Shown: positions 1 through 37,513 of the stretch, one piece after another
How the letters are laid out: each line of letters opens with the position of its first letter
Numbering within the stretch: the stretch's first letter is position 1
From: Candidatus Solibacter usitatus
GTDB lineage: Bacteria; Acidobacteriota; Terriglobia; Bryobacterales; Bryobacteraceae
NCBI GenBank assembly: GCA_016191645.1
Contig: JACPVQ010000134.1
Location: forward strand, 1-37,513
Reading direction: 5' to 3'
DNA: 37,513 bases
Made by a program: the position numbers and the translations under genes
The notes under the pieces: model-generated
What the model was told of the DNA's origin: nothing
Databases searched by the model: none
What the model saw: the letters and a program-made list of their open reading frames with translations, nothing else

Positions 1-312
1 AGAGCCATTCTTGGTCTTCCCGACCCGGAATTGCAACGACAGGTAGCGGAAAAGTCGGCTTCTCAGGGCCTTTCTGTTCGGCAAGTTGAGCGGCTGGTTC
101 AAAAAATGACCGAACCGCGCGACGCAAAAAGTGAGGCCGAGGTAAGCAAACAGGATGCGAACGTCAAAGCTGCAGCGGCGGAACTCGAAAAGGTACTTGG
201 CACACGCGTGCGAATCGTCGAAAAATCGGATGAACGCGGACGAATCGAAATCGAATACTACAGCGGCGAAGAACTACACCGGCTGTATTCGATGATTGCC
301 GAAGGAAAGTAG
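1..312 (+). CDS. parB: Chromosome-partitioning protein ParB, C-terminal part (5' end outside window)
   Basis: The first codon of the window is already in frame and the reading frame stops at 310-312, so only about 103 C-terminal residues are visible. The segment LSVRQVERLVQK matches the end of the helix-turn-helix/linker region of ParB/Spo0J. The last 50 residues (LGTRVRIV ... GRIEIEYYSGEELHRLYSMI) match the ParB C-terminal dimerisation domain. ParB binds parS sites, spreads on DNA as a CTP-dependent clamp and works with ParA in chromosome segregation; parA normally lies just upstream and would be outside the window. The stop codon is two bases from the 3' end of a convergent tRNA gene, so the two transcripts probably overlap. 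No complete ParB is visible here. Confidence 0.9.
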   Translation, partial: RAILGLPDPELQRQVAEKSASQGLSVRQVERLVQKMTEPRDAKSEAEVSKQDANVKAAAAELEKVLGTRVRIVEKSDERGRIEIEYYSGEELHRLYSMIAEGK

Positions 313-314
313 GA

Positions 315-391
315 TGGTGCCGGCGGTAGGAGTCGAACCTACGACCTACGGATTATGAGACCGTCGCTCTAACCACCTGAGCTACACCGGC
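315..391 (-). tRNA. tRNA-Met (anticodon CAU)
   Basis: On the minus strand the sequence folds as a full cloverleaf. The acceptor stem is GCCGGTG (391-385) with CGCCGGC (325-319), the discriminator is A and CCA is encoded at 317-315. The D-arm is GCTC...GAGC and the T-arm is GTAGG-TTCGACT-CCTAC. The anticodon loop is CTCATAA, with CAU at 357-355. The 31-39 pair of the anticodon stem is a T-T mismatch. CAU is shared by elongator Met, initiator and lysidine-modified Ile2 tRNAs. The paired acceptor start excludes the initiator, and the overall sequence resembles elongator Met, but Ile2 cannot be excluded by eye. Confidence 0.93.
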
Positions 392-409
392 ACAGACCAA
401 CGCAACTCC

Positions 410-439
410 AGCGTACTGAACGGAAACGACCCATGTCAA
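410..439 (-). promoter_or_regulatory. Probable sigma70-type promoter of the tRNA gene
   Basis: On the minus strand a perfect TTGACA (439-434) is followed after 18 bp by TACGCT (415-410). This would start transcription about 12 bases before the tRNA 5' end at 391. The -35 box is exact; the -10 box is only a partial match to TATAAT. Confidence 0.5.
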
Positions 440-461
440 TGCTTCCGACTTCGCAGAATGG

Positions 462-491
462 TTGACACATGGTTGCTCCGGCCAGTAGATT
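462..491 (+). promoter_or_regulatory. Possible sigma70-type promoter at the wzt start
   Basis: An exact TTGACA (462-467) is followed after 18 bp by TAGATT (486-491), putting the predicted transcription start near 498. This lies inside the reading frame annotated from 469 and directly before an in-frame GTG at 499. If real, the message would be nearly leaderless and the protein would start ten codons later. No clear Shine-Dalgarno precedes the ATG at 469. Confidence 0.3.
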
Positions 492-1809
492 CGATAGTGT
501 GGCGAGCCCGGTCGTAGAGTTCCGTTCCGTATCGAAGAGCTACCCCATCTACAATTCGCCTGCAGATCGGTTGAAGGAACTGCTCACCCTCAATCGAATC
601 CGGCGGCACACCGACTTTTGGGCCCTGCGGGACATCTCATTGACCATCCAGCGCGGCGAGACCTTTTGCGTCATCGGAGAAAATGGCTCCGGCAAAAGCA
701 CGCTGCTCCAAATCATCGCGAGAATTCTGCACCCCTCCAGTGGCGACGTATGCGTTCGCGGCCGTGTGGCTGCACTCCTGGAACTGGGGTCGGGATTCAA
801 TCCGGAATTCTCCGGACGTGACAATGTCTATCTCAACGCCGCCATTCTCGGGCTGTCGTCATCGGAGATTGATCGCCGTTACCCAGAAATTGAAGCCTTC
901 GCGGAGATCGGCGACTTCATTCACCAACCCGTAAAAACCTACTCCAGCGGAATGGCGGTGCGTTTGGCATTCGCGGTCGCCATCAATGTTGATCCTGACA
1001 TTCTTTTGGTGGACGAGGCGCTGGCAGTCGGCGACATATATTTCCGCCAGCGCTGCATGCGAAAAGTTCATGAATTACGCGCACGTGGTGTGACCGTCAT
1101 CTTCGTCTCCCATGCGATTGGCGACGTGAAAGCAATTGGCGACAGGACTCTCTGGCTCGATAAAGGCTCCATCCGCGAGTTTGGCGCGACGGACGGCGTG
1201 GTTGCAAAGTACCTTGCTGCAATGGTTGAGAAAGACTCTGCCTACCTCGAACTGAAGAAGCCTGAGCCAGGCAAGAAGGCTCCCTCGCAAACTGCCCCGG
1301 AGATCGTTCGAACCATTCCCAACATCGATCATCGTTATGGCGATGGGCGCGCGGAAGTGTTGGGTATCAACGTCTACGATGCATTTGGGCAACAAGCATA
1401 TCTGCTGCATCCTGGATCGCGAGTGGTCGTTCGTATTAGCGTCCTTGCCCACGAGGATCTTGCGCTGCCGATTGTCGGTTTCATGCTTCGCAACCATCTT
1501 GGATTGGATTTCGCGGGGACCAACACTTCCCGCGAAGGACACGATCTGCCCCCCATGACCGCGGGAGACATTTTCACGGTGGACTTCCACATCGACCTTC
1601 CCGAACTTTATCCATCAACCTTCTCTTTCTCGCCGGCGATTGCCAACGGCACGCTGCACCATTACAAAAACTGCGATTGGATTGATAACGCACTCACCAT
1701 GCAAATGGGTCACTCAGACGGAACGGTCTACGGATTTCTCCACTTGCCCTGCCGCGTGGAATTGAATGCCTGTCTCGCATCGAAAGCGCCGGAGCAAGTA
1801 CTTGGCTGA
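469..1809 (+). CDS. wzt: Polysaccharide/O-antigen ABC export ATP-binding protein (Wzt type) with C-terminal carbohydrate-binding domain
   Basis: This 446-residue protein is the nucleotide-binding subunit of an ABC-2 exporter that moves undecaprenyl-linked glycans across the inner membrane. It has Walker A GENGSGKST (70-78), a signature loop YSSGMAVRLAFA and Walker B DILLVDEALAVGD. The region after about residue 285 has the length and beta-rich character of the Wzt C-terminal domain, which in the family recognises the modified glycan end. The expected partner permease (Wzm) is not adjacent; a Wzm-type permease lies 34.5 kb away at the right end on the other strand. The gene overlaps the following methyltransferase by up to 44 bases, implying cotranslation. 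The start is uncertain: ATG 469 has no good ribosome-binding site and GTG 499 is the alternative. Confidence 0.9.
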   Translation: MVAPASRFDSVASPVVEFRSVSKSYPIYNSPADRLKELLTLNRIRRHTDFWALRDISLTIQRGETFCVIGENGSGKSTLLQIIARILHPSSGDVCVRGRVAALLELGSGFNPEFSGRDNVYLNAAILGLSSSEIDRRYPEIEAFAEIGDFIHQPVKTYSSGMAVRLAFAVAINVDPDILLVDEALAVGDIYFRQRCMRKVHELRARGVTVIFVSHAIGDVKAIGDRTLWLDKGSIREFGATDGVVAKYLAAMVEKDSAYLELKKPEPGKKAPSQTAPEIVRTIPNIDHRYGDGRAEVLGINVYDAFGQQAYLLHPGSRVVVRISVLAHEDLALPIVGFMLRNHLGLDFAGTNTSREGHDLPPMTAGDIFTVDFHIDLPELYPSTFSFSPAIANGTLHHYKNCDWIDNALTMQMGHSDGTVYGFLHLPCRVELNACLASKAPEQVLG

Positions 1810-3052
1810 ATTTACCGGGGAACGAGTAATTCCAGGCCAGGTGGACCCTGACCTGTTCAACGAGCATTTTGCTCGCTACGCATTCGCCTCGCGGCTTGCG
1901 CGCAACCGGCGAGTTCTAGATGTCGCGTGTGGGACGGGATATGGCGTCGCCGAGTTAGCTTCGGTGGCAGCTTCCGTAACCGGTATCGACGTTTCGCCGG
2001 ACGCGATCGCCTACGCGCGTGACAACTTTACCAAAACTAACGTCATGTTCCAGGTTGCCGCAGCTGAGCAAACGCAACTGGAGCCCGCCTCTTTCGATTT
2101 GATCACAGCGTTTGAAATGATCGAACACTTGACTGACGCGAGAGCGTTCCTGGCCGAGGCCAAGCGGTTGTTGACTCCTACCGGGCAGTTGGTCGTCTCA
2201 ACCCCGAACCGCCTGTACTACGAGGAGACCCGCCGGGTTGCGGGACCCAACCCATTCCACACGCATGAATTCGATTTTGCGGAGTTCCAGAGCCTGCTTG
2301 CGGAGTTTTTTCCAAGCGTCCTCTTCTTCGTTCAAAACCACGCGGCAAGCATTGCCTTCCAGCCGTTAACGGAGGCGACGGCCACTCAAGTCCGGCGCGA
2401 GGCGAAAGGCGCCACGCCTGAGGAGTCCCATTTCTTTTTGGCGGTTGCCGCCACAGCGCCGCAAACAGGATCTCCTACATTTGTATATATTCCCGCAACC
2501 ACTAATGTCCTGGGGGAGCGGGAGCACCACATTTCGAAACTTGAGGCAGAGCGGGCCCAGAAAGACAGATGGCTTGAGAACGCACTCCGGGAGCACGAAG
2601 AACTGCTCACACAACATCGCGGCCTAAAGGGCGAGCTAGAGCAGCGGAACGAGTGGGCCAAGAAGCTCGATGTCGAACTTCTGGCGTCCCAGCAACGCGT
2701 CGTCCAGCTACAGGACGAGCTTGCCTCGGAGCAGCAGTCGGCCAGAGAAAACGCACGTGTTTACGATGCAAAGATAGCCGAGTTGGAAAAGGACGTTGAG
2801 GCAAGAACCGTCTGGGCTGTGGAGACGGAGAAACGGTTAACATCGGAATTACAGGCCAAGTGCGAAGAGCTCGCAGAGGCTGTGAAGCTGCTAAACACTG
2901 CTGAAGCGACAGTCGACGAACGTACCAAGTGGGCGCAAAATTTGCAATCCGAAATCGAGTTGCTGCAGGGACAGTTGTCGGCCGTAAATGCGTCACGCTG
3001 GTTCCGCGTTGGCCGGACCATGGGGCTCGGGCCCAAGCTACTACCTAAATAG
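1766..3052 (+). CDS. SAM-dependent methyltransferase with long C-terminal coiled coil
   Basis: This 428-residue protein begins with a class I methyltransferase domain (about residues 15-200). The glycine-rich SAM loop is VLDVACGTGYG (50-60), with an acidic residue at the end of strand 2 (TGIDVS) and FEMIEHL further on. Residues of about 250-405 are heptad-rich and highly charged, typical of a coiled coil. The C-terminal tail ASRWFRVGRTMGLGP resembles tails of surface-glycan biosynthesis proteins. The domain arrangement recalls WbdD-like chain-terminating methyltransferases that set glycan length through a coiled coil and supply the end group read by Wzt; that role is inferred from position and architecture. 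ATG 1766 overlaps wzt by 44 bases. A TTG at 1802, preceded by GGAG, is an alternative start overlapping by 8 bases. Confidence 0.85.
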   Translation: MPVSHRKRRSKYLAEFTGERVIPGQVDPDLFNEHFARYAFASRLARNRRVLDVACGTGYGVAELASVAASVTGIDVSPDAIAYARDNFTKTNVMFQVAAAEQTQLEPASFDLITAFEMIEHLTDARAFLAEAKRLLTPTGQLVVSTPNRLYYEETRRVAGPNPFHTHEFDFAEFQSLLAEFFPSVLFFVQNHAASIAFQPLTEATATQVRREAKGATPEESHFFLAVAATAPQTGSPTFVYIPATTNVLGEREHHISKLEAERAQKDRWLENALREHEELLTQHRGLKGELEQRNEWAKKLDVELLASQQRVVQLQDELASEQQSARENARVYDAKIAELEKDVEARTVWAVETEKRLTSELQAKCEELAEAVKLLNTAEATVDERTKWAQNLQSEIELLQGQLSAVNASRWFRVGRTMGLGPKLLPK

Positions 3053-3053
3053 C

Positions 3054-5402
3054 ATGAGGACATTCCTTCGCCTCCTGCGCGGTCTTCCCCTAATCGTAGT
3101 TGCGCCATTCCTTCTGTGCATCTCATTCCTCGCGATCGCATTCGCCGATCTGCTCTACTTCCTCGCAGGACGTCGCAGACTGCCTGGTGATACACGCGCC
3201 CGTACCACGTCAGCTTCCGTTGTAATCCCAAATTGGAATGGCAGGGACCTGCTCGAAAAATATCTTCCTTCCGTAATCGCCGCGATGACGGGGAATCCCG
3301 GCAACGAAATTATCGTAGTCGACAATGGATCCACGGACGGCAGTGTGCAATACCTGCATCAGTCTTTCCCGCAAGTGAAGGTCCTGGCTCTGCCAAAGAA
3401 CCTCGGATTTGGCGGAGGTTCCAACGCCGGCTTTCAGGCTGCTTCGAATGACATTGTCGTTCTGTTGAACAGCGATATGCGCGTGTCGCCGGACTTTCTC
3501 GGCCCGCTGCTTGACGGGTTTCATGATGAGAAGGTCTTCGCCGTTGCGTGCCAGATCCTATTCACCGATCCCGCCAAGCCGCGCGAAGAGAGCGGCCTCA
3601 CGCAAGTGTGGTGGGACCGTGGCCGCATCGGTGTACGGCACCGGATCGACGACGAGATCCACGAACTCTTTCCCTGCTTCTATCCCGGCGGCGGCTCCAG
3701 CGCCTTCGATCGAAGAAAGTTTCTGGAGTTGGGTGGATTTGATCACTTGCTGCGGCCGTTCTATTTGGAGGACACGGACCTTGGCATGCAGGCGTGGAAA
3801 CGCGGTTGGAAAGTTTATTATCAGCCCCGCAGCCTTGTCTGGCATGAACATCGCGGAACGATTGGAAAGACTTTTTCGCGAGAATACATCGACTCGATCA
3901 TCCAGAAAAACTTCCTCCTCTTCCTATGGAAGAACACGCATTCGCCTCAACGAATCTTCAGTCATTTCATGCGAACCGCTGCGGATGCGATCATCACCTG
4001 GATAGCCGGGCCGTCGCCGGAACGGACGTCACTCGGCGCGATTCTCAGAGCGTTCCCGCAGTTGCCGGCAGCCCTGCAAGCACGATGGAAAGCCCGCTCC
4101 CTGGCGGTTGTTTCTGACGAGGAGGCTTTCCGCCGCCCACTCGGCGGATATTTCCATGACCGGTTTGGCGTGGCGGACACCTCGGCCGGCCTCAACGTAC
4201 TTTTCCTTTCCCCGTATGGAATCTATCCTCCGGTCCATGGAGGCGCACTCTTCATGTACGGCACGACAAAGGCTCTCGCCGCGCGATGCCGCCTTCACTT
4301 GGTGGCGGTTTTGGACGAAGATTGGCAAGTCGAACAGCACCAACCGCTGACAAACCTCTGTGCATCGCACGACTTTCTCGTAAGACTGCCGAATAAAACT
4401 TTCACTTTCGGAGCACTGCAACCACACGCAGTCTCGGAGTTCGCGCACGCGGACCTCGATTGGATTCTGCACCGCCAGATCTACTTGAATAAAGTGGACG
4501 TTCTCCAAATCGATTACACAAACATGGGACAGTATGCCGGTGACTATAACCGCATTGTCACCGCCCTCTTCGAGCACGACATCTACTTCCAATCGATTGG
4601 TAGGGGCCTGCAGCAACGCGGGCCTGTTTTCCGCAAGATGTCGGCTGGGTTCGAATATCTTCGCGCATTGCGATTTGAGATGCGTACTCTGCCGAAGATG
4701 GACCTCATCCAGACTTGCACCGAGGAAAACTCTGCCTACTTGTTTTCCTTTCTTCCACAGCTTCGCGACCGCACCGATGCGACGCTCCGCGCCGGCATCG
4801 ATACCACTCCTTATCGCAAGTACACAGGTCATCGAGAGCCTCTGACCATGTTGTTCGTGGGCAGCTTTCGCCACGTCCCCAATGCCGAGGCGCTCACTTG
4901 GTTCGTCAAGCACGTGCTCCCTCGTGTGACGGCGCGCGAGGACGCTGCCCGTTTGGTAATCATCGGCTCTGACCCTCCGCCGCGCCATTCGCTTCCCATT
5001 GCCGACCGCCACATTGAAATCCGGGGCTTTGTGGAAGACCTGCACGAGCCCTTCTCCCGCTACGCCGTCTTTGTATGTCCCATCCTCAGCGGCTCCGGCG
5101 TGCGCGTGAAGCTCATCGAAGCGTTCTGCACGGGCATTCCCGTAGTGTCTACCCGCATTGGCGCGGAAGGATTGGCGACAAAAGACGGGGAGATCTGCCG
5201 CCTCGCTGACGATCCCAATCAATTCGCCGAACAGATTCTGGAGATTTTCGCAAAGCCGGAAGAGTCGATTGCAATGGCGGAGCGCGCCTATGAATTCTCC
5301 ACCACCCACCGCGACATTGCAAAGATGACCGACCGTCTCGTGGAAAGTTACCATACGGCGCTGGCCAAGAAACGCAAAAGTGCACTCGCTGGCTTACCAT
5401 AG
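3054..5402 (+). CDS. Bifunctional glycosyltransferase: membrane anchor, GT2 domain, GT4-like domain
   Basis: I chose ATG 3054, which follows the methyltransferase stop by one base, giving 782 residues; the frame is open upstream but inside the previous gene. Residues of about 11-38 form a hydrophobic membrane segment. A GT2 (GT-A fold) domain follows: SVVIPNWNG (55-63), DNGSTDGS and the NSDMR metal-binding region, then a second acidic motif LEDTDLG. From about residue 375 (LNVLFLSPYGIYPPVHGG) a GT-B domain of GT4/glycosyl group 1 type begins, with MLFVGSFRHVPNAEAL and the donor-site stretch PILSGSGVRVKLIEAFCTGIPVV. The protein probably adds two sugars in sequence to a lipid-linked surface glycan at the inner membrane. 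Substrates cannot be read from the sequence. Confidence 0.88.
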   Translation: MRTFLRLLRGLPLIVVAPFLLCISFLAIAFADLLYFLAGRRRLPGDTRARTTSASVVIPNWNGRDLLEKYLPSVIAAMTGNPGNEIIVVDNGSTDGSVQYLHQSFPQVKVLALPKNLGFGGGSNAGFQAASNDIVVLLNSDMRVSPDFLGPLLDGFHDEKVFAVACQILFTDPAKPREESGLTQVWWDRGRIGVRHRIDDEIHELFPCFYPGGGSSAFDRRKFLELGGFDHLLRPFYLEDTDLGMQAWKRGWKVYYQPRSLVWHEHRGTIGKTFSREYIDSIIQKNFLLFLWKNTHSPQRIFSHFMRTAADAIITWIAGPSPERTSLGAILRAFPQLPAALQARWKARSLAVVSDEEAFRRPLGGYFHDRFGVADTSAGLNVLFLSPYGIYPPVHGGALFMYGTTKALAARCRLHLVAVLDEDWQVEQHQPLTNLCASHDFLVRLPNKTFTFGALQPHAVSEFAHADLDWILHRQIYLNKVDVLQIDYTNMGQYAGDYNRIVTALFEHDIYFQSIGRGLQQRGPVFRKMSAGFEYLRALRFEMRTLPKMDLIQTCTEENSAYLFSFLPQLRDRTDATLRAGIDTTPYRKYTGHREPLTMLFVGSFRHVPNAEALTWFVKHVLPRVTAREDAARLVIIGSDPPPRHSLPIADRHIEIRGFVEDLHEPFSRYAVFVCPILSGSGVRVKLIEAFCTGIPVVSTRIGAEGLATKDGEICRLADDPNQFAEQILEIFAKPEESIAMAERAYEFSTTHRDIAKMTDRLVESYHTALAKKRKSALAGLP

Positions 5403-7773
5403 TAGATTGCCGCGCATCGATTCTCCGTTCCCGTCGAAACCTATCAGTTGGCCGCAGATCTACCTCGGAGTCGCACTGACGACTCTCGCCACGCTCATTC
5501 TTGAGCTGTCCCTCACCCGCATCTTCTCCGTCGTCTTCCACTACCATTTCGCCTTTCTCGCCATTTCCATCGCCCTCTTTGGATTGGGCGCTGGCGGAGT
5601 GCTTAGTTATTGGCTCAAGTCCAAAAGCAGTAAACTTTTCTCCCGTATCGGAATCCTATCGACCGTCAACGCCATCCTCGTTCCGGGGTCATTGCTGTTT
5701 CTCCTGACGCGAGATTCCGAATTCGACACCTTGTTGCTTGCCATTGTTTACTTCACGTCCGCCATCCCCTTCATCGCCTCCGGAGCTGTCGTCGCGACGG
5801 TGATCGCGGAAACCATCGAACGCGTGGACCGCGTCTACTTTTTCGATCTGCTTGGCGCGGCTGGTGGATGCCTTCTTCTTGTCCCGTTTCTGAATTACCT
5901 CGGCGGACCCAACGCCGTTATCGCGACGGGAGTACTCTATGCGGTTGCCGGCGCAATCTGGTTCCACGTCGAAGGACGAATTCAAGGCCGCGCCGCTGCC
6001 GTCCTTATCGCGCTCGCCTTGACCGCGTTAGTTGTATTGAACATTAAGAAGCCCGTAGTCGAAGTTCAGTTCGCAAAGGGCCAGCGTCTGCCCGCCGAAG
6101 CATTCACGAAGTGGAATCTCTTTTCCCGCATTGGCGTTCAGGACGACAAAAACCTGATCGTGATCGACGCCGATGCTTCCACCGGAATTCCCACGATGGA
6201 TCTCGATCACATGCAGCCGGCAGATCGCAAAAACCTCATGACGGAAGGTCCTTCACTTCCCTACTGGATCAAGCCAGGCGCGAAGACGCTCGTGATAGGG
6301 TCCGGCGGCGGCTACGACGTGGCGCGCGCCATCGCGTCGGGAAGCAAGGACGTGACCGCCGTTGAAATTAATCCCATCATTGCCAACACCGTGATGCGCG
6401 ACAAATTCGCGGGCAAGAGCCGGCGCATCTATTTCCGTCCCGAAGTGCGCGTCTTTGTCGAAGATGGCCGCAGCTTCGCGCGCCGCAGCGGTGAGAAGTA
6501 TCAGGTGATCCAGGCAACCTTGGTCGACACATGGGCATCCACGGCTGCCGGCGCATTCGCTCTCACCGAGAACAATCTTTATACATCCGAGGCATTCCAC
6601 GATTACCTGAGTCACCTCACCGACGATGGCATTCTTGCCTTCACCCGCTGGGGCTTCGAGCCGCCGCGCGAGTCTCTGCGCCTTCTCGCTTTGGCGCGGG
6701 AAGCGTTGCTGCAATTGGGCGAAAAGAATCCGGCGCTTCACGTAGTCATTGGCCGCGAAAGGGCGAACCTGTTACAGGGATGGGGAGCGACGGACACCGT
6801 CATCATTACTCGCAAGCCGATCACCGCCGCGCAAATTCCAACATTGAAGGCAGCCCTCGCCGACGCTGCTCTCACCGCCCTCTACTATCCTGGCATCCTG
6901 GATTCGACAGCCTTTTCTCAATATCTTTCCGCGCCCGATCCTGCAAGTTTCTATGCCGGCTATCGCTACAACGTGACCCCGGTCAGCGACGACCGGCCAT
7001 TCTTCTTTTTCACCGTCCAGCCCAGGGACGTACTTCAATTTTTCGGCACCGCCTACAGAGAGTCCGCCGATTACAAGATCAACAAAGCTGTTCCGCTTTT
7101 GTTCGGTTTAGTCGGTATCAGTATTCTGGCGATGGTCATCACTCTCGCCCTGCCGCCGCTTCTTTTGGGCACGCGCCTCCCGGCGGAAAAAGGGGTGCGG
7201 CGCTATCTGCTCTACTTCGCGGCGATCGGTACCGGCTACATTCTGGTTCAAGTGGCACTGATTCAGAAGTTCGTTCTCTTCCTTGGCCATCCCACTTACG
7301 CGCTCACTGTAATTATCTTCTCGATGCTGCTTTCGAGCGGAATCGGAAGCGGTTTGAGCGGCCGCTTCTTACGCAACACAACGAAGTCCTGGATGAGAAC
7401 GCTGGCTATTATCGCGGCGCTCGTGGCTGTCTTGGCGCTTGTTGCCGGCCCGATCACACGCATGGGAGTCGGCTTGCCGCTATGGGTGAAGATGTCCATT
7501 GCGATTGTGATGATTGCTCCAGCCGGCTTCTTTATGGGAATGCCCTTCCCCGCGGGTTTGGCGTACCTGGAACGTCGTCACTCGCCCTCGGTGCGCTGGG
7601 CCTGGTCTCTCAACGCCGCTTCCAGCGTTACAGGATCAGCCTTCGCCATGGTGCTGGCGCTTTACTTGGGCTTACAGGCAACGCTGCTGATCGGAGGCCT
7701 GTGCTACCTTCTGGCATTATTCGTGATTCGGCTTGAGCAGCCCACACTTGCGTCCGGCGGCCCAGCGCAATAG
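5380..7773 (+). CDS. Membrane-integrated spermidine-synthase-like (SAM-binding) protein
   Basis: This 797-residue protein has three parts. An N-terminal block of about six or seven hydrophobic helices (roughly 28-225) is followed by a soluble Rossmann domain, whose glycine motif LVIGSGGGYDVARAI (about 303-317) and VTAVEIN resemble spermidine synthase. A C-terminal block of about seven helices (roughly 570-785) ends the protein. Such fusions are often annotated as spermine/spermidine synthase family, but the hydrophobic domains suggest a different membrane-linked role. I do not claim polyamine synthesis. The start is GTG 5380, overlapping the glycosyltransferase by 23 bases; TTG 5407 is possible. 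It is the fourth gene of a close-packed plus-strand run. Confidence 0.8.
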   Translation: MHSLAYHSRLPRIDSPFPSKPISWPQIYLGVALTTLATLILELSLTRIFSVVFHYHFAFLAISIALFGLGAGGVLSYWLKSKSSKLFSRIGILSTVNAILVPGSLLFLLTRDSEFDTLLLAIVYFTSAIPFIASGAVVATVIAETIERVDRVYFFDLLGAAGGCLLLVPFLNYLGGPNAVIATGVLYAVAGAIWFHVEGRIQGRAAAVLIALALTALVVLNIKKPVVEVQFAKGQRLPAEAFTKWNLFSRIGVQDDKNLIVIDADASTGIPTMDLDHMQPADRKNLMTEGPSLPYWIKPGAKTLVIGSGGGYDVARAIASGSKDVTAVEINPIIANTVMRDKFAGKSRRIYFRPEVRVFVEDGRSFARRSGEKYQVIQATLVDTWASTAAGAFALTENNLYTSEAFHDYLSHLTDDGILAFTRWGFEPPRESLRLLALAREALLQLGEKNPALHVVIGRERANLLQGWGATDTVIITRKPITAAQIPTLKAALADAALTALYYPGILDSTAFSQYLSAPDPASFYAGYRYNVTPVSDDRPFFFFTVQPRDVLQFFGTAYRESADYKINKAVPLLFGLVGISILAMVITLALPPLLLGTRLPAEKGVRRYLLYFAAIGTGYILVQVALIQKFVLFLGHPTYALTVIIFSMLLSSGIGSGLSGRFLRNTTKSWMRTLAIIAALVAVLALVAGPITRMGVGLPLWVKMSIAIVMIAPAGFFMGMPFPAGLAYLERRHSPSVRWAWSLNAASSVTGSAFAMVLALYLGLQATLLIGGLCYLLALFVIRLEQPTLASGGPAQ

Positions 7774-7808
7774 AATCATATCCAACCACCGATTTCTGGA
7801 GGGCTAGG

Positions 7809-9092
7809 ATGGCATTCAACTGCGATTGTGACGGCGCACGACGCCGGGACTTTCTCAAGCTCGGCATGCTGGGCTTGGGTAATCTCTCTCTCCCGTCGTT
7901 CCTCGGCGCTCAAACCAAGAGCAAAGAGAAGTCGTTCATCTTTGTTTGGCTGGCCGGAGGCCCGCCGCAAATGGATATGTACGACATGAAGCCTGACGCT
8001 CCCGGCGACATTCGCGGCGAGTTCAAACCGGTCCGCTCAAAACTTTCCGGCCTCGATATGTGCGAGTTGTTGCCCAAGACTGCCGCGGTTGCCGACAAAC
8101 TCTGCCTTCTGCGTTCAGTCACATCTGTGGACTTGGGCTCGCACGAACGCTCTTCACGATATCTGCAAACCGGCGTTCTGCCCGTTCCCAATATGGACTT
8201 CGCTTCCTTTGGGTCCGTGTTCACAAAGGAAAAGAAACTTCACGGCGAGATGCCGCCATTCGTCGGCGTCCAGAAACCCATCGAACGCGGCTGGGGCGGA
8301 GGATTCCTCGGCTCCCATTACGATCCATTCATGGCGGGCGATCCGAATGAAAAGAATTACCGCGTTCGCGACTTGCTGCCGCCGCAAGGTATCACTCTCG
8401 ACCGCATTGGCCGCCGCCGTGAAATTCTCAACGAGTTCAATCAAGCCTGGCGCACCGTGGATACCGAGGCGAAACTTAATTCCTATTCGCCCGCTGTGGA
8501 ACAGGCTTACAACATGGTCTATTCGGAAAAGGTGCTGAAGGCTTTCGACATTCATGCCGAGCCGGAAAAAATGCGCGATACCTACGGGCGCACGCAGATT
8601 GGCCAAGGACTGTTGATGGCTCGACGCCTGGTGGAGAATGGGGTCCGCGCCGTCAGTGTTTGGATGGGCGGTTGGGATACGCACTCCAACAATTTCACTT
8701 CGCTTAAGAGCAAGCTGCTGCCGCCGCTCGATATGGGATTCGGCGCGCTTGTAGCGGATCTGGATCAGCGCGGGCTTCTGGAAAACACGCTCGTCGTGCA
8801 GATCGGCGAATTCGGCAGAACGCCGAAGGTCAACAAGCAGGCGGGCAGAGATCATTGGCCGAAAGCGTTCAGCGTCGTGCTTGCCGGTGGCGGTATGAAA
8901 CGCGGGACGGTGATTGGCGCAACGGACAAACACGCAGCGGAGGTAACCGACCGGCCCATCACGGTGGAAGACCTGTCGGCCACCATCTTTACCGCGCTCG
9001 GCGTCGATATACACGCCCTCAATCACACACCGGAGGGCCGTCCCATCGCCGTAGTCAACGGAGGAAAGCCCGTTGCGGAAGCTTTCGCTTAG
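7809..9092 (+). CDS. DUF1501 family protein, Tat-exported
   Basis: This 427-residue protein is preceded by a good ribosome-binding site (GGAGG ending about 8 bases before the ATG). Its N terminus carries a Tat signal with RRDFLK at residues 12-17 and a hydrophobic stretch ending LGAQ. The body matches DUF1501: FVWLAGGPPQMDMYDMKP, GGWDTHSNN, GEFGRTP and DHWPKAFSVVLAGGGMKRG. DUF1501 proteins have an alkaline-phosphatase/sulfatase-like fold and abound in planctomycetes and acidobacteria, usually beside DUF1549/DUF1553 proteins. Here that partner is absent and a formylglycine-generating-enzyme-like gene follows with overlap. The exact reaction is unknown. Confidence 0.88.
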   Translation: MAFNCDCDGARRRDFLKLGMLGLGNLSLPSFLGAQTKSKEKSFIFVWLAGGPPQMDMYDMKPDAPGDIRGEFKPVRSKLSGLDMCELLPKTAAVADKLCLLRSVTSVDLGSHERSSRYLQTGVLPVPNMDFASFGSVFTKEKKLHGEMPPFVGVQKPIERGWGGGFLGSHYDPFMAGDPNEKNYRVRDLLPPQGITLDRIGRRREILNEFNQAWRTVDTEAKLNSYSPAVEQAYNMVYSEKVLKAFDIHAEPEKMRDTYGRTQIGQGLLMARRLVENGVRAVSVWMGGWDTHSNNFTSLKSKLLPPLDMGFGALVADLDQRGLLENTLVVQIGEFGRTPKVNKQAGRDHWPKAFSVVLAGGGMKRGTVIGATDKHAAEVTDRPITVEDLSATIFTALGVDIHALNHTPEGRPIAVVNGGKPVAEAFA

Positions 9093-9837
9093 CGCGCTCG
9101 CATCTCTTTCCTGCGCCGCTGTCCTGTTCTCGCAGCAGGCGGAGATGGTGCGCATCCCCGCATCGGCTTGCACCATCGGAGCCACCACCAGCCATGAGGA
9201 GATTCACAAAGAGCAGGTAGCGGCATTCTCCATCGCCAAGACGCCTGTCACCAACGCGCAGTATAAAGATTTTGTCGATGCGACGGGCCATCCTGCTCCC
9301 GAACGCAACTCCATCGGAAGCAAATTCCATTTGTGGAACGGAAATGCTTTTCCGCCCGAGATTGCAGAGCAGCCGGTGGTAAACGTTTCCTGGAATGACG
9401 TCACGGCATACTGCGCGTGGCTCTCGAAGAAATCGGGCAAGACGTTTCGTCTGCCTACCGAGGAAGAATGGGAAATCGCCGCGCGTGGCGGACAAAAAGG
9501 GAAGCTCTATCCGTGGGGAGACAAGATCGATAGCAAACAAGCGTGGTTTGGAGGAAAGTGGAACGGCCTCAGCACGCTTCGTCCCGCGGGCTACGGTGAA
9601 CCCAACGCGTTCGGTCTGCTGGGAATGGCGGGCAACGTCTGGCAGTGGACAGCCGACTGGTATGTGCCGGTTTTCAACGGCCGTCCTGTTGAAGAAGAGC
9701 TGAAATTGTTCAGGGTCATCCGTGGAGGCTCGTGGGCCAATGAAGCAGAGTTCCTCAAGGTGAACTACCGCAACTTCCATCCACCCGATTTCAAAGATCT
9801 TTTTCTTGGATTCCGGGTGGCGACGTCCGTCGATTAG
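9073..9837 (+). CDS. Exported formylglycine-generating-enzyme-like (SUMF1 domain) protein lacking the catalytic cysteines
   Basis: The chosen start is TTG 9073, which overlaps the DUF1501 gene by 20 bases and gives a signal peptide (MRKLSLSALASLSCAAVLF). The rest of the 254-residue protein is one FGE-sulfatase domain: KTPVTNAQYKDF, PVVNVSWNDVTAYCAWLSKKSGKTFRLPTEEEWE, YPWG, GMAGNVWQWTADW and RVIRGGSWANE. True aerobic formylglycine-generating enzymes have a copper-binding Cys pair shortly after the RGGSW motif. Here that stretch reads ANEAEFLKVNYRNFH and has no Cys. The protein is therefore unlikely to oxidise sulfatase cysteines and more likely acts as a binding or accessory domain. Its stop overlaps the stop of the convergent gene. 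Confidence 0.85.
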   Translation: MRKLSLSALASLSCAAVLFSQQAEMVRIPASACTIGATTSHEEIHKEQVAAFSIAKTPVTNAQYKDFVDATGHPAPERNSIGSKFHLWNGNAFPPEIAEQPVVNVSWNDVTAYCAWLSKKSGKTFRLPTEEEWEIAARGGQKGKLYPWGDKIDSKQAWFGGKWNGLSTLRPAGYGEPNAFGLLGMAGNVWQWTADWYVPVFNGRPVEEELKLFRVIRGGSWANEAEFLKVNYRNFHPPDFKDLFLGFRVATSVD

Positions 9838-10127
9838 CTTTCGGTGGAAAGCTCTTCTTCCTCGGCTGCCTGAGGGCCAGATGCTTTCGCTTCCTCAATC
9901 AGACGCCTTGCGGCATCGGCTTCTTCACGCGGTACGCGCACTTCAAAAGGTAAGGTTGGAAGCGAGGAAGACCCAATCAGTACGGCCTCTATGCCGCCCG
10001 CGCGCAAAAGGCCTTCAATCGCCATTGCCTCCATTTCTGCCTCTGTCCCAACGGCGCGGAAAACGCGCTCCAAATCGAGATCATGAGCCGGGTTACCGGC
10101 CTGTACTACTTCGATTTCTTCTTCCAT
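9834..10127 (-). CDS. DUF2007-like small protein
   Basis: This 97-residue acidic protein starts at ATG 10127, preceded by a G-rich stretch (GGTGGGGG). A TTG start six codons upstream is possible. The pattern (an EAEMEAMAIEGLLRAGGIEAVLIGSS core, then VRVPREEADAARRLIEEAK) matches DUF2007, a small ferredoxin-like alpha/beta family annotated as putative signal-transducing protein. It has an acidic low-complexity tail (AAEEEELSTES). The gene is convergent with the SUMF1-domain gene, and the two stop codons overlap as TTAG. It is divergent from the YtxH-like gene, with a 56-bp gap. Function is unknown. Confidence 0.7.
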   Translation of the reverse strand: MEEEIEVVQAGNPAHDLDLERVFRAVGTEAEMEAMAIEGLLRAGGIEAVLIGSSSLPTLPFEVRVPREEADAARRLIEEAKASGPQAAEEEELSTES

Positions 10128-10183
10128 GCCCCCACCATACCGCAACGGCCGCTAGAATGAAGGCAGAGAGGAAATCCATTTTC

Positions 10184-10447
10184 ATGCGTGAAGAAGATTC
10201 AGGTAAACTGGCATGGTTTTTTGCGGGTGCGGCGATTGGCGCCGCCATCGCGCTTTTGTACGCGCCTGCTCCGGGCAGGGACACGCGCCGCAAGATTGGC
10301 CAGACGGCGAGCAAAGGGAAAGAGCGTCTGGCTGAAAAGAGCCGGGACCTGGTGGAGAAGGGAAAAGAGTTGTACGAACGCGGACGGCAGATGGCGGAGG
10401 ACGCGTCGGAAGTAATTGAGAGCGGCCGCAAGCTGGTCAAGGGATAA
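10184..10447 (+). CDS. YtxH-like small membrane protein
   Basis: This 87-residue protein starts at ATG 10184, with an AGAGGA stretch upstream; an in-frame ATG at 10157 has no ribosome-binding site. A single glycine-zipper membrane helix (LAWFFAGAAIGAAIALLYAP, about 8-27) is followed by PGRDTRRKI and then a charged amphipathic helix (about 35-85). This is the layout of YtxH/gas-vesicle-like envelope-stress proteins. The family is common in acidobacteria and firmicutes, and its members are small inner-membrane proteins of unclear role. The next gene (rocA) begins six bases after the stop. Confidence 0.75.
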   Translation: MREEDSGKLAWFFAGAAIGAAIALLYAPAPGRDTRRKIGQTASKGKERLAEKSRDLVEKGKELYERGRQMAEDASEVIESGRKLVKG

Positions 10448-10452
10448 CCGCG

Positions 10453-12012
10453 ATGAGTGCCGTGGGACCCGGCACGTTCCGCAACGAGTCTTATCGCGAG
10501 TTCTCTTTGCGTGAGAATTCCGATTCGATGCGCGACGCCTTGCAGCGCGCGCGGAATTCGTTCGGGCGCGAATCCGATTTGCGGATTGCCGGCGATGCGT
10601 GCAAGGGTGGCGGCACGTTCGCCTCACTGAACCCATCGCGCCCATCCGAAATTGTTGGGATCCACCAATCGGGAACCGTGGAGCAGGCATGCACCGCCGT
10701 GGAGGCGGCCCATGCGTATTTTCCGGAATGGAGCGCTACGCCTGCGACGAAGCGGATCGAGTTATTGCTTCGCGCCGCCGCCATCTTTCGGGAACGCAAA
10801 TCCGATTTCAACGCCTGGTTGATTCTGGAAGCCGGCAAAAACTGGCAGGAAGCCGAGGCGGATACCTGCGAGGCCATCGATTTCTGTGAATACTACGCGC
10901 GCCTGATGGCCCGTCTGGCGAAGCCCGAACCTTTGGTCCAAATGCCCGGGGAACATGGCGAGCTTCAATACTTGCCGCTCGGCGTTGGCATTATTATTCC
11001 GCCGTGGAATTTCCCACTGGCCATCCTGGTGGGTATGGCCGCCGCCGCTTTGGTGGCGGGAAACACGGTTATTATCAAACCTTCCAGCGAAACGCCCACC
11101 ATTGCCGCGAAGGCCTTAGACGTTTTCCTGGAAGCCGGTTTTCCTCCGCGCAGCGTTTCGTTCCTCACCGGAAGCGGAGCCACCATCGGCGACGCTCTTG
11201 TTTCCCATCCCAAGACGCGATTTGTTTCCTTCACCGGTTCGCGCGAGGTCGGCCTGCACATTAACGAGTTGGCTGCGCGCACGGTCAAAGGACAGATTTG
11301 GATCAAGCGAGTGGTAGCGGAAATGGGCGGGAAGGACGCCATCGTTATCGATGCCGATACGGATGTCGATCTCGCCGCCGCCGGTGTGGCCGCATCCGCG
11401 TTCGGCTATCAGGGACAGAAATGTTCGGCCTGCTCGCGCGCCATTGTCCATGAGGATGTTTACGAAGAGTTTCTGCGATGCCTGTTGCCGCGCGTCGAAA
11501 AGTTGAAGCAGGGTCCCGCCGACGAATTCGGCAACGACATGGGGCCGGTAGTCAGCGAGCGCGCAATGAAGGGCATCCTTGAATACATAGAGACCGGGAA
11601 ACGCGAAGGCCGGTTGCTGATAGGCGGCGAACGCGTGGCGCGGGAAGGGTATTACATCGCGCCAACCGTGATTGCCGATGTCGGCCGTGACGCGCGCATT
11701 TTTCAGGAAGAGATTTTCGGTCCCGTGCTTGCCGTCACCAAGGCGCGCGACTTCAACCACGCGCTCGAATTGGCCAACGATACGGAGTACGGATTAACGG
11801 GCGCAGCCTACACGCGCGATCCTCAAAAAATCAGGTTGGCCAAGGAAAAGTTTTTCGTGGGCAACCTATACATCAACCGCAAATGTACGGGCGCCATGGT
11901 GGGAGCCCATCCATTTGGCGGCTTCAACATGTCCGGCACTGATTCGAAGGCCGGCGGTCCCGACTATCTGCTGCAGTTTCTCCAGGCCAAGAGCATTGCG
12001 GAGAAGGTCTGA
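10453..12012 (+). CDS. rocA: L-glutamate gamma-semialdehyde (1-pyrroline-5-carboxylate) dehydrogenase
   Basis: This 519-residue protein is an aldehyde dehydrogenase of the RocA/PutA C-terminal type. It oxidises glutamate semialdehyde to glutamate with NAD+ in proline and arginine catabolism. Visible motifs are IIPPWNFPLAIL, GNTVIIKPSSETP, the general-base Glu in VVAEMGGKDAIV, and the nucleophile Cys324 in GQKCSACSR. The GQKCSACSR context and the GGPDYLLQFLQAKSI tail favour the delta-1-pyrroline-5-carboxylate group over other aldehyde dehydrogenases. No proline dehydrogenase gene is in the window. The M1 peptidase gene starts two bases after the stop, suggesting cotranscription, in line with amino-acid and peptide use. 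Confidence 0.9.
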   Translation: MSAVGPGTFRNESYREFSLRENSDSMRDALQRARNSFGRESDLRIAGDACKGGGTFASLNPSRPSEIVGIHQSGTVEQACTAVEAAHAYFPEWSATPATKRIELLLRAAAIFRERKSDFNAWLILEAGKNWQEAEADTCEAIDFCEYYARLMARLAKPEPLVQMPGEHGELQYLPLGVGIIIPPWNFPLAILVGMAAAALVAGNTVIIKPSSETPTIAAKALDVFLEAGFPPRSVSFLTGSGATIGDALVSHPKTRFVSFTGSREVGLHINELAARTVKGQIWIKRVVAEMGGKDAIVIDADTDVDLAAAGVAASAFGYQGQKCSACSRAIVHEDVYEEFLRCLLPRVEKLKQGPADEFGNDMGPVVSERAMKGILEYIETGKREGRLLIGGERVAREGYYIAPTVIADVGRDARIFQEEIFGPVLAVTKARDFNHALELANDTEYGLTGAAYTRDPQKIRLAKEKFFVGNLYINRKCTGAMVGAHPFGGFNMSGTDSKAGGPDYLLQFLQAKSIAEKV

Positions 12013-12013
12013 A

Positions 12014-14422
12014 ATGCTACTGAGTGCATTCACGTTTCTGATTTCCCAGTTCGCTTACGGCGGTGCGGCAGCGGATCTGGCAAAAGAGATTCGCGGCACG
12101 GCTCTCGATGCGGACAACTGTTACCGCGTCCGTGATCTACGGTTTGCCATTGATGAAATTAAGATCTACTTCAGCGATGGGTTCCTCATTTTCGGCAAGC
12201 CCGTGGACGGCAAGATCGTTTCGGCCATCTACTCCGCCGACGTCGAAGGCGGCGACGCCGAATTACTGCTCATGCCTCCGCTGCAACAGGAAAGGCGGTC
12301 TCTCGCGGCATTCGCGCGCTCGCCAAACCTGAGCGAACATTTCAAACATGCGGTGCTCATCTTTACCAGCGACGACGCCATGCAGTTGCTGGCTACGGCA
12401 AAAGCGTCGGGAGCCGCCAACAGCCGCGAGATGGGTTTGCTGCTCGCCGGGAAGCACAGTGCGACCCTGGCGAATTTCGCCACCAGTTTTGAGGTTCGCC
12501 TGGTGCAGGATCTCTTATCCAGCCGCCGTTCCGACCGCGGATTCTTTTACGCCGCCTTTGGTGGAGTGACGTTAGGCAACTTCGATCTCATTCACGATCC
12601 GCGCGGCCGGCAGCAAATCAATGTCGGGCAGGTTGCGTTCCGCAATGATCGCCGCTACTTCGACGTGTGGACGAACTTTGAAGCACAATCCTGGAGAATG
12701 GGCCGGCGGAAAACCGCGGAGCCCGAAATCCGCATTGAAGATTTCCGCATTGACGCAACCATTCACCCGGATCTTTCCATGAAAGCCGTGACCAGGATGC
12801 GCATTACGCCGCAAGTTGCCGACCGCGTCCTGCCTCTGGAGATCTCGCAGCGAATGCGCGTCACCTCGGTTAAGGTGGACGGCGAAGAGGTGGAGTCGTT
12901 TGCGCCGGAATCAATGCGGGCCAACTTGATTCGCGGCAACGAAAACAACCAGCTGTTGCTTGTGGGTTCCCGCAATTTCATCGCGAACAAGCCCTTGGAA
13001 GTGGAGATTGCGCACGAAGGCAACGTCATTCTGCAGGCCGGCGAGGGAGTCTACTTCATCGCCTCGCGAGGCACGTGGCATCCCAATCGCAGCCTCGGCT
13101 TCAGCCAGTTCGATGTCACCTTCCGCGTTCCAAAAGGCTTGGACCTTGTGTCGTCCGGGAATCTGGTCAGTGAAACCATGGACGGCGAGTGGAAGGTGAT
13201 TCGCCGCAAGACATCCGCTCCGGCGCGGTTTTTCGGCTTCAACCTCGGCGACTGGAGCCACACCGATCTCACCAGGGGTGGCATCAAAGTGGACGTGTGC
13301 GCGAACCGCAAACTGGAGACCGCGCTCGCGCCAAGACCGCGCATCACTGATCTTTCGCCGCAGCCTCCGGTTTTTCCGGGCCGCCCTCAAAGGAAAGGTA
13401 ATCCTCAGGACGCACTGCTTTTTCCCGTAACTACCGCGCCGCCGAACCCGGCCGCTCGACTGCAGAAACTGGCGCAAGATGCGGCCACCGCTTTGGAAGA
13501 GATGACGGCGCGGTTCGGTAAACCGCCCATTCAAACCCTGACGGTCTCACCCATTCCCGGGCGTTTCGGGCAAGGGTTTCCAGGGTTGGTCTATTTAGCG
13601 ACGCTATCGTATCTGGATCCTTCCCAACGTCCGGCCTCACAAACAACTTCCTCCGACCAATTGTTTTTCTCCGATCTGCTGCTGGCCCACGAGATTGCAC
13701 ATCAATGGTGGGGCAACGCCGTTGTCCCTGCCGGTTATCAGGATGAATGGTTGATGGAATCGCTGGCGAACTACTCATCCGTGTGGCTTCAAGAGAGGAA
13801 AAAAGGTCCCAAGGCCGTGGACCAGATTCTCGATGAATACCGCCGGGCCCTGCTGCACAAGGACTCAAGCGGAGCGACTCTCGAAAGCGCCGGTCCTATT
13901 ACGCTGGGCTACCGTCTATACAATTCCCTCTCGCCATCCTCATGGGCCGCGGTGACCTACCAGAAGGGCGCATGGATTCTGCATATGCTGCGCAGGCGTA
14001 TGTCCGATCAAAAATTCCAGGAGATGCTGACACAGCTCTACAAGCAATATCAATTCCGCTCCATAAGCAGTGGTGAGTTTCAACAACTGGCTGCGTCGTA
14101 CATGCCCAAAGGTTCGCCCGATCCAAAGCTGGAGGGCTTCTTCGAAACCTGGGTGCACGGAACCGGAATCCCCGCATTGAAGCTGAGTTGGAGTACCAGC
14201 GGAAAAGCCCCGAACGTAACGCTAACGGGCACCGTCACGCAAAGCGAGGTGGACGATGATTTTTCGGTGTGGGTTCCCGTCGAGATTCAGACAGGCCGCG
14301 GCAAGCCCCTGATCGAGTGGGTGAAAACAGATAAGGACCCAGTGAAATTCACAGTCAAGTTAGCAGCGCCTCCAGTGAAGGTATTGTTGGACCCGTCAAA
14401 CACAACACTCACGCGCAAATAG
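12014..14422 (+). CDS. M1-family zinc metallopeptidase, probably exported
   Basis: The start is ATG 12014, just behind the rocA stop, giving 802 residues; the frame is open further upstream but inside rocA. A short hydrophobic N terminus (MLLSAFTFLISQFAYGGAAA) may be a signal peptide. The zinc site is the M1 pattern: HEIAHQWW at 559-566 and E582 in EWLMES, i.e. HEXXH-X18-E. The usual GAMEN exopeptidase motif is replaced by GQGFPGLVYLATLSY, so aminopeptidase specificity is uncertain. Residues 1-240 are a family-specific N-terminal region without a recognised motif. The 3' end is followed after 17 bases by a multi-hairpin repeat. Confidence 0.87.
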   Translation: MLLSAFTFLISQFAYGGAAADLAKEIRGTALDADNCYRVRDLRFAIDEIKIYFSDGFLIFGKPVDGKIVSAIYSADVEGGDAELLLMPPLQQERRSLAAFARSPNLSEHFKHAVLIFTSDDAMQLLATAKASGAANSREMGLLLAGKHSATLANFATSFEVRLVQDLLSSRRSDRGFFYAAFGGVTLGNFDLIHDPRGRQQINVGQVAFRNDRRYFDVWTNFEAQSWRMGRRKTAEPEIRIEDFRIDATIHPDLSMKAVTRMRITPQVADRVLPLEISQRMRVTSVKVDGEEVESFAPESMRANLIRGNENNQLLLVGSRNFIANKPLEVEIAHEGNVILQAGEGVYFIASRGTWHPNRSLGFSQFDVTFRVPKGLDLVSSGNLVSETMDGEWKVIRRKTSAPARFFGFNLGDWSHTDLTRGGIKVDVCANRKLETALAPRPRITDLSPQPPVFPGRPQRKGNPQDALLFPVTTAPPNPAARLQKLAQDAATALEEMTARFGKPPIQTLTVSPIPGRFGQGFPGLVYLATLSYLDPSQRPASQTTSSDQLFFSDLLLAHEIAHQWWGNAVVPAGYQDEWLMESLANYSSVWLQERKKGPKAVDQILDEYRRALLHKDSSGATLESAGPITLGYRLYNSLSPSSWAAVTYQKGAWILHMLRRRMSDQKFQEMLTQLYKQYQFRSISSGEFQQLAASYMPKGSPDPKLEGFFETWVHGTGIPALKLSWSTSGKAPNVTLTGTVTQSEVDDDFSVWVPVEIQTGRGKPLIEWVKTDKDPVKFTVKLAAPPVKVLLDPSNTTLTRK

Positions 14423-14439
14423 TTTGTACTACTTACTCT

Positions 14440-14594
14440 GTGTAGGGCAGGTCTCCAGACCTGCTGCGGGATCTCCAGATCCCGCATGGCCTCGCGAGAG
14501 GCCATCGGCTGCGACGCAGCCGCTTCAACTACAACGATCCCTTCCGACAGAGCCGGTCTGGAGACCGCCTCGCAGCTTTGGAGAGCTGCCCCAC
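14440..14594. repeat. Multi-hairpin dispersed repeat, copy 1
   Basis: This 155-bp block is almost entirely palindromes in series. They are CAGGTCT-CC-AGACCTG, GCGGGATCT-CC-AGATCCCGC, ATGGCCTC-GCGA-GAGGCCAT, CGGCTGC-GAC-GCAGCCG, a spacer, CGGTCT-GG-AGACCG, and GCAGCT-TTGGAG-AGCTGC. The ends are imperfect inverted repeats (GTGTAGGGCAGGTCTCC and the complement of GGAGAGCTGCCCCAC). A second copy lies at 33905-34080. The block fills the space between two convergent genes and ends three bases before the ChbG-like stop, so it may act as a two-way terminator or RNA stabiliser. Size, inverted ends and internal structure resemble a MITE or REP-like element. No transposase is nearby. Confidence 0.88.
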
Positions 14595-14597
14595 CAG

Positions 14598-15392
14598 CTA
14601 CAGTTGATGGTAGCCAACCAGCCGGATTCCGTTTTCTTTTATCGCCTGCTTCGCCTCATCCGACACCAGCGCGCGCAATTCCGCCTCGCGGCTCTCCTTG
14701 AGCCGGGACGTGCCATAGCGTAGCTCTTCGTCGCAATACCCAGGATGCGTCATTAACTCGGTGGTGCCTTCGGGCAGTTTTTGAAGAAGCTCTACAAGTT
14801 CGGACGTCTGCAGGAACCCCGTCAACGAGAATCCCGCAAAGTGGTCCGTCGTGCGGCAGCCGTACGTCCGGAGAGTTCGCTGAAACCACCAGCGCACAAG
14901 ACCCAGGGCGCGGCTGATCGCCTTACGGCTACCAGGCACTGTTCCACTTTGCATGGGGAAATCGAATGGCCGCCTCACCCACGGAATCGAATACTTCCGC
15001 GAGAGTCTTGCCACCACTTTCAATACCGTTGGAAGCAGATGGGTGTGCTTGTGCGTATCGAGATGCGTGAGCTTGATCCCCGCGTCCAGACAGCGGCGAA
15101 TCTGCGCGTCCAACTCACCCTCCACGTTAACCTTCCCGCGCAACATTTTCTTTACCAGTTCCTTCACGGTGTAGGGCTGCGATGGGCCGCCTACCAGCGT
15201 CAAGTGGCATCCGATATCCAGCGACGGGTACTTATGCGACAGCTTGACGGCGTGGTCGAATGCCGTCCCGGTCGCCATGATCGTGGTGGACGTGAGAATG
15301 CCGCGCAGGTGGGCAATCACAATCCCATCGTTGATGCCCAGGGTCTGGCCAAAATCGTCCGCGTTGATGATGAGGTTCTTCTCGCAACTCAA
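14598..15392 (-). CDS. ChbG/YdjC-like (HpnK-type) carbohydrate deacetylase
   Basis: This 264-residue protein belongs to the YdjC family of metal-dependent polysaccharide-deacetylase-fold enzymes. The metal and active-site motifs are NADDFG near residue 11, the LDIGCHLTL segment and the HLDTHKHTH cluster. Start is TTG 15392, whose sequence TTGA overlaps the stop of mlaD, so translation is coupled. Hopanoid-cluster members (HpnK) share this layout, and association with a lipid-transport operon fits an envelope glycolipid substrate, but the substrate is not determined. It is the last gene of a four-gene minus-strand operon; its stop is three bases from the hairpin repeat. Confidence 0.85.
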   Translation of the reverse strand: MSCEKNLIINADDFGQTLGINDGIVIAHLRGILTSTTIMATGTAFDHAVKLSHKYPSLDIGCHLTLVGGPSQPYTVKELVKKMLRGKVNVEGELDAQIRRCLDAGIKLTHLDTHKHTHLLPTVLKVVARLSRKYSIPWVRRPFDFPMQSGTVPGSRKAISRALGLVRWWFQRTLRTYGCRTTDHFAGFSLTGFLQTSELVELLQKLPEGTTELMTHPGYCDEELRYGTSRLKESREAELRALVSDEAKQAIKENGIRLVGYHQL

Positions 15393-16462
15393 AACAGACC
15401 CAGTTTGATGCTCAGGAACTTCTTTGGGTTGGCACGGAAATCTTTCAACAGGCCATTGAGTTCGCGCGTGGTTCCGTTCAACGATTCGTACAGCTGAGCG
15501 TTCACCAACAATTGTCCGAGAGTCCCTTGCCCGCTGTTGATCTTCTCCACGGTGGTATCGATGTGCCGGATGAGCGTCACAATCTGCGTGTGCAGTTCGT
15601 CGCTCTTCAGCACCTTGCCGGCGGTGCCCTTACCAGCCTGCAAGTCTTCCAGAACGCGCCGCATCAGAACCAGATTCTTTTGCACTTCGTCGTAAATCGC
15701 CGGGTCCTTGAGAAGCTTACCCGCGGTTCCCTTGCCGTCTTCCAGTCCCGCAAGCATGCGGTCGATGCGCTGGATGGGCGAGCGAATGTCATTGTACAAA
15801 GCGTCGTCGTAGAGAAGCTTGCTCGCCGTGCCTTTGCCGGAATTCACAGCTGTGAGCGTCTTCTGAAACTCAGCGAGGATCGAATCCACGCGGGCATAGA
15901 TCGCCTCGTCGTAGAGCAGCTTTCCGATATTGCCTTTGCCCGATTCCACCTGGCTGATAATTCCGTCGATCTTGTCGAGCGTCACTTTCGCGGAAGTGAG
16001 CAGAGGGAAGAAACTGTCCATCATCTCGAACAGTTCGTTCGATGCCTTGGCGGCAATGGTTGCGCCATCCTTGACGGTGACGGCACTGTCGCCCCGTTTG
16101 ATGTTCATGAACTTCGAACCGAGCAGATTCTCAGCGGTCACCGTGGCCAAAGAATCGATAGGGATCCGGCTCAACATGTCCTCATTGACAGCCATTTCGA
16201 CCCGCACAACGCGCTCCTTCGCAGTTTCCCCTGACAGCGCGACAGCCTTCACATTGCCGGCGTTGATGCCGTTCACGCGCACCGGGGCTCCTACGGCTAC
16301 CGCCGCGGCGTCTCCCAAATACGTATAGAGGGTCACCTGTTTGGTGAATAGGCCCGTGGTGCCCGTCAGTAGGTAAACAAGCACACCAGTCAGTGACAAG
16401 GCGGCGATCGCCGTCATGCCGACCCTAAGTTGTGCCCAACCTACTTTACTTGCCGATGGCAT
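15389..16462 (-). CDS. mlaD: MCE-domain (MlaD-type) lipid-transport protein with five 34-residue repeats
   Basis: This 357-residue protein has an N-terminal membrane anchor (about 12-34) and one MCE domain (about 40-130: YTYLGDAAAVAVGAPVRVNGI ... VTAENLLGSKFMNI). The domain forms the periplasmic lipid-carrying ring of Mla-type transporters. The C-terminal half is a regular repeat: a motif S/D-G-K/Q-G-(T/N)-x-x-K/Q-L/V-L begins at residues 174, 208, 242, 276 and 310, exactly 34 residues apart, each followed by a helix. The start ATG 16462 has AAGGA seven bases upstream. It follows mlaF by 14 bases and overlaps the ChbG-like gene by TTGA. Confidence 0.9.
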   Translation of the reverse strand: MPSASKVGWAQLRVGMTAIAALSLTGVLVYLLTGTTGLFTKQVTLYTYLGDAAAVAVGAPVRVNGINAGNVKAVALSGETAKERVVRVEMAVNEDMLSRIPIDSLATVTAENLLGSKFMNIKRGDSAVTVKDGATIAAKASNELFEMMDSFFPLLTSAKVTLDKIDGIISQVESGKGNIGKLLYDEAIYARVDSILAEFQKTLTAVNSGKGTASKLLYDDALYNDIRSPIQRIDRMLAGLEDGKGTAGKLLKDPAIYDEVQKNLVLMRRVLEDLQAGKGTAGKVLKSDELHTQIVTLIRHIDTTVEKINSGQGTLGQLLVNAQLYESLNGTTRELNGLLKDFRANPKKFLSIKLGLF

Positions 16463-16476
16463 GGATTAAGTCCTTT

Positions 16477-17286
16477 TCAGTGTCGCAAAACGAACTTCGA
16501 AATGTACGGGTCCGTGGAAAGCCCCAGTTCTTCCCGCGTTCCTTCGAACACAAGTTTGCCTTCACGCATCACCATAAACTTGAGCCCGCTGACGCTGCCG
16601 CCGTCGCTGGATGCCGCGCGCAGTTCGCCGCTGTCGCGGTCAAATCGATACTTCGCCATGATCTGGCCGTCCTGAAAACGCTGCGTCACAATCACGGTGG
16701 TGGCGTTTCGCAAGTCCCTTTCCTTCACCAGCAAAGCCATGATGTTGTTTGCCGTAATCGGATCAAGGCCGGCGGTTGGGGAATCGTAGAGAACCAAGGC
16801 CGGCTCCGTTACGTTCGCCCGGGCGATGCCCACCCTGCGCCGCATTCCACCGGAAAGTTCGCTCGGAAATTTTTCCAGCGTGTGCCCCAACTCGACGAAT
16901 GTCAACGCTTCTTCGACGCGCTGGTGTGTTTGCTCCTCATCCAACTGAATCGATTTCTGATTCACTAACGGGTACGAAACGTTTTCCTCAATGGTCAGCG
17001 AGTCGAACAAAGCACTCTCCTGAAACAGCATGCCCACGCGGGCGCGAATGGAAAACATCTCCTGCTCCCTGCGGCCCGTAATATCTTCGTTGAACAGAAA
17101 CACGCGTCCCTTCGAAGGGTGGAGCAACCCGATGGCGGTTTTCAGAATCACGGTTTTGCCGCTTCCGGATTCGCCCAGAACCACGCGGCTTTCGCCGTTC
17201 CTGATGTCGAAGGAAACGTCGTCCAGCGCCGGTTGACCGCCGAAGTCCACCGTGACACGTTCAAACCGCATTACGGAATCCGCCAT
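16477..17286 (-). CDS. mlaF: MlaF-type ABC ATPase of the MCE lipid transporter
   Basis: This 269-residue protein energises the Mla-type phospholipid transporter. Walker A is GESGSGKT (about 38-45), Q-loop FQESALFDSLTIEENV, signature LSGGMRRRVGIARA and Walker B LVLYDSPTAGLDP. The Walker B acidic residue plus Ser (YDSPTAGLD) replaces the common DEP; this is seen in some MlaF proteins (YDEPFTGLD in E. coli), so the change of E to S at the catalytic-base position is worth noting. It starts three bases after the mlaE stop. A MlaB-like STAS partner is not encoded here. Confidence 0.9.
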   Translation of the reverse strand: MADSVMRFERVTVDFGGQPALDDVSFDIRNGESRVVLGESGSGKTVILKTAIGLLHPSKGRVFLFNEDITGRREQEMFSIRARVGMLFQESALFDSLTIEENVSYPLVNQKSIQLDEEQTHQRVEEALTFVELGHTLEKFPSELSGGMRRRVGIARANVTEPALVLYDSPTAGLDPITANNIMALLVKERDLRNATTVIVTQRFQDGQIMAKYRFDRDSGELRAASSDGGSVSGLKFMVMREGKLVFEGTREELGLSTDPYISKFVLRH

Positions 17287-17289
17287 GGC

Positions 17290-18045
17290 TCAGAGGGTCA
17301 CGAAGATCTGCGTGATGAAAGCGTTGAGAACAAAAATCCACACCGACGACACAACCACGGCTTGCGTGGTGGCAAGTCCGACGCCTTGCGTTCCACCCGT
17401 TGTGCGCAATCCGCAAAAGCACCCCACCATCGAGATGACCATCGCATAGATGAACGGTTTGATGAGCCCCTGCGCGATATCGTTGTACTCGATAGCGCGG
17501 TAGGCCCCGTTCCAATACTCGGACGTTGTCAATTTGAGGACGCCATACGCAATGAGATATCCGCCAAGCAATCCGACGAAATCGGCGATTGCGGTAAGGC
17601 ACGGCAGCATGATCGCTGTCGCAATGAGGCGCGGCTTGACAAGCTTCTGTACAGGGTCGGTTCCCAGAGCGCGCATCGCATCGATCTGCTCCGTTACTTT
17701 CATCGAACCCAATTCACTGGCGATCCCGGCGGCATTGCGGCCCGCCACCACAATCGACGTAAGCACAGGACCCATTTCGCGAACCAGCGTGATGGCGACG
17801 ATGGGTCCGGTCTGACTGACGGCACCATAGGTACGAAGAGCGCGCGACATTTGCAGAGCCATCACGACGCCGCTGAAGAATCCCACCAGCAGGACAATCG
17901 GCAAACTGCCCACGCCAAGAATGTCCATCTGATTCAGAATGTCCCTGGGATAGTGCGGGCGTTTGGGAAGATTCTTCAGCGTACGGCCCGTGAGCTGGAA
18001 AAATTCCTGGATGGAGAGGACCGGGCCTTTAAGAATGTCCAGCAA
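17290..18045 (-). CDS. mlaE: MlaE-type permease of the MCE lipid transporter
   Basis: I place the start at TTG 18045, preceded by AAGG, giving 251 residues, the usual MlaE length. The frame stays open far upstream, but that part lies antisense to the P1 peptidase gene and is not credible. The protein has an interfacial N-terminal helix (ILKGPVLSIQEFFQLTGRTL), about five membrane segments and the permease hallmark LVREMGPVLTSIVVAGRNAAGIASELGSM. It then has EQIDAMRALGTDPVQKLVKPR. It forms the inner-membrane channel with MlaF and MlaD encoded downstream. The gap to the divergent P1 peptidase is only 51 bp and must hold both start regions. Confidence 0.87.
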   Translation of the reverse strand: MLDILKGPVLSIQEFFQLTGRTLKNLPKRPHYPRDILNQMDILGVGSLPIVLLVGFFSGVVMALQMSRALRTYGAVSQTGPIVAITLVREMGPVLTSIVVAGRNAAGIASELGSMKVTEQIDAMRALGTDPVQKLVKPRLIATAIMLPCLTAIADFVGLLGGYLIAYGVLKLTTSEYWNGAYRAIEYNDIAQGLIKPFIYAMVISMVGCFCGLRTTGGTQGVGLATTQAVVVSSVWIFVLNAFITQIFVTL

Positions 18046-18096
18046 ATCCGGTGTACCTTGAAACTTGATGCTACCATACCGTTTCCCGAAGACAAC

Positions 18097-19083
18097 ATGA
18101 GCAAGGGATTGACCGATATCGACGGGATTCTGGTGGGCCACGCCTCGGACTTCGAAGGCCTCACCGGCTGTACGGCGATTCTCTGCCCGCGCGGCGCGAC
18201 CGCGGGCGTTGATGTTCGAGGATCTGCCGCGGGAGCCGCGGAACTCGAGGTCATGAATCCGCTGCATGTCGCGAGCCACGTCCACGGAGTTGTGTTGGCC
18301 GGAGGCAGCGCCTTTGGTCTGGAGGCAGCCAGCGGCGTGCGCCGGTTTCTGGAGAAAAAGGACATAGGATTTCCCACCGGAGTGGCGAAGGTGCCGATAG
18401 TTCCCTGCGCGATCCTGTTCGACCTTGCCATCGGCAGTGCTGCCGCCAGACCGACGCGCGAGATGGGCGAGGCGGCCGCCGCGGCAGCATCGGACGGCCC
18501 GGTGAAAGAAGGCGCTGTCGGCGCGGGGACAGGTCTCACGGTCGGTAAATTGCTTGGCATGGGAAACGCGATGAAATCGGGAATCGGTTCTGCTACCGTT
18601 TGGCTGGATGGAGAACTGGCGGGCGTTCGCGTGGCCGCGCTCGCCGCGGTGAATGCCATGGGCGACGTTCGCGATGCCGAAACGGGACGTCTGGTTGCGG
18701 GCACTCGCGAGACTCCTGAGAGTCTGGATCTGGCGGACTCTTCGGCCATTCTCAAATCGCGAAGCAAGGCAAGCGGATTTGAGGCGTTCAACACGACGCT
18801 CGTCGTGGTGGCGACCAACGCAAAGCTTTCGAAAGTAGGCGCGACGAAATTGGCTCAACTGGCAAGCCTAGGCGTTGCAAGATCCATTCAGCCCGTGTGG
18901 ACCATGTCCGACGGCGACGTCACCTTCGCCCTCTCCGTGGGTAACGAATCCGCGCCCGTCGATGCCCTGGGAGTGGCCGCCGCGGAGGCTGTTTCCGCCG
19001 CCATTCTGCGCGCCGTCCGCCTTGCCCCGACTATGGGCGGCGTTCCAGGTTTGCTATCCTCGGAAAGTATACGATTACGTTAA
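18097..19083 (+). CDS. P1-family (DmpA/S58-like) self-processing peptidase
   Basis: This 328-residue protein starts at ATG 18097 (MSKGLTDIDGILVGHA). It matches the P1/DmpA family of N-terminal-nucleophile aminopeptidases: VGHASDFEGLTGCTAIL, GVDVRGSAAG, VLAGGSAFGLEAASGV, GAVGAGTG, and the cleavage-nucleophile region FNTTLVVVATNA. There a bond before Thr is expected to be cut to give two chains. The tail after EAVSAAILRAV is short. The gene is divergent from mlaE. yggX begins 17 bases after the stop, behind its own ribosome-binding site. Natural substrates are unknown; relatives hydrolyse N-terminal residues of peptides or beta-peptides. Confidence 0.87.
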   Translation: MSKGLTDIDGILVGHASDFEGLTGCTAILCPRGATAGVDVRGSAAGAAELEVMNPLHVASHVHGVVLAGGSAFGLEAASGVRRFLEKKDIGFPTGVAKVPIVPCAILFDLAIGSAAARPTREMGEAAAAAASDGPVKEGAVGAGTGLTVGKLLGMGNAMKSGIGSATVWLDGELAGVRVAALAAVNAMGDVRDAETGRLVAGTRETPESLDLADSSAILKSRSKASGFEAFNTTLVVVATNAKLSKVGATKLAQLASLGVARSIQPVWTMSDGDVTFALSVGNESAPVDALGVAAAEAVSAAILRAVRLAPTMGGVPGLLSSESIRLR

Positions 19084-19100
19084 GTTAAGGAGATCCTGCC

Positions 19101-19445
19101 ATGGCGTGTGGAAGTGGTGGTTGCGGAAGCGGAGTTGCCGCGCCTGTACAAGTTGAGAATCCAAACGCTCGCAAAGTATTCTGCGTGAAGTTCCAGAAGG
19201 ATATGACCGGCTTGGACGAGGTGCCCTTTGAAGGCCATCCGCTGGGCCAGCGAATTTACGAAAACGTATCCAAGGAAGCCTGGAAGATGTGGGTGGAGCA
19301 CATGAAAATGCTCATGAACGAATACCGCCTCAACCTTGGCACCGCGGAAGCGCAGGAGTTCCTCATCAAACAGATGGAACAGTATTTCTTCGGCGAAGGG
19401 GCCGCCCTGCCCGCCGGATATGTGCCTCCGCAGAGCAAATCATAA
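19101..19445 (+). CDS. yggX: YggX-type oxidative damage protection / Fe(II)-trafficking protein with Cys-Gly-rich N-terminal extension
   Basis: A strong ribosome-binding site (TAAGGAGAT, 19086-19094) precedes ATG 19101. Residues from about 25 match YggX closely: VFCVKFQKDMTGLDEVPFEGHPLGQRIYENVS... then KQMEQYFFG. The family protects iron-sulfur clusters and DNA from oxidative damage. The conserved Cys of YggX is present in FCVKF. This copy carries an additional N terminus, MACGSGGCGSG plus about 13 residues, not present in typical 90-residue YggX, and a C-terminal proline-containing tail. The stop overlaps the convergent ATP-grasp gene by six bases. Confidence 0.92.
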   Translation: MACGSGGCGSGVAAPVQVENPNARKVFCVKFQKDMTGLDEVPFEGHPLGQRIYENVSKEAWKMWVEHMKMLMNEYRLNLGTAEAQEFLIKQMEQYFFGEGAALPAGYVPPQSKS

Positions 19446-20669
19446 TAGAGCGGTCGCGATATCGAAGGTGAGCTTTTGGTGCGCTGCGCGAAGATCGCGC
19501 ACCACGAATTCCGGAGTCGTTGCCCTTGCGAAAATGAACCCAAGATAGCTGTTCGCCTCCGGAAACATTCTCACTCTCTGGCCAGGGACGGCGGTGATGA
19601 TCACGTCATCGACTTCCTCGTGCCCAGTGACGCCTTTATAAATACCATCCTTCGGAATGGGGATCATCATCACACCGGACGCGCCCGGTTCCGGATTCAG
19701 CCCGCTAAGATCCTGCCCGAGCGCGTGGCGTAGAAGAAACTCTTCCAGCGACATGCCGCCCTGGAATCGCAACGCCTTCGCGCAATAACCGCCGATAGAC
19801 CTCGGGGCGATCTCCAACAGCCACACGCCTTCTTCGTTCACACGCATTTCGGCGTGGATTGGGCCTTGGGACAATCCCAAGGCAGCGACGCCTCGCCGCG
19901 CGGCTGTGCAGATTGCGTCTTGTGTGGCGGCGTCCGCGCGCGAAGGCGTGACGTAGATGGTTTCTTCGAAAAAAGGCCCTTCGAGCGGATCGGGTTTGTC
20001 GAACAATGCAATGACTCGCAGTACGCCGCCCGTCACCGCTCCTTCCAGAGCGAACTCCTTACCCGGAATGTACGATTCCACTTGAATGAAGCTGAGCCGC
20101 GGATCGGCGCGATGCGTGAGCGTAGGGTCGGAAAGCAGCTTGCGAATGCGCTGGAAGGCGGCGTCGAATTCCTGCTGATTGTTCGCGCGCACCACACCTT
20201 GACTACCCGAGAGCCCGATGGGTTTGAGCACACACGGGAAGTTCACACTCGGCGGCGCATCACCAACCGAATGCCTTGTGTATTCAGGAACCAGCAGGCC
20301 CGCCGCTTGAAACCGCTGCTTCGTAAGGAATTTGTTGATGGATGCTTCCACCGCGTGTGGCGGATGAAACGGAATCCCCAGGCGTTCGGCGGTGAGCGCA
20401 GCGAGAAAGGTCGTGCGATCGCCAAGGGCCATCACTCCGGTGAACTTCGCATTCGCCGCAAGCTGTGCCGCCGACGCAGCCGGGTCGTCGTACTTAACGG
20501 GAATCGCACCATCGGCCCACGGGTCATCCATCTGATCGCAGCGGTCCGTCGCCAGCGTGTATCGAACGCCAAGCTGCCGCGCCGCCTCGGCGAACATGCG
20601 CAGTTGATAGCCGGTGGTGGTGGAGAAAAGAAGCAGATGGCCGGCGGTCACTGCCTCAGAAGATTTCAT
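19440..20669 (-). CDS. ATP-grasp domain ligase, partner of the radical SAM selenoprotein
   Basis: This 409-residue protein starts at ATG 20669, which overlaps the true stop of the upstream radical SAM gene as ATGA, so the two are translationally coupled. An N-terminal Rossmann-like region (about 1-105) precedes an ATP-grasp fold. The features seen are FPCVLKPIGLSGSQGVVRANN (ATP-binding lysine and flexible loop), VESYIPGKEFALEGAV, and IHAEMRVNEEGVWLLEIAPRSIGG (metal-binding Glu/Asn-region). The layout resembles carboxylate-amine ligases such as L-amino-acid ligases and BacD-like enzymes. It probably forms an amide bond to a product made or modified by the radical SAM enzyme; that is inference. 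It is convergent with yggX. Confidence 0.85.
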   Translation of the reverse strand: MKSSEAVTAGHLLLFSTTTGYQLRMFAEAARQLGVRYTLATDRCDQMDDPWADGAIPVKYDDPAASAAQLAANAKFTGVMALGDRTTFLAALTAERLGIPFHPPHAVEASINKFLTKQRFQAAGLLVPEYTRHSVGDAPPSVNFPCVLKPIGLSGSQGVVRANNQQEFDAAFQRIRKLLSDPTLTHRADPRLSFIQVESYIPGKEFALEGAVTGGVLRVIALFDKPDPLEGPFFEETIYVTPSRADAATQDAICTAARRGVAALGLSQGPIHAEMRVNEEGVWLLEIAPRSIGGYCAKALRFQGGMSLEEFLLRHALGQDLSGLNPEPGASGVMMIPIPKDGIYKGVTGHEEVDDVIITAVPGQRVRMFPEANSYLGFIFARATTPEFVVRDLRAAHQKLTFDIATALL

Positions 20670-22018
20670 ACAAGAGCAACCTGCTCTTCAGTGGGTTCCG
20701 CTCAACAATACCAGGGTTCATCCATGTAAGGAATGGCCGCGCGGGGGAGCAGGTCGAAATTCTCCGGGGCGCGTTCATTCACCAATTCCCAGATGCTTCT
20801 GAAGATCTCGCGGCGCGTGCGGTTTTCCTTTTGCTCCCGTGAAACCAGCCTCAATACGCTAGCCGCCAGTTCGTCCATTGCGGGGTCCCGATGCGACCAA
20901 CGGTGCAAAAGCGCCGCACGGTCGAAATGGGTGATGGCCTCACGAATGTCATCCAATTCCAGCAGCCGCGAATCGGGCGGGATCAGCAAGCGGAGCGCCA
21001 GTTGGATGGGTGCAACGTGGTCCACCAAATCGCATTCAACTATGACGCGCAACAACTCGCGATATCCCGCCGGCGTTGTCCACGGAGTGAACGGTACAAA
21101 TGTCGGAAGAAGAGGAAGCGATGCGTCACGGCAAAGCCGAAAGGCGGTGAAGAAGTGATCGCGAGTGTGGCCTTTGTCCAGCTTCTCCAAAATATCGTTG
21201 TCAATGGATTCGACGGCGCTGGTCAAAAACGCGCAGCCAGTCGCACGCAAATCGCGAAGATACTCACGATGCTGCAGGATGTGCTCAATCTTGATGGTTA
21301 CGTCGTAGGTGACGCCGGGGAACTCATGCGCCATCCCTCGAACGATCCGCATCGCATGAGCGGGGCCGTTGAAAAAATCGGGATCGCCGAAGGTAATGTG
21401 CCGCGCGCCGGCGGCCACTTGAGCGTGAATGTCGCTGAGCACAACATCCTGCTGCACCACGCGAAACGCTCCTTGATAAACAGGAACAATGGGACAGTGA
21501 CGGCAGAGATGCTTGCAGCCGCGGCTCGCTTCGGTATAACCGGCCAACCGTGCTTCCCCGTCGATGCGAAGTTTCGAATACCGCTCAAGGCCCGGGAGTT
21601 GAGCGCGCTCGGGCGTAAGAAAGGTCAACCGTTCCATCGAAACGATCTGAGCCGGCGCGCATCCCTCAACGGCATCGCAGAGGGAGCGTTCGTACTCTCC
21701 GCTCAGAACGGTTCCAACACCCAAATCCCGCAGATATTCCGCGTTCGGGGATGCGTACAAGCCGTACGCAATCAGCTTCGCCTTCGCATTGAGAGATCGC
21801 GTCTTTGAAATAACGTTGGAAGCCAATCGCGCCGCCGTGTGCATGGGCAAATAGAAGCACACGACATCGGCGTCGCGAATAGCACCCGCGGGCATATCCT
21901 GCACGGCGAGGTCGGCGAGCGTAACTTCGTGGCCACGCGCACCAAGCCACGCCGCCGGGGACGCCAGCCCGAAAGGCTGATGCCCCAGATCATACGTGGA
22001 AAGGAGAACTACGTTCAC
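20666..22018 (-). CDS. Radical SAM selenoprotein with CUAEP tail (in-frame TGA read as selenocysteine)
   Basis: GTG 22018 starts four bases after the peroxiredoxin stop. The radical SAM cluster is C168-KHL-C172-RH-C175. Residues 1-130 look like a B12-binding-type Rossmann domain without the DxHxxG base-off motif. The frame reaches TGA at 20704-20702 right after PYMDEPWYC. Beyond it the frame continues Ala-Glu-Pro-Thr-Glu-Glu-Gln-Val-Ala-Leu-Val, then TGA at 20668-20666, which overlaps the next gene's ATG as ATGA. CUAEP/CCAEP is, to my knowledge, the signature tail of a known radical SAM family, in which U is selenocysteine. A SECIS-like hairpin follows the TGA. The full product is 450 residues. 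If not recoded, the product would be 438 residues and lack the tail. The reaction is unknown. Confidence 0.87.
20672..20688 (-). promoter_or_regulatory. SECIS-like hairpin after the selenocysteine codon
   Basis: The minus-strand RNA reads AAGAGCA-GGU-UGCUCUU, a perfect 6-7 bp stem with a GGU (or AGGUU) tip. Twenty nucleotides separate the UGA from the GGU. E. coli fdhF has a comparable stem with a GGU tip 18 nt after its UGA, which SelB recognises. The hairpin lies inside the coding extension, as bacterial SECIS elements do. Confidence 0.75.
20702..20704 (-). other. Selenocysteine codon (TGA) at residue 439
   Basis: The minus-strand codons around it read TGG TAT TGT TGA GCG GAA CCC, i.e. W-Y-C-U-A-E-P. 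The downstream extension is short, in frame, acidic and ends exactly on the start of the next gene, as expected if it is translated. Confidence 0.85.
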
Positions 22019-22022
22019 TCGG

Positions 22023-22679
22023 TTACGGCTTCGGAAGTTCCTTCATGGAAAGGTAGAAGTCCTTCACCTCGTATTCCTTGTGGCTCAATCTTTCCTTGAT
22101 GTCGTCCACCGTCTTCGGAGGAGGAACAACAACTTTGTCTCCGGGCCTCCAGTTTGCCGGAGTGGCGCAGGACTGGGAGTCGGCGGTTTGCAAAGCCTGC
22201 ACCAGACGCATGATTTCATCAATGTTGCGCCCGGCGTTCATCGGATAGTAGACCAACGCGCGAACAATGCGCTTCGGGTCGATGATAAAAACCGCGCGCA
22301 CGGTTGCGGTCGCGCTGGCCCCGGGATGAATCATTCCGTAGGCTTGTGAAACCTTCATGTCGATGTCGGCAATGAGAGGGTACGGAATCTCGACACCCAT
22401 CTTCTCCTTCATGTTTTGAAGCCATGCCAGGTGCGAATGGATGCTGTCCACGCTGATGCCGATCAGTTTCGTCTTTTGCGCACGGAACTCTTCAGAACGG
22501 CGCGCAAAATCGGTCAATTCCGTTGTACAAACGGGCGTAAAATCGGCCGGGTGAGAAAAGAGCACCACCCAGTCCTCTCCTTGCCAGTCGCTGAATTTCA
22601 TCGCAGCGGCTTGCGTGGTAATAGCCGTAAAATCCGGGGCTGGATCGCCAATTTTGGGCAAACTAATGGTGTCTGACAT
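22023..22679 (-). CDS. Peroxiredoxin, 1-Cys Prx6-like
   Basis: I chose ATG 22679 (MSDTISLPKIGDPAPDF), with GGAG ten bases upstream, giving 218 residues; the frame is open for 23 more codons but without a better start. The peroxidatic Cys is in HPADFTPVCTTEL, and the Arg/Thr partners are present. The C-terminal arm (NWRPGDKVVVPPP ... KEYEVKDFYLSMKELPKP) is typical of the Prx6/AhpC-TSA 1-Cys group. It reduces hydrogen peroxide and alkyl hydroperoxides in the cytoplasm. It is the first gene of the peroxiredoxin-selenoprotein-ATP-grasp operon, with four bases to the next GTG. Confidence 0.92.
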   Translation of the reverse strand: MSDTISLPKIGDPAPDFTAITTQAAAMKFSDWQGEDWVVLFSHPADFTPVCTTELTDFARRSEEFRAQKTKLIGISVDSIHSHLAWLQNMKEKMGVEIPYPLIADIDMKVSQAYGMIHPGASATATVRAVFIIDPKRIVRALVYYPMNAGRNIDEIMRLVQALQTADSQSCATPANWRPGDKVVVPPPKTVDDIKERLSHKEYEVKDFYLSMKELPKP

Positions 22680-22783
22680 TGCGGGATATCTCCGTGTTCG
22701 AATGCTAACACAGGATGGAACCGGGCCGATAGCGAAAGCGTCCATCAATACCGGATGCTATATTGAACTCTTGGAGGGGATTT

Positions 22784-24040
22784 GTGTCCCGGCGACTTAT
22801 CTTTATTCTGTCCACCTTTCTGTTGGCATTGCCGGTAGCGCAGGCTCAGCCCACCTACAGCAAGGAAGTCTCGCGTATCTTGCAGGAAAAATGCCAGATG
22901 TGCCACCGGCCCAACGACATTGCGCCGATGCCTCTGTTGACGTACGATGACGCGCAGCTTTGGATGGATGACATCAAACGCGTGGTTTCGGACAAGATTA
23001 TGCCGCCCTGGAAGCCGGTCCCCGGATTCGGCGAGTTTCGCGATTCCTATGGCCTAAGCGACGCGGAAAGGCAGACGTTGATCAGTTGGGTGAATGCGGG
23101 CGCTCCCATGGGTGATCCTTCGGAAATCCCCCCGGCCACGGCTCCCACCGGAGACTGGCAGCTTGGCGATCCTGACCTGATTGTTCAAATGACGGAATCG
23201 TATACGCCTCCGCGGGGCGGCGATATGTACCGCTGTTTCGTGGTGACGAACCCCTTCGATCAGGCGATGAATGTGCGCGCCGTCGACGTGCTGCCGGGAA
23301 ATCGCCCCATTGTGCACCACGTCATCATGTACATCGATGAAAAAGGCGCGTCCGCGAATTTGAGCGGCAAGGATGGCTCCCCCGGTTATACGTGCTTCGG
23401 CGGGCCGGGCTTCGATATCGATTCCATCAACGCGATGCTCGGCGGTTGGGCCCCTGGCACGCTGCCGCGTTACCTGCCGGATGGCATTGGCGTGCAGATT
23501 CCCAAAGGCGCGCGGCTGGTGATGCAGGTCCACTACTTCCCGCAGTTGAAGACCGGAGAAGACGTCACAAAGGTGGGTTTGTACTTCGCCAAGGCTCCCA
23601 TTGAAAAGCGGTTGTTCTACATTCCGGTGGTCAACACCAGGTTCAAGATTCCCCCGGGTGATCCGCAGAACGTCGTCAACGCAACTTTCGATGTTCCGCC
23701 GTTCGCCGATCTCAAAATTGTGCAGATCTTCCCGCACATGCACTTGCTGGGTAAAAAGATCAACGTCGAACTGACTCCTCGCGGCAGATCCAAACAGCCG
23801 TTGATCTTCATTGACGATTGGGATTTCAAATACCAGGGATTCTACAATTACAAAGACCAGATTCCCGTAGCGTCGGGCAGCAGTGTCCGCGTAACGTGCA
23901 CGTTTGACAATTCCGCCAATAATCCGCGCAATCCAAATGATCCCTTGAAGGAAGTCGGATGGGGCGAAGGAACGCAGGATGAGATGTGCCTTTCCTTCTT
24001 TGGCGTGACGTTCGATTTCGAAAGCCTGCTGCGGCTGTAG
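22784..24040 (+). CDS. Exported c-type haem / copper type II monooxygenase-like protein
   Basis: GTG 22784 follows a strong GGAGGGG, giving 418 residues with a signal peptide (SRRLIFILSTFLLALPVAQA). A cytochrome-like domain follows, with haem motif CQMCH at 37-41 (segment 25-115). From about residue 130 the sequence resembles the peptidylglycine/dopamine-type copper monooxygenase fold. It has a VHHVIMY ligand pair, MQVHYF and FPHMHLLGKK, and C-terminal WGEGTQDEMCLSF, whose Met lies where copper B is bound in the family. The protein probably acts in the periplasm, oxidising a C-H bond or serving as an electron-transfer enzyme. It is divergent from the peroxiredoxin gene with a 104-bp shared start region, and precedes PSD1 and DUF1501 genes. 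Confidence 0.85.
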   Translation: MSRRLIFILSTFLLALPVAQAQPTYSKEVSRILQEKCQMCHRPNDIAPMPLLTYDDAQLWMDDIKRVVSDKIMPPWKPVPGFGEFRDSYGLSDAERQTLISWVNAGAPMGDPSEIPPATAPTGDWQLGDPDLIVQMTESYTPPRGGDMYRCFVVTNPFDQAMNVRAVDVLPGNRPIVHHVIMYIDEKGASANLSGKDGSPGYTCFGGPGFDIDSINAMLGGWAPGTLPRYLPDGIGVQIPKGARLVMQVHYFPQLKTGEDVTKVGLYFAKAPIEKRLFYIPVVNTRFKIPPGDPQNVVNATFDVPPFADLKIVQIFPHMHLLGKKINVELTPRGRSKQPLIFIDDWDFKYQGFYNYKDQIPVASGSSVRVTCTFDNSANNPRNPNDPLKEVGWGEGTQDEMCLSFFGVTFDFESLLRL

Positions 24041-24076
24041 ACGCCGCAACCCGCTTGTAATAAAATCGATAGCACC

Positions 24077-26554
24077 GTGACAAAAGCGCTCTTCGTGTCT
24101 TTGCTCGCAGCGGCTGCTGCGTTTGCCGATGATTTACCTCGTCAGGCGGCGGAGGTGATCGCGAAGAATTGCCTCGCCTGCCACGGCGCGGCCATGCGCA
24201 TGTCCGATCTCGATTTGCGTACGCGCGAGGCGATGCTGAAAGGTGGCAAGCGAGGCCCTGCGATTTCGCCGGGGGCTCCGGATCAGAGCCGCCTCATCAG
24301 CCTCATTCAACACGCGGAGCAACCCGCAATGCCGCCGGGAAAGCAACTTCCGGAATATGAAGTCACCATTCTCACACGTTGGATTGGCACGGGAGCACCG
24401 CTGGACAAACCGATTGGGGACGATGCAACCGACGCAAAGAAAGCAATGGCTGCCATGGAAGAACGGCCCATCACGGCGGAGGAAAAGAAGTTTTGGGCCT
24501 TTCAGCCGGTGAAGCGAACCGTGCCGCCCACTGCGAGCAAGCCGTCATGGGTAAAGAACCCCATCGATGCGTTTTTGCTGCAATCGATGGACGCGAAGAG
24601 GCTGAAACCTTCGCCCGAAGCCTCGAAGCGCGCCTTGGTTCGCCGCGCTTATCTCGACCTGTGGGGCCTTCCGCCATCACCTGCCGCGGTGGAAGAGTTC
24701 TTGAACGACAAACGCCCCGATGCGTTCAATAAGTTAGTAGACAAGCTCCTCGATTCCCCGCATTATGGCGAGCGTTGGGGCCGCCACTGGCTCGACTTGG
24801 TGCACTACGCCGATTCCGGCGGCTTCGAGTACGACCGCGACCGGCCCGAGGCGTTTCGTTACCGCGATTGGGTGATTCGCGCCATGACGGCCGATATGCC
24901 CTACGACAAGTTCGTGCAATGGCAGCTTGCCGGCGACGAGATCGCGCCACAGGAAAAGGACGCTCTCATCGCCACGGGTTTTTTGCGCCAAGGACTTGAG
25001 CATAACGTCAAAAGCGAGTTTACGCGCATGGAGGAGTTGGACGATCTGGTTTCCACAACGGGCAATGCGTTTCTCGCCGTGACCATCGGATGCGCGCGCT
25101 GCCACAATCACAAATTCGATCCTATCCCGCAAAAAGATTACTACCAGATTCAATCCATCTTCTTCTCCACAAAACCAATGGAAGCGCCGCTGGCCGACGC
25201 GGCGGACATCGCCAAAAACAAAGCGGAGAACAAAGCCGTTGACGACAGGATCGCGCCGCTGAAGAAAGAAATTGAGGCGCTCAAGAAGCCGTTCCGCGAT
25301 CAAAAAATCGCCGAAGAACGCGCCAAGCTTCCGGACTACGTGCAGGAAGCGCTGCGCACTCCGCCCGAAAAGCGCACGGAAGGTCAAAGGTTGAATGCGC
25401 GGCAGGTGGAGCGCACGCGGAACTTTACCGAAGAGGACGTGATCAAATCCATGACCGCGGAGAGCCGCGAGCAGATGAAGGCGCTCGAGGCGAAGGTTCG
25501 CGAGATGGAAAAGCAGCGGCCGCCGAAGTTGCCCGCCGCCATGGCGATCGGCGAACAAGGCCGCGAGCCGATGCCTTCCTACTTCCTGCATCGCGGCAGC
25601 GCGGATAGCAAGGGTTCTCTCATGAAGCCGGGCGTACTCAGCGTCGCCGCATGGAAAGAACCGGATTTTCCCGCCGCTCCGGAAGAAGCTAAATCCAGCA
25701 TGCGCCGCAAGGGATTTTCTCAGTGGCTTACCGCACCTGAAAATCCGCTCTTTGCGCGCGTGATGGTGAACCGTATTTGGCAGCATCATTTCGGCGAAGG
25801 CATTGTCGCCACGCCCAGCAATTTCGGCAAGACAGGCGACGCGCCGACTCATCCTGAACTGCTTGATTGGCTGGCCGGCGAATTCATCAAAGAAGGCTGG
25901 AGCATGAAGGCCATGCACCGGTTGATGATGAAATCGAACGCCTACCGTATGGCGAGCGACGACACCGCATCGAACAAAACCATCGACCCGGACAACAAGT
26001 ACCTCTGGCGCATGCCGCGTCAGCGTCTGGAAGGCGAAGCGATTCGCGATGCAATCCTGTCCGTTGCCGGTACGCTGGATGCCAAGTCAGGCGGGCCCGG
26101 GGTTCATCCCTACATCGATCCCGTACTGTGGCAAGGCAGCTCCGGCCGCACATGGCCCGGCAAGCCCGATAGCGATACATCGACATGGCGTCGCAGCGTC
26201 TACGTTTTTTCCAAGCGCAGCATTCCCTTACCGATGCTGGATGTCTTCGACAAGCCGGACGGCGTGCAATCGTGCGCGCGGCGCAATCGATCGACCATCG
26301 CGCCGCAAGCGCTCATCCTCATGAACAACAGTTTCGTGCGCATTCAGGCGGGCAAGTTCGCCGAGCGCCTGACGCGCGAGGCTGGCTCTGCGCCTGATGC
26401 TCAAGTGACAAAGGCTTTCGATCTTGCCTACTCTCGTACGCCAACCGCCACTGAGAGATCCGCCGCTGTCCGGTTTTTGAAAGATCATCCCGAGGCGCTG
26501 ATCGACTTCTGCCAGGCGCTTTTCAACTCCAACGAATTCGTGTACATGCCATGA
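24077..26554 (+). CDS. PSD1-type protein: PSCyt1 (cytochrome), DUF1549 and DUF1553 domains
   Basis: GTG 24077 begins a signal peptide (TKALFVSLLAAAAAFA). A planctomycete-type cytochrome domain with CLACH at 32-36 (to about 115) follows. The DUF1549 domain (about 155-365) has DAFLLQSMDAKRLKPSP, RRAYLDLWGLPPSP, WGRHWLDL and a second haem-like motif CARCH at 339-343. A charged linker of about 120 residues leads to DUF1553 (about 540-790: NPLFARVMVNRIWQHHFGEGI, WRMPRQRLEGEAIRDAIL, RRSVYVFSKRS). Such proteins are nearly always paired with DUF1501 proteins, as here, where ATGA links the two genes. They are exported; a role in extracellular polymer degradation has been suggested but not shown. Confidence 0.92.
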   Translation: MTKALFVSLLAAAAAFADDLPRQAAEVIAKNCLACHGAAMRMSDLDLRTREAMLKGGKRGPAISPGAPDQSRLISLIQHAEQPAMPPGKQLPEYEVTILTRWIGTGAPLDKPIGDDATDAKKAMAAMEERPITAEEKKFWAFQPVKRTVPPTASKPSWVKNPIDAFLLQSMDAKRLKPSPEASKRALVRRAYLDLWGLPPSPAAVEEFLNDKRPDAFNKLVDKLLDSPHYGERWGRHWLDLVHYADSGGFEYDRDRPEAFRYRDWVIRAMTADMPYDKFVQWQLAGDEIAPQEKDALIATGFLRQGLEHNVKSEFTRMEELDDLVSTTGNAFLAVTIGCARCHNHKFDPIPQKDYYQIQSIFFSTKPMEAPLADAADIAKNKAENKAVDDRIAPLKKEIEALKKPFRDQKIAEERAKLPDYVQEALRTPPEKRTEGQRLNARQVERTRNFTEEDVIKSMTAESREQMKALEAKVREMEKQRPPKLPAAMAIGEQGREPMPSYFLHRGSADSKGSLMKPGVLSVAAWKEPDFPAAPEEAKSSMRRKGFSQWLTAPENPLFARVMVNRIWQHHFGEGIVATPSNFGKTGDAPTHPELLDWLAGEFIKEGWSMKAMHRLMMKSNAYRMASDDTASNKTIDPDNKYLWRMPRQRLEGEAIRDAILSVAGTLDAKSGGPGVHPYIDPVLWQGSSGRTWPGKPDSDTSTWRRSVYVFSKRSIPLPMLDVFDKPDGVQSCARRNRSTIAPQALILMNNSFVRIQAGKFAERLTREAGSAPDAQVTKAFDLAYSRTPTATERSAAVRFLKDHPEALIDFCQALFNSNEFVYMP

Positions 26555-27969
26555 ACCAGCGATTCTATTCAAGGCGCGAACTGCTCGCACGGGCCGGTGG
26601 CGGGATAGGCAGTCTTGCCCTCGCCGATCTTCTGACACGTGGTCAAGCCGGCGCCGCCACCGCTCCCACGAATCCTCTTGCACCGCGCAAGCCGCATTTC
26701 ACGGCGAAGGCGAAAGCCGTGATTTCAATCTTTTGCTACGGCGGCGTGAGCCATATGGACACCTTCGATCCGAAGGAAGAGTTGTACCGGCGTCGCGGCG
26801 AAGCCCTCTCAGGTAAGGGAAATGTCGTTGTTTCCCAAGGCAATCCCGGCGGTCTGATGCCATCTCCATGGAAGTTTCGCAAGTACGGACAGTGCGGCAT
26901 GGACGTGTCGGAATTGTTTCCCAAAGTTGCCGAGCACGTCGATGACGTGGCGTTCATTCGTTCCATGTACTCGCTGAGTAACGATCATGGTCCGGCGCTG
27001 TTTCAAATGAACACCGGCAGCGTGTTGCCGGGGCATCCCTCCATGGGCAGCTGGCTCACCTATGGACTCGGCAGCGAAAACGAGAATCTGCCGGGGTACG
27101 TTGTCTTTACAGATCCGCGCGGCGGACCCATTGGCGGCGCGCCGAATTGGATGAACGGTTACATGCCCGCCTCCTATCAAGGCACGCAGTTCCGTTCCAC
27201 CGGAGATCCCATTGTCGATCTGAAGCCTTCCACCGAAATGACGCCGGAGCGGCAGCGACGCTGGCTCGACCTGTTGGCCAACATGAATGCGGAGCATGCG
27301 AAGAAAAATCCTGAAGATACGGAATTGTCGGCGCGCATCGCCTCCTACGAACTCGCGTTTCGCATGCAGACCCACGCCTTGGACGCTGTGGATTTGAACA
27401 AAGAATCGGAAGCGACGCGCAAGCTCTACGGGATTGGCAATGATGTCACGGAGTACTTCGGCAGGCAGTGCCTGATGGCGCGCAGATTGGTCGAGCGCGG
27501 CGTAAGAATGGTCCAGCTCTATTCCGGCGGTGGGAATTTCCAGACCAGTTGGGATGCGCATTGGGAGATTGTCGAAAACCACGGGCAGCATGCGGCGGAG
27601 ACCGACGGTCCCATTGCGGGTCTCATAAAAGACCTCAAATCGCGCGGCCTGTTCGACTCGACGTTGATCATCTGGCACGGCGAATTCGGCCGCATGCCCA
27701 TCTCGCAGCGCATGAGTGGACGCGATCACAATCCGTACGTGTTCACCGTTTGGCTTGCCGGAGGCGGAATCAAAGGCGGCGCGTTGGTGGGGTCGTCAGA
27801 CGAATTCGGCTACAAGGTGGCGGAGAACGGAAAATCGGTCAACGATCTCCATGCCACCATTTTGCATCTGATGGGCATGAACCATGAGAAACTCACCTAT
27901 CCGCATAACGGCCGTCAGATGCGGCTAACCGATGTTTCAGGGAACGCGATTCGCGAAATCATCGCCTAG
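26551..27969 (+). CDS. DUF1501 family protein, Tat-exported, partner of PSD1
   Basis: The start ATG 26551 overlaps the PSD1 stop as ATGA. This 472-residue protein has a Tat-type signal (RRELLARAGG from residue 8) and then the DUF1501 motifs: ISIFCYGGVSHMDTFDPK, FIRSMYSLSNDHGPALFQMNTG, WDAHWEIVENHGQHAAETD, WHGEFGRMPISQRMSGRDHNPYVFTVWLAGGGIKGG and a C-terminal ATILHLMGMNHEKLTYPHNGR. The fold is expected to be alkaline-phosphatase/sulfatase-like. It is more typical than the DUF1501 protein at 7809, which lacks a PSD1 neighbour. Its last 11 bases overlap the convergent DedA-like gene. Confidence 0.92.
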   Translation: MNQRFYSRRELLARAGGGIGSLALADLLTRGQAGAATAPTNPLAPRKPHFTAKAKAVISIFCYGGVSHMDTFDPKEELYRRRGEALSGKGNVVVSQGNPGGLMPSPWKFRKYGQCGMDVSELFPKVAEHVDDVAFIRSMYSLSNDHGPALFQMNTGSVLPGHPSMGSWLTYGLGSENENLPGYVVFTDPRGGPIGGAPNWMNGYMPASYQGTQFRSTGDPIVDLKPSTEMTPERQRRWLDLLANMNAEHAKKNPEDTELSARIASYELAFRMQTHALDAVDLNKESEATRKLYGIGNDVTEYFGRQCLMARRLVERGVRMVQLYSGGGNFQTSWDAHWEIVENHGQHAAETDGPIAGLIKDLKSRGLFDSTLIIWHGEFGRMPISQRMSGRDHNPYVFTVWLAGGGIKGGALVGSSDEFGYKVAENGKSVNDLHATILHLMGMNHEKLTYPHNGRQMRLTDVSGNAIREIIA

Positions 27970-28540
27970 CCGGCTGCCTCTGATACATCCATACCAGAAG
28001 CGACAACACGATCAATAGACCAAGCGCTACACCGAACAGGTGCGGGATGTGCGATTTGAGCCAACCCATGGTGTTTTCTCCGAGTTGCGCTCCCAACCAG
28101 GCTAGTCCGAAGTAGCGCGGAATCCGCGCCGCCAGAATCACGAAAAGAAAAGTGAGCGGCCGCACACCGAGCGCTCCCGATGAGAGCACGAAGATCTTCA
28201 CGGGTAAGGGGATTGGCAACAGTGCCGGAATGAAAACGCTGATCAACCCATACGTCTGAAACCACGCACGGAGTTTGGCGTTCCTTCCGCTCTGTGTGAC
28301 TCGATCGAGATACGCCTGTCCCCCTTTGCGTCCGACGTAGAAAAGGCACATGCAGCCAACCAAGGAGCCGGCTACTGCCATCGCCGCGGAGAGGTACGCG
28401 GAGGCAGGGTGCACTGCGGCAGTTGCGACTACCAGCGCGTCAACCGCCGCGGGCAATGGAATACCGGCGGAATCGAGCACAGCCAAAAGGAAAACTCCGG
28501 CTGGCCCCCAGGAAGTGAGCAGGGTAACGAATTGCTTCAA
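27959..28540 (-). CDS. DedA/VTT-family membrane protein
   Basis: This 193-residue protein starts at TTG 28540, whose TTGA overlaps the stop of the LolA-like gene. It has about five hydrophobic segments. The VTT (SNARE-associated) core is GVFLLAVLDSAGIPLPAAVDALVVA, then YVGRKGG and the re-entrant region ISVFIPALLPIPLPVKIFVLSSGALG. DedA proteins move lipid carriers such as undecaprenyl phosphate or phospholipids across the inner membrane. The sequence is shorter in the second half than E. coli DedA. The 3' end overlaps the convergent DUF1501 gene by 11 bases, leaving no room for a simple terminator. Confidence 0.85.
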   Translation of the reverse strand: MKQFVTLLTSWGPAGVFLLAVLDSAGIPLPAAVDALVVATAAVHPASAYLSAAMAVAGSLVGCMCLFYVGRKGGQAYLDRVTQSGRNAKLRAWFQTYGLISVFIPALLPIPLPVKIFVLSSGALGVRPLTFLFVILAARIPRYFGLAWLGAQLGENTMGWLKSHIPHLFGVALGLLIVLSLLVWMYQRQPARR

Positions 28541-29172
28541 TCCTGTTTCGCCTCCACCACCTCAGCTCCTTCGGGAATTCGGAATTGGAAAATGCCGTCA
28601 TCCAGCGGCGGATTCAAACGCTCATTCTGAAAGCTGAATTCCATGACGGATTGATCCTGTCCCATGACTTTCAGGCGCGCGATAACCAAATTCGACGTTA
28701 GTAGAAATTGAACTTCCCGATACGGTGCCTTGTCGGATTTTGGCTTCGCGATGATCCAATGCCACCCAGTTTCCGGCCGGACAATATACTCTTTGAAGTC
28801 GCGTTGGAAATCCAGCTTGCCGATGAGAAAGGCAAGCGGAGCGCGCATGTCATCTGTTTCCTTAACTTTAGACTTCTCCACACGGTTCGTTGCGGGCGTA
28901 TAGAAGAAAATATCCTTCCCGTCCGACACAAATAGTTTTTTGGTGGGCTCTTTGTACTCCCAGCGCATCTTTCCCGGCTTTCTCAGAAAAAGTACGCCCG
29001 ATTCCATGCGCCGCGCGGTCGGCTGCGTGACGTAGCTCAGGGTCTGCTGGAAGTCCACCTGAACCGTTTGGACGCTGTTGTACCGGTTCTCCACTTTGCG
29101 CAATGTCGCGAACAGGTCAAAGTCATCCGCGGCATGCAGGGAAAACAGGCGCAGAAAAAGTAGAAGGCCCAC
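28537..29172 (-). CDS. lolA: LolA-like outer-membrane lipoprotein carrier
   Basis: The protein is about 211 residues from GTG 29172, with a short hydrophobic N terminus ending LHA. The body fits LolA: LFATLRKVENRYNSVQTVQVDFQQTL near the N terminus, SGVLFLRKPGKMRWEY, and late FSFQNERLNPPLDDGIFQFRIPEGAEVV. LolA shuttles lipoproteins from the LolCDE exporter to LolB across the periplasm. The start is weak: no ribosome-binding site is seen and the signal peptide lacks positive residues. It is the first gene of a two-gene minus-strand operon with the DedA-like gene. Confidence 0.82.
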   Translation of the reverse strand: MGLLLFLRLFSLHAADDFDLFATLRKVENRYNSVQTVQVDFQQTLSYVTQPTARRMESGVLFLRKPGKMRWEYKEPTKKLFVSDGKDIFFYTPATNRVEKSKVKETDDMRAPLAFLIGKLDFQRDFKEYIVRPETGWHWIIAKPKSDKAPYREVQFLLTSNLVIARLKVMGQDQSVMEFSFQNERLNPPLDDGIFQFRIPEGAEVVEAKQD

Positions 29173-29235
29173 CGTATTCAGACTACCGCAGGCCGTGCGC
29201 AGGTTGCATGAAGTTTTCTTGAGAAGCGGCCAAAT

Positions 29236-29264
29236 TCGACAACAAGAGTAGAATTTGCTACGAT
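29236..29264 (+). promoter_or_regulatory. Probable sigma70-type promoter of the small tudor-like gene
   Basis: TCGACA (29236-29241) is separated by 17 bp from TACGAT (29259-29264). This predicts transcription from about 29271, just before the GAGGA ribosome-binding site and ATG 29283. Confidence 0.4.
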
Positions 29265-29282
29265 TTACACTGAGGAATCACC

Positions 29283-29510
29283 ATGGCAGCTAAGCCCGCT
29301 TTTGCTACGGGTGCGCAAGTCGAACATCCAAAATTCGGACTCGGAAGCGTTCAGAGTTGTAACGAGGAATATATCAGCATCAAGTTCGACGATCATGGCG
29401 AGAAGAAGTTCGTCCTGTCTATCGTGCTGCCGAACCTGAAGAAGAGCGACCGGCAACCGCCCGCTGAAAAGCGCAAGGCGCGCAAAAAAGCCACACCTGC
29501 CGCTTCCTAA
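29283..29510 (+). CDS. Small tudor/SH3-like protein (DUF3553 / UvrD C-terminal-like)
   Basis: This 75-residue protein starts at ATG 29283, behind GAGGA. Residues of about 8-52 ([44 protein letters not shown]) match the small beta-barrel at the C terminus of UvrD/PcrA helicases and stand-alone DUF3553 proteins. In those helicases the barrel contacts RNA polymerase or DNA. The tail is basic ([18 protein letters not shown]), suggesting nucleic-acid binding. It is a single gene followed by 71 bp before purQ. The family assignment is by pattern; a specific function is not known. Confidence 0.7.
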
Positions 29511-29581
29511 GCCGGCCGCAGAAAATCTCGCATTTTTCGGGTCATAGCGCCTGTACCTCTGTTAGACTAAGTATTCCCACC

Positions 29582-30256
29582 ATGAAATTTGGGGTAGTGG
29601 TCTTTCCAGGCTCCAATTGCGATCACGACGCGTGGTATGCGGTCACGGCGAACCTCGGCCAGCAGGCTGAATTTCTGTGGCACGATTCCACTCGCATTGG
29701 CGGCGTCGATGCTGTCATCCTTCCCGGCGGGTTTGCGTATGGCGACTATTTGCGCTGCGGCGCAATTGCCAAGTTTTCCCCCATCATGTCCGCAGTGCGC
29801 AAGTTCGCGGCAGATGGCGGAATTGTCATGGGTATCTGCAACGGCTTTCAGATTCTGGCGGAAAGCGGCTTGCTTCCCGGTGCGCTCATCCGTAATCGCG
29901 GTTTGAAGTTTGTCTGCGCTCCTGTGGATCTGCGCGTGGCAACGCTGAACTCGCCGTTTACCGCGGCGTCGAACAAAGGGGACGTTCTCACAATTCCCAT
30001 CGCGCATGGCGAAGGCTGTTATATCGCCGACGAACGGGTCCTCGATGAATTGGAAGCCGAAGATCGTGTGCTGCTTCGCTACGTAAATAATCCCAATGGA
30101 TCGATGCGCGATATCGCGGGCATCACAAACGCAGGACGCAACGTTCTCGGCATGATGCCGCATCCTGAGCGCGCCACAGATCCGCTGATGGGCTCCACCT
30201 CCGGCTTGGCCATCTTTCAATCTGTGTTGTCATCGGCGGCGGTGGCTTCGCGATGA
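29582..30256 (+). CDS. purQ: Phosphoribosylformylglycinamidine synthase, glutaminase subunit PurQ
   Basis: This 224-residue protein is a class I glutamine amidotransferase. It supplies ammonia to PurL in step 4 of de novo purine synthesis. Motifs are [14 protein letters not shown] at the N terminus, the nucleophile Cys in GICNGFQIL and the His-Glu pair in MMPHPERAT. Length is normal for the separate small PurQ. It overlaps purL by ATGA. The 71 bp upstream hold no clear strong promoter; a TAGACT lies about 20 bp before the ATG. Confidence 0.97.
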
Positions 30257-32499
30257 GCGCCATCACCCCGGACCTTCTCCAGCGCCATCACATTACAACG
30301 TCCGAATACGAAACGATCCTCAAGGAACTGGGCCGCGAACCCACACTCACCGAACTCGGCATCTTCAGCGTCATGTGGAGCGAGCACTGCTCGTACAAAA
30401 GCAGCCGCATCCATTTGAAGAAACTGCCCACGCGCGGAAAGCTTGTCGTGCAAGGGCCTGGTGAGAATGCCGGCATCATCGATATTGGCCAAGGCTACGC
30501 GATCGCGTTCAAAATCGAATCGCACAACCACCCCAGTTTCATCGAGCCATTTCAGGGCGCGGCGACCGGGGTCGGCGGAATTCTGCGCGATATTTTCACC
30601 ATGGGCGCGCGGCCCATCGCCGTACTCGATGCGTTGCGATTCGGTACTCTCGACGATCCGCGCGACGGCGCACGCAACCGCCGCATTCTGGAAGGCGTCG
30701 TGGGCGGCATCTCCCATTACGGAAATTGTTTTGGCGTTCCCACGGCGGGCGGCGAATGTGTTTTCGAAGATGGCTACGCGGGCAATCCGCTGGTGAACGT
30801 GTTTGCGCTCGGCGTCGTGAAGAAGGAAGACATCTTCTACGCGAAGGCCGCGGGCGCGGGCAATCCCGTCATCTATGTTGGCGCGAAAACGGGCCGCGAC
30901 GGCGTGCATGGAGCAACCATGGCATCGGCCGAGTTCACCGAAGAGGCGATGGCGAAACGGCCCAACGTCCAGGTGGGCGATCCCTTCATGGAGAAGCTGC
31001 TGCTGGAAGCCTGCATCGAAGCCATGAAGACGGGAGCGGTGATCGGCATCCAGGATATGGGCGCGGCCGGTCTGACGTGCAGTACCTGCGAAATGGGATC
31101 GCGAGGCAACGTCGGCGTGGAGATCGATTTGATGCACGTGCCGCAGCGTGAATCGGGCATGTCGCCGTACGACATCATGCTCTCCGAATCGCAGGAGCGC
31201 ATGCTTCTAGTGGCCGAGAAGGGCCGCGAAGAAGAAGTTTTTGCGGTGTTCCGCAAATGGGGATTGGACGCCGCCACCATCGGCGTCGTCATTCCGGAGA
31301 ACACCATGCGCGTGAAGAATCACGGCGTTGTCGTGGCGGAGATTCCCAATCCGGCGTTGACCGATGCCGCGCCGCTATATGACAGGCCGCACGCCGTTCC
31401 TCCTTATCGCCTCGCGCCGATGCAAGGTCCCACATTTGCCAGTCACGACCTTGGCACGGATCTTCGCAAATTACTTTCCAGCGCCGATCTTTGCTCCAAG
31501 CAGTACATATGGCGGCAATACGATTACATGGTGCGCACGAACACGACGCTTGGCCCCGGCGCCGATGCGGCCGTCGTGCGAATCAAAGAGACCGGAACTT
31601 CGGTGGCCATGTCGCTGGACGGCAATGGACGCTATTGCTACCTTTCGCCGCGCGAAGGCGCGAAGTTGATGGTGGCCGAATGCTGCCGTAACGTATCCAC
31701 CGTGGGCGCGCTTCCCATCGCCGCAACCAACAATCTGAACTTCGGAAATCCCGAGCGGCCGGAGATCATGGCGCAATTGGTGGAAGCGATCGAAGGAATG
31801 GCCGAAGCGTGCAGCTATTTCGAAACTCCCATCACCGGTGGCAACGTGAGCTTGTACAATGAAACGCGCACCGGCGGCGAACTGGTGGCCATCTACCCAA
31901 CTCCTGTCATGGGCATCGTCGGCGTGATGCCGACAAAGTCGCCCGTCCCCATGGCGTTTCAAAATGCCGGGCGCGACATTGTGTTGCTAGGCGGCCTCGG
32001 CGCTTGCGATGAGACCCGCTTTGGCGGCACCCAATACGCGAAACAGATTCTCCACGATTTGTGGGGTCTTCCACCTGCGCTGGATATGGCGCTGGAGAAG
32101 CGCGTTCAGGCTGCGGTGCGCCAGGTGATCGCCGAAGACCTGGCCGAATCGTCACACGACATTGGCGACGGCGGCCTAGCCGTGGCATTGGCGGAATGCT
32201 GTTTCTCCCCCGGCGGCGTAGGCGCAAACATTGATCTTGATTCCAACATGCGTGCCGAACACTTGCTGTTCCATGAGGATCCTTCACGAATTTTTGTATC
32301 CACTTCCAACGCCGCGCGCATTCTGAACATCGCGAAAGAACACAACATACCCGCGCTCGTGATCGGTCAAACCGTTCCCGGCAAACTCACCATCTCCAAT
32401 CGCGGTAAGGTGATGTTGACGGACACTGTGGCAGCCTTGCGAATTCTATGGGAGGGCGCGTTGGAAAAATTACTCCAGCCCGCGAGCCGTGATGTTTGA
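30253..32499 (+). CDS. purL: Phosphoribosylformylglycinamidine synthase, synthetase subunit PurL
   Basis: This 748-residue protein is the small-type PurL, which makes formylglycinamidine ribonucleotide from FGAR, ATP and ammonia. It begins [29 protein letters not shown]. The active-site histidine region is [12 protein letters not shown], with [12 protein letters not shown] and [21 protein letters not shown] in the first half. Two AIRS-type repeats are visible. Small PurL needs PurQ and PurS; purQ is just upstream, but no PurS (~80 residues) is in the window. It overlaps purF by 8 bases. Confidence 0.97.
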
Positions 32500-33904
32500 C
32501 AAGTTCCGCGAAGAATGCGGCGTCTTCGCCATCTACGGCCATCCCGAGGCCGCCAACGTTGCCGACCTCGGCATCTTCGCTCTGCAACATCGCGGACAGG
32601 AGAGCGCCGGCGTCGCCTCAAGCGATGGCAATTCCGTTTATTGCTTCAAAGCGATGGGCCACGTGGCGGATATTTTTACACCCTCTGTGTTGAGTAGCCT
32701 GCCCGGCGAGCGGGCCATCGGTCACACGCGTTACTCCACCGCCGGCGATACGGTCCTGCTCAACGCGCAGCCGTTCAGCGTGACCACCAACAAGGGCCGC
32801 ATCGCGCTGGCGCACAACGGCAACATTACAAACGCAGCGGAGATTCGCCGCGAGTTGGAAGCCGACGGGGCCATTTTCAGCGCTTCCAGCGATACCGAAG
32901 TCGTCCTGCATCTCATCTCGCGCTCACGGGAGAAAACCGTCGCCTCCGCGTTGCGCGACGCGTTGTTGCAACTGGAAGGCGCGTTTTCCCTGGTGTTGCT
33001 GACCAAGACGCACATCATCGTCGCGCGCGACCCGAATGGTTTCCGGCCGCTTTGCATGGGGCAAATGGAGATTCCCGGCGATCGCGTTTCCTACGTGTTC
33101 GCTTCTGAAACATGCTCGTTCGATTTGATTGGCGCGGTGCATATGGGCGACGTCGAGCCGGGCGAGATGGTGATTGTGGGGCCGGAAGGAATCACTCGCG
33201 AATTCTTCGCACCGCGCCGCGATCGCTCGCAATGCGTGTTTGAGCACGTCTATTTCTCCCGGCCTGATTCCGTGGTTTTCGGCCGGCCCGTGGCGCAGTC
33301 CAGAGAAGCGATGGGCCGCCTGCTGGCGCGTCAACATCCGGTGGATGCGGACGTTGTTGTTCCCGTTCCGGATTCGGGTGTTGTTGCCGCCCTCGGATTT
33401 GCCGCCGAGTCGGGGATTCCTTTGCGCATGGGACTGATTCGCAATCATCACGTGGGGCGCACGTTCATTGAACCTTCGCAAGCCATTCGCGACTTCGGCG
33501 TGAAGCTCAAATTGAACCCGGTGCGGCATTTGCTGAAAGGCAAGCGCGTGATCCTGGTGGACGATTCCATTGTGCGCGGAACCACGTCGCGAAAGATTGT
33601 CCGCATGGTGCGCAACGCCGGAGCAGCCGAAGTGCATCTGCGCATCTCCTGCCCGCCAACGGTTTCGCCGTGTTTCTACGGCGTCGATACGCCCACCAAG
33701 AATGAGTTGATCGCCGCCAATCAAAGCGTCGATGAAATCTGCCGCTACGTGGAAGCCGATTCGCTCGGCTACCTGTCGCTGTCCAATCTCTGGCAAGCCG
33801 TGGACGACAACAAGCACGAATATTGCTACGCCTGTTACACGGGCGATTATCCGACAGACCTGGTCAACATCGGGGAATTGCTGGAAGGCAAATCCCGCTG
33901 TTAA
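32492..33904 (+). CDS. purF: Amidophosphoribosyltransferase PurF
   Basis: This 470-residue enzyme catalyses the first step of purine synthesis (PRPP plus glutamine to phosphoribosylamine). I chose ATG 32492 over the in-frame GTG 32489. The N terminus is [12 protein letters not shown]; removal of the short propeptide would expose Cys9 as the glutaminase nucleophile. Further motifs are [20 protein letters not shown] and the PRPP loop [14 protein letters not shown]. Late cysteines in [11 protein letters not shown] and [10 protein letters not shown] fit the Bacillus-type class with an Fe-S cluster. The stop is immediately followed by repeat copy 2. Confidence 0.97.
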
Positions 33905-34080
33905 GTGGGGTCAGGTCTCCAGACCTGCAGCGGGATCTCCAGATCCCGCATGGCCTCGCAAGAGGCCATCGGCTGCAACGCAGCCGGGTTCGGCTGCAAC
34001 GCAGCCGTGTTCGCGGCGGCAGGACACTCCCGGCAAAGGCGGTCTGGAGACCGCCTTGCAGACCTGGAGGTCTGCCCCAC
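33905..34080. repeat. Multi-hairpin dispersed repeat, copy 2
   Basis: This 176-bp element begins at the base after the purF stop and shares the block order of copy 1: CAGGTCT-CC-AGACCTG, GCGGGATCT-CC-AGATCCCGC, ATGGCCTC-GCAA-GAGGCCAT, CGGCTGC-AAC-GCAGCCG, spacer, CGGTCT-GG-AGACCG and GCAGACC-TGGA-GGTCTGC. The CGGCTGC hairpin is duplicated in tandem (33970-34007), explaining most of the extra length. The ends GTGGGG and CCCCAC are inverted. It fills the gap between purF and a convergent gene, leaving nine bases to the latter's stop. It may terminate both transcripts. Confidence 0.9.
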
Positions 34081-34089
34081 GGCGTCCGG

Positions 34090-36339
34090 TTAATTCAGGC
34101 GCAAGCGCGCTACAAGAGTGGAATCGGCGATCTCGCGGCGCAGTTGAAATCCCATGCTTCGGCAGATCTTTTGCATGGTGGAGTTCTCGGCTGAGATCTC
34201 TCCATAGATCACCTCCACGCCTTCGCGGCGCCCAATGTCCGAGAGGCGGCGAAGCAACTCTTTGCCCAGGCCCAGTCCCTGGCAGCGGTCGCCCACGACC
34301 AGCGCAAACTCCGCCTCGTGGCGTCCGCGTGAATACGCTTGCCAATCCTTGTGCAGACGGCCGACAGCGATGATCTCCGGCGTCTCATTTTCTGGATTCT
34401 GCCGCTCAACCACCAGCACCATTTGCCGGGCATAGTCGATAAAGCAAATGCGGGCGAGCCTTTCATGGGCAACGCGCGTGCTGAGTTTGAGCGTGGAGAG
34501 GTAGCGGAAATAAACGGTACGCTCGCTGAGGGTCTGATGAAACGCGGCGATCATCGGTTCATCTTCGGGGCGGATGGGACGAATCGTCACCTCCTCGCCA
34601 TTCTTCATGCTCCATGTTCCGGAATACTCAACCGGATAAGGCCGGATGGCACATGTGCTGCGGAGGGACGGATCGGACGAAATGATTTCCGCGGCGCGCA
34701 CAAGTGGCCGCGGGTCCTCATCCTGGCACCCCGGCAATTGCTTTAACATCAGGCCGGCCAGCGTCGAGGTCAAAGGAGGCAGGCCGACGACTCGCTGGCC
34801 CGTGGCTGTTTCAGCATAAACGACGGGCCCGAAATCTGGATCCACGAAACTGCCGGTGGTGAATGCCGAACCTGGCGAAATTCGCAACTCGTCGTCTTCG
34901 CCGTGGACGCTGGGTTGTGGCGTTTCATAAAGGGCGCGTAGATTTTCTTGATAGGCCCACATGTAGAGGAACATGCGGACGGCGGTATCGGGATAAGGAA
35001 ACACAGGTATGCCAGCCGCCTGAAGAATCCCGGCGCCTGCCGCAACGCCCGGTCCTCCCATCCAACTGGCGAGCACCGGCTTGCTGCGGAGACGGGCGAA
35101 GGATTTCACTTGCTCCGCGGTGTGCACGGGATCGGTTGCGGCCTGTGGCGCAAGGACCACCAGGAATCCGTCGCTATTGGGATCTTCGGTGACACATTGC
35201 AGAGCCTTCGCATAACGTTCCGGCTTCGCGTCGCCAAGAAGATCCACCGGATTTCCGCGGGACCATTCGGGTGGCAGCATCTGACGCAATGCCTCCATCG
35301 TCTCCGGCGCAAGTGTGGACAGCGCACCACCACCGCGAATCAACGTATCCGCAGCCAGCACGGCGGGTCCACCGGCATTGGTTACCATCGTCAAACGGTT
35401 GCCCTGTGGACGCGGTTGTTTGCTCAACACGTCCGCCATGTAGAACAAATCGGAGAGGTGCTGCACGCGAAGAACCCCGCAGCGGCGAAGCGCTGCGTCC
35501 ACAACTTCGTCGCTGCCTGTCATCGCACCTGTATGGGATGCAGCGGCGCGCGCCCCTTCCGCAGTGCTCCCGGCTTTAATCACGATGATCGGTTTGCTCA
35601 ATGCCACTTCGCGCGCGGCCGAAACAAACGCCCGCGTGTCGCCCATCGATTCCATGTAGAGAAGAATACTGCGCGTGCGCGGATCGTTGGCCAGATAGTC
35701 GATCAATTCGCCCCAACCGAGATCGGCCATGGAGCCTACGGAAACGAACGCGCTAAAACCGGTCTGCTGGTTTTCACTCCAATCGAGAACCGCGTTGCAG
35801 AGAGCGCCGCTCTGGCTAAGGAAAGCCACCGACCCCTGACGAGCCATCCCATTGGCGAAGGTGGCGTTGAGGCCAGAGGTGGGACACATGACGCCCAATG
35901 AATTCGGCCCCAGAATGCGCAGCGAACCTTTGTGCGCTTCGCGCAAGACCTGCCGCTCCAGTTCTTCACCGCGCGGTCCCATTTCGCGGAAGCCCGCCGC
36001 AAGAATCATCGCGCCTTGCACCTGTGCTTCGACGCATTCGGCAATAATACCGGGCACCGTGGCCGCCGGTGTGACGATAATGGCCAGTTCGATAGGTTCC
36101 GGAACGTCCTTCACATTGGCATAGGAACGCATGCCAAGAACGCTGGTTCGTTTGGGATTGACGGGGTAGACCGTTCCGCCAAAGGGCGAACTGATGAGGT
36201 TGAATAACGTGGTGCGTCCGACGCTGCCTTCCGCCTCTGTCGCGCCTATGACGGCGACGGAGCGCGGCTTAAAAAAAACATCGAGTGGATAGCGCTCTTT
36301 GCCGAACAGAGAATGCGCGGGCTCAACCGGGGAACTCAT
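34090..36339 (-). CDS. Acyl-CoA synthetase (ADP-forming)-like protein fused to GNAT acetyltransferase, ATP-grasp module shortened
   Basis: This 749-residue protein resembles the Pat/PatZ protein acetyltransferases. The CoA-binding domain opens with [20 protein letters not shown] (about 22-41), followed by succinyl-CoA-ligase-like domains. The phosphohistidine site is [11 protein letters not shown]. The GNAT domain (about 585-749) has [14 protein letters not shown] and the acetyl-CoA loop [14 protein letters not shown]. PatZ-type proteins of about 890 residues have an ATP-grasp module between these parts. Here [10 protein letters not shown] runs within about 25 residues into [13 protein letters not shown], so the nucleotide-binding part of ATP-grasp is missing. 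It is probably a CoA-sensing lysine acetyltransferase rather than an acetate-CoA ligase. A Wzm-like gene lies upstream, separated by 14 bases. Confidence 0.85.
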
Positions 36340-36353
36340 GGCCTACTTTGATC

Positions 36354-37115
36354 CTAAACCACGTCAGGGAAGGTCTTCCGGCAGCGCGCAAAACAGGCAT
36401 AGCCGCCGATGAAGAAAGCGAGCGAAACAACCCAAACCTTCGTCATCGCCATGGCATTGGGCACAGCGCCTTCCAGCAGAATCTGACGGTAGAAACGCAC
36501 CAGTTGGAACATGGGATTCTTGGCCAGCCACGGGAACAGAGCTACCGGAATTTTGGCCTCCTCATAACAAATGGGCGTGAGAAAAAACCATAGGGTCAAC
36601 AGGAATGTCATTACCTGAACCAGATCGCGCACGAAAACTCCGGCGGTGGCCAGGAACCAACACAATCCCAGCGAGAACAGCGCGAGCGGAAAAACCAGCA
36701 GCGGCAGCAGCGATGCCGTCCAAGGCACCGCACCTTTGATCACGGCTACGGCGCACAAAAAAACCGCCGTCGCCAACAGAGACGTTACGAGTGCGGAGAA
36801 AGCGTGATTGAGAGGAAGCACGGAAACAGGAAACACCAGTCGCTTAACGAACGTACGGTTTTCCCAAATCACGTAAGGCGCGCGGGCGGCCGGTTCGTTC
36901 AGCGCCAACCAGGGAAGCATTCCAGCCAGGAAGTAGAGTGCGAAGCCGGTGCGGCTGGGGTCGTTTCCGAAACGGCTCTGCAACACGATGCCGAAAACCA
37001 GAAAGTAGGTGACCATCAGCAGAAGCGGGTGCATGACAGTCCAAACAACTCCTCCGAACGACCCGCGGTAGCGCGAAAGAACATCGCGGCGGACGCGCGC
37101 ATTTTGTCGATGCAG
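36354..37115 (-). CDS. wzm: ABC-2 type polysaccharide export permease (Wzm type), 5' end uncertain
   Basis: The frame carries the conserved Wzm start RRDVLSRYRGSFGGVVWTVMHPLLLM, so the ATG at 37034 (MHPLLLM) is too late. Upstream of that motif no ATG, GTG or TTG exists before an in-frame TGA at 37133-37131; only a CTG at 37115. Beyond the TGA the frame reaches an ATG at 37184. Either a CTG start is used, or the gene has a premature stop, or an insertion or rearrangement removed its normal start. The body has about six membrane segments and ends KTFPDVV, normal for the family. It would export glycans with a Wzt ATPase; none is adjacent, but one lies at 469-1809. Confidence 0.75.
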   Translation of the reverse strand: MHRQNARVRRDVLSRYRGSFGGVVWTVMHPLLLMVTYFLVFGIVLQSRFGNDPSRTGFALYFLAGMLPWLALNEPAARAPYVIWENRTFVKRLVFPVSVLPLNHAFSALVTSLLATAVFLCAVAVIKGAVPWTASLLPLLVFPLALFSLGLCWFLATAGVFVRDLVQVMTFLLTLWFFLTPICYEEAKIPVALFPWLAKNPMFQLVRFYRQILLEGAVPNAMAMTKVWVVSLAFFIGGYACFARCRKTFPDVV

Positions 37116-37296
37116 CGGTGAGGTTTGGGTTCACTGGCTTTGTGAGGCCAGTCGGACTTGCGCTGGTGGATTGACCCGTTGCATGGGTTCCGGTAGGCTG
37201 ATGTGTAACAACAGACGTAAAGCAAGGGGGCGAAGTGCAGGCTATGCGAATTTTTCATTTGCGGATCAAGCGCTTGCAGTCTGGCCTACGACCTAG

Positions 37297-37323
37297 GTTA
37301 TGCATCTCTATCGCTTGCATAAC
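37297..37323. repeat. Inverted repeat
   Basis: GTTATGCA (37297-37304) and TGCATAAC (37316-37323) are perfect 8-bp inverted repeats around an 11-bp loop. They lie in the AT-richer stretch before the attC-like site. The second arm is shared with that site. Confidence 0.6.
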
Positions 37324-37366
37324 GAGTAAAACCTCACATTAACGTGAGGTCTAAATTACGTTAGGC
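37317..37366 (+). other. attC-like recombination site (possible integron cassette boundary)
   Basis: The 50-bp block folds with outer arms GCATAACG and CGTTAGGC (7 of 8 paired), unpaired spacers, and an inner stem ACCTCAC/GTGAGGT around ATTAAC. The right arm GTTAGGC fits the integron consensus GTTRRRY. The left arm fits RYYYAAC except at one position. Order and pairing match attC architecture, although 50 bp is slightly shorter than usual. An alternative is a minus-strand intrinsic terminator, because the same inner stem is followed by TTTTA on that strand. Confidence 0.35.
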
Positions 37367-37416
37367 CCAACCAATTACCGCTACAGCTCAAGCAGCGAAC
37401 CACACATATCAAAACC

Positions 37417-37513
37417 ATGTCAAATAATCTAAGTGGAATATGGACCGGTGATTTAAGTGGCACCAATACAGGAGGAATGCTGCTCACCATTCGACACGAA
37501 GGGGATCGTCTAT
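37417..37513 (+). CDS. Unknown protein, N-terminal fragment (3' end outside window); possible gene cassette
   Basis: ATG 37417 opens a frame that runs off the window after 32 codons. It reads MSNNLSGIWTGDLSGTN, then TGGMLLTIRHEGDRL. The W-x-G-x-x-S-G-T-N-x-G beta-strand pattern recalls small unknown proteins that I associate with cassette and accessory regions, but I cannot assign a family. It begins 50 bases after the attC-like site. Base composition here is visibly lower in GC than in the preceding 36 kb. No ribosome-binding site is clear. Confidence 0.5.
   Translation, partial: MSNNLSGIWTGDLSGTNTGGMLLTIRHEGDRL

Follow-up and report, generated by a model that had tools for sequence, protein, structure and literature searches.

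An in-frame TGA in a radical SAM gene of Candidatus Solibacter usitatus very probably encodes selenocysteine within a C-U-A-E-P tail

In an acidobacterial genome assembly assigned to Candidatus Solibacter usitatus, a radical SAM gene on the minus strand is interrupted by an in-frame TGA codon at positions 20704-20702. From comparison with related sequences, it is very probable that this codon encodes selenocysteine (Sec) and that the protein belongs to the family NF040546. All positions given below refer to the 37,513-nucleotide stretch of contig JACPVQ010000134.1 that was analyzed, which is referred to as the window. The following features of the window are used in the discussion:

20666..22018, minus strand: predicted radical SAM selenoprotein gene (450 residues, Sec at 439), from reading of the frame and an NF040546 score of 607.8 bits (cut-off 500)
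20702..20704, minus strand: codon 439, an in-frame TGA interpreted as Sec, within C-U-A-E-P; TGA, TGC or TGT followed by AEP in 80 of 80 relatives (best 80 of 537)
20672..20688, minus strand: candidate bacterial SECIS hairpin, AAGAGCA-GGT-TGCTCTT, from comparison across relatives; not significant on the single sequence
21494..21517, minus strand: radical SAM [4Fe-4S] cluster motif CX3CX2C (C168, C172, C175), conserved without change in all 35 aligned rows and common to two ArsL-type proteins
19440..20669, minus strand: ATP-grasp ligase gene (ATP-grasp_4, LAL_C2), the start of which overlaps the radical SAM stop as ATGA; a similar gene adjoins in at least 43 of 80 relatives (best 80 of 537)
22023..22748, minus strand: peroxiredoxin gene immediately upstream of the radical SAM gene, its stop 4 bases before the GTG; so placed in only 3 of 80 relatives (best 80 of 537)

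Read with translation table 11, the gene extends from a GTG start at 22018 to the TGA at 20704-20702 and yields a product of 438 amino acids. If the TGA is instead read through as Sec, the protein ends ...DEPWYC-U-AEPTEEQVALV, i.e., it continues for 11 residues past Sec to a total of 450, and the frame closes at a second TGA (20668-20666) that shares bases with the ATG of the next gene (20669-20667) as ATGA. A first-pass annotation of this DNA had described the standard stop at 20702, the 11-residue extension, the 450-residue product and the ATGA overlap, and re-reading of the frame confirmed both the coordinates and the residue count. Standard gene calling trims the protein by 12 residues, and the conserved Cys-Sec pair is thereby lost.

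The same annotation had named CUAEP as the tail of a described radical SAM (seleno)protein family, which is borne out by an NCBIfam profile search: the model NF040546, named "CUAEP/CCAEP-tail radical SAM (seleno)protein", matches the window protein with 607.8 bits when the tail is included and 585.8 bits when it is not, i.e., the tail adds 22 bits (cut-off 500 bits). All features that define membership are found in the window protein, namely the score, the C(U/C)AEP tail and the CX3CX2C motif together with a Radical_SAM domain (PF04055, 45 bits against a Pfam cut-off of 29.5), and no feature was found that sets it apart from the family. Because the model is already present in a public library, this kind of protein has already been named and the window protein is an additional member; the name of the model carries no function, and no reaction assigned to the family was found. 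Members scoring above the cut-off were found in 61 of the 396 genomes of the phylum that were searched, the window's own genome counted. Within the literature collection searched, CUAEP, RCCLKC and NF040546 occur in no paper, CCAEP occurs in five with unrelated titles, and the family is named in none of the titles listed. A term search of PMC13188914 gave no match to CUAEP; the radical SAM rows displayed from it name TIGR04167 and TrsS.

Relatives were collected by scanning genome contigs with a query that ended before the TGA, which gave 537 stretches; the 80 best of these were retained, so that the counts favor near kin. At the position of the putative Sec, these 80 relatives carry TGA in 61 cases, TGC in 16 and TGT in 3, and in every one of them AEP follows directly. 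All 35 aligned rows show the motif E-P-W-x-C-C(U)-A-E-P with no variation except at x (the protein alignment and the fold work took in 35 of 81 sequences). On a tree built without the tail, at least nine changes between Sec and Cys are needed, seven of them forced by supported branches, which indicates that the codon has switched repeatedly. The first-pass annotation had proposed a search for homologues with Cys in place of Sec, and these exist (19 of the best 80 of 537, with TGC or TGT); homologues ending at EPWYC without AEP, which it had named as evidence to the contrary, were seen in none of the 80. These data bear on the alternative that the TGA simply terminates translation, such that the protein has 438 amino acids with EPWYC at its end and the AEP beyond it is an accident or a relic. 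Such an ending is the standard reading and leaves a protein that, at 585.8 bits, still scores above the family cut-off, but it is hard to reconcile with AEP following the codon in 80 of 80 relatives and with a sense Cys codon in 19 of these (best 80 of 537), and we consider it highly improbable.

Evidence for a decoding signal downstream of the TGA depends on whether one sequence or many are considered. For the window alone, the minimum-energy fold of 45 nucleotides (z -0.59) differs from the candidate hairpin, which appears only in the centroid, and 14% of synonymous resamples are equally stable (z -1.45); the single-sequence energy was not significant and was dropped as evidence for Sec. An Rfam search of the window returned no SECIS family, and only a tRNA reached the gathering score. 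The comparison across relatives drew on 49 equally long TGA tails, 48 of them distinct, from the window and 48 loci; relatives whose tails differ in length (12 with TGA, 10 with Cys) were excluded from the equal-length sets, as was one locus (L060) that offered 35 of the 39 bases needed. In these 49 tails the six-pair stem is paired in 97.9% of cells, compared to 51.9% in nine Cys tails of equal length, and sliding the register of the stem in the TGA tails lowers the pairing to 39-67%. Cells changed on both sides of the stem number 11, compared to 1.5 in shuffles that are not corrected for kinship. The sixth codon after the TGA and the Ala codon with which it was compared occur as GAG/GCT in 42 tails, GCG/GCG in five and GGG/GCC in one, with a single exception, GAG/GCG (L030). 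Since the Ala codon changes without altering the residue, the difference is accounted for by pairing. Compensatory and synonymous changes of this kind speak against a plain stop at 20702.

Synonymous resampling (200 resamples each) yields the same distinction. The 62 Sec tails (window, 60 loci and Thermomicrobium roseum) show a mean z of -2.01, and 31 of these 62 reach the 5% level, whereas the 19 Cys tails, for which the 39 bases analyzed extend beyond the stop in members with short tails, show a mean z of +0.28, with one of 19 at that level; the difference has a Mann-Whitney p of 1.7e-8, not corrected for kinship. A folding energy (dG) of -5 or lower is found in 61 of 61 Sec rows and in 4 of 19 Cys rows. 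When independent pairs on supported branches are considered, about 4.7-4.8 of 7 show the link between hairpin and Sec in the expected direction, and 0-0.1 show the opposite (median p 0.0625), i.e., after correction for kinship the link appears consistent but is limited to few independent events. Taken together, comparison across relatives provides good evidence that the hairpin may serve as a SECIS element, while the evidence from this one sequence is weak.

In the T. roseum plasmid (L111), the PLSDB coding sequence at 4935-6371 ends at a TGA (6369-6371), yet AEP follows in frame. The hairpin of this tail is strong (z -3.02, synonymous resampling), and the CUAEP/CCAEP-tail coding sequence has probably been cut at its Sec codon.

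The first-pass annotation had also proposed a search for selA, selB, selC and selD, the outcome of which is mixed. The assembly to which the window belongs comprises 4.47 Mb in 267 contigs and is 79% complete. It contains selA (485.9 bits) and a tRNA-Sec (78.3 bits, anticodon TCA); in this 79%-complete assembly selB and selD remain under their cut-offs, with best matches of 163 bits (cut-off 242) and 63 bits (cut-off 125), respectively. The 163-bit match lies in a frame of 380 residues that, in our reading, resembles elongation factor Tu. These two negative results, like the weakness of the hairpin on this sequence alone, would fit a plain stop; the simplest reason for the missing selB is that the assembly is incomplete. 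Among the 61 genomes of the phylum above the NF040546 cut-off, 46 carry an inner TGA, another 10 are free of stops over the tail and were counted as Cys from that absence, and 5 with truncated matches were kept apart. A selB above the cut-off is found in 43 of 46, 5 of 10 and 5 of 5 of these genomes, respectively (first two groups compared, Fisher p 0.0029), and tRNA-Sec in 40 of 46, 5 of 10 and 5 of 5 (p 0.018). The TGA genomes without selB are that of the window, G110 and G287, and only G110 is without both selB and tRNA-Sec.

The window's genome harbors 17 AhpC-TSA places, four of which have an inner TGA. In the two of these four that were opened (L108 and L110), the TGA is found at the peroxidatic position in FTGGUTKE and in UPYC, respectively. 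From their sequences, these peroxiredoxin-like genes with TGA at the position of an active-site Cys are two further candidate selenoprotein genes, and the fact that this genome has more genes with TGA in place of a Cys codon is another argument against a plain stop in the radical SAM gene.

The gene downstream of the radical SAM gene encodes an enzyme of the ATP-grasp type whose C-terminal domain is that of an amino-acid ligase (ATP-grasp_4, LAL_C2). In 52 of 80 relatives (tblastn; best 80 of 537), the stretch retrieved also contains a similar ATP-grasp gene, with matches under 200 bits in L077, L096, L080 and L029. In at least 43 of these 80, a low estimate because of contig ends, this gene is on the same strand and no more than 600 bases downstream. 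At three Methylomirabilota loci (L069, L085 and L099) the ATP-grasp gene is found about 2 kb upstream with one gene in between, which at L069, the only one of the three that was scanned, encodes an NfuA/IscA-like Fe-S carrier. Counted by type of tail, an adjoining ATP-grasp gene is seen in 17 of 19 Cys members compared to only 26 of 61 TGA members (best 80 of 537; both low estimates).

The overlap of this gene with the radical SAM stop raises the question of whether both forms of the protein are made. Here, Sec would be inserted only if selenium is available, the 438-residue form ending in Cys would also be functional, and the ATGA would couple translation of the ATP-grasp gene to selenium supply. 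In the Sec form, the stop codon shares bases with the ATG of the ATP-grasp gene, while termination at 20702 would leave some 30 bases between the stop and that ATG. In general, SelB competes with release factors at TGA, which would allow for two products. However, the overlap is found in frame in only 4 of the 43 relatives with an adjoining ATP-grasp gene (L027, L035, L062 and L078) and was rejected as a trait of the family, and the sequences analyzed offer no sign that the short form is used; we regard this scenario as unlikely. Of the tail motif, the coupling and the hairpin, which the first-pass annotation had taken to agree independently, the motif (AEP in 80 of 80; best 80 of 537) and the hairpin as seen by comparison held up, while the hairpin on the single sequence and the ATGA coupling (4 of 43) are weak as evidence.

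A conserved operon that extends beyond the ATP-grasp gene was rejected from neighbor counts in the 80 relatives (best 80 of 537, as for all neighbor counts in this paragraph). The peroxiredoxin gene directly precedes the radical SAM gene in three near relatives (L027, L028 and L100) and in no others; matches were found in four of 80 loci, the three adjoining ones and that in L087, which is distant and lies on the opposite strand. Other neighbors in the window recur in few of the 80 loci, i.e., an MlaF-like ATPase in three and a copper-monooxygenase-like open reading frame in one, and MlaE, MlaD and the S58 peptidase were found near the radical SAM gene in none of the 80. On the plus strand of the window, a YggX/Iron_traffic gene at 19101-19445 (PF04362, 119 bits), which has a Cys-Gly-rich N-terminal addition, converges on the ATP-grasp gene. 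A protein of the same cluster is encoded in 20 of 80 relatives, and in 17 of 21 loci, the window included, the gene is located downstream on the opposite strand.

The second-best NCBIfam family for the window protein is ArsL (NF040542; 247.5 bits against a cut-off of 450), and the third-best is TIGR04295, with 37.5 bits. ArsL is reported to move the 3-amino-3-carboxypropyl group of SAM to As(III) (PMC8552651; repeated in PMC12159101). The window protein is homologous to ArsL over residues 4-388 (247 bits), has the same cluster motif and shares 68 invariant columns over eight rows that include two ArsL-type proteins. In both the window protein (PF02310, 27.7 bits, Pfam cut-off 32.1) and the one ArsL-type protein scanned, the B12-binding score is below the cut-off; a cobalamin site in the window protein was set aside on this basis, although such a score is not proof of absence. 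In contrast to ArsL, the window protein scores under the ArsL cut-off, carries a CUAEP tail where ArsL has RCCLKC and has no arsenic gene among its scanned neighbors.

Of 16 RCCLKC/ArsL-type plasmid matches, four loci were opened (L112-L115), and all four have an ATP-grasp gene within 5 kb, in surroundings that include genes for arsenic or arsinothricin. The ATP-grasp enzymes that were compared are only 22-24% identical to that of the window, so that the shared neighborhood is a lead and not a proof. For T. roseum (L111), the PLSDB gene table, which is incomplete, lists no ATP-grasp gene within 5 kb, and within the literature collection searched no paper contains both arsinothricin and ATP-grasp.

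Very probably, then, the TGA at 20704-20702 is decoded as Sec with help from the downstream hairpin, yielding a 450-residue enzyme with a mobile C-U-AEP tail. From the likeness to ArsL, a possible course of its reaction may be outlined. SAM would be cleaved by the radical SAM core, which follows an N-terminal domain resembling a B12-binding one. A SAM-derived group, which would be 3-amino-3-carboxypropyl as in ArsL, would then be moved onto a soft acceptor, and the vicinal thiol-selenol of the flexible tail would either bind this acceptor or act as a reductant in the active site. The resulting compound is probably an unusual amino acid, which the ATP-grasp enzyme encoded by the overlapping next gene would ligate. 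Because the core with its 68 invariant columns is shared with ArsL, the same SAM cleavage is the likeliest single guess; ArsL-like chemistry aided by a mobile Cys-Sec tail, suggested by sequence likeness, is nevertheless put forward only tentatively.

A works-like precedent for the tail is found in other enzymes, i.e., mammalian thioredoxin reductase ends in Gly-Cys-Sec-Gly and MerA in Cys-Cys. In these flavoproteins, which are unrelated to the window protein and for which no homology is claimed, a vicinal Cys-Sec or Cys-Cys pair likewise resides on a mobile C-terminal tail.

Alternatively, the selenoprotein may perform other radical SAM chemistry, such as dehydration, epimerization or methyl transfer, with the Cys-Sec pair acting as a redox relay. 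The nearest fold is that of AprD4, a radical SAM 1,2-diol dehydratase (PDB 6fd2), and MgmA and TsrM are also fold neighbors; AprD4 is absent from the sequence matches of the window protein, and among solved structures the best match by sequence has an E value of 0.069. A common fold does not show function, and ArsL, at 247 bits, is far nearer than the next NCBIfam family (TIGR04295, 37.5 bits). We know of no Cys-Sec tail in AprD4. Pooled, these other mechanisms have a chance approaching even and are at least as likely as ArsL-like chemistry.

A more specific version of the ArsL-like proposal, which we consider rather improbable, is that the CUAEP enzymes are a selenium-using sister group of ArsL, where the tail would capture a soft element, e.g., arsenite or another metalloid, and pass it to the 3-amino-3-carboxypropyl radical, after which the ATP-grasp enzyme would make a peptide. 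If this were the case, Acidobacteriota and a few other phyla would make unrecognized element-containing natural products. More generally, if the link to ArsL is right, selenium, radical SAM chemistry and amino-acid ligation would be united in one small pathway.

Two further observations concern the window and the records searched. An S58 peptidase domain (17119-19083, plus strand) and an MlaE permease (17290-18858, minus strand) occupy long overlapping frames in the window; judged from their residue ranges, the domain matches themselves are separate. On the tree, L096, titled as a Bifidobacterium breve metagenome-assembled genome, groups with Luteitalea (L105; support 100), and L075, titled as an Acidimicrobiia metagenome-assembled genome, groups with L076 (support 92); because these genes are found among acidobacterial ones, the names of the two records may be binning or naming errors.
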